54,398 nucleotides of DNA from a bacterium. GTDB lineage: Bacteria; SAR324; XYD2-FULL-50-16. Positions 1 through 54,398 of the stretch are shown one piece after another (position 1 is the stretch's first letter; each line of letters begins with the position of its first letter). The stretch covers positions 1-54,398 of the forward strand of contig JAJRZQ010000026.1 of the NCBI GenBank assembly GCA_024275165.1, given 5' to 3'. The position numbers and the translations under genes were made by a program. Below the pieces are notes generated by a model that did no database searches, was not told the DNA's origin, and saw nothing but the letters and a program-made list of their open reading frames with translations.

Positions 1-367
1 CGAGAGACTCTAATAAGGCGATTTCTTGGGTGATGTCGAGGTTGTTGGAGTTGGCTGAATCATCAATCATTAAATTGAGGCGATCTAACCCGGTTAAAAG
101 CGCGTCGATATGGGCCTTGGAAAAAATGAGCTTCCCCGTGCGGGCTTGGCTCATGATGTTTTCCATGACATGGGCCAAACTGGCCAAGCGCTCTAGACCA
201 AAGAAGCCGGCCCCTCCCTTGATGGAGTGGACGCTGCGAAAGAGCCGGTTGAGCGTATCCAGATTTTCCGGGTCATCTTCCAGGCTCAACAAGTCGGGCT
301 CAATGGTGGATAAATGCTCTTTCGCTTCTTCTAAAAAGCCGACTAGCATATCCTCGTCATTAAGCAT
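1..367 (-). CDS. cheA: CheA-type histidine kinase, N-terminal Hpt domain (partial)
   Basis: Only the first 122 codons lie in the window; the frame is open to the window edge. The visible part is a histidine phosphotransfer (P1) domain with the HSIKGGAGFFG box, whose His is the site of autophosphorylation in CheA proteins. The start MLNDEDML overlaps the last codons of the upstream STAS gene by 8 bases, so the two are translationally coupled. The rest of the kinase (dimerisation, ATPase and CheW-like domains) is outside the window, so it could instead be another Hpt-containing hybrid kinase. The overlap with a STAS gene fits a chemosensory or chemotaxis-like pathway controlling motility or another output. 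Confidence 0.75.
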   Translation of the reverse strand, partial: MLNDEDMLVGFLEEAKEHLSTIEPDLLSLEDDPENLDTLNRLFRSVHSIKGGAGFFGLERLASLAHVMENIMSQARTGKLIFSKAHIDALLTGLDRLNLMIDDSANSNNLDITQEIALLESL

Positions 368-677
368 GCTTCACCTCTACGCTGAATTGTTCGTTGAGGC
401 GGAAAAGCTTTAAAACCTTTACAATGGGTTCATTGCAGCCGATCACCTTGAAGTTTTTCCCCACGGCCTTGGCTTTTTTAAAGAGGCCGACAATAAGATT
501 GATCCCAATGGAATCTAAGGTTTCAACTTGGGAACAGTCGAAAATGAGTTCTTCCCATTGATCATTGGAATCGAGGTGAGCGATTAGAGTTTCGCGCATG
601 GAGGGGACATTGGAGGCAATGATTTCATCTTCAGGTAAACAAAAAAGCTTAGCCCCCTCTTCGTGGAACTGGATCAT
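360..677 (-). CDS. STAS-domain protein (anti-sigma factor antagonist-like)
   Basis: A 105-residue stand-alone STAS domain. The signature around residues 45-62 (LIFDCSQVETLDSIGINLIV) matches the anti-anti-sigma loop in which a Ser is normally phosphorylated; the D-S-I-G-I segment supplies that Ser. It shares 8 bases with the start of the CheA-like gene, an arrangement common in chemosensory clusters where the STAS protein is phosphorylated by or signals to a partner-switching regulator. No anti-sigma kinase is visible in the window, so the partner is unknown. ATG at 675-677 is the only good start. Confidence 0.85.
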   Translation of the reverse strand: MIQFHEEGAKLFCLPEDEIIASNVPSMRETLIAHLDSNDQWEELIFDCSQVETLDSIGINLIVGLFKKAKAVGKNFKVIGCNEPIVKVLKLFRLNEQFSVEVKHA

Positions 678-917
678 GGCAACCTTCGATTTATGGTTCT
701 ATTGAGTCTTTTTGAATTGGTATCGTTACATTTTTAGCTTGCTTGGCGATGAATTCGCGCAACGCAATTTAATGTAAGAAAAAAAATAAAAAAGCTAGTT
801 TACTCAAATATAGTTATATAAGAAAATGCCTTAACAGTACACCGAAAAATAATCATTCTTTAGCCTCTATAGGGGGGTTCCCCTAGGCTGGAGCGAATTT
901 GCATCCGAGAGTTTTCC

Positions 918-1925
918 ATGGCCCATCACTCCAGCCCAGTTTTTTTTGCCGTTACCATGGGGGACGCCGCCGGTATTGGCCCGGAAATTGTAGCAAAAGC
1001 CTTAAGCGACCCGGCGATGCCCCAAGGGGCTATCCCCATTGTCATAGGAGAGGCGAAAACCCTACAGGAACGGATAGATTGGTTGGGCCTAAAAACCAAG
1101 GTTTGCCCCTTAAGTCAATGGCCCACCGGCCCGGCCCAGGCAGGAGAGATTTGGGTTTTGGAGGCGGGAACCCTCAACCGCGCGGGCTTTGCCTGGGGCA
1201 AGCCCCACGGCGGGGCAGGGGAACTGGCCTATCAAAGTATTGTGACCGCCGTGCGCTTGGCTAAAGAAGGGAGGGTGCGAGCCTTAGTGACCGCGCCGAT
1301 TTGTAAGGAGTCGTTACATCTCGCGGGGCATAAATATGACGGGCATACGGGATTGATCGCCGAGTTGTGCGGCTGCCGCCGCTACCGGATGACCTTTTGT
1401 ACCCTGGATTGGCGGATTATTCATGTGACGGCGCACCTGGCTTTGTCTCAAGCGCTGGAGCAGATTACCGTGGAGCGAGTATTAGAAAGCCTGCAAATCG
1501 GGTGGGAGCATCTTATCCAGCTCAAGATCCATGCCCCTCGCATCGCTGTTTGCGGGTTGAACCCTCACGCGGGGGAAGCCGGTATTTTTGGGCGAGAAGA
1601 AATCGAAATCATCCAGCCGGCGATGGATCGGGCTCGGGCTTTAGGCATTGCCTGCGAGGGGCCCTTTGCGCCCGATACGATTTTCCTTAAAGCCTTTCAG
1701 GGGGAATACGATCTAGTGGTGGCGCAATATCATGATCAGGGCCATATTCCCGGAAAACTCGCCGCCTTTGATCGGGGGGTGAATGTCACCTTGGGCTTGC
1801 CCATCATTCGCACCTCTGTGGATCACGGTACGGCTTTCGATATCGTAAAAAAAGGGAGGGCAGACCACCGCAACTTCTTTCATGCCTATCGTTACGCTTT
1901 AGGGATGGCCAATTTGTTGGAGTGA
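918..1925 (+). CDS. pdxA: 4-hydroxythreonine-4-phosphate dehydrogenase family (PdxA/PdxA2)
   Basis: A 335-residue protein of the PdxA family, NAD-dependent dehydrogenases that oxidise and decarboxylate phosphorylated hydroxy acids; classical PdxA works in the DXP-dependent pyridoxal phosphate pathway. Visible family motifs are VTAPICKES, the metal-binding His in GHT, GLNPHAGE, and the C-terminal RTSVDHGTAFD. Two motifs, HKYDGHT and YHDQGHIPGKL, look more like the PdxA2 subgroup (D-threonate/erythronate 4-phosphate dehydrogenase) than E. coli PdxA, which has a YHDQGLPVLK-type segment. No DUF1537-type kinase, the usual PdxA2 partner, is beside it, so the substrate is undecided. A GAGAG ribosome-binding site lies 6 bases before the ATG; the stop is TGA. 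Confidence 0.9.
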   Translation: MAHHSSPVFFAVTMGDAAGIGPEIVAKALSDPAMPQGAIPIVIGEAKTLQERIDWLGLKTKVCPLSQWPTGPAQAGEIWVLEAGTLNRAGFAWGKPHGGAGELAYQSIVTAVRLAKEGRVRALVTAPICKESLHLAGHKYDGHTGLIAELCGCRRYRMTFCTLDWRIIHVTAHLALSQALEQITVERVLESLQIGWEHLIQLKIHAPRIAVCGLNPHAGEAGIFGREEIEIIQPAMDRARALGIACEGPFAPDTIFLKAFQGEYDLVVAQYHDQGHIPGKLAAFDRGVNVTLGLPIIRTSVDHGTAFDIVKKGRADHRNFFHAYRYALGMANLLE

Positions 1926-2147
1926 TCCATTTGGAAAACTTTTTTCCGCAAAGGCTTTACCTAGGCCGGAAATGCTGACAAAATGGCGCAAATCGCTTCT
2001 GGAAAAAACTGCCCCTAATTTTTCAGTATAGAAGAACTCCCCATAGCTGCTCTAAGCCATTCGCTTTACCTGCTTGATTGGCGAGCTATCTCGGTTCACA
2101 AGGCTCTTTGATCTTCGGGGGGCCTACATTCAAATTTTAGGAACTGC

Positions 2148-2537
2148 ATGCCTGTTAAAAAAAACTTAAAAATTCTCGTGGTTGAGGATAATGAAAAAAT
2201 CCGCAAACTTTTGTGCAATCTCTTGAGCAATATCGGTTTTGCTTCCATCGCGGAAGCCGAAAACGGCAAACTCGCTTGGGATAAAATGCACGCCTACACC
2301 TACGACCTGGTACTGACCGATTGGCAAATGCCGATCATGGATGGCATTGAGCTTTTAAAACTGATCCGTCGCGATGCGCACCTAAAGGATATGCCTGTGA
2401 TGATGATTACCGCCAGTGATAAGCAGGATCACATTATTGAGGCGGCTAAATTCAAGGTCAACGGCTACATCGTAAAGCCCTTTAGCGTAAAGACGATTGT
2501 GGAAAAGATCGATAAGGTTTTTGAAAATAGGGAATGA
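2148..2537 (+). CDS. single-domain response regulator (CheY-like)
   Basis: A 129-residue stand-alone receiver. It has the acidic pair in VVEDNEK, the phosphoacceptor Asp in LTDWQMPIMDG, the Thr in MMITAS and the conserved Lys in IVKPF, so it should be phosphorylation-competent. There is no output domain, as in CheY. An AGGAA ribosome-binding site lies 4 bases before the ATG. The gene's TGA overlaps the ATG of prmC (ATGA), so it heads a three-gene coupled run with prmC and ispA. The STAS/CheA genes lie about 1.5 kb away on the other strand and could supply the phosphoryl donor, but that is inference. Confidence 0.9.
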   Translation: MPVKKNLKILVVEDNEKIRKLLCNLLSNIGFASIAEAENGKLAWDKMHAYTYDLVLTDWQMPIMDGIELLKLIRRDAHLKDMPVMMITASDKQDHIIEAAKFKVNGYIVKPFSVKTIVEKIDKVFENRE

Positions 2538-3421
2538 CCTCAACCTGGACTGCGCCGGCGCTGGTTAAGTGGATTGCGGAGGACTTAGCGGCAAAGGGGT
2601 TCCCCCCTCCCCATCGCCCCGAGGCAGAGCGATTGGTATCCTTTGCCTTAGGGCTTTCTCGTTTGGAACTCTACCTTCAATTCGACAAACCGATCAACGA
2701 ACGGGAGCGAGAGCATTTAAAGGCATTGCTGCGCCGTCGTTACCTCCATGAGCCTTTAGGTTATGTGCTGGGGGAAGCGCATTTTTGGGGTTTGACCCTA
2801 GCGGTAGGGCCGGGGGTTTTAACCCCTCGTTTTGATTCGGAAATCCTGATTGAGGCCTGCCTCCCCTGTTTACCCAAAGAGCCGGGAAAAGCGTTTCAGG
2901 CCGTTGAGCTGGGCGCGGGGAGCCTCTGCCTCTCGTTGGCTATCGGGATGGAGGGAAAGGGCATGGAACTGCTCGCCTTGGAGGCAAGCCCTGAGGCTTT
3001 AAGCTGGGCAAAAAAAAACCTAGCGCGCTACCAAGGGGAGTTGCAGGAACGGGGCAATCATTTGCGGGTTCTTTTGTCCGATGGCTTTGCCGCCTTAGAG
3101 GGCTCTCAGGTGGACCTGATCTTTTCCAACCCCCCTTACATCGCCCGTAGAGAGGTCACCTCCCTAGAGCCCGAAGTGCGTGATTTTGAGCCTCTCCTGG
3201 CTTTAGACGGGGGTGAATCCGGGCTCGAGTTTTATCACCTACTCGCCCAAACCGCATCGCAGAGGCTAAAAATTCAGGGCTGGCTTTGTTTTGAGCATGG
3301 CTTTGACCAACAAGACGCCATTCTTGACTTGCTCAAAGGCTATCCCGCCCTTAAGCTGGACCTTCTCTGCAAGGATTACCAAGGCCACCCCCGCGCGATG
3401 CGCTGGCAAAAAATAGCATGA
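2534..3421 (+). CDS. prmC: peptide chain release factor N5-glutamine methyltransferase
   Basis: A 295-residue PrmC/HemK protein, which uses S-adenosylmethionine to methylate the Gln of the GGQ motif in RF1 and RF2. The N-terminal helical domain is followed by the linker PLGYVLGEAHFWGL, the SAM site near ELGAGSLCLSLA (where the family usually has a D-x-G-x-G-S/T-G loop) and the diagnostic catalytic motif FSNPPYI. The SAM loop reads E-L-G-A-G-S-L-C, slightly unusual in lacking the final Gly-Ile-Gly segment. It overlaps the CheY-like gene and the polyprenyl synthase gene by 4 bases at each end. In many bacteria prmC sits with prfA; prfA is not in this window. Confidence 0.92.
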   Translation: MTSTWTAPALVKWIAEDLAAKGFPPPHRPEAERLVSFALGLSRLELYLQFDKPINEREREHLKALLRRRYLHEPLGYVLGEAHFWGLTLAVGPGVLTPRFDSEILIEACLPCLPKEPGKAFQAVELGAGSLCLSLAIGMEGKGMELLALEASPEALSWAKKNLARYQGELQERGNHLRVLLSDGFAALEGSQVDLIFSNPPYIARREVTSLEPEVRDFEPLLALDGGESGLEFYHLLAQTASQRLKIQGWLCFEHGFDQQDAILDLLKGYPALKLDLLCKDYQGHPRAMRWQKIA

Positions 3422-4311
3422 GTCCACTCCCTTTTTTTTATCAAGCGACCCTACAAGCCTTTGAGGCTTATTTAGAGCGGCAGTTCCCCGTTTTACCCGC
3501 TTTGGCAGAGGCCTTGGAGCGCTCCATGAAATACAGCCTCTTTGCCGGTGGAAAGCGCTTGCGCCCCGTTTTGCTGCTCACTTGCCTGGAGTCTGCCGGA
3601 GGCAAGCGAGAGGTTGGCCTACCCTTTGCCGCCGCTATTGAATGTATCCATACCTATTCTTTGATTCATGACGATTTGCCCTGCATGGACGATGACGACT
3701 TCAGAAGGGGCAAACCCACCAATCATAAGGTTTTTGGGGAGCCCTTAGCCCTTTTGGCCGGGGATGGGCTTTTGAGTGAGGCCTTTGCCTGGGCGAGCGA
3801 TCCAAACTTAGCGACGGACTTGGCCCCGGAGCGCCGTTTGGGGGCTTTGCACCAAATGGCTAAAAAAGCGGGGAATTTTGGAATGGTTGCCGGGCAAGCG
3901 GTGGATATTCTTTCCGAGGGGAAGCCGGGCAGTCAGGAGGTTTTAGAATTCATTCACTTTCACAAAACAGGGCAATTGATCTCCTTGAGTGTGGAAATCG
4001 GGGGGATTTTAGCGGGGCTGGAGGGGGAGCGGCTGGCCCACCTCGTGCGCTTTGGCGAAGGCATCGGCAAGGCCTTTCAGATTCAAGATGACATCTTGGA
4101 TGTCACCGGCAGCGACCAGGAACTCGGGAAGCCCGTTGGCTCGGACGAAAAAAATCAAAAGCTTACCTACCCCAGCCTGTACGGGTTGGAGCATTCCAAA
4201 GCCATGGCGGAAGAGGTCTTAAGGGAGGCCCTGTTCGCCTTGGAGCAAGCGCGGGTTCAAAGTCAGTCCTTGCGGGAATTGGCTTTTTTCGTGTTGCGGC
4301 GCAAGAGTTGA
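3418..4311 (+). CDS. ispA: farnesyl/geranyl diphosphate synthase (short-chain polyprenyl synthase)
   Basis: A 297-residue trans-isoprenyl diphosphate synthase that condenses isopentenyl diphosphate with allylic diphosphates, supplying undecaprenyl and quinone side-chain pathways. It has GGKRLRP, the first Asp-rich motif DDLPCMDDDDFRRGKPT with the conserved Arg, and the second motif FQIQDDILDVTG. The first motif is of the bacterial type with two extra residues (DDxxxxD), typical of IspA-like farnesyl or geranylgeranyl synthases. The length is normal. Its ATG overlaps the prmC stop by 4 bases. The stop is TGA, followed at once by an imperfect hairpin at 4312-4333 that lacks a T-run. Confidence 0.92.
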   Translation: MSPLPFFYQATLQAFEAYLERQFPVLPALAEALERSMKYSLFAGGKRLRPVLLLTCLESAGGKREVGLPFAAAIECIHTYSLIHDDLPCMDDDDFRRGKPTNHKVFGEPLALLAGDGLLSEAFAWASDPNLATDLAPERRLGALHQMAKKAGNFGMVAGQAVDILSEGKPGSQEVLEFIHFHKTGQLISLSVEIGGILAGLEGERLAHLVRFGEGIGKAFQIQDDILDVTGSDQELGKPVGSDEKNQKLTYPSLYGLEHSKAMAEEVLREALFALEQARVQSQSLRELAFFVLRRKS

Positions 4312-4371
4312 GGCGGGTCATGCCTGATCCGCCTTGAATCCTCTCCATTTTTTCAGGCGCGGATTTTGTTC

Positions 4372-4470
4372 AGGAAACCCTGAAAAAAGCAGAGTTTCCC
4401 AGCAAGGCAGGGATGCCTTGCCAAATCAAAAAGCGGAACTTATTGATTCGCGTTGAGGTTGTGGGTTCCT
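4372..4470. repeat. shortened copy of the AGGAACCTCTGA interspersed element
   Basis: About 99 bases starting AGGAAACCCTGAAAAA and ending GTGGGTTCCT. It matches the left half of the longer copies at 29276-29489 and 49186-49398 (the latter inverted), including the hairpin built on CAAGGCAGGGATGCCTTG and the segment TTGAGGTTGTGG, but lacks their right half. It lies between the convergent ispA and LolB-like genes, and its end touches the stop codon of the latter. It looks like an internal deletion derivative that kept both ends. Confidence 0.85.
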
Positions 4471-5078
4471 TAAGGCTTTTTTAAGGCTTTTTGCATCTCT
4501 TTCGAGGGGGCGAGTTGGTTGAACCGCCCCACCTTTTTGGTTCTGATCAGTAGGGTCAAGTGGTAGGGGCCCAGTTCCAATTGCAACTTTTGGGGGCTTT
4601 TTGTGGATGCGGGGTACTGGATACGCAACAACCCCCAGCGGGCCTCTTGCGCTTTTTTCTCCCAACCGGAAATCCGTTCCAACCCGCCACCCCATAAAAG
4701 CTGGCGCAGGCGTTCTGGGGGTAGGCTTAAGGAGAAAAAAGGGTTGGCTCCCACTTGAAAACTCCGCTCTTCTCTGGGCAAATAGACCTGGGTGTGTTTT
4801 TCGTCAATCCATACCTCGGCGAGCGCGGGCCCGAGGGGGTGGGAAAGCGTGAGCAGGGCCGCCTTTTCTCCCGAAAAGAGGGTGAAGTTGGCGGTGCCCT
4901 TCCAATCGGGAGATCGCAGGGCCAAACGGCCTTGCAGCCGCAGCCCGATTCCCTTCGGAAGCGGTTGCTGGGGGTCGAGTTTTGCCGCTTCCTGGAGAGG
5001 TAAGGGGTGGAAGGGGCCGGCGCAGGCCGCAAACAGCAGCAGCAAAATCCAGGGCCAGGGCTTAAAGATACTTCGCAT
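4470..5078 (-). CDS. LolB-like outer-membrane lipoprotein
   Basis: A 202-residue predicted lipoprotein. The N-terminus has a positively charged start, a hydrophobic stretch and a lipobox ending LLFAAC, so Cys19 would be lipidated. The body (LQGRLALRS, a Trp-Lys-Gly segment, then alternating strands and HPLGPALAEV) resembles the LolB/LppX beta-sandwich that receives lipoproteins at the outer membrane. The similarity is by pattern only; a DUF4292-type protein is the main alternative. It overlaps the end of the lytic transglycosylase gene by 17 bases and is probably co-transcribed with it. The stop TAA abuts a repeat element. Confidence 0.55.
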   Translation of the reverse strand: MRSIFKPWPWILLLLFAACAGPFHPLPLQEAAKLDPQQPLPKGIGLRLQGRLALRSPDWKGTANFTLFSGEKAALLTLSHPLGPALAEVWIDEKHTQVYLPREERSFQVGANPFFSLSLPPERLRQLLWGGGLERISGWEKKAQEARWGLLRIQYPASTKSPQKLQLELGPYHLTLLIRTKKVGRFNQLAPSKEMQKALKKP

Positions 5079-7185
5079 AGATCGCCTGATAAAGGTAATA
5101 GGATTTCATCACTCGTTTGACATAGTTGCGGGTTTCTCCAAAGTTGATCGCTTCGACAAAATAATCCGTGTCTTGCCCCTTGGTTGCCTTCAACCAGCGT
5201 TTGACATGGGTTCCTCCGCCGTTGTAGGCGGCCAAGACCTGATAGTTGTTGCCCTCGAAGCGCTGGGTGAGATATTTGAGGTAGGCCGAGCCTAGGGAAA
5301 TGTTGACCTTTGGGTTCACCAGTTCCCAGGTACGCACCTTAATGCGCTCTCGCCGGCCCACCCAGTGGGCTGTCCCGGGCATGAGTTGCAGCAAGCCGAT
5401 GGCCCCTGCCCCAGACTTTACATAGGGCCGGAAGCGGCTCTCTTCACGCATGACCGCAAAGATCAAAAAGGGGCTGAGGCGATTTTTTTTGGCCGCTTGA
5501 GTGATCAATTCTTCGTAAGCCAAGGGGTAGTTGAGAGGAAGGATATAACCCTCTCCATAGTATTGGGGGCTGGAGAGCAGGTTGAACTGATCGGCTACAA
5601 TTCCGTGGAGGAGATAAAAGCGCTGCTGACGGGTTAAAAGATCGGCCAAGGCAGTAAACCAGGAGCGGTCTTTGATATTTTGCCCTTGATCCTTGATCAG
5701 GCTGTCGGCGAGGGCACCCTCATCTAGGTTGTACAGCAACTCGATAAAAGCAAAGTAAAAGTTTTCTTCCGGTGTGAGCTTTCGGTACTCCTCTTCTGGG
5801 CCTTGGTTGAGGTTGACGGAAAAAACTTGCTTGTAGGGGCTGGCGACTTCCTTGGCTTTTAGTCCATAGTAGGTAAAGGGGTACTGGCGATAGCAATCCA
5901 TGTATTTTAAGTCGCTGATCAAGCTTAATTTGACGCTCCAGTAACAAAACTTGGCCCCTTTTTTGGGATTGACAAAGGGGTGTTGGTGGGCCCAGGCGGC
6001 GATGCGAACCAAGTCGCGGCGGTGCTTTAAACGATCATGGATTTGAAAGCGCATCCATTGTCGAGTTGCCTGGTCCGCGGCTTGGAGTTGATCTAGGTCG
6101 ATGCGGTTTAAAAAGTGTAGGGCTGGCAGAAGTTCCCGCTCTTGATAATAATAGGTCGCTAAGGATAAAAGGCGTTTTTGCGGGTCGAGGATGAGGCCCT
6201 TTTGCAATCCTCGATTCAAGAGATCGACGGCTTGGCTTAGTTTTTCTTTTTTGAGTAAAAAATCAAACCGCCAAGAGGCGGATTCCTTTTCTTCAAAGTG
6301 GAAAAAGAGCTGACTTTCCTTCGAGTTTAAAACCCGCAAGGCAAGGCTATAGCGTCTTGTTTTGAGTAGGCTGGTAAAATAGAGATTTCTTAAAAGCCGA
6401 AAGGCCTCGTGGTCATGGTTGCGGAAATAGCTCAAAAAACGGGGCAGTGTTTTGCGCAAATACCTGTAGTTCCGTTCTTTTTTTTGGGTGACAAAGTGCT
6501 GTAAGAGCAGTTTTTCGTAGTTTTCCGGTTGATTTAAGATAAAGCGAGCCTCGCGGCGGACTCGTGTCGGGAGTTGGGTCACATCCCCTGAAGCCCAAAG
6601 GGAAAGGAGCATTTCCTTGCGCTGGTTTGAGCCTTCTGGTAAATTATTGAATAGAAGCAGTCTTAACTTCGTGTCCTTTGCCAGTTGAGGGAAACGGGTG
6701 AAGATGCTTTGCAAGCTCTGGCGCAACCGTTTTGTATCGGTAAAACGACGGAATTTCCGCAACAGCAGGCTGCGTATTTGGCGAGTAATAAAAGGGTTTT
6801 CAACTCCCTGCGGGGCATGGGCGATGAAGTCGAGGAGGACGACCAATTGCTTGCTTTGTTGCAGGTATTGCATTTGCTCGTAAAAGATCGCTGTTTTTAA
6901 GGGCGTCGGGGTCAAGGGGATCAAATAATTGAGTACTTGGCCCGCCCGGCGGTAGTCTTTGAGCTGGAGCAGAGTTTTATATAAAAGATAAAGTTCTTGT
7001 TGAGTTAGGTTTTCGAGGTGATCAAAGGGAAGTTGATCAAGCAGGGTTGCGTACTTTTTTTGCCGGTAGCTTTGGATTCCCTCTTCTATGGAGGCGAAAA
7101 GCAAAGTGGAGGGCAAAAGGGACGCAACCAATGCCAGCGCCATCGGCAGAAAACGCAACATCATAACCCTTGGATTGATACGCAT
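5062..7185 (-). CDS. slt: soluble lytic murein transglycosylase (Slt70-like)
   Basis: A protein of about 700 residues that cleaves the glycan strands of peptidoglycan in the periplasm. A signal peptide is followed by a long alpha-helical superhelical region rich in Leu, Arg and Tyr, then a C-terminal SLT domain. The catalytic Glu is in MREESRFRP, followed by GAIGLLQLMPGTA, LAAYNGG and a FGETRNYVKRV segment, all typical of family 1 transglycosylases. Total size and order match Slt70. The first ATG is at 7185, but ATGs at 7164 and 7161 sit behind an AGGG sequence and give a more compact signal peptide (MMLRFLPMALALVASLL), so the start may be there. It is followed by the LolB-like gene with a 17-base overlap. 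Confidence 0.9.
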   Translation of the reverse strand: MRINPRVMMLRFLPMALALVASLLPSTLLFASIEEGIQSYRQKKYATLLDQLPFDHLENLTQQELYLLYKTLLQLKDYRRAGQVLNYLIPLTPTPLKTAIFYEQMQYLQQSKQLVVLLDFIAHAPQGVENPFITRQIRSLLLRKFRRFTDTKRLRQSLQSIFTRFPQLAKDTKLRLLLFNNLPEGSNQRKEMLLSLWASGDVTQLPTRVRREARFILNQPENYEKLLLQHFVTQKKERNYRYLRKTLPRFLSYFRNHDHEAFRLLRNLYFTSLLKTRRYSLALRVLNSKESQLFFHFEEKESASWRFDFLLKKEKLSQAVDLLNRGLQKGLILDPQKRLLSLATYYYQERELLPALHFLNRIDLDQLQAADQATRQWMRFQIHDRLKHRRDLVRIAAWAHQHPFVNPKKGAKFCYWSVKLSLISDLKYMDCYRQYPFTYYGLKAKEVASPYKQVFSVNLNQGPEEEYRKLTPEENFYFAFIELLYNLDEGALADSLIKDQGQNIKDRSWFTALADLLTRQQRFYLLHGIVADQFNLLSSPQYYGEGYILPLNYPLAYEELITQAAKKNRLSPFLIFAVMREESRFRPYVKSGAGAIGLLQLMPGTAHWVGRRERIKVRTWELVNPKVNISLGSAYLKYLTQRFEGNNYQVLAAYNGGGTHVKRWLKATKGQDTDYFVEAINFGETRNYVKRVMKSYYLYQAIYAKYL

Positions 7186-7213
7186 GAAGGCTTTGCTATT
7201 TGAACCAGGCGAT

Positions 7214-7726
7214 ATGAATTATCGCCAGCCCAACCCTTTTTATAACCCCTTTGACAAGCGGCGTATTGCCCCGGCGGTGAGGAGAAGGCTCAATGCGCCT
7301 CAATGCCCGGTTGTGGATGAGCGGGGTTATGGGTTGCGGTTTTATAATCAAGTTTCGGTTTTTCAAAAACGGGGGCTGGGGTTTAGGGGTAGTCTCGCCA
7401 GCTCGATTCAGCGGCGTTCGGTTTGGCAAGTTCCTTGTTTGGGCAACGGGCAACGGGCCAGTTCCCTTTTACGCCTTTTTCTCCATCGTCTTATTAAAGA
7501 TTGTAAAGAGAAACCAGTTCTTTTTCAAGACAATGCGGAAAAATTACGCCAGATGATGAAAGAAGAAGGGCTTGAGATTCTTCATTTTCAGGCTTTTGAG
7601 CAAATTTGGAGTTTGGATCAACTCTGGGAGTTGTTGGAGTCCATTTTAGAAAAAAATGGAGTCTTTCAGTTTGATCTGGCCGCGGCGGCGGTTTTACAGG
7701 CGCAAGAAAATTTGAGCGCCCCTTGA
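7214..7726 (+). CDS. hypothetical protein
   Basis: A protein of about 170 residues beginning MNYRQPNPFYNPF. I chose ATG 7214 because AGGCG lies just upstream; the longer frame from 7088 would overlap the divergent transglycosylase gene, and ATG 7184 has no ribosome-binding site. The N-terminal half is basic and rich in Arg, Asn and Gln; the C-terminal half is helical and acidic (LRQMMKEEGLEILHF, WSLDQLWELLE). There is no signal peptide, membrane segment or known motif. It ends 24 bases before a bidirectional terminator that it shares with rplQ. I do not recognise a family; it appears coding because the frame stays open and the terminator fits. Confidence 0.6.
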   Translation: MNYRQPNPFYNPFDKRRIAPAVRRRLNAPQCPVVDERGYGLRFYNQVSVFQKRGLGFRGSLASSIQRRSVWQVPCLGNGQRASSLLRLFLHRLIKDCKEKPVLFQDNAEKLRQMMKEEGLEILHFQAFEQIWSLDQLWELLESILEKNGVFQFDLAAAAVLQAQENLSAP

Positions 7727-7750
7727 GCAACAGACCCAACTCAAGGTAAA

Positions 7751-7778
7751 AAAAAAGCCGACAAAAGTCGGCTTTTTT
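7751..7778. terminator. bidirectional rho-independent terminator after rplQ
   Basis: A perfect stem AAAAAAGCCGAC / GTCGGCTTTTTT around an AAAA loop. T-runs follow the GC stem on both strands, so it should stop the plus-strand hypothetical gene (ending 7726) and the long minus-strand ribosomal transcript (rplQ ends 7797). Confidence 0.95.
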
Positions 7779-7796
7779 TATTTTGATCCCAGGGTT

Positions 7797-8345
7797 TTAT
7801 TCCTCGCCCTCTTTTTCGGTTGTTGCCTTTTCAGGGGCCGCTTCTTCTGCAAGAGTTTCTTTAGCCTTTGCGGTTTCAGGGGCCGTTTTTTCACTTGCCT
7901 TTTGCTTTTTAGGCTTTTTTTCGGTTAAGTCTTTTTTGACCTCTTCGATTTTCGCTTTTTTAGCCTTTGCGGCGGGCTGAGCTTTTTCTTCTTCTTGGAT
8001 CATCTGGATCAAAGCGATTTCAGCGTTATCGCCCAAGCGACGGCCTAGTTTTAAAATACGGGTGTAGCCACCGTCGCGATCTTTAAACAAAGGGCCGTAT
8101 TCTGAAAAGAGTTTGTCGATGACCGTTTTGCTTTTTACAAAAGCGAGGGCTTGACGGCGCGCGTGCAGGTCGCCCCGCTTGGCTAAGCCGATCATGTGGT
8201 CGAAATCGCTGCGCATCGCCTTGGCCTTGGCCAAGGTGGTACGGATTTGACCATGCTCTAAGAGGCTGGTGACTAAATTTCTCATCATGGCTTTGCGGTG
8301 TGCCGTGGTCCGGCCCAGCCGTTTGGATGCCTTTAGGTGTCTCAT
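7797..8345 (-). CDS. rplQ: 50S ribosomal protein L17
   Basis: Residues 1-120 are a standard L17 (MRHLKASKRLGRTTAHRKAM at the start, then helical segments and DNAEIALIQM), which lines the exit region of the 50S tunnel. The protein is 182 residues, about 55 longer than E. coli L17. The extra C-terminal tail is a low-complexity run of Ala, Lys, Glu and Pro, probably disordered. It is the last gene of the ribosomal run, 27 bases after rpoA, and is followed by a strong terminator. Confidence 0.97.
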   Translation of the reverse strand: MRHLKASKRLGRTTAHRKAMMRNLVTSLLEHGQIRTTLAKAKAMRSDFDHMIGLAKRGDLHARRQALAFVKSKTVIDKLFSEYGPLFKDRDGGYTRILKLGRRLGDNAEIALIQMIQEEEKAQPAAKAKKAKIEEVKKDLTEKKPKKQKASEKTAPETAKAKETLAEEAAPEKATTEKEGEE

Positions 8346-8372
8346 GGGGGCTAATCTAGTAAATTAGGCAAA

Positions 8373-9398
8373 TTAGGCTTCTCGGTTTTTGCTCGATTCA
8401 AATTGATCGAGTTTCATTCCCAGAGTTAAACCCATACTGGCCAACACGGTTTTGATTTCTTGCAGCGACTTGCGACCAAAGTTTTTGGTTTTCAGCATTT
8501 CCGCCTCGGTTTTTTGAACCAAGTCGCCGATGGTTTCGATTTTTGCGTTTTGCAGGCAGTTGATGGAGCGTACAGAAAGCTCCAACTCGTTTACACTGCG
8601 GTAGAGATGCGGATTTTCAAAGGGTTTCTCTTCTTCTTTTCGTTCTTCGACAATCGGCTCAATGGCTTCTTCATCAAAGTTGATAAAGGGGTTGAAGTAC
8701 TCCTTGATGATCTTCGAGGCATAGGCCACGGCGTCATCGGGGTGCAATCCTCCGCTGGTCCAGACCTCAAAGTTGAGCTTGTCAAAATCGGTTTTTTGAC
8801 CGACCCGAGTATTGGTGACTTCGTAGTGCACTTTTTTGATCGGGCTGTGATTTGAATCAAGGAAGATCGCCCCAATGGGTAAGTCTTCATCGTGGTTTTC
8901 CTCAGCGGAAACAAACCCCCGGTTCCATTTAGTAAAGAGGGTCATTTCCAGAGTGGCGCCTTCATCAAGGTGGCAGATCACATGATCGGGGTTCATCACC
9001 TCCACTTTAGAAAAGGTGGAAATGTCTGCCGCGGTCACCACTTTGGGGCCTTCTGCGATCAACTCAAGGCTGCAAGGCTCTTCGGTCAACTGCTTTAATT
9101 GGAGTTGTTTGAGATTGAGAATGACTTGCAGTACATCCTCCCGAATGCCTTGGATGGTCTCGAATTCGTGGGAAACGCCCTCAATCTTCACCGCGTAAAC
9201 GGCACTGCCGCGCAAGGTGGAAAGCAGAACCCGGCGTAAAGCGTGGCCAATAGTGATCCCAAACCCTTTATGTAAAGGCTCCAATACATAGCGACCGAAA
9301 AAAGTATTTCCCGATTCGCTGCGCTCGACGGTGAGATTTTTAGGGATTTTGAGTCCTTCCCACTGTCTTTGGAATACGACTTCTGAATTTTCCATCAT
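8373..9398 (-). CDS. rpoA: RNA polymerase alpha subunit
   Basis: A 341-residue alpha subunit. The N-terminal dimerisation domain has [16 protein letters not shown], and the C-terminal domain has the two helix-hairpin-helix segments [18 protein letters not shown] and [12 protein letters not shown] that contact DNA UP elements and activators. Length and order are normal. It lies 0 bases from the rpsD stop, between rpsD and rplQ, as in the alpha operon. The ATG at 9398 is preceded by a second in-frame Met codon, giving Met-Met-Glu. Confidence 0.98.
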
Positions 9399-10034
9399 TT
9401 ATCGCGAGTAAAGCTCTACGATGAGCTGTTCTTGAATAGGGATCATAATTTGATCCCGGGTGGGAAGATCGACCATACGGCCATTCATCTTGTTGCGGTC
9501 TACATTGAGCCAGCCGGGGGTGAGCCCCTTGCGCTCCGAAGATTCGCTCGCTTCTTTAATGGAACTGACTTCTTTGCTCTTGTCGCGAATGGCGATGACA
9601 TCTTCTCTGCGCACCAGCACCGAGGGGATGTTGCACTTTTTGCCATTGAGCAAGATATGAGAGTGCTTGACCAGTTGTCGCGACTCGGCCAAAGAGCGGG
9701 CAAAACCCATGCGGAAAACCACATTGTCGAGTCTGCGCTCTAAGAGGATCAAGAGGTTTTCCCCCGTTTTGCCCTTGGTGCGGGTTGCCGTGGCGTAAAC
9801 CAAGCGAAATTGTTTTTCTAAAAGGCCATACATGCGTTTTACTTTTTGCTTTTCGCGCAGTTGGATCCCGTATTCGCTCATTTTATTGCGACGAGCGTTG
9901 GGGCCGTGCTGGCCTGGGGCAAAGGGACGCTTTTCGATGGCGCATTTGTCGGAATAGCAGCGGTCGCCTTTTAAGAAAAGCTTAATCTTTTCGCGGCGAC
10001 AAAGCCTGCAAACTGGGTCAGTATACCTAGCCAA
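9399..10034 (-). CDS. rpsD: 30S ribosomal protein S4 (zinc-binding form)
   Basis: A 211-residue primary assembly protein of the 30S subunit. Near the N-terminus, [12 protein letters not shown] followed by [11 protein letters not shown] gives the four Cys of the zinc-binding (C+) form. The S4 RNA-binding domain ([33 protein letters not shown]) is complete. In E. coli S4 represses translation of the alpha operon; no leader suited to that is evident here because the genes are so close. It ends directly at the rpoA start. Confidence 0.98.
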
Positions 10035-10052
10035 TGTAATTGCTCCTTACTC

Positions 10053-10448
10053 TTAAATTCTGCGCCGCTTCGGTGGCCTGCACCCGTTATGGGGCACCGG
10101 CGTCACATCGCGGATAAGGTTAACTTTAATCCCTGAGTTGGCCACGGCGCGCAAAGCGGATTCTCGCCCCGAGCCTGGGCCCTTGACAATGATCTCAGCG
10201 GATTTGAGTCCGTTTTCCATTGCTTTGGAAATGGCGCTCTCTCCCACCAGCCTTGCGGCATAGGGGGTTGATTTTCGTGAGCCCTTGAACCCGTGTTGCC
10301 CGGTGGAAGACCAGCAAATCACATTGCCCTGGGGGTCCGTGACAGAGACGATGGTGTTGTTGAAAGTCGCGCTAATATGAACGATCCCGTTAGGGATGTT
10401 TTTTTTCTCTTTTTTCTTAGCGCTTTTGCGTTTAGCCGCGTTAGCCAT
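10053..10448 (-). CDS. rpsK: 30S ribosomal protein S11
   Basis: A 131-residue S11, part of the 30S platform near the mRNA exit site. Family signatures are [33 protein letters not shown] and the C-terminal [19 protein letters not shown]. The N-terminus is Lys-rich ([12 protein letters not shown]). It sits between rpsM (15 bases upstream) and rpsD (18 bases downstream), in the usual alpha-operon order. Confidence 0.98.
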
Positions 10449-10462
10449 GTATTAAACCTTGA

Positions 10463-10828
10463 TTACTTCTTTTTGGCGACAGCCAAGCGTTTCGGCCCCT
10501 TACGGGTACTAGCGTTGGTTTTGGTTCTCTGGCCGCGAGCGGGCAGATTTCTTCGGTGACGCAGACCACGGTAGCAACCTAAGTCCACTAGGCGTTTGAT
10601 CGCCATGCTGGTTTGGCGGCGAAGATCGCCTTCTACCGTGAGCCCTTGAATCACTTTGCGGATTGCGACAACCTGCTCATCCTTTAAATCTTTGATCTTG
10701 GTATCGGGATGGATCCCTAACTGAGCTAAGATTTTATTGGAGGTGGTGCGTCCAATTCCGTGAATATAGGTCAAGCCGATCTCGGCTCGTTTGCGTAAAG
10801 GGAGGTCGATCCCAGCGATGCGTGCCAT
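10463..10828 (-). CDS. rpsM: 30S ribosomal protein S13
   Basis: A 121-residue S13 located in the 30S head, contacting the 50S subunit and P-site tRNA. It starts [20 protein letters not shown] and keeps the helix-two-turn-helix segment and the basic C-terminal [20 protein letters not shown]. It follows rpmJ by 6 bases, the normal order at the head of the alpha operon. Confidence 0.98.
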
Positions 10829-10834
10829 AGATTC

Positions 10835-10948
10835 TTATCCTTGCCGTTGCTTGTGTTTTGGGTTCTCACAGATCACCCTTAAAACGCCTTTGCGTTTGAC
10901 CATCTTGCACTTAGGGCAGATGGGTTTTACTGATGCTCGTACCTTCAT
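10835..10948 (-). CDS. rpmJ: 50S ribosomal protein L36 (zinc-binding form)
   Basis: A 37-residue gene that is easily missed because of its size. It begins [15 protein letters not shown] and carries Cys-x2-Cys, a later Cys in VICENPKH and a His, the zinc-ribbon ligands of the C+ form. ATG is at 10946-10948 and TAA at 10835-10837. It lies between infA (8 bases) and rpsM (6 bases), its universal location. Confidence 0.97.
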
Positions 10949-10956
10949 CGGTTGTC

Positions 10957-11175
10957 CTACTTATTGCGATAGATGATCCGACCTCGAGTCAGATCATAGG
11001 GCGAGATTTCTACCGTTACCTTGTCACCTGGCAAAATACGAATGTAGTGCATTCTCATTTTGCCGGAAATATGGGCTAAAAGCACATGCTTATTCTCCAG
11101 TTCCACGCGGAACATGGCGTTGGGGAGTGACTCGATCACTTTACCCTGCATTTCAATCTGATCGGCTTTAGCCAA
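10957..11175 (-). CDS. infA: translation initiation factor IF-1
   Basis: A 72-residue OB-fold protein that occupies the ribosomal A site during initiation. It begins [20 protein letters not shown] and includes [19 protein letters not shown] and the end GRIIYRNK. The methionine aminopeptidase gene (map) often found between adk and infA is not present here; 97 bases separate infA from adk. Confidence 0.98.
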
Positions 11176-11272
11176 GCACTCTCTCCTTAGGTGGATGATG
11201 GATTCGATTTAAGCTCAAAAACTGAATTTTAAACAATAGCACTTCATCTTTAAACAATCAAGCCTCAAGTTG

Positions 11273-11914
11273 TTACTCCAAGGCTTTTTGAATTTTTTGG
11301 GTGATCTCTTCGATTTCACCCGTTGCCTCGATTCGTTTTAACAGCTTTCGCTGTTCATAAAAGTCAATCAGAGGCGAGGTCTGGATTTCGTAGGCTCGCA
11401 GCCTGGTACGAATTTTTTCTTCCTGGTCATCGGGCCGCTGAATAAGGCGGCCTCCGCATCGGTCGCAAATCCCAGCTTGTTTCGGTTTTTTATAGTCAAG
11501 GTGAAACTCCTCTCCACATTGACTGCAAACCCTACGGCCCACCAAGCGCAATACCACTGATTCCACAGGAATCACGAGGTAGATTACCCGGTCTAAATCC
11601 GCTTTGAGCGAATGAAACATCTCCTCAAGGGTTTGGCCCTGCACTAAGGTGCGGGGAAAGCCGTCGAGAATGAAACCTTCAGCGCAATCTTTTTGCCCGA
11701 TTCGTTCTTGAATCAAGCCCGTCATCACCTCATCGGGGACTAATTGACCTTGATCCATATATTTTGCCGCCTCCAAACCAACGGGGGTGGCGTTTTTTTT
11801 TGCCTCGCGCAGCATGTCTCCGGTGGAGAGATGAGGCAGGCCAAAGAGTTTGCCGATTCGCTTGGACTGGGTGCCCTTGCCCGACCCCGGCGCCCCAAAG
11901 AATAAAATTCTCAT
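11273..11914 (-). CDS. adk: adenylate kinase (zinc-LID type)
   Basis: A 213-residue enzyme that interconverts ATP plus AMP with 2 ADP. It has the P-loop GAPGSGKGTQSKRIG, the AMP-binding LSTGDMLR, DGFPRT, and a long LID domain. The LID contains four Cys (CSQCGEEFH and later CDRCGG), the zinc-binding form seen in many Gram-positives and some Gram-negatives, unlike the Cys-free E. coli enzyme. It lies 10 bases after the secY stop, a common position. Confidence 0.98.
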   Translation of the reverse strand: MRILFFGAPGSGKGTQSKRIGKLFGLPHLSTGDMLREAKKNATPVGLEAAKYMDQGQLVPDEVMTGLIQERIGQKDCAEGFILDGFPRTLVQGQTLEEMFHSLKADLDRVIYLVIPVESVVLRLVGRRVCSQCGEEFHLDYKKPKQAGICDRCGGRLIQRPDDQEEKIRTRLRAYEIQTSPLIDFYEQRKLLKRIEATGEIEEITQKIQKALE

Positions 11915-11924
11915 GGCACCTTAA

Positions 11925-13244
11925 CTAGTACTTGCGGCGACGCTTTTTGGTCTTTTTGGTAAAGCCGTCGTAGTTTTGGTTGAGCAAGAAGGTTTCGATC
12001 TGCTGGGTCGTGTCCAGGGCTACCCCCACTACAATCAGCACCGCTGTCCCCCCGAAGGAGAAGGGAACCTTAAAGTAGAGGTATAAAATACTGGGCATGA
12101 CGCAGATCGCCGAAAGATAAATCGCCCCGCCAAAGGTCAGACGCGAAAGCACCATATTTAAGTATTCCGCTGTTTTTTGCCCCGGGCGAATTCCGGGAAT
12201 ATAACCGCCATGGCGTTTCAGCTCTTCGGCGATTTTAGCGGGGTTGTACTGGATGGCCGTATAAAAAAAGCAAAAGAAGAAGATCATGGCCACAAAGACC
12301 ACATTATAGAGCAAGCGCCCTGGAGCTAGCTGATTGCCGATGGACTGCACCCACTCCACTTGGGTAAACCCCGTGATGGTAGCGGGAAAGGCCAAAATAC
12401 TGCTGGCGAAGATAGGGGGGATGACCCCGCTGGCGTTGATCTTTAAAGGTAAATGGCTGTACTGGCCTCCGGTCATTTGGTTTCCCTGCATGCGCTTGGC
12501 ATATTGAACGGGGATTTTGCGGTTCGCCGTTTCAAAGTAGATAACCGCGCCAATCACCACCACGATGATGATGAGTACCAAAATCAAGATAAAAAGAGTG
12601 ATCTCTCCGGTTTGCATCAACGACCAGGTTTGCAGCGTGGCTGCGGGAATGCCGGTGACGATTCCCGCAAAGATGATCAAGCTGATTCCGTTGCCGATCC
12701 CTCTTTCGCTGATTTGCTCGCCCAGCCACATGACAAAGGCGGTGCCTGCGGTGAGGGTTAAAACGGTCAAGAAGCGAAAGGCCCAACTGTTCATGTCGGC
12801 CATCACCACCCTTTGGCCGTCGAGACCCATGCTTTCGAGACCCACGGCAATGCCGTAGCCCTGCACAATCGCTAGGCCAATGGTGCCGTAGCGGGTGTAT
12901 TGGGTGATCTTGCGCCGTCCCGCTTCCCCTTCTTTTTGCAAGCGCTCCAAGAAGGGAAATACGGCGGTGAGAAGTTGGATGATAATCGAAGCGCTGATAT
13001 AAGGGACGATGCCGAGGGCAAAAATGGTCATGTTGCTCAAGGCGCCGCCGGAGAACATGTCCAAATGGCTCAAAAGCCCGCGCGCGTTGGCGTTGAAAAA
13101 GGAGGCCAAGGCAGCGGAGTTGATCCCCGGTACGGGGATGTGCGCGCCGATCCGAAAGACGACCAGCATCATCAAGGTGAAGAAAATACGGCCCCGCAAT
13201 TCTTCAATTCGACTGATATTTTTAAGGGTCTCCAGCATTGCCAT
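11925..13244 (-). CDS. secY: preprotein translocase subunit SecY
   Basis: A 439-residue inner-membrane channel of the Sec pathway with ten predicted membrane helices. Family signatures include RIGAHIPVPGIN, GIVPYISASIIIQLL, EQISERGIGNGISLIIFAGI and the C-terminal cytoplasmic tail with GFTKKTKKRRRKY. The stop codon is TAG, with no nearby backup stop in frame, so TAG must act as a true stop here. It is placed between rplO and adk as in the spc operon. Confidence 0.98.
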   Translation of the reverse strand: MAMLETLKNISRIEELRGRIFFTLMMLVVFRIGAHIPVPGINSAALASFFNANARGLLSHLDMFSGGALSNMTIFALGIVPYISASIIIQLLTAVFPFLERLQKEGEAGRRKITQYTRYGTIGLAIVQGYGIAVGLESMGLDGQRVVMADMNSWAFRFLTVLTLTAGTAFVMWLGEQISERGIGNGISLIIFAGIVTGIPAATLQTWSLMQTGEITLFILILVLIIIVVVIGAVIYFETANRKIPVQYAKRMQGNQMTGGQYSHLPLKINASGVIPPIFASSILAFPATITGFTQVEWVQSIGNQLAPGRLLYNVVFVAMIFFFCFFYTAIQYNPAKIAEELKRHGGYIPGIRPGQKTAEYLNMVLSRLTFGGAIYLSAICVMPSILYLYFKVPFSFGGTAVLIVVGVALDTTQQIETFLLNQNYDGFTKKTKKRRRKY

Positions 13245-13249
13245 GGAGG

Positions 13250-13711
13250 TTACCCTGCCTGAGTGTTGAACTCGGCTTGACCGCCGACCTTTTCAATCTT
13301 TTCTTTTGCCGTAGCGCTGAAGGCATCGGCTTGAATGTTGATTTTACTGGTTAATTCACCATCACCTAAAATCTTCAAAAGTTGATTCCGCCTGGAAACG
13401 AGCCCCGCAGCCTGCAAGGCGCCGAGGTTAATGGGTTGGGTTTTATCCAGTTTAGCGCAAGTCTCAATTTCGCCCAGGTTGACCGTAGAGTAAACCTTTT
13501 TAAAGATGGCGTTGCTAAAGCCGCGTTTGGGTAAACGGATATGCAAGGGCATTTGACCCCCCTCAAAACCGATCCGCTTTTTCGAGCCGGAACGGGAGAG
13601 GTAACCCTTGTGCCCTCGGCCAGAGGTTTTCCCGTCGGTACTGCCGGGGCCACGGCCAAGGCGTTTTTTGTTTTTTCGGGCTCCAGGGGAGTTTTCCAAG
13701 TTGTGCAACAT
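13250..13711 (-). CDS. rplO: 50S ribosomal protein L15
   Basis: A 153-residue late-assembly protein of the 50S subunit. The Gly/Lys/Arg-rich N-terminal tail (KRLGRGPGSTDGKTSGRGHK) penetrates 23S rRNA in known structures, and the globular part has QMPLHIRLPKRGFSN. It lies 34 bases after rpmD and 5 bases before the secY start. Confidence 0.97.
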   Translation of the reverse strand: MLHNLENSPGARKNKKRLGRGPGSTDGKTSGRGHKGYLSRSGSKKRIGFEGGQMPLHIRLPKRGFSNAIFKKVYSTVNLGEIETCAKLDKTQPINLGALQAAGLVSRRNQLLKILGDGELTSKINIQADAFSATAKEKIEKVGGQAEFNTQAG

Positions 13712-13745
13712 TTTGTTCTCTTAATCTTCAGGTAAGGAGTTCGCT

Positions 13746-13934
13746 TTAAGCCTCTTCCACGCGGACGAGGTGGCTTACTTTTTTAATCATGCCACGGATC
13801 TCTGGGCTGTCAATCCGATTTACGGTTTGACCGGTTTTGGTAAAGCCCAACCCGCTTAGGTTTGCCCGTTGATTGGGGGTACAAGCGATTTTGCTTTTGA
13901 CTTGAGTAATCCGAAGTTCTTTATTTTTGCTCAT
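13746..13934 (-). CDS. rpmD: 50S ribosomal protein L30
   Basis: A 62-residue L30 with the motif QRANLSGLGFTKTGQTV and the C-terminal IRGMIKKVSHLVRVEE. Short L30 proteins of this size are normal. It starts 2 bases after the rpsE stop. Confidence 0.96.
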   Translation of the reverse strand: MSKNKELRITQVKSKIACTPNQRANLSGLGFTKTGQTVNRIDSPEIRGMIKKVSHLVRVEEA

Positions 13935-13936
13935 CT

Positions 13937-14440
13937 TTAAAACCCAACTAGGCAGATTTGATCTACTTCCGCGCCGCGCAGTCTAGCCGCTTCTTGAAAG
14001 GAGCGGAGTTGACCCAAGCCATTGAGAGCGGAACGCACCAGGTTACCCGAATTGCTGCTGCCTTTGGCTTTGACATTGATATCATGAATTCCTACACATT
14101 CCATGACCGCGCGCACCGCGCCAGCGGAAATAATCCCGCTACCGGGTCTGCACGGTCGCATCAAAATTTTGGCCGCGCCGTGATGACCGATCACCTGATG
14201 GGGGATGGTACTTTTATATAGAGGGAAAAGGCGCATGGCTTTTTTAGCCTGTTCCGTCCCTTTGCGGACCGCTTCGGTCACCTCGTTGGCCTTGCCGCTG
14301 CCGTATCCGACACGGCCCTTGCCATCGCCGACCACCACGAGAGCAGAGAAGCTAAAGCGACGGCCACCCTTGACAACCTTAGAAACCCGCTTGACTTCAA
14401 CTACTTTCTCGATCAGTTCGCTTAACTCTCGTTCAGCCAC
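13937..14440 (-). CDS. rpsE: 30S ribosomal protein S5
   Basis: A 167-residue S5 involved in decoding fidelity. The double-stranded RNA-binding-like N-terminal part has VVKGGRRFSFSALVVVGDG and RVGYGSGKANEV; the C-terminal part has HGAAKILMRPCRPGSGIISA. It follows rplR by 20 bases. Confidence 0.98.
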   Translation of the reverse strand: MAERELSELIEKVVEVKRVSKVVKGGRRFSFSALVVVGDGKGRVGYGSGKANEVTEAVRKGTEQAKKAMRLFPLYKSTIPHQVIGHHGAAKILMRPCRPGSGIISAGAVRAVMECVGIHDINVKAKGSSNSGNLVRSALNGLGQLRSFQEAARLRGAEVDQICLVGF

Positions 14441-14460
14441 AACCTACCTCTTAACTTGGA

Positions 14461-14835
14461 TTAAAACTGGATTCCCGCCTCGCGGATCCCATCGGCCAGG
14501 CTTTGAACCCGACCATGATATAGGTATCCGTTGCGATCAAATACGATTTTTTCAATGCCCTTTTTCTTCAGCTCTTCGCCAAAAAACTTGCCCACCAAAG
14601 TGGCGGCGACCTTGTTGCCCCCATGGCCCTTTAAGGCCTTTTTAGCTGCCTCTGCCGCGGTAGAAAAGGAGGCTAAAGTCTTCCCTTCTAAGTCGTCAAT
14701 GGCTTGGACATAAATGTGATTGGCACTGCGGAACAAGGTCACGCGAGGGCACTTCGCGTTACCGCGAAGCGACTTGCGTAGTTTTGCCTTTTTACGCTGC
14801 CTTGTAAGGATTCTTTTCTTTGCTGCTTCCATCAT
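14461..14835 (-). CDS. rplR: 50S ribosomal protein L18
   Basis: A 124-residue 5S rRNA-binding protein. Family segments are RVTLFRSANHIYVQAIDD, KFFGEELKKKGIEKIVFDR and YHGRVQSLADGIREAGIQF. Two Met codons start the frame (MMEAAKK); either is possible. Confidence 0.97.
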   Translation of the reverse strand: MMEAAKKRILTRQRKKAKLRKSLRGNAKCPRVTLFRSANHIYVQAIDDLEGKTLASFSTAAEAAKKALKGHGGNKVAATLVGKFFGEELKKKGIEKIVFDRNGYLYHGRVQSLADGIREAGIQF

Positions 14836-14852
14836 TCCATAGAGGAAAAGGA

Positions 14853-15395
14853 TTACTTGCCCTTACCGGTTTTACCGGCTTTGCGGCGGATAATTTCACC
14901 CTCAAAGTGGATCCCTTTGCCTTTGTAGGGCTCGGGGGGGCGATATTTGCGAATTTCAGCACAAACCTGACCTAAAACCTGCTTATCGCAAGAGGTTAAG
15001 GTAATTTTTGTGTTGTTGTCCACCTGCCCCTTTACCACCTTGGGGAGTTGATATTCAACAGGGTGGCTAAAGCCAAGGCTTAAAACAAGCTTTTGCCCTT
15101 GAACCTGCGCGCGATAACCGACGCCGATCAAGTTTAAAACACGGGTGAAGCCGTTGCCTACGCCCGTGACCATGTTGTTGATGATCGAGCGGGCGGTGCC
15201 CCCCATAACGCGGCCTTCCTTGGTTTCAAAGTCGGCTGTAACTAAAACCTGATTCCCGTCGATTTTAAGACTAACGGCGGAATTGGGTTCGTAACTCAGT
15301 TCGCCTTTAGGGCCCTTGAAGGTGATTAGGTTGCCCTTCAAATCGGCTTTAACCTTAGAATCGAAGGCAACCGGCCTTTTACCCATTCGTGACAT
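14853..15395 (-). CDS. rplF: 50S ribosomal protein L6
   Basis: A 180-residue two-domain protein near the factor-binding site of the 50S subunit. It begins MSRMGKRPVAF and has VGYRAQVQGQKLVLSLGFSH and the C-terminal RKYRPPEPYKGKGIHF, all diagnostic. Length is normal. Confidence 0.98.
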   Translation of the reverse strand: MSRMGKRPVAFDSKVKADLKGNLITFKGPKGELSYEPNSAVSLKIDGNQVLVTADFETKEGRVMGGTARSIINNMVTGVGNGFTRVLNLIGVGYRAQVQGQKLVLSLGFSHPVEYQLPKVVKGQVDNNTKITLTSCDKQVLGQVCAEIRKYRPPEPYKGKGIHFEGEIIRRKAGKTGKGK

Positions 15396-15413
15396 TTCGT
15401 CTCCTATGCCTGG

Positions 15414-15812
15414 TTACCAAACCTCGCAGAGGACTTCGCCGCCCACCTTTTGCCTTCTGCAATCGGTGTCGCTCATCACCCCTTTGGAGGTCGAAACAAT
15501 ATAAATACCTTGCCCGTTTAAGACTGGAGGGAGTTCATCAAACCCCTTGTGGACTCTTAAACCGGGCTTGCTCACGCGGTTGATTTTACGGATCACGCTG
15601 GCGCCGTTTTTATCGTACTTGAGCTTGATCTGTAGAGCCTTACCTAATTTTAGGGGCTCGATAGCGAAATCCTCAACAAAACCCGCTTCCTTGAGAACTT
15701 TCGCAAGGTTCTCTTTGATATTGGAAGAAGGGATAGTTACACTTTCATGCGCCCGCAACACAGCGTTGCGAATGCGAGTCAGCATATCAGCGATAGGGTC
15801 GGACATGGACAT
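15414..15812 (-). CDS. rpsH: 30S ribosomal protein S8
   Basis: A 132-residue S8 that binds helix 21 of 16S rRNA and, in E. coli, represses the spc operon. It has SDPIADMLTRIRNA and the C-terminal GIYIVSTSKGVMSDTDCRR. The start could be Met1 or Met3 (MSMSDP). Confidence 0.98.
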   Translation of the reverse strand: MSMSDPIADMLTRIRNAVLRAHESVTIPSSNIKENLAKVLKEAGFVEDFAIEPLKLGKALQIKLKYDKNGASVIRKINRVSKPGLRVHKGFDELPPVLNGQGIYIVSTSKGVMSDTDCRRQKVGGEVLCEVW

Positions 15813-15847
15813 ATTGTCGCTCCGGAGTTCTATAATGTTCTAAAAGG

Positions 15848-16033
15848 TTACCAACTGGCCTTAGTAACGCCGGGAAGCTGGCCGAAGCCCGCTTTTTGGC
15901 GAAAGCAAATACGGCATAAGCCGAACTTGCGGATGTAGCTTCGAGGCCGGCCACAAAGTTTGCAACGGTTGTGCTTGCGAACCTTAAATTTAGGTTCTTT
16001 GCTAGCCCGTTCGATCCAGGATTTCTTCGCCAT
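15848..16033 (-). CDS. rpsN: 30S ribosomal protein S14 type Z
   Basis: A 61-residue zinc-binding S14. The ligands are CKLCGRP and CRICFRQ. This short form is typical of many bacteria outside the Gamma group and agrees with the zinc forms of S4 and L36 in the same run. It follows rplE by 12 bases. Confidence 0.97.
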
Positions 16034-16045
16034 GGCTTATTTCCG

Positions 16046-16588
16046 TTAATTCTTTCTAAAGGGGATGCCCATCGCTTCCAACAAAGAGAGGCTTTCTTCA
16101 TTGTTCTCTGCGTTGGTTACGATGGTAATGTTCATCCCGCGGATTTTATCAATTTTGTCAAAGTCAACTTCAGGAAAAACCAACTGCTCCTTGATCCCCA
16201 AGGTGTAATTGCCCTTTCCGTCAAAGGCTCTACGGCTGACTCCCTTAAAGTCACGCACCCGAGGGAGGGCGACTCGAACAAGGCGTTCTAAGAAGTCGTA
16301 CATGCGTTTGCGGCGCAGCGTCACGCTGACCCCGATGGTCATGCCTTCGCGTAGCTTAAAAGTGGCAATCGACTTTTTCGCCTTTCGATCAATGCCTTTT
16401 TGGCCCGTAATCTAAGCCAAATAAGCATGAATGCTGTCGAGGCATTTGGGGTTTTGCACTGCTTCCCCAGCCCCGACATTGACCACGATCTTTTCGATCT
16501 TCGGTACCCGATGCAGGTTTTTGTAGTCGTGCTTCTTCTTTAACAGGGGGACGACTTCCTTTTTATATTTTTCGTAGATGCTGCTCAT
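16046..16588 (-). CDS. rplE: 50S ribosomal protein L5 with an in-frame TAG at codon 59
   Basis: The whole frame encodes a 180-residue L5, the normal length, if the TAG at 16412-16414 is read as one amino acid. The first 58 codons give [20 protein letters not shown] and [17 protein letters not shown]; the 121 codons after it give [46 protein letters not shown] and the C-terminal FRKN. There is no frameshift or gap. In homologues the TAG site (before I-T/S-G-Q-K) holds Ala, Leu, Lys, Gln or Arg. L5 binds 5S rRNA and is essential. Either TAG is suppressed here, or it is a sequencing error or mutation; internal reinitiation at Met83 would give only a fragment. The neighbours rplX and rpsN are intact. 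Confidence 0.9.
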
Positions 16589-16596
16589 ATTGTCTC

Positions 16597-16953
16597 TTAA
16601 TCGGCCTTGTTGCCGGATTTGGCAAAGATTCGGGTTTTGCTGCCGTCATCGTTTACCTGGATGCGCACCCGCTCGCCCTGTTTGCTCTGTTCGTTGTACA
16701 AAAGAACATTCGAGTAGTGAATCGGGGCTTCCTGCTTGTCGATACGCCCGGGCTGATCGGCGCCCTTGGGTTTGATGTGCTTGGTGACGATATTCACGCC
16801 TTCGACCACCACTCTTGCCTTGACGCGATCAATATATTGGATCTTGCCGGTGCGACCCTTGTCTTTTCCTGTGATCACCTGAACGGTATCTCCGGTTTTC
16901 AAAACCAGTTTCAACCGTGTCTTTGGTGCCTTTTTGCTCTTGCTCATGGCCAT
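16597..16953 (-). CDS. rplX: 50S ribosomal protein L24
   Basis: A 118-residue L24, an early assembly initiator of the 50S subunit. The KOW motif region KTGDTVQVITGKDKGRTGKI is present, and the family segment VNIVTKHIKPKG follows. It ends 8 bases before the rplE start and begins 2 bases after the rplN stop. Confidence 0.97.
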   Translation of the reverse strand: MAMSKSKKAPKTRLKLVLKTGDTVQVITGKDKGRTGKIQYIDRVKARVVVEGVNIVTKHIKPKGADQPGRIDKQEAPIHYSNVLLYNEQSKQGERVRIQVNDDGSKTRIFAKSGNKAD

Positions 16954-16955
16954 CC

Positions 16956-17324
16956 TTAAAATACCTCAGGTGCTAAAGAGATGATTTTCATGAAGTTCTT
17001 TGCTCTCAACTCCCGGGCCACGGGTCCGAAAATCCGCGTTCCAATGGGTTCTAGTTTGTTGTTTAACAAGACCGCAGCATTGGTGTCGAAGCGGATCACC
17101 GTGCCGTCTTGGCGTTGAATCGGGTAGGAAGTACGGACAATCACCGCCTTAACCACCTCGCCGGATTTGACCTTGCCTTGGGGGGCTGCCTGCTTGACCG
17201 CGGCGACGATCACATCGCCGGGGTGAGCGTAACGGCGATGCGAACCGCCGAGCACCTTAATGCATAAAATTTCTTTGGCGCCGGAATTATCAGCGACCTC
17301 TAGTCTGGTTTCAGTCTGGATCAT
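16956..17324 (-). CDS. rplN: 50S ribosomal protein L14
   Basis: A 122-residue L14, highly conserved: [38 protein letters not shown] and the end KIISLAPEV. It lies at the subunit interface. It follows rpsQ by 14 bases. Confidence 0.98.
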
Positions 17325-17338
17325 TGCTACTCCTTAAC

Positions 17339-17602
17339 CTATACGGCTTTTTGAAGGATTTCCAAGAGCCGCCAAGTCTTGTCTTTACTGACCGGCCTGC
17401 ACTCAACCATGCGTACCTGGTCCCCAATGTTACACTCATTGTTTTCATCGTGTACCTTGTAGCGCTTGGATTGGGTTACGGTTTTTTTGTACAGGGGGTG
17501 TTGAAACCTCCTGCGAACCAAAACCACACAGGTTTTTTCCATTTTATCGCTGACGACGGTACCGCTCAAAACTTTTTTGCGTCGTTGAATCTTATCACTC
17601 AT
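17339..17602 (-). CDS. rpsQ: 30S ribosomal protein S17
   Basis: An 87-residue OB-fold protein with [16 protein letters not shown], the YKVHDE segment and [17 protein letters not shown]. It ends in KAV, normal for the family, with a TAG stop. Reading through that TAG would add only a few codons, including another TAG, before a TGA. Confidence 0.97.
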
Positions 17603-17605
17603 GCC

Positions 17606-17809
17606 TTACGCCTCCTGTTGGGCGGAGCGCTTTTCTGCGCTGATGGTCTTAGCCCGGGCGATATCGCGACGGGTTTTTTTAATCACCGAGGTGTCTTCGA
17701 GTTGGCCTAGAGTTTTGTTGCAGCCTAAACGAAAGAGTTCCTCTTCTAAGGTGGCGACCTGGGCAGCGAGTTCTGCCTTTCCCATTTGCCTCAAGTCGGC
17801 GGCTTTCAT
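17606..17809 (-). CDS. rpmC: 50S ribosomal protein L29
   Basis: A 67-residue two-helix protein near the tunnel exit. It begins [14 protein letters not shown] and has [19 protein letters not shown], the L29 signature. Its ATG overlaps the TGA of rplP by 4 bases. Confidence 0.96.
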
Positions 17810-18216
17810 TTCTTCCTCTCGATGATGGTCGTTTTTAGGGGAAGTTTCGCTTGGGCCAAACGAAAGGCTTCTTTAGCGAGAGCGGGGTCTACCCCGTCCA
17901 TCTCGAATAAAATCCTTCCCGGCTTGATGACGCTTACCCAATGTTCTACATTTCCTTTCCCTTTCCCCATGCGGGTCTCAGCCGGCTTTTTGGTAATCGG
18001 CTTATCTGGAAAGATACGAATCCAGATTTTCCCGGTTCGTTTGATGTGTCTTGTCATGGCGCGACGACTCGCCTCAATTTGGCGGCTGGTGATCTGGCCT
18101 CGGTCAATCGCCTGAATCGCGATATTGCCAAAGTTGAGTTCAGATCCGCCTTTGGCTTCGCCACGGTTCCGCCCTTTCATCATTTTGCGGAACTTGGTTT
18201 TTTTAGGCATCAACAT
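17806..18216 (-). CDS. rplP: 50S ribosomal protein L16
   Basis: A 136-residue L16 at the A-site of the 50S subunit. It begins [20 protein letters not shown] and has [34 protein letters not shown] and [14 protein letters not shown]. It overlaps rpmC by 4 bases. Confidence 0.98.
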
Positions 18217-18219
18217 GGC

Positions 18220-18912
18220 TTAGCTCTCCTTTCCGGTCTTTTTTGGCCTTCTCCTCTTGGGGGGAGGCGGGGACGATGACGCGTTCATTGCTTTGCTGTC
18301 TTTGTAAATCCAAACCTTTACCCCGATGATGCCGTAAATGGTCATGGCTTCACTGGTCGCGTATTGGATATCCGCCTTTAAGGTGTGCAAGGGGACTTGG
18401 CCCTCCATCACCCATTCGGTGCGAGACATTTCCGCCCCGTTGAGGCGGCCTGAAACCATGATTTTGCAACCTGTTACATTGTAGCGCATGACGCTTTGCA
18501 GGGTTTTTTTCATCACTCGGCGGAAGGCGACACGCCGTTCCAATTGCTGAGCGATGTTGTCGGAAATCAATTGAGCGTCCGTTTCTGGTCGGCGAACCTC
18601 TTTGATGTTTAAAGAGAGTTCCTTTTTATTGACCAAACGGGTTAAGCTGGCTTTCAACTTATCGCTTTCTTCTCCCTTGCGGCCAATGATAATCCCGGGG
18701 CGGGCAGCGTGAACATTGACCTTTAAGCTTTTAGCGGCTCGTTCGATATCCACTAAGGCAATCCCTGCGTTTTTCATGTTCTTGCGAATGAACTCGCGGA
18801 TTTTAAAATCCTCTTGCAGGGTCTCTGCGTAATTTTTCTCAGCGTACCAGTTGGAGGTCCAGGTTTTGGTAATGCCGAGCCTAAGCCCGATGGGGTTGAC
18901 TTTTTGTCCCAT
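18220..18912 (-). CDS. rpsC: 30S ribosomal protein S3
   Basis: A 230-residue S3 with the N-terminal [18 protein letters not shown], the KH domain containing [13 protein letters not shown], and the C-terminal domain with [21 protein letters not shown]3 helps form the mRNA entry site. The last 20 or so residues are a Ser/Pro then Arg/Lys-rich tail, a common variable region. Confidence 0.98.
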
Positions 18913-18931
18913 TCTCTATTCCTTTTTAACT

Positions 18932-19291
18932 CTAGCCTACAGCCAGAATAATGTGACTGGTCTTTTTCTGAATCGCCATGCCTCGACCCATGGCCCGAGG
19001 GCGCATGCGCTTTAGCATTGGGCCTTGATCTACCCGAGCTTCGGTGACGATTAAGTCATCGGGGTTCGCCGATTTTTGCTGCACCGCGTTGGCCACCGCA
19101 GACTTTAAGAGGTCTAAAACGATGGGGTTGCTGCGGCGTCTGGTATGCTCTAAAATCGCCAGAGCCTGCGCAACGCGCATGCCACGAATCTGGTTGATCA
19201 CCAGTCTGGCTTTACTCGCGGAAATCTTAGCCTTACGGCGAATGGCGCGACCAGCGGTAGCTCGGTTCTTTGTTGGAGTCTTTTTCGTCAT
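18932..19291 (-). CDS. rplV: 50S ribosomal protein L22
   Basis: A 119-residue L22 whose beta hairpin lines the exit tunnel. The core is complete, with [16 protein letters not shown] at the front and [16 protein letters not shown] near the end. It stops at TAG, and one codon later there is an in-frame TAA. Its start overlaps the rpsS stop by 4 bases. Confidence 0.97.
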
Positions 19292-19572
19292 TGCTTCTTC
19301 CCGCGTTTATCGGATTTGTTGATATGCCCCCGATAGGTTCTGGTGGGGGAAAATTCACCGAGTTTGTGGCCCACCATATTTTCGGTGATGTACACAGGGA
19401 TAAATTTGTTGCCGTTATAGACAGCGAGATTTAAACCAACGAATTCAGGCATAATCATCGAACGACGCGACCAGGTTTTGATGATCTTGCGGTCACCCGT
19501 TTCCTTGGCACTGCTGCATTTTTTGTAGAGGTGCCCGTCAACAAAGGGCCCTTTTTTTAAACTTCTAGGCAC
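19288..19572 (-). CDS. rpsS: 30S ribosomal protein S19
   Basis: A 94-residue S19 of the 30S head: [31 protein letters not shown] and [16 protein letters not shown]. It sits between rplB and rplV as in S10 operons. Confidence 0.98.
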
Positions 19573-19583
19573 GAGGCTTCTCC

Positions 19584-20405
19584 TTACTTGCGTCTAGTGA
19601 CGATGAACCGGTCGGTTCGCTTATTTTTACGAGTCTTGGCGCCCTTGGTGGGCTTGCCCCAGGGGCTGACCGGATGCCTGCCGCCGCTGGTTCGCCCTTC
19701 ACCACCGCCGTGGGGGTGATCTACCGGGTTCATGACCACTCCACGAACCGTGGGGCGTTTGCCTAAATGGCGTGATTTTCCGGCCTTGCCGACTTTGATT
19801 AGGTTATGGTCTCCATTGCCGACCGCGCCGATGGTCGCCCGGCAGTAGATGCTGACGAGGCGAACCTCGCCACTGCGCAATTTAATCTGAGCGAAGTTTT
19901 CTTCCTTTGCCATCAAGGTGGCGCTGGTTCCGGCGCTGCGGATCATCTGGCCGCCTTTTTCGGGCTTCAGTTCGATGTTGTGCAGCAGAGTCCCTAAGGG
20001 AATATTTTTTAAGGGCATGCAATTGCCGGGCTTGATCTCGACTTGCTCGCCGCTCATGATGACGGTGCCGACGCTCAAGCCCGCGGGGGCCAAAATATAG
20101 CGTTTCTCGCCATCGGCGTATTGGATCAGGCAGATCCGGGCGCTACGGTTGGGGTCGTACTCGATGGTCTTCACCTTACCGGGAACCCCGTCTTTATTGC
20201 GCTTAAAATCAATAATTCGGTATTGCTGCTTGTGCCCGCCCCCATGGTGGCGAGTGGTGATGCGGCCGGCGTTGTTTCTGCCGCCCGGTCGCACCTTGGC
20301 GCGGAGTAAACTCTTTTCCGGTTTCGAGGTGGTAATCTCATCGAAGCCCGAGACGCTCATTCCCCTGACGCCGGGGGAGGTTGGTTTAAATTTCTTAATG
20401 CTCAT
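19584..20405 (-). CDS. rplB: 50S ribosomal protein L2
   Basis: A 273-residue L2, required for peptidyl transferase activity and subunit association. Signatures include [20 protein letters not shown], the OB-fold and SH3-like region, and the C-terminal [19 protein letters not shown] with the functionally important His. The last residues, [11 protein letters not shown], are normal. Confidence 0.98.
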
Positions 20406-20483
20406 ATTGCTCCAGAAGGTATAGGCTTCTCAATTTGATGAGGCAAATTGAGTGGTTTCACCCTCAAAGTTAATCTGTTTTAT

Positions 20484-20774
20484 TTACGCGCCTTCAAAGT
20501 ATTCAATGGAATCGCCCTCTTTGAGGGTGATGATCGCCTTTTTCCAATCGGAACGACGCCCGACCGTTTTGCCATGCCGTTTGACCTTGCCTTTCACATT
20601 TAAGGTATGCACCTTTTCTACGGTGACTTTAAAGATCTCTTCAATGGCTTTTTTCAGTTCGATCTTATTGACCTTCGGGGCGACCTTAAAGACCACTTTG
20701 TTTTCCATTTCCTTTTGCCCCATTACCTTTTCAGTGAGGTGGGGCTGTTGGATCAGTTTCCATTGGCTTTTCAT
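20484..20774 (-). CDS. rplW: 50S ribosomal protein L23
   Basis: A 96-residue L23, the docking site for trigger factor and SRP at the tunnel exit. It has LIQQPHLTEKVMG, VNKIELKKAIEEIFKV and VKRHGKTVGRRSDWKKAI. It overlaps the rplD stop by 4 bases. A 78-base gap separates it from rplB, larger than most in this run. Confidence 0.97.
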   Translation of the reverse strand: MKSQWKLIQQPHLTEKVMGQKEMENKVVFKVAPKVNKIELKKAIEEIFKVTVEKVHTLNVKGKVKRHGKTVGRRSDWKKAIITLKEGDSIEYFEGA

Positions 20775-21394
20775 TTCAGTAACCTTCCTTCAACTTCTTG
20801 CAATGCCTCTTTGGTGATGACCAAGTTTTGATGTCGCAAGATGTCATAGACATTCAAGGCGCCCGCGTGCTTCGCCGTGATGCGAGGCAGGTTGCGAGAG
20901 GCCAAAATGAAATTTTCTTCCAACTCGGAAAAGACAATCAAGGCACTGTCTAAATTCATGCTTTTTAATTTTGCCGCTAATTCTTTAGTCTTGCGTGTCT
21001 CAAGTTTTAAGTCGTCCACAACGAGCAACTGGTTTTTACGGATTTTTTCTCCAATCGCGCTGGTCAAGGCTTTTCTTTTCGCCTTTTTATTCATGCTGAT
21101 GGAGTGATCTCGTACCACGGGGCCAAAAACAACTCCCCCGCCTCTGCGGTGAGGGGATTGAGGGTAGCCCTGTCGCGCGTTGCCCGTCCCTTTTTGACGG
21201 AACAGCTTTTTTCGAGCGCCGGAAACCAGACTGCGGTCTTTGACCATGTGGGTTCCTTGACGACGAGCGGCCATGTAATGAACCACCGCATCCTTAATCA
21301 AAAAGGGATGCAGCGGAGCAGCCGCGATGGCGTCGTGGAGTTCCACGGTACCGGTTTCTTTATTCTCTAGGTTTAAAACCTTGAGGCTTGCCAT
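20771..21394 (-). CDS. rplD: 50S ribosomal protein L4
   Basis: A 207-residue L4 with the central loop RKKLFRQKGTGNARQGYPQS and RRGGGVVFGPVVRDHSI that reaches the exit tunnel. In E. coli L4 also represses the S10 operon. It begins behind a strong AAGGAAGG ribosome-binding site, 44 bases after rpsJ. The rplC gene that normally lies between rpsJ and rplD is absent. Confidence 0.97.
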   Translation of the reverse strand: MASLKVLNLENKETGTVELHDAIAAAPLHPFLIKDAVVHYMAARRQGTHMVKDRSLVSGARKKLFRQKGTGNARQGYPQSPHRRGGGVVFGPVVRDHSISMNKKAKRKALTSAIGEKIRKNQLLVVDDLKLETRKTKELAAKLKSMNLDSALIVFSELEENFILASRNLPRITAKHAGALNVYDILRHQNLVITKEALQEVEGRLLK

Positions 21395-21438
21395 GATTCC
21401 TTCCTTTGTAACTTAAATGATCTAGTGGCTTAACTGCC

Positions 21439-21747
21439 CTAGTTCACTTTGATATCGACCTGAACTCCCGCAGAAACATCCAACTTCATCAGTTGATCCA
21501 TGGTCTGGGGGGTGCTTTCGGTGATATACAACAACCGTTTGTGAGTATTGATCTGAAACTGCTCGCGTGATTTTTTGTTCACATGAGGGCTGCGCAATAC
21601 GGTAATTTTTTGTTTCTTGGTTGGTAAGGGCACCGGGCCAATGACATTGGCCCCGCTGCGCTTCACAATAGAAACGATTTCTCTCACGGCCCGATCCAGT
21701 TGGGTTGGGTCAAAGGCCTTGAAATTGATTCTAATCTTTTCGGTCAT
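21439..21747 (-). CDS. rpsJ: 30S ribosomal protein S10
   Basis: A 102-residue S10, also the NusE transcription antitermination factor. It has [40 protein letters not shown] and the end VDIKVN. The stop is TAG, followed two codons later by an in-frame TAA. It follows tuf by 9 bases. Confidence 0.98.
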
Positions 21748-21756
21748 GATTCCTAC

Positions 21757-22956
21757 TTATTCGATGATTTCAGAGATGGCGCCGGCGCCTACGGTGCGGC
21801 CTCCTTCTCGAATGGCGAAACGAAGACCGGGCTCCATCGCGATGGAGTTGATCAATTCTACGGTGATCCCGATGTTGTCGCCGGGCATGATCATCTCGGT
21901 ACCCTCAGGTAGTTTGATGATTCCCGTTACATCGGTGGTCCGAAAATAGAACTGAGGGCGGTAATTGGTAAAGAAAGGAGTATGACGACCGCCTTCTTCC
22001 TTCGTCAAGACATAGATTTCCGCCTTGAACTTGGTGTGGGGGGTGATACTTCCGGGCTTGCAGATGACCTGACCGCGCTCGATATCTTCTCGCTTGGTTC
22101 CCCGTAAGAGAATTCCTACATTGTCGCCGGCCTCGCCTCGATCTAAGAGCTTACGGAACATTTCCACTCCCGTAACCGTGGTCTTGATGGTGTCGCGAAT
22201 CCCGACAATTTCGATTTCCTCACCGACCTTAATGACGCCGCGCTCGATTCGGCCTGTGGCCACGGTGCCCCGACCGGAGATGCTGAAGATATCTTCAATG
22301 GGCATCAAGAAGTCTTTCTCGATGTCCCGTTTCGGCATGGGGATGTAGGTGTCTAAGGCATCGACGAGGTCGATGACGCATTTGTATTCGGGGGCGTCGG
22401 CCGCGGCTGCCGAGGATTCGGCAACGGTTAGGGCGGAGCCGCGAATAATGGGGGTATCGTCTCCGGGGAAATCGTACTCGCTTAAGAGTTCGCGAACTTC
22501 CATTTCGACCAAGTCTAAGAGTTCATCGTCATCAACTTGATCCACTTTGTTGAGGAAAACGATAATATAGGGTACGCCAACCTGCTTGGCCAAAAGGATA
22601 TGCTCGCGGGTTTGGGGCATGGGGCCGTCTGCCGCGGATACGACCAGAATCGCGCCGTCCATCTGGGCCGCGCCGGTAATCATGTTTTTTACATAATCGG
22701 CGTGACCGGGGCAATCGACATGCGCGTAGTGGCGCGCCTCGGATTCGTATTCCACATGGGCGGTGGAAATGGTGATCCCGCGCTCGCGCTCTTCGGGGGC
22801 GTTATCAATATCGGCGTATCCCTTGAAGGTCGCACCGCCCTTCATGGCCATAACTTTAGTAATAGAAGCGGTCAGGGTGGTTTTCCCGTGATCCACGTGA
22901 CCGATGGTGCCCACGTTCAGGTGGGGCTTATCCCGCTTAAAGGTTTCTTTAGACAT
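21757..22956 (-). CDS. tuf: translation elongation factor Tu
   Basis: A 399-residue EF-Tu GTPase that delivers aminoacyl-tRNA. G motifs are [20 protein letters not shown] and NKVDQVDD; domain II has [12 protein letters not shown] and domain III carries the conserved C-terminal [14 protein letters not shown] short insert of Ala-rich residues near position 185-195 makes it slightly longer than the E. coli protein. This is the only tuf copy in the window. It lies in str-operon order after fusA. Confidence 0.99.
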
Positions 22957-23012
22957 CTAGACTCCTCACAAGAAGTGGTTCGGCGTAAATTAAATAATGA
23001 CCACTGAGAAAA

Positions 23013-25043
23013 TTAAACCTTCTCATAGTGGTCGAACATCATAGAAAAGGTAGCACGCCCCTGACTCAGAGAGCGTAAACCAGTAAGATAACCAAACATT
23101 GTAGATAATGCAACCCCTACTGTAAGAAGTTGTAAACCTTTTTTATCTTCAATGCTCTGGACGCGTCCCCGGCGGCTGTTTAGGTCGCCGATGATGTCGC
23201 CGGTAAAGTCGGGAGGGGTAATGACCTCTACCTGCATGACCGGCTCCAACAGCACGGATGACCCCCCCAAGAGCCCTTTGCGCAAGGCAAGGGCCGCGGC
23301 TATCTTAAAGGCTTGGGGATGGTATTCATCCTCTTTGATCTCTAGTTCGGTTACCCTTACTCCCACTTGAATGACGGGGTAACCGGAAAGAATTCCCGAG
23401 GCCAAGCCTTCTTGAATCCCTTCTTCGATCAGGGTTTTTGCCTCCGCGGGAGGGGTGAGCCCCTCTGCCCAGCGGATCTCGTTTTCCGCTTTTTCCTTCA
23501 GGGGCCATAACTCAAGGCCGACCCCGGCGAAACTGGTCTTTCCGGCGATGGGCTTGTCAAAGACTTCCTGAACCGAGGTTTGTTTCTCGATGGTTTCTCG
23601 GTAAGCTACCTGCGGCTTGCCGATGGTCACCTTTAAGTTGAACTCGCGGCGCATGCGATCAATTAAGATCTCCAAATGCAATTCGCCCATTCCGCTCAAG
23701 AGGGTTTGACCCGTTTCCTTGTCTTGGGTCACGGCAACCGAGGGGTCTTCTCGCTCCAGTCGCCGTAAAACCTCTTCCAGCTTTTCTTGGTCGGCCTTGG
23801 TTTTGGGCTCGACGGCAATCGAGATAACCGGGGTCGGGGGGTCAATCGGCTCTAAGACGATTTCTTCTTTTTTCCGGCACAGGGTCTCTCCCGTATTGGA
23901 GAATTGAAAGCCCGCGACGGCGACAATCTCCCCGGGCCCAACTTCGGCCAATTCTTCTCGTTTGTTCGCGTGCATTCTAAAGATTTTGCCGACCCGCTCT
24001 TTTTTCTCCTGTTCGGGGTTATAGAGCTGCTCGCCTTGTTTTAGAACGCCAGAATAGATTCGCAGGTAGCTAATCGCCCCGGCGAAACTGTCTGCCTGGA
24101 TCTTGAACACCAATGCGGCCAGGGGTTCATTGGGATCTGCCTTTCTGGCCACAACCTGGGTGGTTCCTGGTTTAACCCCTTTGATTGGAGGTACATCCAA
24201 CGGACTGGGCAGGAAATCCACCACGGCGTCTAAGAGGGGTTGGATGCCTTTATTCTTAAAGGCCGACCCACACAGGACAGGCGTGATTTTATTTTTGACG
24301 CAAAGATTGCGGATGATCCCCGTCAGCTCTTTTGCTTCAATCTCTTCGCCTCCCAAAACCTGTTCTAGGAGTTGGTCGTCAAAGAGGGTTAGCCTCTCTA
24401 AAAGGCTTTCTCTCGCCTCTTGGGCAAGTTCTTTAAGGTTTGGCGGGATTTCTCTCCGCTCCACCACGGCTCCTTGGCTCTTTTCGCTAAAGTAAAGAGC
24501 CTGCATGCCGATTAAGTCGATCAACCCCGCGAATTGATCCTCTGCGCCCAGCGGAATGCTGATCGGCACCGGGTTTCCCTCGAGGATGTCTTCGATTTGC
24601 CGAACCACTTCGTTAAAGTCCGCGCCCACGCGGTCCATTTTATTAATGAAGGCCAAACGGGGGACATGGTAATGGTCTGCCTGCCTCCAAACCGTTTCGG
24701 ATTGGGGCTGTACCCCGCTGACTCCGCAGAAGACGACAATAGCGCCATCAAGGACCCTTAAGCTGCGTTCGACCTCTAAGGTAAAATCCACATGGCCGGG
24801 GGTGTCGATGATATTGATCTGGTGCTTGCCGTTCCGCTCCCAAAAGGTAGTGGTGGCTGCCGCGGTGATGGTGATCCCCCTCTCTTGTTCTTGGGGCATC
24901 CAGTCCATCGTGGCCGCTCCATCGTGTACCTCTCCGATACGGTGACTGCGACCGGTATAAAACAAAATCCGTTCGGTGGTGGTGGTCTTGCCGGCATCGA
25001 TATGAGCGATAATGCCGATATTACGAAACCGATCTAGTTCCAC
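23013..25043 (-). CDS. fusA: translation elongation factor G
   Basis: A 676-residue EF-G, which drives ribosomal translocation. G motifs are [21 protein letters not shown] and NKMDRVGAD; later domains show [18 protein letters not shown] and the domain IV/V segment [13 protein letters not shown]. It is about 15-25 residues shorter than E. coli EF-G, mainly by small deletions, but complete. Its place between rpsG and tuf argues that it is the main EF-G rather than a paralogue. Confidence 0.98.
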
Positions 25044-25061
25044 CTCAAGGCCGATTGATGC

Positions 25062-25535
25062 TTACCACATGTAATGGGCGAAAGCGCGATTCGCTTCGGC
25101 CATCTTATGGGTATCTTCCTTCTTTTTTACCGCCGAGCCGCGATTATGAAAGGCATCGAGGAATTCACCGGCCAAGGCCGCGCCCATGCTTTTTTCATTG
25201 CGCTTGCGAGCCGACTCGATCAGCCAGCGAATCGCCAAGGACAAGCGGCGTTCTTCACGAACCTCAACCGGGATTTGGTAGGTGGAGCCGCCAACCCGGC
25301 GAGATTTCACTTCTAAAGAAGGGAATACATTTTTGATTGAAGCCTGAAAGGCCTCTAGGGCACTCGCCCCTTCGGCCCCCTCCTCTAAACGGGTCAAGGC
25401 GCCATACATTACTTTTTCGGCCACTTCTTTTTTGCCGTCCTTCATCAAGGCGTTGATGAATTTAGCGACTTGAGCGCTGCCGTATTGGGCGTCAATTTGT
25501 TGTTCGCGTTTGACCGCGCGGTGTCTTCTGGACAT
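25062..25535 (-). CDS. rpsG: 30S ribosomal protein S7
   Basis: A 157-residue S7 that organises the 30S head. It begins [20 protein letters not shown] and has [19 protein letters not shown] and [10 protein letters not shown]. In E. coli it is the str-operon repressor. It starts 2 bases after the rpsL stop. Confidence 0.98.
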
Positions 25536-25537
25536 GC

Positions 25538-25909
25538 TTACTTCCCTCGCTTGGCGCCGTATTTACTGCGGGCCTGTTTGCGGTTTGATACGCCTTGGGT
25601 ATCCAAGGTGCCCCGAATGATGTGGTAACGCACCCCGGGGAGATCTTTTACCCTCCCGCCACGGATCATCACTACGCTGTGCTCTTGCAGGTTGTGCCCT
25701 ACCCCGGGGATGTAGCTGGTCACCTCGATCCCGTTGGAGAGGCGCACCCTGGCGACCTTGCGCAAGGCCGAGTTCGGCTTTTTGGGGGTGGTGGTATAAA
25801 CCCGGGTGCAAACGCCGCGTTTTTGCGGGCAGGCTTGCAGAGCAGGCACATTGTTTTTTTCGATGATCGTCTTTCGCCCCTTGCGGACGAGTTGGCTTAG
25901 AGTGGGCAT
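25538..25909 (-). CDS. rpsL: 30S ribosomal protein S12
   Basis: A 123-residue S12 of the decoding centre and first gene of the ribosomal run. It has [20 protein letters not shown] and [20 protein letters not shown]. The Lys of TPKKPNS and the Asp-Leu-Pro-Gly loop are wild type at positions where streptomycin-resistance changes occur. It starts with ATG at 25909 below a leader of about 180 bases that contains several hairpins. Confidence 0.99.
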
Positions 25910-26089
25910 AGTCTTTGAATCTTTCTTTTCGCCTTGAACGCCAAGGCCTTGCGAAATGAGGGTACAGGGAAATTCTGTGCCCTAATCAGCAATAGCTACC
26001 AGCAGGGGGCTAAGGAGGCAAGCCTTTTTTTTGTCCTCGAGGTTTTTTTTAAGTTCCTTGCGCCTCCAACCGCAAAAAATCTTGCCCGT
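25910..26089 (-). promoter_or_regulatory. structured leader upstream of rpsL
   Basis: The gap between the TPR gene and rpsL holds three inverted repeats: GCCTTG/CAAGGC at 25931-25947, GGGTACAG/CTGTGCCC (one mismatch) at 25960-25982, and GGAGGCAAG/CTTGCGCCTCC at 26014-26067 enclosing a T8-CCTCGAGG-T8 core. This resembles a ribosomal-protein leader that could bind S12 or S7, but no consensus for that is claimed. I cannot assign promoter boxes with confidence. Confidence 0.4.
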
Positions 26090-27931
26090 CTATTTGCCCG
26101 CCCTGGTGGAGGGGCCTAGTTGCGCCAAAAGCGATTGGGTGGTCAAACTGGGGTTGGTGCTCGCGGCCCGGGATTGGGCCGCGAGTTTGTTTGCCGCTCT
26201 CAGCTTATCATCGTAAGTGAGCAGTTCCTGCCAGCGGCGCAGCAAATCGGTAAGTTCTTTATTTTTGCGGAGCGCCTTATATAAGGTCGTAAGATATAAA
26301 AAAACCTGTTTATCCACCTTCATGCGAAAGGCGTTTTCAAATTGCTCGATGGCTTGGTAGAAGTTTCTTCGTTTAAAATACATCACCCCCTGACGGAGGT
26401 ATGCTTGGCGTTGTCGTTCCCTAGCCGCTTCCTTTTCCGCTCTTTTTAAATCTTCCAGCTCCAACTGCAAGGCAATGGCTTGGCTTTCTTGTTTTAAGAC
26501 GCGGTAAGCCCGGAGCAGGTTTTGCAAGGCTTCCTTATCGCGTTTCACCTCCAGGGCTTTTTGATACCAGCCCGCGGCGCTTTTGTATTTGCGCTCTCCA
26601 AAGGCTTGGCTGCCCTTGTCGCTATATTGTTGTTGGATCTCGGTGAGTTTTTTTTGGGCCAGCTCTCGATGACTGGCAAAATCCAAGAGCTTTTTTAAGG
26701 TTTCAACAGCTTTGGGGAGGCGGTTTTTTTCCAGATGAATCTGGGCAATCCGCCAATGGGCTTCGGGGTTGCTTTCTTCTGCCACTACGATTTCAAACAG
26801 GGGCAAGGCGGCTTCGGGCCGCCCGGTTTCAAAATAATCAACCGCTTTTTGGTAAATCTCTTGCCGGTCGAAAATCCCCTCGGACTTCATTAAGAGGAAG
26901 GCGGTTAAGATGGCGTACTTGAGGTAGGTGAGGTCGCTGCCTTGATCTTTATAGACGAGCGCCAGGTTGGCATTGTAGTATCGGTTGTAGGGGTCTTTGC
27001 CCAAGAGTTCGACTAAGATTTTCGCCGCCCGGCTCACCTCCTTTAAGCCAGAAAGAACACAGGCCTTGAGCATGGGTAAAAAGGAGTCTTGGCTTTTCCA
27101 TCGGGTTAGGGCGGCGAGGCTCTGGTTGGCCAATTCCCAGGCTTGCTGCCCGATCAGGTGGAGGGTGAGGTTGTACAGCAGGCCTTCTGCTTCTAAGGGA
27201 TTTGTTTTGTACTCGGCCTGAGCTTGTCGCAAGATGAAATCATAGAGTTCTTGGGTCGTGGGTTGGGTTGTTTCGGCTTGGGCCTCTTTGATTTTTCGGT
27301 CCACGGCGTGCAGGGCGAGTAAGTCTAACGCTTGTTCTTTGATCCGCCGCTCTAGGTTTAATTTTTCAAGCTTTTTGGCTTGAGCGGCTTCCTTTTTTTG
27401 GCTCAGGGTTTCTAAGGCTTGATTTAAGCTCAGTTTTGTTTTTTTTGCCGGAGGGAGCAGGTAATGGGTGAAATTAAAGTATTGCGCTAAGGTTTCGCGT
27501 ACCTGAGTATCATAGATTTCTGCCTTGGCGCGGCAAGCGCCGAGGTTGTAATAGGCGAGGCGGTAGTCGGGTTGAATCTTTAAGGCATGGCGGTAGAGGT
27601 TTTCTGCCTGGGCGTAATTGCCTTGCTTGCGAGCCGCGTTGCCTAAGCGGTTGGCGAGTTCCACATTTTTCAAATCATGACGGAGCAGGATCAAGCCAAT
27701 GGAAAGGAAGGATTCCTCATTGCCCTCGCCGGAATAGCGGCTCAAGAGAGGGGTGAGCTCGGCGACGGTTTTTTCCGGTTCTTCGCGGTAGAGTTGATCT
27801 AAGGTGATCAAGGCGAGTTTATACATCTTTGCCCGCAAGAGCCGCACGGCCTTGGCGACTCGATCAGCCACCTGGGCGTCGCGCTTTTCCGGACTGGGAA
27901 AAGAATCGGTGAGTTTATCTAAGAGGCTCAT
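26090..27931 (-). CDS. tetratricopeptide-repeat protein
   Basis: A 613-residue protein without a signal peptide, built of helical repeats. TPR-like units are clear around residues 100-150 (ARKQGNYAQAENLYRHALKI), 375-420 (PEAHWRIAQIHLEKNRLPKA), 445-480 (AFGERKYKSAAGWYQKALEV) and 525-570 (YFKRRNFYQAIEQFENAFRM). A coiled-coil-like charged stretch lies near residues 180-210 and again before the last repeats. TPR proteins of this kind scaffold partner proteins. Its start overlaps the stop of the REC-REC-Hpt gene by 4 bases, so it probably works with that phosphorelay. The stop is TAG. Confidence 0.85.
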   Translation of the reverse strand: MSLLDKLTDSFPSPEKRDAQVADRVAKAVRLLRAKMYKLALITLDQLYREEPEKTVAELTPLLSRYSGEGNEESFLSIGLILLRHDLKNVELANRLGNAARKQGNYAQAENLYRHALKIQPDYRLAYYNLGACRAKAEIYDTQVRETLAQYFNFTHYLLPPAKKTKLSLNQALETLSQKKEAAQAKKLEKLNLERRIKEQALDLLALHAVDRKIKEAQAETTQPTTQELYDFILRQAQAEYKTNPLEAEGLLYNLTLHLIGQQAWELANQSLAALTRWKSQDSFLPMLKACVLSGLKEVSRAAKILVELLGKDPYNRYYNANLALVYKDQGSDLTYLKYAILTAFLLMKSEGIFDRQEIYQKAVDYFETGRPEAALPLFEIVVAEESNPEAHWRIAQIHLEKNRLPKAVETLKKLLDFASHRELAQKKLTEIQQQYSDKGSQAFGERKYKSAAGWYQKALEVKRDKEALQNLLRAYRVLKQESQAIALQLELEDLKRAEKEAARERQRQAYLRQGVMYFKRRNFYQAIEQFENAFRMKVDKQVFLYLTTLYKALRKNKELTDLLRRWQELLTYDDKLRAANKLAAQSRAASTNPSLTTQSLLAQLGPSTRAGK

Positions 27932-29163
27932 GGGCTGATTCGTTGTCCCTGATCGGCATGAACGCGTTTGATGTGCTGTACCAGGGCTTGTGCTTGCTCT
28001 TCTAAGTTCGCGACCTGTTCTTTCGCTTTTTGGAAGTCATCCATCCGCGCTAAGCGCTCGATTTCTTCTAAGTCCATGATCATGCTCAAGAGGGGTTCGA
28101 TTTCTTGTTCCACCACGGTCATGGCAACGGCCCAAAAGCTGGAGCAACTACCGCGCAGATGGTTGGCCGTCTGCTTGAGCCCTTCGGCGTCTTTTTGGTT
28201 GAGTGCCCTTTGGATGTGTTTTAGGTTGTTGGGCAGTTTTTGCAAAAAGGTCTGTACCAATTGCCAGAGGCTGGGCCGCAGCTCTTGGTTGAGGTGATCT
28301 AAAAGGCTTTCGCCCATGGAGGGGGGCTCTTGACTCGGGTCTGGGGGTTTTCCCCGCGGGAGCCATTGCCGGAGTAGGCTTTGCAAGTCCGAGCCGTGCA
28401 GGGGCTTGGTGAGGTAATCGTCCATCCCGGCCGCTAGGCAGGCCTCCCGGTGGCGCTCCGCCTCGTTGCCCGTCAGCGCGACAATCGGAACGGGGTCGCG
28501 GCCCTGGCTCTGTTCCCATTGGCGGATGCGGCGGCAGGTTTCAAGTCCATCGGGGCCAGGGAGCTCAAGATCCATTAAGATTAAGCCGTAATCCTTGTCC
28601 TGCAGCATGTGCAAGGCCTGCGCGCCCTCTTCGGCCACCTCGGCGGTGATCCCCATTTGATTGAATAAAAGGAGGGTCAATTGTTGGTTGACCTCGTCGT
28701 CTTCCACCAATAAAACCTGCTTGGGCGCCCCCGTACAGAGAGGAGCGCAGGAAGCGGCCTGCTCCATCAACGCCCGTTTTTGGCTGAGGAATTTAAGCCA
28801 AAAGCGCAAGCGGGCGAGAAGGTAGTCCGTGGGCAGGGGGGAAGGCAGCAAGTCGAGGTTGTCCGGCCCGAGCGCCTCGAGCAGAGCCTGGTGATGAACC
28901 GCGGGCAGGGTGATCAAGAGGGGGATTTCTTGATTGTAGTATTCTTCTTTTAAATATCGCAATCCGTCGATTAAATCAGGGGGAAGGGTTTGAAAATCAA
29001 ACAGGGCCAGGTCGAGTTTCAACTTGCCCACCTGTTGGAACAGGCCTGCTTGGTACAGCGAACTCACCCCTTCTAATCCTAAGGAGGCGACTTGTTTATC
29101 GAGTTCCTCAACCTGTAAGAGGTTATCGGTGAGGAGGAGAATTTTGAATTTCTCGTTCATCAT
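27928..29163 (-). CDS. REC-REC-Hpt phosphorelay protein
   Basis: A 411-residue protein with three signalling modules. Residues 5-125 are receiver-like but degenerate: one of the acidic pair and the conserved Lys are missing. Residues 147-268 are a complete receiver with VLLVEDDEVNQ, the phosphoacceptor Asp198 in LMDLELPGPDG and Lys253 in LTKPL. Residues 295-400 form an Hpt domain with His335 in ANHLRGSCSSF. There is no DNA-binding or enzymatic output. It overlaps the TPR gene by 4 bases; the hybrid kinase gene lies upstream beyond a repeat element. It probably relays phosphate from that kinase to a regulator not present in the cluster. Confidence 0.88.
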   Translation of the reverse strand: MMNEKFKILLLTDNLLQVEELDKQVASLGLEGVSSLYQAGLFQQVGKLKLDLALFDFQTLPPDLIDGLRYLKEEYYNQEIPLLITLPAVHHQALLEALGPDNLDLLPSPLPTDYLLARLRFWLKFLSQKRALMEQAASCAPLCTGAPKQVLLVEDDEVNQQLTLLLFNQMGITAEVAEEGAQALHMLQDKDYGLILMDLELPGPDGLETCRRIRQWEQSQGRDPVPIVALTGNEAERHREACLAAGMDDYLTKPLHGSDLQSLLRQWLPRGKPPDPSQEPPSMGESLLDHLNQELRPSLWQLVQTFLQKLPNNLKHIQRALNQKDAEGLKQTANHLRGSCSSFWAVAMTVVEQEIEPLLSMIMDLEEIERLARMDDFQKAKEQVANLEEQAQALVQHIKRVHADQGQRISP

Positions 29164-29275
29164 AGAGCCTGTGGTCTCGTTTTTCGCCCTCTAGGGGGTG
29201 GGGGGATGGATTCGGGAAAAGTCCTATGATCTCAATAGCAAAAAAAGTGAGAAGTGCAAAGGTAAAGTTATGCCA

Positions 29276-29489
29276 AGGAACCTCTGAAAAACGCGGAGTT
29301 TCCCGGCAAGGCAGGGGTGCCTTGCCCAATTAAAAAGCGGAATTTATTGATTTACATTGAGGTTGTGGATTTCATTCCCCACCAAAACGACGGAAAAAAT
29401 CGACGCGCCCCAAGGGCTATAATTAGCCCGAAGGGCACGAACCTACCGCTTGAGCAAGCGGTAGGCAAGGAGTTTTTCAGAGGGTCCCT
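29276..29489. repeat. 214-bp interspersed element with terminal inverted repeats
   Basis: The left end is AGGAACCTCTGAAAAA and the right end is its imperfect inverse (TTTTTCAGAGGGTCCCT). Inside are hairpins GGCAAGGCA/TGCCTTGCC, GGGCTA/TAGCCC and TACCGCTTG/CAAGCGGTA. The same sequence occurs inverted at 49186-49398 and in shortened form at 4372-4470. It has no open frame of its own. It fills the gap between the hybrid kinase and REC-REC-Hpt genes and ends 3 bases from the kinase stop codon. Confidence 0.95.
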
Positions 29490-29492
29490 AAA

Positions 29493-31664
29493 TTATCGAG
29501 CCCTGGCCGCTTCAAGACCCTTTAAAAATTCTTCCGCTGCTGGTTTCAACTCCAAGAACAACTCGGCCAAGTCTTGCGCCTTCTCTTCTTTTGCCCTTGT
29601 TTCCAGTTCACGAAACCCTTGGGCCAACGCCTCTTGCCCCAAGCCCGCAAAATTACTTTTTAAGTCATGCGCCACTTTGCTCAACCGAGTCGCGTCGTTG
29701 GTTTTTATGGCTTCTAGCGCTGTCTGGAGCTTTTGCGGAATGGAGCGGCGCAGGGTCGCAACGAGTTGAGGGGGGAGGCCCTGGTAAGGCGCGGTTTGAA
29801 GGGGAGGGGAATAGCCGGGGAGCAAGCGGGCGAAGGTTTTTTGAATTTGCTCGAGGTCAATGGGTTTGGCGAGGTAATCATCCATCCCCGCGGCGAGGCA
29901 GTTTTTTCGATCTTCCGCTAGGGCATGGGCGGTTAAGGCGATGATGGGAACCCCGAGGTTCGGCCCCCGCTTGAAGGCGCGAAAGCGACGGGTCGCCTCG
30001 ATTCCATCCATGACGGGCATTTGGATGTCCATGAAGATGAGATCATATTTTTTTTCTTCTAAGGCCTTTAGGGCTTCGACCCCCGTGGTGGCCAAATCCA
30101 CCCGGAAGCCCTGCTTGCCCAAGAGATCCAGGGCAATCAATTGGTTGACGGGGTCGTCTTCCACTAAAAGCAGGGAAAAGTCTTTTGGCGGCAAAGAGAT
30201 TGCCGGGGGCATAGGGCTAGGCTGGGGCAAGGGCAAAGGGGCCGCTTGGAGGGGGAGGGTAACGCTGAATCGGCTCCCCTGGCCGGGAGTGGAATGAAAA
30301 CTCAATTCTCCTTGCAAGAGTTCCACCAGCTTTTTACTGATCATGAGCCCCAAACCAGTACCGCCAAAGCGGCGGGAATAGGAGGGGTCGCCTTGGCTAA
30401 AGGGCTGAAAGAGCCGTGATTTTTGCTCGTCGCTGATCCCCACTCCGGAGTCGGCGACTTCAAAACAGATACCTTTGGGGGTGGGCCGTACCTGAAGGCG
30501 CACATAGCCCTGAGAGGTAAACTTTACGGCGTTGCTCACTAGATTGAGGAGGATTTGGTTTAATTTGGCGGGATCGCCGATTACCCCTGGGGGGAGGTCG
30601 GGATGCAGGAGCAACTCCCATTGTAACCCCTTTTCCAAAATACTTTTTTCCTGCATCCCCGCGATTTCTTGGAGTAGGGGTTGGAGCGCGAAGACCTCGG
30701 ACTCGGCGCGCATTTCTCCGGCCGCGATTTTTGAATAATCCAAGACCTCGTTGACCAAGCGCAACAAATGGAGACTGCTTTTTTCTAAAATTTCTAAATA
30801 GCGTAGCTGCTTTGGGTTTTCGCTCAACCCCTTGATGAGTTTGGCCAGGCCTAAAATCCCATGGATGGGGGTGCGAATCTCGTGACTCATATTGGCCAAA
30901 AAGGCGCTTTTCGCGTGGTCTGCCTGTTCGGCAATTTCTTTAGCGCGGATCAAGGCTTCTTCGGTTTGCTTTTGTTTTGTAATATCTTGGATAATGCCAA
31001 CGGCTTGAATCGCATCCCCTTGAGAATTTTGGAGGACCTCTCCTTGCAACAAGAGCCGGCGAGGGCCGGAGGGGAGGTTTAATTCAAGATCCTGCCGAAA
31101 GGGCTCTTTCTTAACCAGGATTTGCTCTAAAACAGATTGAGTTTGGGGGCGATGTTGGGGGGCGACAAGTTGAAACAGGTCGGGCAGATTGCGCAATTTA
31201 CGCAAGAGTTGCTGCCCAAAGAGGCTTTCTCCTTCTTGGGAAAGCTCAAAACGCCCTTTTTTTAAGTCCCAACTCCAATTGACGAGGCCTGCGAGTTTTT
31301 GCGCCGCGACCAAGCGCTCTTTGAGGGGCTCTAGGGAATGGGGCAGAAAAAGCGCCTTGCCTTGATAAGGGGTCAGACTGCATTCTAAAATCAGAGTTTG
31401 GTTGTTGGGGTGGAGTAGAGGTAGCTTTATGCTGTTTGGTTTTCCGGAGCAACAAAGGGCGAGTGCCTTTTCTAAGGCAAGGTGATGGGTAGGGGATACC
31501 AGTTTTTTGACTCCCCCTTGGCTCAATTCCTCTAGGCTATGGGCAAAGCGCTTTGCCATGGCCGGGTTGGCGTACAGCGCCCGGCCCTGTTCATCCAAGA
31601 GGGCCAAAGCTTGGGGGCTCGCTTGCAGCAGATCGGCGAGGAATTGTGGATCGGGCAGGCTCAC
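29493..31664 (-). CDS. hybrid sensor histidine kinase (PAS-HisKA-HATPase-REC-Hpt)
   Basis: A 723-residue cytoplasmic kinase. Two PAS-like regions cover about residues 5-110 and 120-232. HisKA follows with His261 in FLANMSHEIRTPIHG, then HATPase with LNQILLNLVSNAVKF, ADSGVGI and GGTGLGL. A receiver covers 497-615 with Asp546 in FMDIQMPVMDG and Lys600, and an Hpt domain has His666 in AHDLKSNF. No membrane segment is seen, so it senses an internal signal or works with the DUF2914 membrane protein encoded 19 bases upstream. The final acceptor is probably the REC-REC-Hpt protein encoded downstream. All catalytic residues appear present. Confidence 0.93.
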   Translation of the reverse strand: MSLPDPQFLADLLQASPQALALLDEQGRALYANPAMAKRFAHSLEELSQGGVKKLVSPTHHLALEKALALCCSGKPNSIKLPLLHPNNQTLILECSLTPYQGKALFLPHSLEPLKERLVAAQKLAGLVNWSWDLKKGRFELSQEGESLFGQQLLRKLRNLPDLFQLVAPQHRPQTQSVLEQILVKKEPFRQDLELNLPSGPRRLLLQGEVLQNSQGDAIQAVGIIQDITKQKQTEEALIRAKEIAEQADHAKSAFLANMSHEIRTPIHGILGLAKLIKGLSENPKQLRYLEILEKSSLHLLRLVNEVLDYSKIAAGEMRAESEVFALQPLLQEIAGMQEKSILEKGLQWELLLHPDLPPGVIGDPAKLNQILLNLVSNAVKFTSQGYVRLQVRPTPKGICFEVADSGVGISDEQKSRLFQPFSQGDPSYSRRFGGTGLGLMISKKLVELLQGELSFHSTPGQGSRFSVTLPLQAAPLPLPQPSPMPPAISLPPKDFSLLLVEDDPVNQLIALDLLGKQGFRVDLATTGVEALKALEEKKYDLIFMDIQMPVMDGIEATRRFRAFKRGPNLGVPIIALTAHALAEDRKNCLAAGMDDYLAKPIDLEQIQKTFARLLPGYSPPLQTAPYQGLPPQLVATLRRSIPQKLQTALEAIKTNDATRLSKVAHDLKSNFAGLGQEALAQGFRELETRAKEEKAQDLAELFLELKPAAEEFLKGLEAARAR

Positions 31665-31683
31665 GGTATCCCTTTTACAATCG

Positions 31684-32817
31684 TTAGAACTTGTCGACAG
31701 CGAGTTCGTAATCCGCTTTTTGAACTTGTCGCACCTTAAAATCGAGAGTGCCTAGAAGTTGCCCCGCCTCAGCGCGTACCTCAAGGCGCCACTCTCCGCT
31801 GGTGAGGTTGTTTTTGCGGGTAAAGCCTCTAAAACCTTCGTCCCTTCCCCCTTGAATCATCATGGTAATGCGGTCCATGAGGCGCCAATCCCCCAGTTTT
31901 TCATCGTACAACAACCAGAGGTGCTGGATGGGGGTCTGCAACCCCGTGGGGGCAAAAACAGGGGTAAAGGCGATAATTTGATCTTGAGGGGCGAAATCAA
32001 ACCAATCGGAATGATCTTTCCAAAAAATCCACCAAGGGGTTTTTTGGTAATAGAAGAAGTAATCATTGCCTCGCTTTTCTACCTTATGATAAATCGCTTT
32101 GTATTTTAAGGCGAGGGGCACGGGGGGGATGAGGTTGGCGGAGTAAAGCCAGATCAAGCCGCCGCACAAAACCCCGGGTAAGGCGAGTAGTTTCCAAAAT
32201 TCTTTGGGGTGGGGGAGCAGGCCTTGGCGGTATAAAAAAAACAAGAGCCCCCAGATCATCGTTAAGGCCAAAAGCATGGCGGAAATATAGAGCGCGAAAG
32301 AGAGCTTTTGGAATAAAATAGGGAAGAAAAAGGCAAAATAACTGGCGGTTACTAAGTAAAGTAGGGTACACTGTAAATAGAGGTTTCCTAGGCGGTTTTC
32401 TAAAAACTCGACGCCGAGGGTCATCCCTATGAGCAGAAAAGCAAAAATGATGTTTTTAGAGAAGCTGGCGCTTTGAAAATAGTAGATCGCGTGAGCGGAA
32501 AAAAGGCTCCCGAAAAGAAATTGGATCGCTAAAGGGTATTTATTGGCGTGGCGCAGGAGTTTTGGGTTTTGAATTCGCTGAGCGCGAATCATCCGGGTAA
32601 GGGGCAAGAGGGCAAAAAGCAGGGTGATGAAGAGCAAAAGGCGCAGGTAATCTAAGGGGCGGTCGATTCGGGTTAAGGTCAAGGCATCGAAGCTGAACCC
32701 GAGGGCGAAGCTGAGCAGGGGCCAAAACCTTTTATTCGCGAAGGCAAAGGCTTCGGCGTCCGCGGCGAGCTTGTTTTCCGCTTTGATTTTTTGCCATGGG
32801 GATTGCGGTTGGGTCAT
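31684..32817 (-). CDS. membrane protein with C-terminal DUF2914 domain
   Basis: A 377-residue inner-membrane protein. After a short cytoplasmic N-terminus there are about six to eight hydrophobic helices between residues 30 and 235. The C-terminal 140 residues match the DUF2914 pattern: AFTPVFAPTGLQTPIQHLW, a Trp-x-Leu-Met-Asp segment, GGRDEGFRGFTRKNN and the closing WRLEVRAEAGQLLGTLDF. The function of DUF2914 is unknown to me; the domain probably faces the periplasm. The stop is 19 bases before the hybrid kinase start, so the two are likely co-transcribed and it may be a signal-input partner. Confidence 0.8.
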   Translation of the reverse strand: MTQPQSPWQKIKAENKLAADAEAFAFANKRFWPLLSFALGFSFDALTLTRIDRPLDYLRLLLFITLLFALLPLTRMIRAQRIQNPKLLRHANKYPLAIQFLFGSLFSAHAIYYFQSASFSKNIIFAFLLIGMTLGVEFLENRLGNLYLQCTLLYLVTASYFAFFFPILFQKLSFALYISAMLLALTMIWGLLFFLYRQGLLPHPKEFWKLLALPGVLCGGLIWLYSANLIPPVPLALKYKAIYHKVEKRGNDYFFYYQKTPWWIFWKDHSDWFDFAPQDQIIAFTPVFAPTGLQTPIQHLWLLYDEKLGDWRLMDRITMMIQGGRDEGFRGFTRKNNLTSGEWRLEVRAEAGQLLGTLDFKVRQVQKADYELAVDKF

Positions 32818-33023
32818 GAGGGGCTGAGCGTCATTTGGTTTTTTTTAAGGTAACCCAGCTTGCCTTACAAGCCAAGGGGAAGAGCGAATTTTAGCCATCG
32901 GCGTTCGGAAAACTCCGGTATAAGCCCTAGGAATGGATTGCCGCGGGGAATGGAGGCGCAAAGGCTTGATTTTTTTTCTTCCGCCATGGCTGGGAGTTGC
33001 CGCGAAGTGGCGTTAATTGGGTA

Positions 33024-33051
33024 TAGACCCTGCAAGCCAATGTGATACAAT
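33024..33051 (+). promoter_or_regulatory. candidate sigma-70 promoter for the lipoprotein gene
   Basis: TAGACC and TACAAT are separated by 16 bases, and the second box is preceded by TG-A, giving an extended -10. It lies about 44 bases before the ATG at 33095. Match to the -35 consensus is 4 of 6. Confidence 0.45.
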
Positions 33052-33094
33052 ATAACTATAAGGCTTTTACCTTTCAAGGCAGAGTGAGGGAAAA

Positions 33095-34159
33095 ATGAAA
33101 TACTTACAATATTTATGGCCCCGCTGGGTTGTTTTTATTTTCGCTCTTGTGGTGATGTTGGGCTGCAACTCGAAAAAAGATCCAGAACAAACAACAACTT
33201 CGAGCCCCACCCTGGTGACATTGGAGCTGGTCGTTTTGGTTTCCACGGCCCAAACCCCGGCGGCGCAGGCATTTTTGGGCGGCCCGGAAGAGGTGGTGGA
33301 GGTGCAGGTACGGGTTGAAACAGCGGACAAGGTATGGGTGGAGGGGCAATCCTTAATTTTTGACGGAACCCGGTTTACAGGGTCAATAGAGGTACCTTTG
33401 AATCTACCCCTAATCCTATCGGGCAAGGGGTTGAACGCGGCAGGCCGCGTCATTTACGAGGGGCAGACAGAGCAGACCTTAAGCCAAAGCGGGGATAGCC
33501 TGACCTTGGTACTCAATCCCATTGATGACGGGAACCCGAATTTATTTCCGCAAATCTTAAGCCTGACCTATGCCGAGGAATGGGTGCGCTTAGAGACGGG
33601 AGAGGTGTTGATGCGGTTTCGCGGTGAAGCGGGAGAGGCTTTGCGCTGTCGCTTTTTCCCCGATGACCGAGGGGGGCAATATGAGTTGGGCGATCAATGG
33701 GTGACCCTCGCCCAAGGGGCGACCGAGGGGAGCTGCGTGGACCGCTTTACGGCGCCCGACGACTTAGGGAAGGTGACCCACAAGGTCAAGGTGACCAATC
33801 GGCAGGGCAATACCACCAGCGCCGAGTTTCAGTTTACCTTGGTGCGCAAAAAGGGAAAAGCGGGGGTTCAGGTCGCCTTGGCACCGGCAATTGTTGAGGT
33901 TGAGGCAAAGGTCTTAGAAGAAGGGGTATCCCTAACCGCAAAGGTTCAAGATGACGGCCCCCTCGACCAGATTACCTACTCCTGGAGCTTTAACGGGAGT
34001 ACACACGAATTTAAGGATGCCACGGCCAACCCCTTAATCTGGGAAGATTATGAGGGCTCCCAACAAGGAGAGCTGATCTTAACCGTAGTGGATGAAGGGG
34101 GTACGGGGCTTTCTTCCACCTTGACCTTTTTGGTTCGCGCCGGGCAGTGGTCTCTCTAA
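33095..34159 (+). CDS. predicted lipoprotein with Ig-like repeats, function unknown
   Basis: A 354-residue protein with a signal sequence ending in the lipobox VVMLGC (Cys lipidated), followed by a Ser/Thr/Pro linker (TTTSSPT). The body is rich in beta strands with patterns typical of Ig-like folds, for example NRQGNTTSAEFQFTLV and the C-terminal segment TYSWSFNGSTHEF ending SSTLTFLVRAG. The PKD/Ig character suggests an exposed surface or periplasmic role; no enzyme motif is visible. The start has a GAGGG ribosome-binding site 4 bases upstream. It is followed by a perfect hairpin at 34199. Confidence 0.75.
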   Translation: MKYLQYLWPRWVVFIFALVVMLGCNSKKDPEQTTTSSPTLVTLELVVLVSTAQTPAAQAFLGGPEEVVEVQVRVETADKVWVEGQSLIFDGTRFTGSIEVPLNLPLILSGKGLNAAGRVIYEGQTEQTLSQSGDSLTLVLNPIDDGNPNLFPQILSLTYAEEWVRLETGEVLMRFRGEAGEALRCRFFPDDRGGQYELGDQWVTLAQGATEGSCVDRFTAPDDLGKVTHKVKVTNRQGNTTSAEFQFTLVRKKGKAGVQVALAPAIVEVEAKVLEEGVSLTAKVQDDGPLDQITYSWSFNGSTHEFKDATANPLIWEDYEGSQQGELILTVVDEGGTGLSSTLTFLVRAGQWSL

Positions 34160-34198
34160 GCGAGCACTTGCAAAGCAGGGGGCGGAGGGTTAGGCTTT

Positions 34199-34226
34199 AA
34201 GAACCTCTGAGTGATCAGAGGTTCTT
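34199..34226. repeat. perfect 12-bp hairpin related to the interspersed element ends
   Basis: AAGAACCTCTGA and TCAGAGGTTCTT flank a GTGA loop. The core AACCTCTGA matches the terminal repeats of the elements at 29276 and 49186. Only three T residues follow, so terminator strength is moderate; it may end the lipoprotein transcript. Confidence 0.85.
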
Positions 34227-34258
34227 TGATTGAAAGCACCCCTGAAGAGAGAGCCCTT

Positions 34259-34855
34259 ATGAGAGATTGGATTGCCGCCTACGACCAGGGGGAAACCCCC
34301 TGGGATACAAATCGCCCCGACGGGAACTTGGTGCGTCAGGTTTTACATCGTCCTATTATGCCTTGCAAAACCCTGGAAATCGGCTGTGGAACGGGGATCA
34401 GCAGTATCTGGCTGGCCCTGCAGGGCTTTCAGGTAACCGCCTTGGACCTCTCCTCTACCGCCTTGACCCAAGCGAAATTGCAAGCGGAACAAAAACAGGT
34501 GGAAGTGCGTTTTTTAGAAGAAGACTTCTTGAACGCTTCGATTTCCGGCGCTCCCTTTGATTTAATCGTGGATCGGGGGGTGCATCATGTTTTTTCTTTA
34601 GAAGAGCGGGTGATCTTTGCCAAAAATGCGGTAGCGCATTTAAAAGAGGGGGGCTTATGGCTCAGTTTGCTGGGCAGTAAGGACGGCCCTCCCAGAGAGG
34701 TGGGGCCACCGAGGCTCAGCGCAATGGAGGTGGCGCAGGGGGTGGAAGAGGCGTTTGAAATTTTATCTTTGGAGACCGGGGCTTTTGACCTCAACGGCTT
34801 AGATACCCCGCGGGGGTGGGTTGGTTTATTTCGTAAACGCGAGCAATACAGCTAG
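34259..34855 (+). CDS. class I SAM-dependent methyltransferase
   Basis: A 198-residue methyltransferase of the Methyltransf_25/UbiE-like fold. Motif I is TLEIGCGTGISSIWLA, followed by VTALDLSSTAL, and then FDLIVDRGVHHVFSLEER as the post-motif. The N-terminal WDTNRPDGNL resembles thiopurine/tellurite-type methyltransferases that act on small molecules. I chose ATG 34259; the earlier GTG at 34211 lies in the loop of a hairpin. The stop is TAG. The substrate cannot be told. Confidence 0.85.
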   Translation: MRDWIAAYDQGETPWDTNRPDGNLVRQVLHRPIMPCKTLEIGCGTGISSIWLALQGFQVTALDLSSTALTQAKLQAEQKQVEVRFLEEDFLNASISGAPFDLIVDRGVHHVFSLEERVIFAKNAVAHLKEGGLWLSLLGSKDGPPREVGPPRLSAMEVAQGVEEAFEILSLETGAFDLNGLDTPRGWVGLFRKREQYS

Positions 34856-34896
34856 TCCCTTTTGTTTTTCGTTTTAAACCTCTAAACTGCCCCATC

Positions 34897-35787
34897 ATGG
34901 CCAAAAAGAAACGACGCCCCGTAAAAAAGCGCTACGCGGCGCAAAACTACCTTTTTATTTCCTATGTCTTGTGCTGGTCGATTGTGGGCCTGCTGTACCT
35001 CTTTGAACAACCCCTGCAAAGTACCGCCGGCTTTGGGGCCTCGGTTTTATATATGATCATCCCCGCCGGGGTGGTTTTATTTATCTACAATAAGCAGATT
35101 TTAGAACGGCTGGAATTGGCCTTGTACTTTAACGGGGGCTTTGCTTGGGCTTTTTTTCTCCCTTTGTTTTTGGTGGCGGCGGCCTTTGGGGCTACTTTGC
35201 TCTGGCCGGGGGTGGAATTTTCCTGGGGGATGGAAGACTTAATCGCTCGTCTAGCCCAGCATCTGCCCCCGGATCAACTGCCGCAAATCCCCGCAGAGGG
35301 GCTGCATCCTTTTTGGGGGGCCTTGATTCAAGGGGTGGTTATGGGGGCGACGATCAGCGCTTTTTTTGCCTTTGGGGAAGAACTGGGTTGGCGGGGGCTT
35401 TTGGTCAAGGAATGGGAAAAGCTAGGTTTTTGGCGTTCCGCTTATCAAATCGGTTTTGTTTGGGGCTTGTGGTATGCCCCCTTGGTCTTAATGGGGCATA
35501 ATTATCCACAAAACCCGCTGGCAGGGGTTTTTATGACCCTGGTGTGGTGTGTGCTACTGAGCCCCTTGATGCAATGGGTCAGGCTCCGCGCTAAATCCGT
35601 CGCGGCGGCGGCCTTGTTTCATGGGGTGATCAACGGGGCTGCCGGGGTCAGCCTGATGCCCCTCAAGGGGGGCGGGGAGTTGATTAGCGGGATTTTAGGC
35701 CTACCGGGGCTGGGGGTTTTGGCTTTTGCCAACCTCTTTTTATTTTTGCTGGTTCGACCGACGAACCCCCAAACCGTAAAGCTCTAG
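34897..35787 (+). CDS. CPBP-family intramembrane metalloprotease
   Basis: A 296-residue membrane protein with about eight hydrophobic segments after a strongly basic N-terminus (MAKKKRRPVKKR). The Abi/CAAX-protease motifs are present: GEELGWRGLL, with the Glu-Glu pair and Arg, and ALFHGVINGA, with the zinc-binding His. Members cleave membrane or prenylated substrates, or act in peptide processing and immunity; the substrate here is unknown. The stop is TAG, and 49 bases separate it from the convergent HD-GYP gene. Confidence 0.9.
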   Translation: MAKKKRRPVKKRYAAQNYLFISYVLCWSIVGLLYLFEQPLQSTAGFGASVLYMIIPAGVVLFIYNKQILERLELALYFNGGFAWAFFLPLFLVAAAFGATLLWPGVEFSWGMEDLIARLAQHLPPDQLPQIPAEGLHPFWGALIQGVVMGATISAFFAFGEELGWRGLLVKEWEKLGFWRSAYQIGFVWGLWYAPLVLMGHNYPQNPLAGVFMTLVWCVLLSPLMQWVRLRAKSVAAAALFHGVINGAAGVSLMPLKGGGELISGILGLPGLGVLAFANLFLFLLVRPTNPQTVKL

Positions 35788-35836
35788 AGTCGGGGCCGCC
35801 TTTGCTGGATCCAGCGGCGAGGGGGGCTTGTTGTGT

Positions 35837-37309
35837 TTATGGATCGCTATGGGCGTTTTTAATCTCTCTAATCTCAGTTTGATGTTGGATAAAAAGCCGC
35901 ACCAAAAAGGGGTCGAAATGGCTCGCCGCGTTGGCCTCAATAAAGTCAACCGCCTCTGCGTGGGGCATAGCGGCTTTATAGACTCGTTTTGAAATCAAGG
36001 CGTCATAGACATCGGCCACCGCCATAATGCGCCCGACCAAGGGGATGTTATGTTCTTTTAAACCCTGAGGGTAACCGCTCCCGTCCCATTTTTCATGGTG
36101 CGACCCCGCCATATCCGCGGCCATGGCTAAAAAATTGGATTCTCCCAAATGCTTTTTGGCCTGCAGCAAGGCATCGCGCCCGGCAGCGGCATGCAGCTTG
36201 ATGGCGGCGAATTCTTCTGGCGTGAGCTTGCCCGGTTTTAATAAGATGTGATCGGGAACCGCGATTTTACCAATATCATGAAGCGGGGCGCTTTTGGTTA
36301 AGTTGTCCAGCCATTCGGCGTCTGTCTGCTGTTTGTATTTTTTGCTGTCCATTAAGGCTTTGCCTAAGAGGCGGACATAGTTTTGCGTGCGAATGATATG
36401 ATTCCCCGTTTCGGGGTCGCGGTGTTCGACTAGGTTGGCAATGACCTGGATGGTCGCTTCTTGGGTTTTGAGCAGGGTTTGGGTGCGTTCGAAAAGCTTA
36501 CTCTCTAAAATCCAGCGTTCTTGTTGCTTTTCTTTGTTCTGCCAGCGCTGTTTGAGGTGGACATTGAGGCGGGCTAAAAGCTCTTCTTTGGTAAAGGGCT
36601 TTAAGAGGTAGTCGGTCGCCCCGGCGGCAAAGGTTTTTAATATCTCTTGTCGCTCTGTGATCGAAGTGAGAAAGATAATGGGGACATCAGGATCTTTAAA
36701 GACGAGTCTGGCCTGGGTGCAGAGCTGCAAGCCGTTCATGATCGGCATTTCAAAATCGGTTAAGACCAAATCAATTTTTTCCGGGTTTTGTTGGATGATC
36801 TTTAAAGCCACGGCCCCGTCTTCTGCGAGTTGGAGGTGAACCCCGGTTTCTCTCAAGCAACTGCGTACCATGCTGCGTACCGTCGCGCTGTCGTCCACGG
36901 CTAAGACATTCAATTCCCGGTAAACCCCTTCGGGGTGGAGAATGCGATTGACGATATGTTGCAGTTCTTCGGGGCGAAAGGGTTTGGCGATAAATTCATT
37001 GACTCCGGCCTTAAACCCGCGTTCGCGGATGTTTAAATCATTGACCCCGGTGATGAGGATGATGGGAGTATCTTTAAAGGGGCGCAACTCTGGGATTTCT
37101 CCAGAGCGGATTTTTAAGGTGAATTCCAGCCCATCCATGAGGGGCATATCCACATCCATGGTGATTAAGTCGGGCCGAACCTAGGGGAGTATTTTTAAGG
37201 CTTGGGCGGCGTCTTCTGCGATAAAGGGTTTGGTTTGTATGGGGGTCAAGGCCATTTTGATCATCCCGCAGATGGTGGGGCTATCGTCAACGATAAGAAT
37301 TCGTTTCAT
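35837..37309 (-). CDS. two-receiver HD-GYP phosphodiesterase regulator with in-frame TAG at codon 43
   Basis: The full frame, counting TAG as one residue, is 490 residues. Receiver 1 starts MKRILIVDDSPTICGMIKMA and continues after the TAG (37181-37183) with VRPDLITMDVDMPLMDG, phosphoacceptor Asp52. Receiver 2 begins near residue 132 with LNVLAVDDSATVRS and Asp185 in LVLTDFEMPIMNG. The HD-GYP domain has LHDIGKIAVPDH near 344 and GSGYPQGL near 412, so it should degrade cyclic-di-GMP. The TAG sits in the loop before the third strand, where relatives usually have Lys, Gln or Glu. Reinitiation at Met51 would lose half of receiver 1. Frame and conserved residues are otherwise intact. Confidence 0.88.
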
Positions 37310-37552
37310 TTTGTATCAAACAGGGTGGGAAAAAATTATAGTTGAATCCTATATTGGCTTTAAGGGGTTTGTAAATCATCTCTTTACCCTCTCCTGTTTA
37401 AGGGGAAATGGAGATCGGCCCTGGTTGAGAACGGAGAGGGGGGGCTTTATGGAGGGGAGGAGCTTGAAGAGGCGGGGTCATGCCTCTCAAAGCAAGGAGT
37501 GAAAGAGGCCTAAGCAACGACCCCAAATACGCTTGAGCCGAAGTTTAAGCCC

Positions 37553-38863
37553 TTACCACATCATGGAACGGCGCGGGGGAGACCCGGCAGAGCTGACTCG
37601 ACGCCCTGGCTTGCGAACCGCTTGTTGGTGTTCGTGCTTGCCCGGAAGCGGCTTGGAGGGGGTTTTGTGAGGCCCCTGCCCGGAATGCAAGGATTGACGA
37701 TGCTCGTGGGCCTTGGCCGCGGCCACTCCGGCGAGGGCTGCGGTTTTTACATCCACGGCCAAGCGTTTGCGGATGACCCGTTCAATGCTGTTTAAAAGCG
37801 AGCGCTCACTGGAATCGCAAAAGGAGATGGCCGAACCGTCCCTGCCAGCGCGAGCGGTACGGCCAATTCGGTGTACATAGCTTTCTGGTTCGTTGGGGAG
37901 GTCGAAATTGATCACATGGCTCACCCCGGCAACATCAATGCCCCTGGCGGCGATATCGGTGGCGATCAAAACCTTGAGCTTGCCCGAGCGAAAGGCGTCT
38001 AAGGCCCGAACCCGTTGGGGCTGGGACTTGTTTCCATGAATGGCCTCGCAAGAGACACCCCATTTTTTCAAGTCTCTGACGATTTTGTCGGCGCCATGTT
38101 TGGTGCGCGAAAAAACCAAAGCTTGCTCTACCGCCGCGTCGGCGATGACATGGCGCAATAAAGCAGGCTTGTGCGCCTTGTCCACAAACATCACCTTTTG
38201 CTCGATTCGCTCCACCGTGGTGGCCTGAGGGGTAACCTCGACCTTTGCGGGGTTGCGTAAAAGCTGGTTTGCCAAGCTGGCGATATCTTGGGGCATGGTG
38301 GCCGAAAAGAGCAGGGTCTGCCGTTTGAGCGGGAGTTTGGCGACCACCTTTTTGACATCGTTGATAAAACCCATATCGAGCATGCGGTCGGCCTCGTCAA
38401 GGATAAAGACCTCTAATTTACCAAGCTTGATCTCTCCTTGCTGCATTAAGTCCAACAGGCGGCCCGGGGTGGCGACTAAGATATCGAGCCCTTGCTTTAA
38501 GGCCTTGACCTGAGGCCCTTGGTTGACCCCGCCGAAAATTACGGCACTGCGTTGGCGCACATGTTTGCCGTAAACCTCTAAGCTTTTTTGAATCTGCAAC
38601 GCCAATTCCCTGGTGGGGGAAAGAATCAGGGCGCGGGGGCTGGAAGGCATCCGCTTGAGGGGGTTTTCACTCAAGTACTGCAACAGGGGCAGGCTAAAAG
38701 CCGCGGTTTTGCCCGTTCCTGTTTGGGCGATTCCCAAGAGGTCTCTTCCCTGGAGTAAAAAGGGGATGGATTGGGCTTGAATGGGGGTGGGGGTGGTGTA
38801 ACCCGCATCTTGTAACGCCTTTTGTAAAGGGGCGATGAGGTCTAATGATTTAAATTGCGTCAA
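37553..38863 (-). CDS. rhlE: DEAD-box RNA helicase, RhlE type
   Basis: A 436-residue ATP-dependent RNA helicase. Motifs in order are the Q motif ([12 protein letters not shown]), [45 protein letters not shown], the [11 protein letters not shown]-like [15 protein letters not shown] and [10 protein letters not shown]. The C-terminal tail is basic and rich in His, Gln, Pro and Arg, as in RhlE proteins that remodel RNA in ribosome assembly or cold shock. I chose TTG at 38863 because AAGGA lies 6 bases upstream and MTQFKSLDL matches the family start; the longer frame to 38917 adds residues unlike the family. Confidence 0.92.
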
Positions 38864-39228
38864 CTTGTTCCTTGATAGGAGGCAGGCAGTGGCAAGGCCT
38901 ATGCCTGTCGGTTTCATCGGCCTCCGCTCCGGTGCTGTAAACTTTTATAGCTTGCCGGGGGGCCGTTTTCCAACCGAAATGCCTAGTACAAAAGGGGGGT
39001 TCCCTTGAGGGTCGTCCGGGTTCAGGCTGCGTTTTTGTCTCGTTTCCCGGTTGGGTGGAAGCCGAGGGCCTAAATCGGAGAGAGGGGGGCGAATTGTTTT
39101 AGATCGCCTTGAGCGGCAGGATTGCCGCCTTTTTTGCTCTCGCTGTTTCTATGTCTAGTATTGGAGCAGCTTAAAAATAAATAAGCAAGAAAAATATAGA
39201 TTTACTCTAATTGAGGCGGTCGCGGCCT
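38864..39228. other. intergenic region with a plus-strand terminator
   Basis: About 365 bases between the RhlE gene and the outer-membrane protein gene, both on the minus strand. No convincing open frame is present on either strand. The right part is AT-rich. It holds a plus-strand terminator at 39113-39135 with no plus-strand gene before it, and a GC-rich, hairpin-prone stretch at 38930-39060. An unannotated small RNA on the plus strand is possible. Confidence 0.5.
39113..39135 (+). terminator. rho-independent terminator with no assigned gene
   Basis: Stem GCGGCA/TGCCGC with GGAT loop, followed by C then six T on the plus strand. No plus-strand protein gene lies upstream for more than 3 kb. 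Confidence 0.7.
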
Positions 39229-40416
39229 TCAATATTGATAACTTGCCCCCAATAAGATCGACAAACTCGTTTGTTGCATCTGACGGGTGGTATCTAAGCC
39301 GCTGTATAATTTCGCGAGGCCTGTGCCGCTCTGGCTGGTGAGGGCGATATTGATGGAAGAATTTTGCGCGTAAGAAGAATAACCAAAGCTGTAACCGATT
39401 AAGTCGATTGATTCACTCGGGGAAGGAGAGCGACTGAGGTCGCGGTTGTCGTTGTTGGTAAAATATCCAAAGCGGATCGCGTTTTCTTTGTTTAAAAACC
39501 ATTCCGCGCCTAAAGACAGGTTGGTGACGATTTGCTGGTTGTTTTCAACCGCGGAATATTGGTTTAGATCCAGGGCAAAAAGCCAATAGGCACTGGGGAA
39601 GTAAGCGACTCCCAAAGCGACTTGGGTCGGGGTTTTCGGTAGTTTGACGGAGGAGAATCGTTGATTGCTGCTGGTTCCTTGTTGGTCTAAAAAAGAAGAG
39701 TCCGCGACAAAGTTGCTGGAGGTGATTTGCACCTGGGAGACGGTGAGAGCGGTGACGAAGCTCTCCCAAGGGCTCCATTGCAGGCCGAGTTTAGGGAGGT
39801 ATCCGTAGTCGTATCGCCGAATGCTGGAATAGCTCAGTTCGGTATCTCCATTGGATAAAGTGAGATATTGCTGCTGTTGCAGCAATAATTTTCTCTGGTA
39901 GAGGTAATAGGTTACCCCTAAAGAGAAGGAATCGCTAAAGGCATAGGCTAGGGATACGCCACCTAAAGAGGTGATGTCTTCGGAATGGAGGCTGATGTTA
40001 AACAGACGGACAGAAGCAATCGGGTCATAAAATAATTGGTCTTGGTGTTCAATCGAGGCGTTGGGAACCGCGTAGGATATCCCATAACTCCAATCCCCCA
40101 TTTTCTTGGTCATGCCAAAGAAACTGGGGAGTAAGTCGCCGCTTTCGCGGCTCCAATCTTGGGTCCCTATGGCTTTTGTGTAAAGGGTGCGGGTTTGCAA
40201 AAAGGCATTGCCGCTGCCGGAGATGCTGTCGCTGCTGGCATAGGCAAGCCCCGCGGGGTTGTAGTAGCAGCCGGCGGCATCGTCAGAAATGGCCAAATAA
40301 GCCCCGCCTAAAGAAGCGGCACGGCTGCCTACGGGTAAATTAACATAATGCCCTTCATCGCAAAAGGCGGCAAGGGGGATGAAACAGGCAAGAAAAAAGA
40401 GAAGTAAACGCCTCAT
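39229..40416 (-). CDS. outer-membrane beta-barrel protein (FadL/OmpP1-like)
   Basis: A protein of about 395 residues. The signal peptide is MRRLLLFFLACFIPLAAFC. It is followed by GSRAASLGGAYLAISDDAAG and a YYNPAGLA segment, the family pattern of OmpP1/FadL/TodX proteins and related UPF0164-type barrels. The rest alternates hydrophobic and polar residues in strand lengths and ends in a Tyr, the outer-membrane insertion signal. It may carry hydrophobic substrates, but the ligand is not shown by sequence. ATG 40416 was chosen over a TTG four codons earlier; neither has a clear ribosome-binding site. Confidence 0.8.
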   Translation of the reverse strand: MRRLLLFFLACFIPLAAFCDEGHYVNLPVGSRAASLGGAYLAISDDAAGCYYNPAGLAYASSDSISGSGNAFLQTRTLYTKAIGTQDWSRESGDLLPSFFGMTKKMGDWSYGISYAVPNASIEHQDQLFYDPIASVRLFNISLHSEDITSLGGVSLAYAFSDSFSLGVTYYLYQRKLLLQQQQYLTLSNGDTELSYSSIRRYDYGYLPKLGLQWSPWESFVTALTVSQVQITSSNFVADSSFLDQQGTSSNQRFSSVKLPKTPTQVALGVAYFPSAYWLFALDLNQYSAVENNQQIVTNLSLGAEWFLNKENAIRFGYFTNNDNRDLSRSPSPSESIDLIGYSFGYSSYAQNSSINIALTSQSGTGLAKLYSGLDTTRQMQQTSLSILLGASYQY

Positions 40417-40558
40417 AGCTGAAATCAAAAGGGGTTAAAGGTATCTAAAACTTTAAAGAGCTTTGCTGTTTGAGTTTTTTATTTTCGTTGAATCGTGACG
40501 CAACTAGGTTTGTTTTGGCCTCGTGCCTTGTTCAGTTCCTTTTGGCTTCAGGAGCGGT

Positions 40559-41398
40559 TTATCGCGCTCGAACTTGGGCCTGAAAGCGGGCGGAGTTCGT
40601 TTTTCTCCCTCTCTCCGGGTTCAACTCCGCTAAATTTTGTCGCAATTTTGTCACCCGGCTGGAGAGGGCGGGATGGGTTTGGCTCACCACCTTGGCGTAG
40701 CCCTGCTTCATTTTAGGTTCGAGTCTTTTAAGATAACGGATATAGCTGGCAGCGTCGTAGTCGAGGCTGAGAGTCATTTGGAGGGCGAGCGCATCGGCTT
40801 CGTATTCGTCTCGATGGTTTAAGCCTTCTTCAAAGAGCAAGCGATAGGCTTTGTCAGAGAGTTGGTCTAAAATCACCTTCGCGCTGGAGCTGCTTCCTCC
40901 AATGATTGCGGCAAACCCTGAGGTTATGGATTGATCCGCGCTTTTTAACTTCAAGGCTTTGACCACATGTTTTTGGTTCACATGGGCGAGTTCATGGGCT
41001 AAAACCCCGAGCAGTTGAGCTTCATTTTGCATGGCCTGGATTGCGCCTTGGGTGACAAAAATGTATCCTCCTGGGCAGGCGTAGGCGTTGATGTCTTTTT
41101 GGTCTAGAACGGCGAAATAATATTGCAGTTCCGGCCTGCCAAAATAGGCCGCTAGTCCGGCCCCTAGGGTAGCGACATATTGCGTCAGCGGCCCTGGAGC
41201 AAGCAGTTTGTTGCTGCCGATGATTTTTGCGGCGAGCTTTTTGCCAAACTCGATTTCCAAGGCGATGTCTTTACTGCTGACTTTTTGACTTTCTTGGTAT
41301 GCCCTGCGTTTAAAGTCCTGGGCCCCCAGCAGAGGCAGGGGGAGAAGTAAGCAAACCCACAGGGTAAAGGCGCGCAATGGATGGAAATTAGTTTTCAA
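40559..41398 (-). CDS. periplasmic M48-family metalloprotease
   Basis: A protein of about 279 residues. The signal peptide is contained in FHPLRAFTLWVCLLLPLPLL. The catalytic HELAH is near residue 135 and the third zinc ligand Glu lies in DEYEADALAL. Relatives (BepA/LoiP) assemble or degrade outer-membrane proteins. I chose TTG at 41398, behind an AGAGG site, because it puts the signal peptide at the N-terminus; the ATG at 41449 would overlap the SH3 gene by 62 bases. With TTG the overlap is 11 bases. It is likely co-transcribed with the SH3-domain gene. Confidence 0.88.
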   Translation of the reverse strand: MKTNFHPLRAFTLWVCLLLPLPLLGAQDFKRRAYQESQKVSSKDIALEIEFGKKLAAKIIGSNKLLAPGPLTQYVATLGAGLAAYFGRPELQYYFAVLDQKDINAYACPGGYIFVTQGAIQAMQNEAQLLGVLAHELAHVNQKHVVKALKLKSADQSITSGFAAIIGGSSSSAKVILDQLSDKAYRLLFEEGLNHRDEYEADALALQMTLSLDYDAASYIRYLKRLEPKMKQGYAKVVSQTHPALSSRVTKLRQNLAELNPERGRKTNSARFQAQVRAR

Positions 41399-41870
41399 GG
41401 AACCTCTTACCCTGCGCGGAGGAGATTTGCCCTTGTTCCATTTTTTCAAGGCCGTTCCAGTCGCGCCCTTCAGCGCGCTCGATCAATCGATCTCTACCCG
41501 ACATCAAGCCCCGAACCCCGGTAGCCGATTGCACCGTGCGCAATCGCAATCGCCGGCGTAATTTTTTATGCGGTTTCAGGTCGCGGGAGGGGTCGTTGAG
41601 TCGGGCCATGGGAGGGCTGTTTTTGATGGCGAGCCGGGGGAGCCAGCCTTGTTTTTGTTGATGGCGGATTTTGACCCAGATTTTTTTTTCAGCTAAAATT
41701 TGCACCTGGGCCCCTTGCGGGAGCAGGCTCACAACCGGGGAGCGGAACGCGGGGCGGCTGCGCAGTTGGGTGTTGGGCTGTTGGATATAGGTATCTTTCG
41801 CCCAACCGACCTGGACTAAGAACCCACAGGTCAAAGCGAAGAAGAGGGCCAATGTTTTGTTTCGCGGCAT
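41388..41870 (-). CDS. exported SH3-domain protein
   Basis: A 160-residue protein with a signal peptide (LALFFALTCGFLVQVGWA) followed by an SH3-like domain (NTQLRSRPAFRSPVVSLLPQ, VQILAEKKIWVKIRHQQKQG, W-L-P-R). This form usually binds peptidoglycan or other cell-wall components. The C-terminal half is basic and low in recognisable structure. It overlaps the M48 protease start, which suggests a joint envelope role. Confidence 0.78.
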   Translation of the reverse strand: MPRNKTLALFFALTCGFLVQVGWAKDTYIQQPNTQLRSRPAFRSPVVSLLPQGAQVQILAEKKIWVKIRHQQKQGWLPRLAIKNSPPMARLNDPSRDLKPHKKLRRRLRLRTVQSATGVRGLMSGRDRLIERAEGRDWNGLEKMEQGQISSAQGKRFLEN

Positions 41871-42087
41871 AACTTTTCCCCAATAGAGACTTAAAATCTT
41901 ACTGCAACCTTACAGAGTGAAGCAGAAGAAGTCAGCATGAAAATGCTTCGATCGCTCAGGCCCTTGCAATGGCAGAGCCCTTTTGAGGGGGGTGGAGTGG
42001 TTTGTTTTGGGTTGGCAAGGGGAAAGTGCCCCAACGGAACAAAAAAGAAGCTTAAATTCCGAAATAAAAACAGAAGTTTGAGTTCTG

Positions 42088-43509
42088 CTATTTGCCTGGG
42101 ATTTTGTAGGCCTCTTTGCGTATTCCATGCTTACGCATGAGACTGCGTAATTGCCGATCCGTAATGCCCGCCGCTGCCGCGCTGTGGTTAATCTGCCCTC
42201 GATACTCCTTTAAAAGCGCAGCGAGATATTGCGGCTCCCACTGGGCAACGACCCGCCGCCGCGCCGCGCTGATTTTTAGGTTGCTTAAGGGGAGGGGGGG
42301 CGCTGGAGTCAAGGGAGAGGTTTCTGGAACAGAGCCCCCTAGAGGGAAAGCCGAAAGACCGATGTAAGGGGGTTGGCTCAACCCATAGGCGCGTTCTAAA
42401 AGGTAGTTCAGTTCCTTGAAATTACCGGGGAAAAGATAGTTTCGCAAAGCGTCCAACGCCTCGGGTTCGAGCCCTTGGATGCCCTTGCGATAGGTTTCTT
42501 CCAAGCGCTTGAGGATATATCGGATGATTTGAGGCAAGTCAGCGAGTCGATCCCGCAAAGGAGGGAGGGTAAAGCTTGCGGATTGAAACCGATACAATAG
42601 GTCTTCATTAAAGGCTGCTGCCTTGCTGGAGGCGATTAAATCAATTTCGCTGGAGGCGATGAGCCGTATCTTTGCCTGCATCAAGGCATCCCCTCCATGG
42701 CGGGTGAAAACCCCTTTTCTCAGCATCTGCAAGAGCTTGTCTTGCGCGCTCGGTGAAAGGGCCTCGATATTCTTTAAAAAAAGAGTTCCCCCATGGGCGA
42801 GTTCAACCTGCCCCAGTCTGCTGGCTTGAGCCCCTTGAAAGGCCCCCTTTTCATACCCAAAAAGCTCGTTTTCGATTTGCTTTTTCGCTCGACGGCATTG
42901 AACCTGAATAAAAGCGGCCAGCCGGGAAGGGCTCTGCTCATGCGCCCATCTGGCGACTTGCTCTTTGCCCACCCCGACTTCGCCTTGCAGCAAAAGGGGG
43001 CTGTCGGTCATGGCCAGGGCTCGGATTTGGCTCAATTGCTTGCTGAGAGCGGGGTTTTGGCTAGTTCCCAATTGCGCCCAATCTATTGGCGCTTGGGCAA
43101 GGCGCAAGTGGGTCAATTCCCCTTGGGTCAGTTTCGCTTGTTGGAGGTGATCCAAAGCCAGTTGAAGCGCGGCAGGGGCCAAGGGAGTGATGAGGTATCC
43201 ATCGGCCCCGGCGCGAACGGCCCGCGCCAGATTGTTGGTTTGGGATAAAGGCCCCAAAACCAGCAAAGGCAGGTGAGGGTAGTTGTGGCGCAAGGCCTGA
43301 AAGATCGCGGTAAAGTGCTCGAGCGGCGTGGGGTCGGTTTTGGGGGTCAATAAAAAATCTATTTCTAAGAGAGCGAAGTCGTAGCGTTTGCGCAAAAGTT
43401 TTTGGGCGCAGTCTTCATAGTTATCAAGGGTCTCAAATTGGATTTCTTGAGGGAACGCGTTAGCCCAGGCGGGCTCGAAGTCGTGGCTTAGGAGGAGGCA
43501 AGTGAGCAT
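42088..43509 (-). CDS. degenerate sigma-54 activator-like regulator
   Basis: A 473-residue protein with NtrC architecture: a receiver-like domain (1-120), an AAA+ domain (145-390) and a Fis-type C-terminal helix-turn-helix (INHSAAAAGITDRQLRSLMR). Key features are altered. The receiver phosphoacceptor position is Glu49 (YDFALLEID) with no acidic pair. Walker A is intact (GEVGVGKE, 176-183), but the sigma-54-contacting GAFTGA loop is GAFQGA (222-227) and Walker B is LFLKN instead of LFLDE (243-247). The arginine-finger region (LLYRFQSASFTLPPLRDR) looks normal. It probably binds DNA but may not hydrolyse ATP or activate sigma-54 promoters. The stop is TAG. Confidence 0.85.
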   Translation of the reverse strand: MLTCLLLSHDFEPAWANAFPQEIQFETLDNYEDCAQKLLRKRYDFALLEIDFLLTPKTDPTPLEHFTAIFQALRHNYPHLPLLVLGPLSQTNNLARAVRAGADGYLITPLAPAALQLALDHLQQAKLTQGELTHLRLAQAPIDWAQLGTSQNPALSKQLSQIRALAMTDSPLLLQGEVGVGKEQVARWAHEQSPSRLAAFIQVQCRRAKKQIENELFGYEKGAFQGAQASRLGQVELAHGGTLFLKNIEALSPSAQDKLLQMLRKGVFTRHGGDALMQAKIRLIASSEIDLIASSKAAAFNEDLLYRFQSASFTLPPLRDRLADLPQIIRYILKRLEETYRKGIQGLEPEALDALRNYLFPGNFKELNYLLERAYGLSQPPYIGLSAFPLGGSVPETSPLTPAPPLPLSNLKISAARRRVVAQWEPQYLAALLKEYRGQINHSAAAAGITDRQLRSLMRKHGIRKEAYKIPGK

Positions 43510-43694
43510 CGTTTTGGCGGGGCAAGGGTATTGGTGATAAATTATGACAAAGTAAGCGGGAAAAACAAAGAAAAAATTTGGTGGATTTCCTTCAAGCCTG
43601 AAAGCAAAGGATAAATCGGAATAATAAAATCCGAAAAAACAGAATTAAGACTGCCGGATTATTGAGGTTTTAGCGAAGAGCCCCTCATGCGCCT

Positions 43695-44915
43695 TTAGGT
43701 GAGTACAAAGACCTCAATGGGCAAGACCTTGCCCTTGGCCTGAATCTTTTTGGTTTGTCCTGAGGTATGTTCAGGTAGGTATTGCTGTAAGGGAGTGCTG
43801 ACTAAAATTTCGCCCCCCAGCGCGTTGTCGCAAAGTCGTTTGGCTGTATTGACCGTATCCCCAATAATATCAAAAGTTTTTACTTTTTTGCTGCCGATCA
43901 GGCCTTCGACCAGTTCCCCGGCATGCACCCCGACCCCCGCTTGCAGCCCATAGGGGCGCAAGTATTCATTGCAGGTCTGATTGAGGGTTTGGGCCAGCTC
44001 GACTGCCTGGGCTTCTTGGGGCAGCACCAATAAAACTTCATCCGCCGTATGCTTGACCTTGATCAGCTCATAGCCCCTGTAGGCCTCTTCCGCTTTTTCA
44101 AAATATCCATTGAGCATAAAAATAACCTCTTCGGGGCTTTTGCTCTCGCTCCAGGCGGTAAAGCCGCGGATGTCCATGAAAATGACGGCTCGAATCTTGC
44201 GCCGCAACTTGAGGCTGTCTTGGTCGCCCAGGGCTTGATTGAGCCGTTCCCCGCCCAAAAACCATTCGGAATATTTTTTTAACTGCAAGGAGGTCTCTTG
44301 CAGGATCAATAAATAACGGCTCGAGGTGAGGTCGGCAAAGCCCAAAACCAGACCGATCAAAGGTAAAATCGTAGCTAAATAGAGATTCCCGGGTAGCTGA
44401 AAAAAGGCATAAAAAGCATCTAGATCTCTGAAGCCGGAAACAAACAGGGTGGTGTACATGGCGAAGATGATTCCTGTACGGATCAGGTTTTCTAAAATGA
44501 GCAAAACCCCTTGTTTTAGGTCCTGGCGTTGGTAACGCAATAAAAGCCACTGCACCCCCCCGATAGCGAGAGAAAAGCCGATATAAATTTGATGATTGAA
44601 GCCTTCAAAAAATTCGGCCCCGTCCAAAAGGACTTCAAAAAAACCATAGATGGCCGGTCCGATCAAGTTGCCCAGCCAGGGGCGGGGTTTGTTTTTATAG
44701 TTCCAAAGCCCCATAAAATAGGCCTGAACCCCGCAAGAAAAAATCAAAAGGTAAAAATCAACCTTGAATACATAACCGAAGAATCCGACCTTGAGCATTT
44801 CAATTAAAATATTGGCCAAGGGAAAGTGGATGGTATTGCGAAAGAGTTCGGTGGCGATTTTAAATTGCAATGAGCCTTCAAGGCGATTGCTCAAGGGGTT
44901 GGAAGCAATTTTCAT
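43695..44915 (-). CDS. membrane-anchored class III adenylate/guanylate cyclase
   Basis: A protein of about 406 residues. Roughly five or six hydrophobic segments occupy residues 30-215 and the cyclase domain the last 170. The first metal Asp is in AVIFMDIRGFTAWSE and the second in VKHTADEVLLV (usual form K-x-x-G-D, here K-H-T-A-D). The transition-state Asn and Arg region is VNTAKRLC, and HAGELVEGLIGS supplies the expected glycines. It should make cAMP or cGMP; the base-specifying residues are not decisive. No sensor domain is recognised in the membrane part. Start ATG 44915 follows two TTG codons. Confidence 0.85.
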   Translation of the reverse strand: MKIASNPLSNRLEGSLQFKIATELFRNTIHFPLANILIEMLKVGFFGYVFKVDFYLLIFSCGVQAYFMGLWNYKNKPRPWLGNLIGPAIYGFFEVLLDGAEFFEGFNHQIYIGFSLAIGGVQWLLLRYQRQDLKQGVLLILENLIRTGIIFAMYTTLFVSGFRDLDAFYAFFQLPGNLYLATILPLIGLVLGFADLTSSRYLLILQETSLQLKKYSEWFLGGERLNQALGDQDSLKLRRKIRAVIFMDIRGFTAWSESKSPEEVIFMLNGYFEKAEEAYRGYELIKVKHTADEVLLVLPQEAQAVELAQTLNQTCNEYLRPYGLQAGVGVHAGELVEGLIGSKKVKTFDIIGDTVNTAKRLCDNALGGEILVSTPLQQYLPEHTSGQTKKIQAKGKVLPIEVFVLT

Positions 44916-45076
44916 CAACAACGAGAAGGGTTGTTCTGGTTTGAAAAAGGAGCGGTAGAAGCAATATTATGCATTAAAAAATAAGGATGCGCAAGCATCT
45001 TTAAATTTTGAGAAAGAGTTGTTAAATTGAGAAAAACAAACCAGATGAAAGGGGAGTCGACCCCCGCGCCCAGCGA

Positions 45077-45433
45077 TTAGGTGGGACGCTTAGAAGGGGG
45101 AGGGGGGCCGGAGCAATCTTGGCATTGGCCATAGATCATTTCCAAGGCAAAAGTACTTGCGTTTTTGAGGGTCGATTTTTGATTGTGGGAGATACAATAG
45201 GCAGCTTTTTCGCACTGTCCGATGAGGCTGCGCAATAGGCTGGGGTAGTCTTCTGGTTCAAGTTGAACCTCTGTCGCTGCTTTTTGGCAGTTTTGGCAGG
45301 CAGAGAGGAGGGAGGCCGCGTTGTACCACAGGGAAAACTGTTCTCCCTTTTTTGCTCGGCTAATCAGGCAATTTTCTCGATGGTTGAGCCGACAGCGGCT
45401 CCAAGCCTGATTGAGTTGAGTTAAATGCAGCAT
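45077..45433 (-). CDS. small cysteine-rich protein, function unknown
   Basis: A protein of about 118 residues beginning MLHLTQLNQAWSRCR behind a GGAGAGG ribosome-binding site. It is rich in Cys: RCRLNHRENC, SACQNCQKA, a GQCEKAAYC segment and, near the C-terminus, YGQCQDCSG. The paired Cys suggest a zinc or iron-sulphur site. It ends in a Pro-rich tail (SGPPPPSKRPT). No signal peptide or known family. It lies just downstream of another small Cys protein on the same strand. Confidence 0.7.
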   Translation of the reverse strand: MLHLTQLNQAWSRCRLNHRENCLISRAKKGEQFSLWYNAASLLSACQNCQKAATEVQLEPEDYPSLLRSLIGQCEKAAYCISHNQKSTLKNASTFALEMIYGQCQDCSGPPPPSKRPT

Positions 45434-45583
45434 GCTATATCCTCTCCATGACCTATTTGTGGGCATAGGCAGACTATTTTAGCAATTAAAAAAATTGAAA
45501 AAATCAGCTTATTTTTAAAGCAATGGATTTAAACTTTTAGCGCAAAAAATACACCCTGAAATAGGTTTTGCGAGAGATTTTTT

Positions 45584-45799
45584 TTACGCCTCGGGGGAGA
45601 TCTCAAAGACTTCCGGATAGCCTTCTAAGCTTCCTGTATATTTCAAGCTCGCTTGGCCTGAAAAGATGGATTCCTTGCCGCAAGAGGGGCACAGGGCTTT
45701 ATATTTTACATTCGCGTATTGAATGGAGTCATGATAACCCGAAAAGCGTTTGCCGCAATCGGGTTGAGCGCATTTGATCTCTGCTAGAAAAATAGACAT
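45584..45799 (-). CDS. small zinc-ribbon-like protein
   Basis: A 71-residue protein starting MSIFLAEIKCAQPDCGKRF after an AAGGGG ribosome-binding site. Two Cys pairs, C-x4-C in CAQPDC and C-x2-C in CPSC, are spaced like a zinc ribbon, which suggests nucleic acid or protein binding. The C-terminus is acidic. No closer family recognised. The TAA stop is at 45584. Confidence 0.72.
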   Translation of the reverse strand: MSIFLAEIKCAQPDCGKRFSGYHDSIQYANVKYKALCPSCGKESIFSGQASLKYTGSLEGYPEVFEISPEA

Positions 45800-46049
45800 G
45801 TTGCCCCTTGAAGTTTGTTGGTTGCCCCCGGCTGTGCGGGTAGAACAAAGAAACGGACTTAAGTGCTATAAAGAATAGGAAAATATGGAAAAATAAACCA
45901 GGAATTTCTCGCGCCAGGGCTAAAATTTTGGCAAATCAGGGGGAGGAAGGGGTTTTACCGTGAACGATCCCCTTTGTCGCGCTGGTTTATTTCTGCCCTT
46001 GCGCAAGCTTGACCCTCCCCCTAAACTGAAAAAAAATTTAAGGAGTTTG

Positions 46050-46472
46050 ATGTTGGCAAAAGAAATTCAACCTTTTTTGGGCCGTTGGGTCTTGCGGCCG
46101 GACGAGTCGGAGTACGGCATGGGTGAAGTGCCGGTTTGGGGGGAGTATGTAATCTCTTTAGAGGGCAAAGAGGTCGTTTTTTCCGTTGCCTGGAAGGATC
46201 AAGAAAGCCGTCATTTTACGGTACGGCTTCGCGGGGTGCCGGGGGCGGGGGCGCGGCCCTTGATCGGCTCGAAGATGTCGGATTCCATGGAGTTGTATTT
46301 TAAGGGGCCGAGCGTACTTGAGTCTTGCGCCAGAAAGGGGCAACGGATGACCGCCCAGGTGCGGCGCGAGTTGATCGAAGGGGGGGCTGTTCTACGCCTC
46401 ACCCAGGTTTTGGGGTTGCCTGGTGGGGGCCAAAGCCCGGCGAATTATTCGATTTATCGTTTGGAAGCTTAA
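46050..46472 (+). CDS. hypothetical protein
   Basis: A 140-residue protein starting MLAKEIQPFLGRWVLRPDES. ATG 46050 has an AAGGAG site 4 bases upstream; a GTG at 45960 would extend it by 30 residues with no such site. It has one or two beta-rich segments (EYVISLEGKEVVFSVAW, MELYFKGPSVLES) and resembles small ligand-binding or lipocalin-like proteins only loosely. The next gene starts 6 bases later, so they are likely co-transcribed. Confidence 0.7.
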   Translation: MLAKEIQPFLGRWVLRPDESEYGMGEVPVWGEYVISLEGKEVVFSVAWKDQESRHFTVRLRGVPGAGARPLIGSKMSDSMELYFKGPSVLESCARKGQRMTAQVRRELIEGGAVLRLTQVLGLPGGGQSPANYSIYRLEA

Positions 46473-46478
46473 AAATAG

Positions 46479-47663
46479 ATGTTGATCAAGACAGAAATTC
46501 TTATTTTGGGTGGAGGCGCGGCAGGGCTCTTTTGCGCGGCCAAGGCCGCTGAGGGGGGAAAGAGGGTGCGGGTGCTCGAGAGTAATGCCAAACCAGGGCG
46601 CAAGCTCATGGTTTCTGGTGGGGGGCGCTGCAATTTTACTAACTTGGAAGTTTCCCCAGCAGACTTTGTTTCGCGTAATCCACATTTTTGCAAATCCGCC
46701 TTGGCCCGTTACCTTCCCAGCGATTGCCAAGCTTGGTTGCGCCAGGCAGGGGTAGACTATTATGAAAAAGAGCAGGGGCAGCTTTTTTGTAAAAAAAGCG
46801 CTCAGGAGATTTTAAATCTGCTGCGCCGGGATTGTAATAAAGCGGGAGTGGAGATTCAATGCGGGATGAGCGCGGAGAGGGTGAAGGTTCTAACCGCAGG
46901 CTTTCAGGTGGAGACGACCCAAGGTTGTTTTGAAACCCGCAAGCTGGTGGTGGCGACGGGGGGGCTTGCTTACCCCTCCTTGGGGGCCAGTGATTTTGCC
47001 TTCCGGCTCGCCAAACAACTGGGGTTGGCGGTGGTGGAGCCCTATCCCGCCCTAGTCCCTTTTTTGCTGCCTGCGATGAGGCCTTTATCGGGCATCGCCT
47101 TAGCGGTACGGCTTGGGGTTGAGGGGCGTGAAATTGAGGATCAACTTCTTTTTACCCATCAAGGGCTCTCGGGGCCGGCGATTTTGCAGGCGAGTTTGTT
47201 TTGGCGGCCCGGGGGGAGTTTGACGGTCGATTTTTTCCCTGGTTTGAACCTGCGGGATCGCCTCAAGGTAGCCCGTCAGGGAGGGGAACGGAAAAAAGTA
47301 TTGAGGTTCTTAGCTCTTTTTGCCCCGGAACGCTTTGTAACGCTTTGGGGTGAGGGGTTGCTTGGCGAGGGGCTCAAACAGGTGGCGCAACTCTCCGACC
47401 TTGAAATCGAGCGGATCACCAGCTTTTTTCAGGCCTGGAGTTTGACCCCGAAAGGCACCGCAGGGTATAAAAAAGCGGAGGTCAGCGGGGGCGGGATAGA
47501 TTGCCGAGGGCTCTCTTCAACCAGTATGGAGGTGAAAAAAATAGCCGGTTTGTATTTTATCGGAGAAACGCTGGATGTGACCGGGCGGTTGGGTGGTTAT
47601 AACCTGCATTGGGCTTGGGCCTCGGCCAACGCGGCGGGTTTGGCGCTCGCCCAGGCAACCTAG
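46479..47663 (+). CDS. FAD-dependent oxidoreductase of the HI0933/YhiN family
   Basis: A 394-residue flavoprotein. The dinucleotide-binding motif is EILILGGGAAGLFCA, and the family segments GRKLMVSGGGRCNFTN and VVATGGLAYPSLGASD follow. The C-terminal FAD-binding stretch is LDVTGRLGGYNLHWAWASAN. The physiological substrate of this family is not well known. The stop is TAG, 35 bases before the convergent histidine kinase gene. Confidence 0.9.
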   Translation: MLIKTEILILGGGAAGLFCAAKAAEGGKRVRVLESNAKPGRKLMVSGGGRCNFTNLEVSPADFVSRNPHFCKSALARYLPSDCQAWLRQAGVDYYEKEQGQLFCKKSAQEILNLLRRDCNKAGVEIQCGMSAERVKVLTAGFQVETTQGCFETRKLVVATGGLAYPSLGASDFAFRLAKQLGLAVVEPYPALVPFLLPAMRPLSGIALAVRLGVEGREIEDQLLFTHQGLSGPAILQASLFWRPGGSLTVDFFPGLNLRDRLKVARQGGERKKVLRFLALFAPERFVTLWGEGLLGEGLKQVAQLSDLEIERITSFFQAWSLTPKGTAGYKKAEVSGGGIDCRGLSSTSMEVKKIAGLYFIGETLDVTGRLGGYNLHWAWASANAAGLALAQAT

Positions 47664-47697
47664 GCGCCGCGGGGGTTAAAAACAGTGAACAACCGCC

Positions 47698-48816
47698 TCA
47701 CCCAGCTACCTGCAAGGGAATGCGAAAACCAAAGAGGCTGCCTTGGCCCAAGCCTTTGGACTCGGCCCAGCATTCGCCTCCATGAAGCTGGATCAATTGC
47801 CGTACCGCGTCGAGCCCCAATCCGGTACTGCCCGCTCGCGCCTGGCCCTCCACTTGGTAAAAGGGGTCGAAAACTCGTTCGAGGTCATTGGGGTGCAGGC
47901 CGACACCGTCGTCTTGCACGATGAGCTGCGCCTTTTCATCCTCAATGGCGGTTTTGACAAAAACTTTGGATACCGCGTATTTAAAGGCGTTGGAAATATA
48001 GTTTTCCATCACTCGGGTGATTTGCAGTCGATCCGCGATGACCTTGACCCCTGAGGCTTGTAATTTTAAGGTCAGCCCCCTGGCTTGGCGCTGCGGCTCT
48101 AGGGCTTGGGAAACCTCGGTAAAGACCTCTTCTAGGGTAAAGGGCTTGAGCGAAAGTTTCAGTTTGCCTTCATGGAGTTTATTGACATCTAAAATCTGGG
48201 CCACCATGTCGCTTAGGAAATTACTGGATTTGTTGATGTCTTTCAGCCCCTGGTCGAGTTTGTTTAAGTAGTCGTCCCAAGGGGCCGCGGGCAAGGGGCT
48301 GCTGGCGGCGAGCAGTTCTTTTTGCAGGCTGAGGCTGGCATTGTGGGTTGTGATTAAATGGATGCGGTTTTTCATGTCGTGACGGATCTGATTGGCGAGG
48401 GATTCTTCTCGTTTTTGCAATAAGACCTCTTGGGTGCGGTCGATCAACTGCCCCTGAAAGCCGTTTAACTGGGGATAACCGGGGAAACTCGTGTAGGTGG
48501 CAAAAAGACTGTAGTATTTGGTTTGGCCACATTGAACGAGTTCGATTTGCTGGAGTTTTGCCTGGCCCTGTTCTTTTAATTGGGCTTGGAATCTTATTAA
48601 ATCGACTTCTTGGATGCCTAAATTCCGCAGCACTTGCGATAAAGGGCTGCCGGACCAGTTTTCTGTTTTGCCGCAAAACTCGTTAAACACGGAGTTCACC
48701 TTGAGCAGCTTTAAATTGGGGCAGCAAAAAAAACAGGCGGTGATGGCGTTGGAGAAGTTATAAAAACTGAGATCTAAAAGATCGTCTATGCTGACTTCAT
48801 TGAGAGTTTGCGGCAT
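47698..48816 (-). CDS. sensor histidine kinase with N-terminal PAS-like domain
   Basis: A protein of about 372 residues. ATG 48816 (MPQTLNEVSID) is preferred to TTG 48855. The PAS-like sensor covers about residues 15-120 and has a Cys-rich start (ACFFCCP). The H box is IRHDMKNRIHLITTHN, a form found in HisKA_2-like or NtrB-like kinases. The ATPase has MENYISNAFKYA, VQDDGVGLHP and GSTGLGLDAVRQL. No membrane segment and no linked response regulator are seen. It is convergent with the YhiN gene and lies on the opposite side of a 560-base gap from typA. Confidence 0.88.
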   Translation of the reverse strand: MPQTLNEVSIDDLLDLSFYNFSNAITACFFCCPNLKLLKVNSVFNEFCGKTENWSGSPLSQVLRNLGIQEVDLIRFQAQLKEQGQAKLQQIELVQCGQTKYYSLFATYTSFPGYPQLNGFQGQLIDRTQEVLLQKREESLANQIRHDMKNRIHLITTHNASLSLQKELLAASSPLPAAPWDDYLNKLDQGLKDINKSSNFLSDMVAQILDVNKLHEGKLKLSLKPFTLEEVFTEVSQALEPQRQARGLTLKLQASGVKVIADRLQITRVMENYISNAFKYAVSKVFVKTAIEDEKAQLIVQDDGVGLHPNDLERVFDPFYQVEGQARAGSTGLGLDAVRQLIQLHGGECWAESKGLGQGSLFGFRIPLQVAG

Positions 48817-48984
48817 GGAGAACCTTGGAGAGAATCTTGGTTGGGGGCTGACCAAGGGGTTGATTGAACTGGCTTGATATTAGTTTAGCTGAATTCATCA
48901 CTTCGCGGAAAGGATAAAGCGCCCGCAGGAGCGAAAAAATTGATTAATTTATTGAAATAAATTATTGATGCAGGTCATTTTTTG

Positions 48985-49008
48985 CCTGAATAGATCAGGG
49001 GCTTTTTT
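48985..49008 (+). terminator. weak rho-independent terminator, no assigned gene
   Basis: CCTGA/TCAGG stem with an ATAGA loop followed by GGC and six T on the plus strand. No plus-strand gene is visible between 47663 and here. Confidence 0.45.
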
Positions 49009-49020
49009 GTCCAGAAATTA

Positions 49021-49052
49021 AGGAAACTCTGAGTTTTTCAGAGGTTTTTTTT
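49021..49052 (+). repeat. terminator-like hairpin related to the interspersed element ends
   Basis: AGGAAACTCTGA followed by a T-rich loop and TCAGAGGTT with a run of eight T. The arms match the terminal repeats of the 214-bp element with one mismatch. It looks like two element ends brought together. Confidence 0.7.
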
Positions 49053-49185
49053 ATCGCTTTGCTTCCATTGTAGGTAGCAAAAGCTTTTTTGGTTTTGCGA
49101 AAAAACAGTTAATGCACTGAAATAAAAAAGAATAAAAAAAATAGCTTTGTCGCGATCTTCAAGCTATCATGAAAGATTAACCTAT

Positions 49186-49398
49186 AGGAACCTCTGAAAA
49201 ACTCCTTGCCTACCGCTTGCTCAAGCGGTAGGTTCGTGCCCTTCGGGCTGATTACAGCCCTTGGGGCGCGTCAAGTTTTTCGGTCTTTTCGGCTGTGAAT
49301 GAAATCCACAACCTCAACGCGAATCAATAAGTTACATTTATTGATTTGGCAAGGCATCCCTGCCTTGCACGGAACCTCTTCATTTTTCAGAGGTTCCT
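49186..49398. repeat. 213-bp interspersed element with perfect 16-bp terminal inverted repeats
   Basis: Ends are AGGAACCTCTGAAAAA (49186-49201) and its exact inverse (49383-49398). It is the inverted counterpart of the copy at 29276-29489 and carries the same hairpins (TACCGCTTG/CAAGCGGTA, GGCAAGGCA/TGCCTTGC). It ends 24 bases before the typA start, so it must be in the typA leader or promoter. Confidence 0.95.
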
Positions 49399-49422
49399 TA
49401 ACCTTATCTTCGGTCTCGATTT

Positions 49423-51237
49423 ATGAGCGCTACTTCCGAACTTCGCAATATTGCCATCATCGCCCATGTGGACCACGGTAAAACGACCCTGGTCGATCAA
49501 CTCTTTCGCCAGTCCGGCATGTTTCGGGAAAACCAAGCCGTGGATGATCGGTTGATGGACAACATGGATTTAGAGCGGGAAAGGGGTATTACCATTGCCG
49601 CAAAGAACTGCTCGGTGCGGTATAAGGAAACGAAGATCAATATTATCGATACCCCGGGCCACGCCGATTTTGGCGGGGAGGTGGAACGAGCCTTGAGCAT
49701 GGCGGACGGGGCTATTTTATTGGTGGACTCCGCAGAGGGGCCCCTGCCCCAAACCCGTTTTGTCTTGGAAAAAAGCCTAAAACAAAGATTGCCCATGGTG
49801 GTGGTGATCAATAAAATTGATCGTCCCGATCGACAGATTGATACGGTTCGTGACGCGATTTATGACTTGTTTATCGACCTCGACGCTTCTGAAGAGCAGC
49901 TCGACTTCCCCCTCCTCTACGCCATTGGCCGCGAAGGCATGGCCACCACGGACCCGGATCAGCCAACGACAAGCTTAGAACCCCTGTTTCAGGCGATTGT
50001 CACCCACATGAGCGCGCCGAAAGTGAAGGCGGAAGAACCCTTGCAGATTCTCATTTCGGATTTAGGTTACAGCGAGTTTTTAGGCCGGCTCGCCGTGGGA
50101 AAGGTGCAAAATCAAACCCTGCGCGTTAAAGAGCCCTTAGTGCGGATCGGGGCTGAGGGGCAACCCGTTGCCTGCAAGCCCACGAAACTCCAGGTGTATC
50201 AAGGAATCGGCTACGCTGAGGTGGAAGAGGCCCCTCCTGGTGAAATCGTGATCTTAGCGGGCATGGAAGACGCCCATATTGGGGATACCCTTTGTTTGAA
50301 ATCAGCTCCTAAGGCCCTGCCGCGTCTGCAAGTGGACGAGCCCACCGTTTCCATGCGTTTTGCCCAAAACGATGGCCCCCTAGCGGGCAAGGAAGGCAAG
50401 ATTGTGCAGTCTTCTAAGATTTCGGAGCGCTTGGTCAAAGAAACCTTGAACAATGTTTCGATTCAGGTGGAGCGCTCTGAGGAAAAGGATTCTTTTCTGG
50501 TCAAGGGGCGGGGTGAATTTCAGATGGCGATTATTGCCGAGACCATGCGCCGTGAAGGTTATGAGCTTTGTTTAGGCCGACCTGAGGTCATTATGCGATA
50601 CGAAGGGGGCAAAAAATTTGAGCCCATTGAGCGCTTGTTTGTGGATTGTGGTGAAGAATTTACCGGGGTCGTTACCGAAAAGCTCAGTCGAAGAAAGGGC
50701 CGCATGGTCAATATGGTCAATCATGGCTCGGGTCGGGCTCGCTTGGAATTTGAGGTGCCGAGTCGCTCTTTGATTGGGTACCGTGATGAATTCCTCTCCG
50801 ATACCAGGGGAACGGGGATCATGAATTCTTATCTAAAGGGTTATGAGGAATATCGTGGAGACTTCCCCACCCGTTATACCGGAAGCTTGGTAGCGGATCG
50901 AAGCGGGGCTGCCGTGCCCTATGCCCTGTTCAACTTAGAGCCTCGGGGTTTTTTGTTTGTGACCCCCCAAGACCCGATTTACGAAGGGATGATTGTGGGG
51001 GAACACAATCGGGAAAACGACCTCGATGTCAACCCCTGTAAAGAGAAAAAGCTCAGCAATATGCGTTCTTCGGGGAAGGACGATACGGTGCAGCTTGCTC
51101 CGGTACGGCCCATGACCCTGGAAGGGGCGATTAACTTTTTATCTGAAGATGAGATGGTGGAGGTCACCCCGAAGTCCATCCGTTTGCGTAAAAAGTACCT
51201 GAGCTTTGCCCTGCGGCAACAAAAAAGGAAGAAGTAA
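49423..51237 (+). CDS. typA: ribosome-associated GTPase TypA/BipA
   Basis: A 604-residue translational GTPase that acts in late 50S assembly and stress responses. It has [15 protein letters not shown], the effector GITIAAKN, DTPGHADFG and NKIDRPDR, then EF-G-like domains III and V and the C-terminal domain unique to BipA (RSLIGYRDEFLSDTRGTG, EGMIVGEHNRENDLDVN). Length is normal. It is probably monocistronic. Its leader contains the interspersed element. Confidence 0.97.
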   Translation: MSATSELRNIAIIAHVDHGKTTLVDQLFRQSGMFRENQAVDDRLMDNMDLERERGITIAAKNCSVRYKETKINIIDTPGHADFGGEVERALSMADGAILLVDSAEGPLPQTRFVLEKSLKQRLPMVVVINKIDRPDRQIDTVRDAIYDLFIDLDASEEQLDFPLLYAIGREGMATTDPDQPTTSLEPLFQAIVTHMSAPKVKAEEPLQILISDLGYSEFLGRLAVGKVQNQTLRVKEPLVRIGAEGQPVACKPTKLQVYQGIGYAEVEEAPPGEIVILAGMEDAHIGDTLCLKSAPKALPRLQVDEPTVSMRFAQNDGPLAGKEGKIVQSSKISERLVKETLNNVSIQVERSEEKDSFLVKGRGEFQMAIIAETMRREGYELCLGRPEVIMRYEGGKKFEPIERLFVDCGEEFTGVVTEKLSRRKGRMVNMVNHGSGRARLEFEVPSRSLIGYRDEFLSDTRGTGIMNSYLKGYEEYRGDFPTRYTGSLVADRSGAAVPYALFNLEPRGFLFVTPQDPIYEGMIVGEHNRENDLDVNPCKEKKLSNMRSSGKDDTVQLAPVRPMTLEGAINFLSEDEMVEVTPKSIRLRKKYLSFALRQQKRKK

Positions 51238-51258
51238 GCTTGTCCTGAGTCGAGGCCC

Positions 51259-52230
51259 TTAAAAGTAGAGGTTGGTCTCGACCCCGAAGGCCGACTCCAC
51301 AGGGGCGTTGATCCCGCCTAAATTGCGTCGCAAGGAGAATTTTACATCCCAGGGGAAGGGGGAACCTTCCTCTTCAAAGTCGGCTAAACTGCTATAGCCT
51401 CCGCTGAGGATAAAGCGAAAACGATTGCCGCCTTCGGGCAAGCTTTTGGAGTCTAGTTGGAGGTGGGTTTGTTCTTCCCAAGCGATTTCCCCTTCAATAA
51501 AGGGGTAACCCAGGCTGAGAGCCCAACCGAGAGAGGCGTTACGGGTGATGCCTCCGGTTAAGTTTCGTTTTGTTCCCTCCGCGGTGGTGATTTCCCCTCC
51601 GTTCATCCAGGTTTGCCCCAGGCGCAGCGACCAACGACTACGGGTGTCAATGGGGTAAATATCCCAAGCCAAGCTCAGCCCGTGGTCTTTTGTGCCGTTG
51701 CCGAGGCCAAATAAATCTTTTTTGAGCCAAAGAACCTTGCCATCGTTGTGGTCGTAAGCATACTGCAAGCGAAAATCGAAAACATCATCGTAGTTGACTC
51801 GCCAGATCAAGCCAAAGCGGCTGTCGCCCGTTCCGTTGAGGCTCTGGTTGGCAAAATCTTGGGCAAAATCTTGGGCGGCAGGGCTTGCCCCAGGGGCTAG
51901 ATTCAGGTTGGAAACTCGGTTGCGGGTTCCCGTGGCCCGCGCGAACCAAAGGTTGAAGCCTTCACTCAAGCCCCATTGCAGGCGTAGGTCATTTTGGTTC
52001 CAGGACTCTTTGATTTGCCCTGTCACGCTACCGTCCAGATCGAAAAACTGGGACCTCTGCTCCAGTAAACTTTGGGCTCGGCTACGGGTTCGATAGACTT
52101 GGAAGTAGCTGCCTTGCGTGCGCTCTAGGGTAACTTTCAGCTTCCCTGAGGGAACGAAGTCCAGGCTTTGCGCCCTCAAGCAGGGGGCGGAGAAGATAAA
52201 AACAAAGAAAATAAACAAAGGCAGTTTCAT
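51259..52230 (-). CDS. predicted outer-membrane beta-barrel protein
   Basis: A 323-residue protein with a signal peptide (LPLFIFFVFIFSAPCLRA) and a body of alternating strands with many aromatic girdle residues. It ends in NLYF, a terminal Phe as in barrel proteins. No family name is clear; channel or porin is the best guess. It lies next to maf, 4 bases from its stop. Confidence 0.7.
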   Translation of the reverse strand: MKLPLFIFFVFIFSAPCLRAQSLDFVPSGKLKVTLERTQGSYFQVYRTRSRAQSLLEQRSQFFDLDGSVTGQIKESWNQNDLRLQWGLSEGFNLWFARATGTRNRVSNLNLAPGASPAAQDFAQDFANQSLNGTGDSRFGLIWRVNYDDVFDFRLQYAYDHNDGKVLWLKKDLFGLGNGTKDHGLSLAWDIYPIDTRSRWSLRLGQTWMNGGEITTAEGTKRNLTGGITRNASLGWALSLGYPFIEGEIAWEEQTHLQLDSKSLPEGGNRFRFILSGGYSSLADFEEEGSPFPWDVKFSLRRNLGGINAPVESAFGVETNLYF

Positions 52231-52234
52231 TAAA

Positions 52235-52837
52235 TTAAGCCCTCTTAGGTTGGATTACGCTCAGGCGAAAGAAGTCTTGCAACAACTTTTCCATGGGTAA
52301 CCCCACTACATTGTTGTAACTCCCTTGAATACTCTTGACTAAAAAACTACCCACTCCCTGGATGCTGTAACTTCCCGCTTTGTCGAGAGGTTCGGCGGTT
52401 TGGGCATAGGCGTTTAAGAGTTCGCTGGGATGGGAAAAAAACTCAACGCTGGTCCACTCGCAGTGGACTTCCTCTAAATCTATGCCCAACAAGGCATAGG
52501 CGGTTAAGACTTGGTGGGTTTGTCCGTTGAGCAATTCCAGCATGGGCAAGACCTCGCCGGCCTGTGTCGGTTTGCCCAAAACACGGTTGTTTAGAATAAC
52601 GATGGTATCGGCAGAGACGATGACCTCTTTTTTCAGATGGGGGAAACGCCGGCGCGCGTCTTGCCCCTTTTCCAGAGCTAAACGGCGGGCAAAGGCCTCA
52701 GGGGGCTCGTTCGGGTCTTGAATCTCGGGGATATCTGTTTTGAGGAGGGAAAAGTCCAAGCCGTAGCGTTGAAAGTACTCCTTTCTTCGGGGGGAGCCGC
52801 TCGCCAAAACCAAGGGACGGATTTGCTCAAATTTCAT
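52235..52837 (-). CDS. maf: Maf-like nucleoside triphosphate pyrophosphatase
   Basis: A 200-residue Maf/HAM1-fold protein that hydrolyses non-canonical or specific nucleoside triphosphates. Motifs are LASGSPRRKEYF, the Glu of IPEIQDPNEPPEAF, VSADTIVILNNRVLGKP and the C-terminal GSFLVKSIQGSYNNVVGLPM. Its ATG overlaps the mrdA stop by 4 bases, so it is likely in the same operon as PBP2, consistent with its historic link to septation and cell shape. Confidence 0.93.
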   Translation of the reverse strand: MKFEQIRPLVLASGSPRRKEYFQRYGLDFSLLKTDIPEIQDPNEPPEAFARRLALEKGQDARRRFPHLKKEVIVSADTIVILNNRVLGKPTQAGEVLPMLELLNGQTHQVLTAYALLGIDLEEVHCEWTSVEFFSHPSELLNAYAQTAEPLDKAGSYSIQGVGSFLVKSIQGSYNNVVGLPMEKLLQDFFRLSVIQPKRA

Positions 52838-54398
52838 GTGGGTTTTTCTGTCGGTTCATTCTCGGGCCCTTTTTCTTCTTTGGGGGTGGGTTTGGGCCTA
52901 GCTTCGACCTCGGTGAAGTAATATTCAAACACCTCTTTGAGCAGTTTTGCCGCGTACCCCCCAGAGCGGCCATTTTCGATCATCATCACCCCGGTCAAGC
53001 GGGGGTTCTCTGAAGGCGCCATGCCCATAAACCAGGCATGAGCGAAATATTTTTCTTTGACTACCCCCTTTTGGCGCAGTCTCCAGCGGGTTCGGTGGCT
53101 GACCACTTGGGTGGTGCCGGTTTTGCCCGCAATGGGGATGATCTCGGAGTTGGCCGCGCGCCCTGTTCCGAGTGGGGATTGGACATTTAAGGTCATGCCC
53201 CTGCGGACGATTTGCAAACTTTGGTCGGAAAACCCGGCAAACTTTCGCTCTTGCGCTTCTGCAACCAATTCTGTGGCGGGGGTGGGCAAGGTTCCTGGTT
53301 TTTCTAAGGTTTGGCGCACCAAGTGGGGGCTCACGCGATAGCCCCCATTGGCCACCACATTTAAAAAGTGATTGAGTTGCAAGGGGGTGGTGGAAACATA
53401 GCCCTGGCCGATGCTGACCGGTAAGGTTTCCCCCACATACCAAATCTGGTTAAAGCGTTTGGCTTTCCAGGCCTTATCGGGGATGAGGCCGCTTTTTTCA
53501 TGGTAGAGATCGACCCCGGTCAGTTTGCCGAGGCCTAGTTTAAGGGCGTATTCCTTGATTTTATCCACCCCGATTTCCATTCCCAGTTTATAAAAAAAGA
53601 TGTTGCAACTTTGCTCTAGGGCCTGGGTTACATTTAACGGGCCGTGCCCGCTACGCTTCCAGCAGTGAATGGTGAGGTTTTGAAAACGATAGGCCCCCTC
53701 GCAAACATGTTCGGTATGTTCGTCAATAGCCCCCATTTCTAGGCCTGCCGCCGCCATAGCCACTTTAAAGGTCGAACCGGGGGAATAGGTTCCTTGGATC
53801 CCCTTATTGTGCAGGGGGTGATTGGGGTCATGTCGCAACTCATCCCAGCGCTTTTGGCTGAGTCCTAAGCTGAACTCGTTGGGGTCAAAGGCGGGCATGC
53901 TGGCCATGGCGTAAATTTCGCCATTGTGGGGGTTCATGATGATGCAAGAGCCTTTTTTCCCCTCCAAGACGCTTTCGACCTTTTTTTGCAAACCGAGGTC
54001 GAGGGTGAGTACCATGTCATGGCCCGGGACCGGTTCAATCGAATCCAAGCGCCGCAGGGTGCGCCCAACGGAGTTGACCTCAACTTGCTCCCCTCCGTCG
54101 GTGCCGATCAAGGTGGAGTTATAGACCCGTTCTAAGCCGTCGGTGCCAATGATTCTCGCGCTCATCACCTTATTGGCCGGCAAGGCCCTCAATTGGCTTT
54201 TCGTAATATGGCTCATATAGCCCAGCACATGCGCGGCGGTTTGTACATTGGGGTAGAAGCGTCGGGGTTCCACCTCGACCGAAACCCCGGGGAACTCTTC
54301 TTGATAGGCACTGACCAAGGCCATCTGGTACCAGGTCAAGTCGGTATAGATGATCACCGGCTTGAATTGGCGCGTTGATTTGTGTTTTTTTAAGGCCG
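52834..54398 (-). CDS. mrdA: penicillin-binding protein 2 (partial)
   Basis: The C-terminal 520 or so residues of a class B transpeptidase for cell elongation; the N-terminus is beyond the window. The frame stays open upstream of GTG 54357 to the window edge with LKKHKSTRQFKPV. The dimerisation region (RRFYPNVQTAAHVLGYMSHI) is followed by the transpeptidase motifs STFK, SCNIFF and KTGTTQV. The tail is Pro/Glu/Lys-rich. It normally works with RodA; rodA would be expected outside the window. Confidence 0.93.
   Translation of the reverse strand, partial: ALKKHKSTRQFKPVIIYTDLTWYQMALVSAYQEEFPGVSVEVEPRRFYPNVQTAAHVLGYMSHITKSQLRALPANKVMSARIIGTDGLERVYNSTLIGTDGGEQVEVNSVGRTLRRLDSIEPVPGHDMVLTLDLGLQKKVESVLEGKKGSCIIMNPHNGEIYAMASMPAFDPNEFSLGLSQKRWDELRHDPNHPLHNKGIQGTYSPGSTFKVAMAAAGLEMGAIDEHTEHVCEGAYRFQNLTIHCWKRSGHGPLNVTQALEQSCNIFFYKLGMEIGVDKIKEYALKLGLGKLTGVDLYHEKSGLIPDKAWKAKRFNQIWYVGETLPVSIGQGYVSTTPLQLNHFLNVVANGGYRVSPHLVRQTLEKPGTLPTPATELVAEAQERKFAGFSDQSLQIVRRGMTLNVQSPLGTGRAANSEIIPIAGKTGTTQVVSHRTRWRLRQKGVVKEKYFAHAWFMGMAPSENPRLTGVMMIENGRSGGYAAKLLKEVFEYYFTEVEARPKPTPKEEKGPENEPTEKPT

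Follow-up and report, generated by a model that had tools for sequence, protein, structure and literature searches.

The ribosomal protein L3 gene lies outside the S10 operon across the bacterial phylum SAR324

Few bacterial gene orders are as well conserved as that of the S10 operon, which runs rpsJ-rplC-rplD-rplW-rplB-rpsS-rplV-rpsC-rplP-rpmC-rpsQ in its canonical form, and nearly all bacteria keep rplC, which encodes the ribosomal protein L3 that initiates large-subunit assembly, in the large ribosomal gene cluster. In the stretch of DNA analyzed here (hereafter, the window: 54,398 nucleotides, contig JAJRZQ010000026.1 of the SAR324 assembly GCA_024275165.1), rpsJ instead runs directly into rplD. 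Where, then, is the gene for L3, and is its absence from the operon a fault of one assembly or a property of the lineage? The junction and its surroundings comprise the following features:

21757..22956, minus strand: tuf (EF-Tu), the usual upstream neighbor (PF00009/PF03143/PF03144)
21439..21747, minus strand: rpsJ (ribosomal protein S10), upstream of the vacant rplC slot (PF00338, E-value 2.8e-34)
21395..21438, minus strand: rpsJ-rplD intergenic stretch, the usual rplC slot, 44 bases with the ribosome-binding site for rplD
20771..21394, minus strand: rplD (L4), now directly after rpsJ (PF00573, E-value 6.6e-65)
20484..20774, minus strand: rplW (L23), the usual next gene (PF00276, E-value 4.7e-33)
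19584..20405, minus strand: rplB (L2), the usual next gene (PF03947/PF00181)

Pfam matches to the flanking genes bear out the sequence-only reading that rplC is missing between rpsJ and rplD. That reading had also described a ribosome-binding site for rplD and no remnant of rplC, and the gap indeed contains a purine-rich run of this kind, AAGGAAGGA, and nothing similar to L3 within its 44 bases. Compared with the canonical operon, the genome retains the remaining genes with their order, strand, and tight spacing, and differs in the vacant slot and in the placement of rplC on another contig. From rpsL to rplQ, the str-S10-spc-alpha run is in the usual order on one strand. The gaps between its genes range from -4 to 128 bases, and rpmJ was located in the 128-base gap between infA and rpsM. 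The further claim that every other gene of this run is in standard order needs one correction as to intactness, as rplE (L5; window 16046-16588, minus strand) contains a single in-frame TAG at approximately 16409 in a frame that is otherwise full-length. The map gene (methionine aminopeptidase), often situated between adk and infA, was not found between them (window 11176-11272). None of the 17 relatives that gave a match shares the rplE stop, and TAG terminates 10 of the 59 open reading frames listed for the window, so recoding of TAG is less likely than an error in the sequence or a nonsense mutation private to this genome. No known RNA family matched window positions 20000-26600.

The genome search that the sequence-only reading had suggested, in the expectation that L3 would be encoded elsewhere, returned exactly one match (genome G000). 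This is an intact open reading frame of 210 amino acids on the minus strand of contig C38 (3920-4552), and its product is a full-length L3 by comparison with PF00297 (E-value 3.1e-16; 59.8 bits, where the curated cut-off is 22). Adjacent genes encode a tyrosine recombinase of the Phage_integrase family, a protein that matches no Pfam family, and a class-V aminotransferase.

To place this genome among its relatives, we surveyed 52 genomes of the phylum, which fall in one class, four families (f1-f4), and 26 genera. L3 was detected in 45 of them and L4 in 47, with both present in 42; the seven genomes without L3 are probably incomplete. L3 lies beside S10 or L4 in none of the 45 genomes that encode it, and the surroundings of rplC in all 45, spanning up to 15 kb and less on short contigs, include none of S10, L4, L23, L2, or S19. 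The two proteins are encoded on different contigs in 40 of the 42 genomes holding both, and on a single contig in G038 and G028, where they are approximately 180 and 306 kb apart. The rpsJ-rplD junction could be read in 45 of the 47 genomes with L4 (G036 and G050 are cut by a contig edge), and in all 45 rpsJ leads straight into rplD without rplC. The raw gap across 47 loci, two genomes being represented twice, ranges from -29 to 97 bases with start codons unrefined. One genome, G001, contains a second, short L3 match (contig C15, 4333-4473; E-value 2.8e-4; 89-codon frame), which may be a fragment or come from contamination. A SAR324 FISH probe sequence matched the 16S rRNA of seven genomes exactly in one case, with one mismatch in another, and poorly in five.

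These counts bear on the possibility, raised by the sequence-only reading, that assembly lost a stretch carrying rplC from between rpsJ and rplD. The source genome is drafted in 47 contigs and has a likely base error in rplE, either of which might invite such an explanation, but the same junction recurs in separately assembled genomes, at 45 of 45 readable junctions in the phylum and at all 16 read in a second phylum, and an intact rplC is present elsewhere. A local deletion is refuted as an account of the junction, and we regard an assembly error as having next to no chance of being correct. The relocation of rplC is real, fixed, and inherited, and not an artefact.

The same script recovered the S10-L3-L4 order at 75 of 80 outgroup loci, which are the nearest L3 matches in a genome scan rather than an even sample of bacteria. 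Two of the remaining loci (L114 and L119) have L3-L4 without a detected S10, one (L123) is cut off after L3, and two (L102 and L128) have rplC alone, with rpsJ adjoining rplD in both genomes. L102 (genome G053) belongs to the Spirochaetota, where L3 was detected in 56 of 60 genomes. Among the 30 best-scoring spirochaete loci, 27 have S10-L3-L4, two have S10-L3 with L4 unseen, and one (L298, genome G223) has rplC alone. These two spirochaetes resemble the window's phylum in having a solitary rplC, and in G053 rpsJ adjoins rplD. In contrast to that phylum, the displacement is not fixed, and rplC follows rpsJ at 29 of the 30 spirochaete loci. At L276 and L279, no rplD was detected within approximately 1.4 kb downstream of rpsJ-rplC, a possible operon split.

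An L3 phylogeny including 24 hand-picked genomes of the window's phylum places their sequences in one clade (SH-aLRT 99), within which f3 and f4 form supported sub-clades and f1 groups with f2 (91). L4 from the phylum is likewise a single clade (support 81). Because L3 forms one clade whose branching largely mirrors the families, rplC very probably left the S10 operon before the phylum radiated, and has since been inherited vertically at other locations as an ordinary single-copy L3 gene. In an alternative history, a foreign rplC entered the genome of the stem ancestor, whose own copy was later lost. The route is plausible, and the spirochaete at L102 may offer a parallel, in that its L4 groups with Treponema (98) and its L3 falls elsewhere, a placement that is weakly supported. 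However, the phylum's L3 lies inside no sampled foreign group, in trees that give no resolution of its deep position, and we consider replacement of the native L3 unlikely.

What surrounds rplC varies from family to family, which leaves no ancestral landing site to point to. The gene rpsT is directly upstream of rplC in seven of eight f4 genomes (G028 has rplS and rnhB a little farther out); rodA and cmk flank rplC in f2; and a divergent mltG lies beside it in genus g9. In f1 the neighbor is a recombinase, represented by a homologous cluster of 10 members in the rplC regions. This cluster, together with the Phage_integrase-family gene adjoining rplC in G000, could be read as the trace of a mobile element that carried rplC, with the recombinase as agent. 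The recombinase nevertheless does not accompany rplC in the layouts examined from f2, f3, and f4, its conservation in f1 appears vertical, and its score falls short of the cut-offs for XerC and XerD, making this a very improbable account.

Removed from its operon, rplC would be transcribed in one of two ways, from a sigma70-type promoter belonging to it alone or as the final gene of a unit, after rpsT. We scored the 150 bases upstream of rplC with a simple sigma70 model against shuffled sequences (G037 has no upstream sequence for this or the hairpin test). Six of 10 genomes of f1, the family of the window, score at p ~0.005, mostly with TTGACA-18-TATAAT, which points clearly to a putative rplC promoter in that family. 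At p values up to 0.05, the model identified candidates in 0 of 1 f2, 2 of 25 f3, and 0 of 8 f4 genomes (8 of 44 over all families), compared with 4 of 45 in a control upstream of rplD. We accordingly rejected the proposal of a dedicated promoter in all families and retain it, as a prediction, for f1.

Genus g9 has an aligned TTGTAA/TATAAT-like pair approximately 90 bases upstream of rplC that is insignificant in the sigma70 test. Between this pair and the ribosome-binding site, approximately 40-60 bases upstream of rplC, L160 and its relatives share a 7-bp hairpin, found in 10 of the 13 readable g9 genomes. In an alignment from which G017, G036, and G044 were left out beforehand, the hairpin not being evident in them, 95.7% of cells are paired, vs at most 53.6% for slid versions. 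Both partners have changed in just one of the seven pairs, and the covariation score was attained in 11 of 500 shuffles. These patterns weakly suggest a leader hairpin in g9. Genomes of g10 have a different hairpin near the same place, as judged by eye. In the L160 rplC region, the search for known RNA families yielded a single chance hit, to a snoRNA, and no match above the gathering score.

The other solitary outgroup rplC, L128, led to a second phylum in which the displacement appears to be fixed. Among 117 genomes of the phylum of G052, the genome of L128, L3 was detected in 110 and L4 in 110, with both present in 106; the two are adjacent in none of these 106. All of the rpsJ-rplD junctions read there, enumerated above, lack rplC. 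This phylum is apparently the Myxococcota, since the MYXO-CTERM sorting domain (TIGR03901) was detected in 11 of 16 of its genomes tested (G052 not among them) and in none of four genomes of the window's phylum or 14 controls. Both phyla have rpsJ directly followed by rplD and a single rplC elsewhere. They differ in that rplC of the second phylum usually stays fairly near the S10 operon (median distance between L3 and L4 71 kb, range 5.8 kb to 1.2 Mb, for the 36 genomes in which one contig carries both), has eno among its neighbors in some genomes, and belongs to a phylogenetically separate lineage.

Could one event account for both phyla? A single ejection of rplC in an ancestor shared by SAR324 and Myxococcota would fit their apparent fixation (0 of 42 and 0 of 106 adjacent), and Myxococcota served as the outgroup in the published SAR324 tree. 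We constructed a phylogeny of concatenated S10, L4, L23, L2, and S19 (767 columns, 57 rows), with 16 rows from the window's phylum, 12 from the second phylum including L128, 28 outgroups, and L102. The window's phylum is recovered at 100/100, while the second phylum branches with canonical Desulfobacterota-type genomes (91/92), and the displaced state requires four changes. Because this tree parts the two phyla, and constraining them to one clade is rejected by a narrow margin (p-AU 0.038), independent moves of rplC appear favored, though not proved, by these sequences. A comparison of rplC neighborhoods found no common neighbors, its hits being overlapping or antisense to L3, scattered singles, or low-complexity matches in GC-rich genomes, and a landing site common to both phyla was rejected. 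Single ejection is thus improbable. We would give only an outside chance to the broader proposal that one loss in a SAR324-Myxococcota ancestor marks their relationship, that rplC has its own control through an L3-responsive g9 leader, or both. Such a loss, if true, would be a rare genomic change linking the two phyla.

The favored history, departure of rplC before the radiation of SAR324, may have proceeded by duplication, after which clean loss of the original copy would have joined rpsJ to rplD. Expression of the moved gene would then free the supply of L3 from the S10 operon transcript, and presumably from any feedback acting through that operon. Relocation of genes out of ribosomal operons is a known kind of event. 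We found no earlier description of the present case, in which a single gene has moved and the change is fixed throughout one phylum and apparently a second: displaced rplC was not mentioned in the portions of the literature that our search returned, including parts of PMC8143376, PMC3840699, PMC9031357, and PMC8046335. For annotators, an rpsJ-rplD gap without rplC is here no assembly fault. The displacement offers an easily read gene-order character for deep bacterial phylogeny, and the lineages that carry it are natural cases for studying how cells keep L3 in balance when its gene is not linked to the operon. The clean and lasting removal of rplC alone indicates that L3 need not come from the S10 operon transcript.

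Follow-up and report, generated by a model that had tools for sequence, protein, structure and literature searches.

What is the hairpin-rich sequence that separates a kinase gene from a REC/Hpt gene near the middle of the 54,398-nucleotide stretch of DNA analyzed here (the window), and does it serve the genes beside it? The initial annotation placed it at 29276-29489, read it as a MITE-like mobile element or a REP/BIME-type repeat, and suggested that it may act as an mRNA processing or attenuation site. Our analysis argues that the studied sequence is almost certainly one copy of a non-autonomous MITE of the IS5 family. The family is a new IS5-derived one in a sparsely sampled bacterial lineage, and its kind is itself ordinary.

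The exact limits of the studied copy are 29277-29487 on the + strand, giving a full-length unit of 211 bp; the element was thus correctly seen, with limits off by 1-2 bases. Its inverted-repeat ends are AGGAACCTCTGAAAAAC and GGAGTTTTTCAGAGGGTCCCT, with the left terminal repeat GGAACCTCTGAAAAAC at 29277-29292 (+) and the right one at 29469-29487 (-), where the - strand reads GGACCCTCTGAAAAACTCC. The copy is flanked by CCAA (29273-29276) and CTAA (29488-29491), candidate target-site duplications that match at three of four bases, the left one being decayed by one base from CTAA. The right duplication lies directly past the stop codon TAA (29493-29495, - strand) of the kinase gene, so that the element begins 5 bases past that codon. 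This gene (29493-31664, -) encodes a PAS-HisKA-HATPase-REC-Hpt kinase. On the other side, about 110 bases separate the far end of the copy from the start of the REC...Hpt gene (27928-29163, -). The flanking genes had been named as a kinase and a REC-REC-Hpt protein; Pfam detects a single REC and one Hpt in the latter. As had been proposed, no gene lies within the element: a mechanically called open reading frame (29317-29769, +) overlaps it, but is antisense to the kinase gene. The single strand of the studied copy folds far better than chance, at -90.6 kcal/mol versus -61.1 kcal/mol for shuffled sequences (z = -6.5). A strong fold of this 211-bp unit is expected because of its long inverted ends and internal hairpins.

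The window holds further copies. The inverted copy reported 20 kb away is real; it is full-length (49187-49397, -) and aligns with the studied copy over 213 nt without gaps at 87% identity (E ~1e-67). It ends 25 bp ahead of the start codon of typA/bipA (49423), a gene that therefore has this copy as its leader or promoter region. Beyond this pair, which was all that the initial annotation listed, we found a partial copy consisting of the left end and left half (4373-4467, +), which sits between two convergent genes, and a 27-bp mini copy made of the two ends only, GGAAACTCTGAGTTTTTCAGAGGTTTT (49022-49048, +).

A search of the host genome, a draft of 2.69 Mb (2,694,447 bases) in 47 contigs, shows that these copies belong to a large family. 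BLAST returned at least 40 near-full-length matches, and a covariance model placed the element at about 85 sites, about 55 of them full-length and the other 30 or so shortened or partial. The copies fall into size classes of about 211, 151, 57, 44 and 27 bp, the 151-bp class having five clean copies. They share the terminal inverted repeats GGAAACTCTGAAAAAC / GGAACCTCTGAAAAACTCC, so the inverted-repeat ends first noticed in the window are a property of the other genomic copies as well; the ends are 16-19 bp long. The end motif GGAAMCTCTGAAAAA, allowing up to one mismatch, has 157 matches in the genome versus none for the reversed control. This single family accounts for repeats throughout the host genome. 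Outside the host the picture is different. The element is absent from 51 other genomes of the phylum, none of them of the same genus, and an empty counterpart of an insertion could not be demonstrated in any near relative. In the phylum outside the host, the bare end gave nine single, chance-like matches with neither a partner end nor a duplication, and BLAST against plasmids and a scan of viral contigs gave nothing useful. At one host locus, L032 (C46:29434-31656), a MITE copy is inserted within an older partial copy; beside it lie a shortened IS5 element, whose ends are GAGACCTCTGCA, and tRNA-like sequences.

Target-site duplications provide insight into the enzyme that moved the element. 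We examined the flanks of 66 copies with good ends, using as control right flanks that were shuffled in 2000 trials. Identical 4-bp flanks occur in 36 of the 66 copies, compared with a mean of 9.3 and a maximum of 18 after shuffling, and in no copy does the match exceed 4 bp. The duplicated sites among the 36 are TTAA (15), TAAA (6), TTAG (4) and TATA (3), with TTCA, TTTA, CTTA, CTAA and TCAA among the others. The target therefore approximates TTAA/YTAR, many sites being looser than strict YTAR. IS5 elements duplicate Py-T-A-Pu, and their recorded sites include CTAG, CTAA, TTAG and CTTA (PMC5493358; also PMC10359306). The TTAA/YTAR duplications of 4 bp are an IS5 signature.

The ends of the element point to the same family. 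A pattern scan of public genomes for these ends led to Alcanivorax and to an Acidobacteriaceae MAG (JOPF197), which carry the same ends with YTAR flanks. In JOPF197 an intact transposase gene adjoins the left end GGAACCTCTGAAGAACTTCC; in its other copies, the right end GGAACCTCTGAAAAACGCCGAGTT lies at contig ends and is followed by the same transposase C-terminus (RYRGLKKNHEW...). This transposase is of the IS5 family and belongs to NF033581 (E = 7e-99; 330.7 bits, cut-off 140). Since the transposase found beside the same ends is of the NF033581 type, the ends identify the parent group. The transposase with matching ends that the initial annotation proposed to look for exists, as an IS5 enzyme in another organism; the RAYT or Y1 gene named with it was not found in the host. 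The host itself, within its draft of 47 contigs, retains only broken remnants of the NF033581 group with similar, not identical, ends (for example GGAGGCTCTGAAAAGT...GGAAGGTCTGAAAAAT), and Pfam PF01609 and PF05598, used to look for a parent IS that is still intact, detected broken copies only. The exact parent would thus be absent, lost or not assembled, and its partner enzyme is one that we infer from another phylum. One such remnant (L035, 1274-2294; C29, ~167 kb) is a decayed IS5-family element bounded by GGAGGCTCTGAAAAGT / GGAAGGTCTGAAAAAT, with a broken interior that seems to contain a GC-rich insertion; a divergent MITE copy of the 151-bp class lies just downstream. The amplification appears old, because the copies diverge from their consensus by about 7% and only broken IS5 remnants are left in the genome.

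Genomic placement was assessed for 56 full-length copies, with genes called by a simple codon-based method. All 56 are intergenic. Their neighboring genes are in tandem in 23 cases, convergent in 16 and divergent in 7, and were left unassigned in 10. Thirteen element ends fall within one base (offset -1 to +1) of the stop codon that closes a long open reading frame, and five reading frames enter the element and end at the TGA of the element end. That insertions are often found exactly at stop codons would be explained by the YTAR target, which contains TAA or TAG, with the duplication restoring the stop. The family thus offers a clear IS5-type case in which target preference places insertions at stop codons and the duplication restores the stop.

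Could the copies at gene ends instead be a functional RNA or a regulatory repeat (a terminator, an mRNA processing site or an attenuator) that is selected there? The strong fold (z = -6.5), the many copies at 3' ends and the excess of convergent over divergent neighbors are what such a reading would ask for. The substitution pattern, however, argues against it. Among 31 aligned copies, a double change was seen in one of 59 predicted pairs, and stems deviate from the consensus by 3.8% versus 4.2% for loops, with subfamily columns left out. Changes are biased toward C-to-T and G-to-A, as for neutral decay. We looked for a terminator-like site and found none, and the Rfam matches are weak, all below the gathering score. 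The position bias is itself explained by the YTAR target together with the selective loss of insertions that hit genes or promoters. Tests of covariation, stem constraint, terminators and Rfam thus did not point to an attenuator or processing site maintained by selection, contrary to the suggestion made at the outset, and we regard a functional RNA as quite improbable. Copies at single loci may nevertheless affect transcript stability; the studied copy at 29277 is most probably neutral spacer DNA, without a dedicated role in regulation.

The other half of the first proposal, a REP/BIME-type repeat that a RAYT (Y1 tyrosine transposase) would have mobilized in single-stranded form, has in its favor that the copies are palindromic, intergenic and numerous, and that the 27-bp units are of REP size. 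It is contradicted by the clear 4-bp duplications, as expected of a DDE enzyme, and by the absence of Y1_Tnp (PF01797) from the host genome in a search that was positive in 5 of 14 control genomes; nor does either end carry the GTAG tag. This origin is extremely improbable. A further rival is a MITE of some other transposase family that happens to leave 4-bp TTAA-like duplications, such as relatives of IS982 or IS1182; the transposase group does match the models of these families, more weakly. For the JOPF197 enzyme the scores are 105.3 bits for IS1182 (cut-off 270) and 50 for IS982 (cut-off 130), so the transposase beside the same end is far above the cut-off for NF033581 only; we consider another family very improbable.

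The MITE reading, in contrast, is supported. At 211 bp the element falls in the 70-300 bp range of MITEs; it is non-coding, its ends of 16-19 bp fall within the usual 15-30 bp, and its copies are dispersed and bear duplications. Derivation from IS5 is seen in the 4-bp YTAR duplication and in ends that match those of the autonomous IS5 element of the Acidobacteriaceae MAG. The MITE-like half of the initial annotation is upheld by the roughly 80 copies, by their terminal inverted repeats and 4-bp duplications, and by the IS5 transposase that has matching ends in another organism. A plausible course of events can be proposed. A putative IS5-family DDE transposase of the NF033581 type, acting in trans, would have recognized the GGAAMCTCTGAAAAAC ends and excised or copied the element. 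The element would then have been joined to TTAA-like sites opened by a cut with a 4-bp stagger, with repair of the gaps producing the duplications, and insertions would have survived between genes, often at stop codons.

Two properties of the family are less ordinary. Units of 27 bp (26 in a few cases), GGAAACTCTGAAAAANNNNGAGGTTCC, occur at about 20 scattered sites in the host genome, for example L173 (C16:4103-4137), L174 (C13:27465-27498) and L176 (C45:9586-9619); they consist of two overlapping ends with almost nothing between. Perfect 4-bp duplications flank 10 of 19 of these units (shuffled mean 2, maximum 9). Their variable positions concentrate in the 4-bp center (21/68) versus the arms (12/391; p = 2e-11), a contrast that is partly a search effect, as the set was collected by its arms. 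Conserved arms around a variable center are expected if repeated transposition keeps the arms. The units may instead have arisen by in-place deletion between two 8-bp near-identical direct repeats, GAGTTTCC at bases 20-27, close to the left end, and GAGGTTCC at the right end, a deletion that gives exactly 27 bp. If the units are mobile, they are far below the usual 70-300 bp of bacterial MITEs, and they raise the question of the minimum size of a DDE element.

The second property is mosaicism. In 56 full-length host copies with 24 sites that have common alleles, all four allele combinations occur in 220 of 276 site pairs, and haplotypes are so diverse that the eight most frequent each occur once. 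The correlation between sites (r2) is 0.19 for sites less than 10 bp apart and falls to about 0.03 once they are more than 30 bp apart (null value 0.02). The pattern resembles the outcome of repeated short exchanges among copies. Assembly error was judged an unlikely source, the copies differing every 9 bases on average, and so was recurrent mutation, several shared sites having two alleles only, transversions included (A/C 34:22). The mosaicism raises the question of how dispersed 200-bp bacterial repeats lose linkage over about 30 bp. That the 27-bp units are mobile in their own right and that, in addition, the dispersed 211-bp copies exchange short tracts is a joint proposal that we put forward tentatively and hold to be rather doubtful.

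Comparison with known systems places the family among bacterial MITEs. RUP, NEMIS/Correia, ERIC and Nezha (listed in PMC3733652) are likewise 70-300 bp long, non-coding and gene-adjacent with inverted ends of 15-30 bp, whereas their ends and parent IS families are different. REP/BIME elements resemble it as short palindromic intergenic repeats, but they have no target duplications and require RAYT, which is absent from the host genome. The NF033581 (transpos_IS5_4) group of IS5 is the closest in its ends, as GGAAMCTCTGAAAAAC is matched at 15/16 and 16/16 bases by the two ends of the Acidobacteriaceae element, and in its 4-bp YTAR duplication; unlike those elements, the window element lacks a transposase, and it has an unrelated interior. 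The MITEs of Alcanivorax (NORP25, DG881, hongdengensis; loci L054-L070, where several copies terminate contigs) have the ends GGAACCTCTGAAAAACTCC and the duplications CTAG, CTAA, TTAA and TTAG. They are longer (~260-320 bp) and differ in the interior, and appear to be a parallel family that belongs to the same lineage of transposases.
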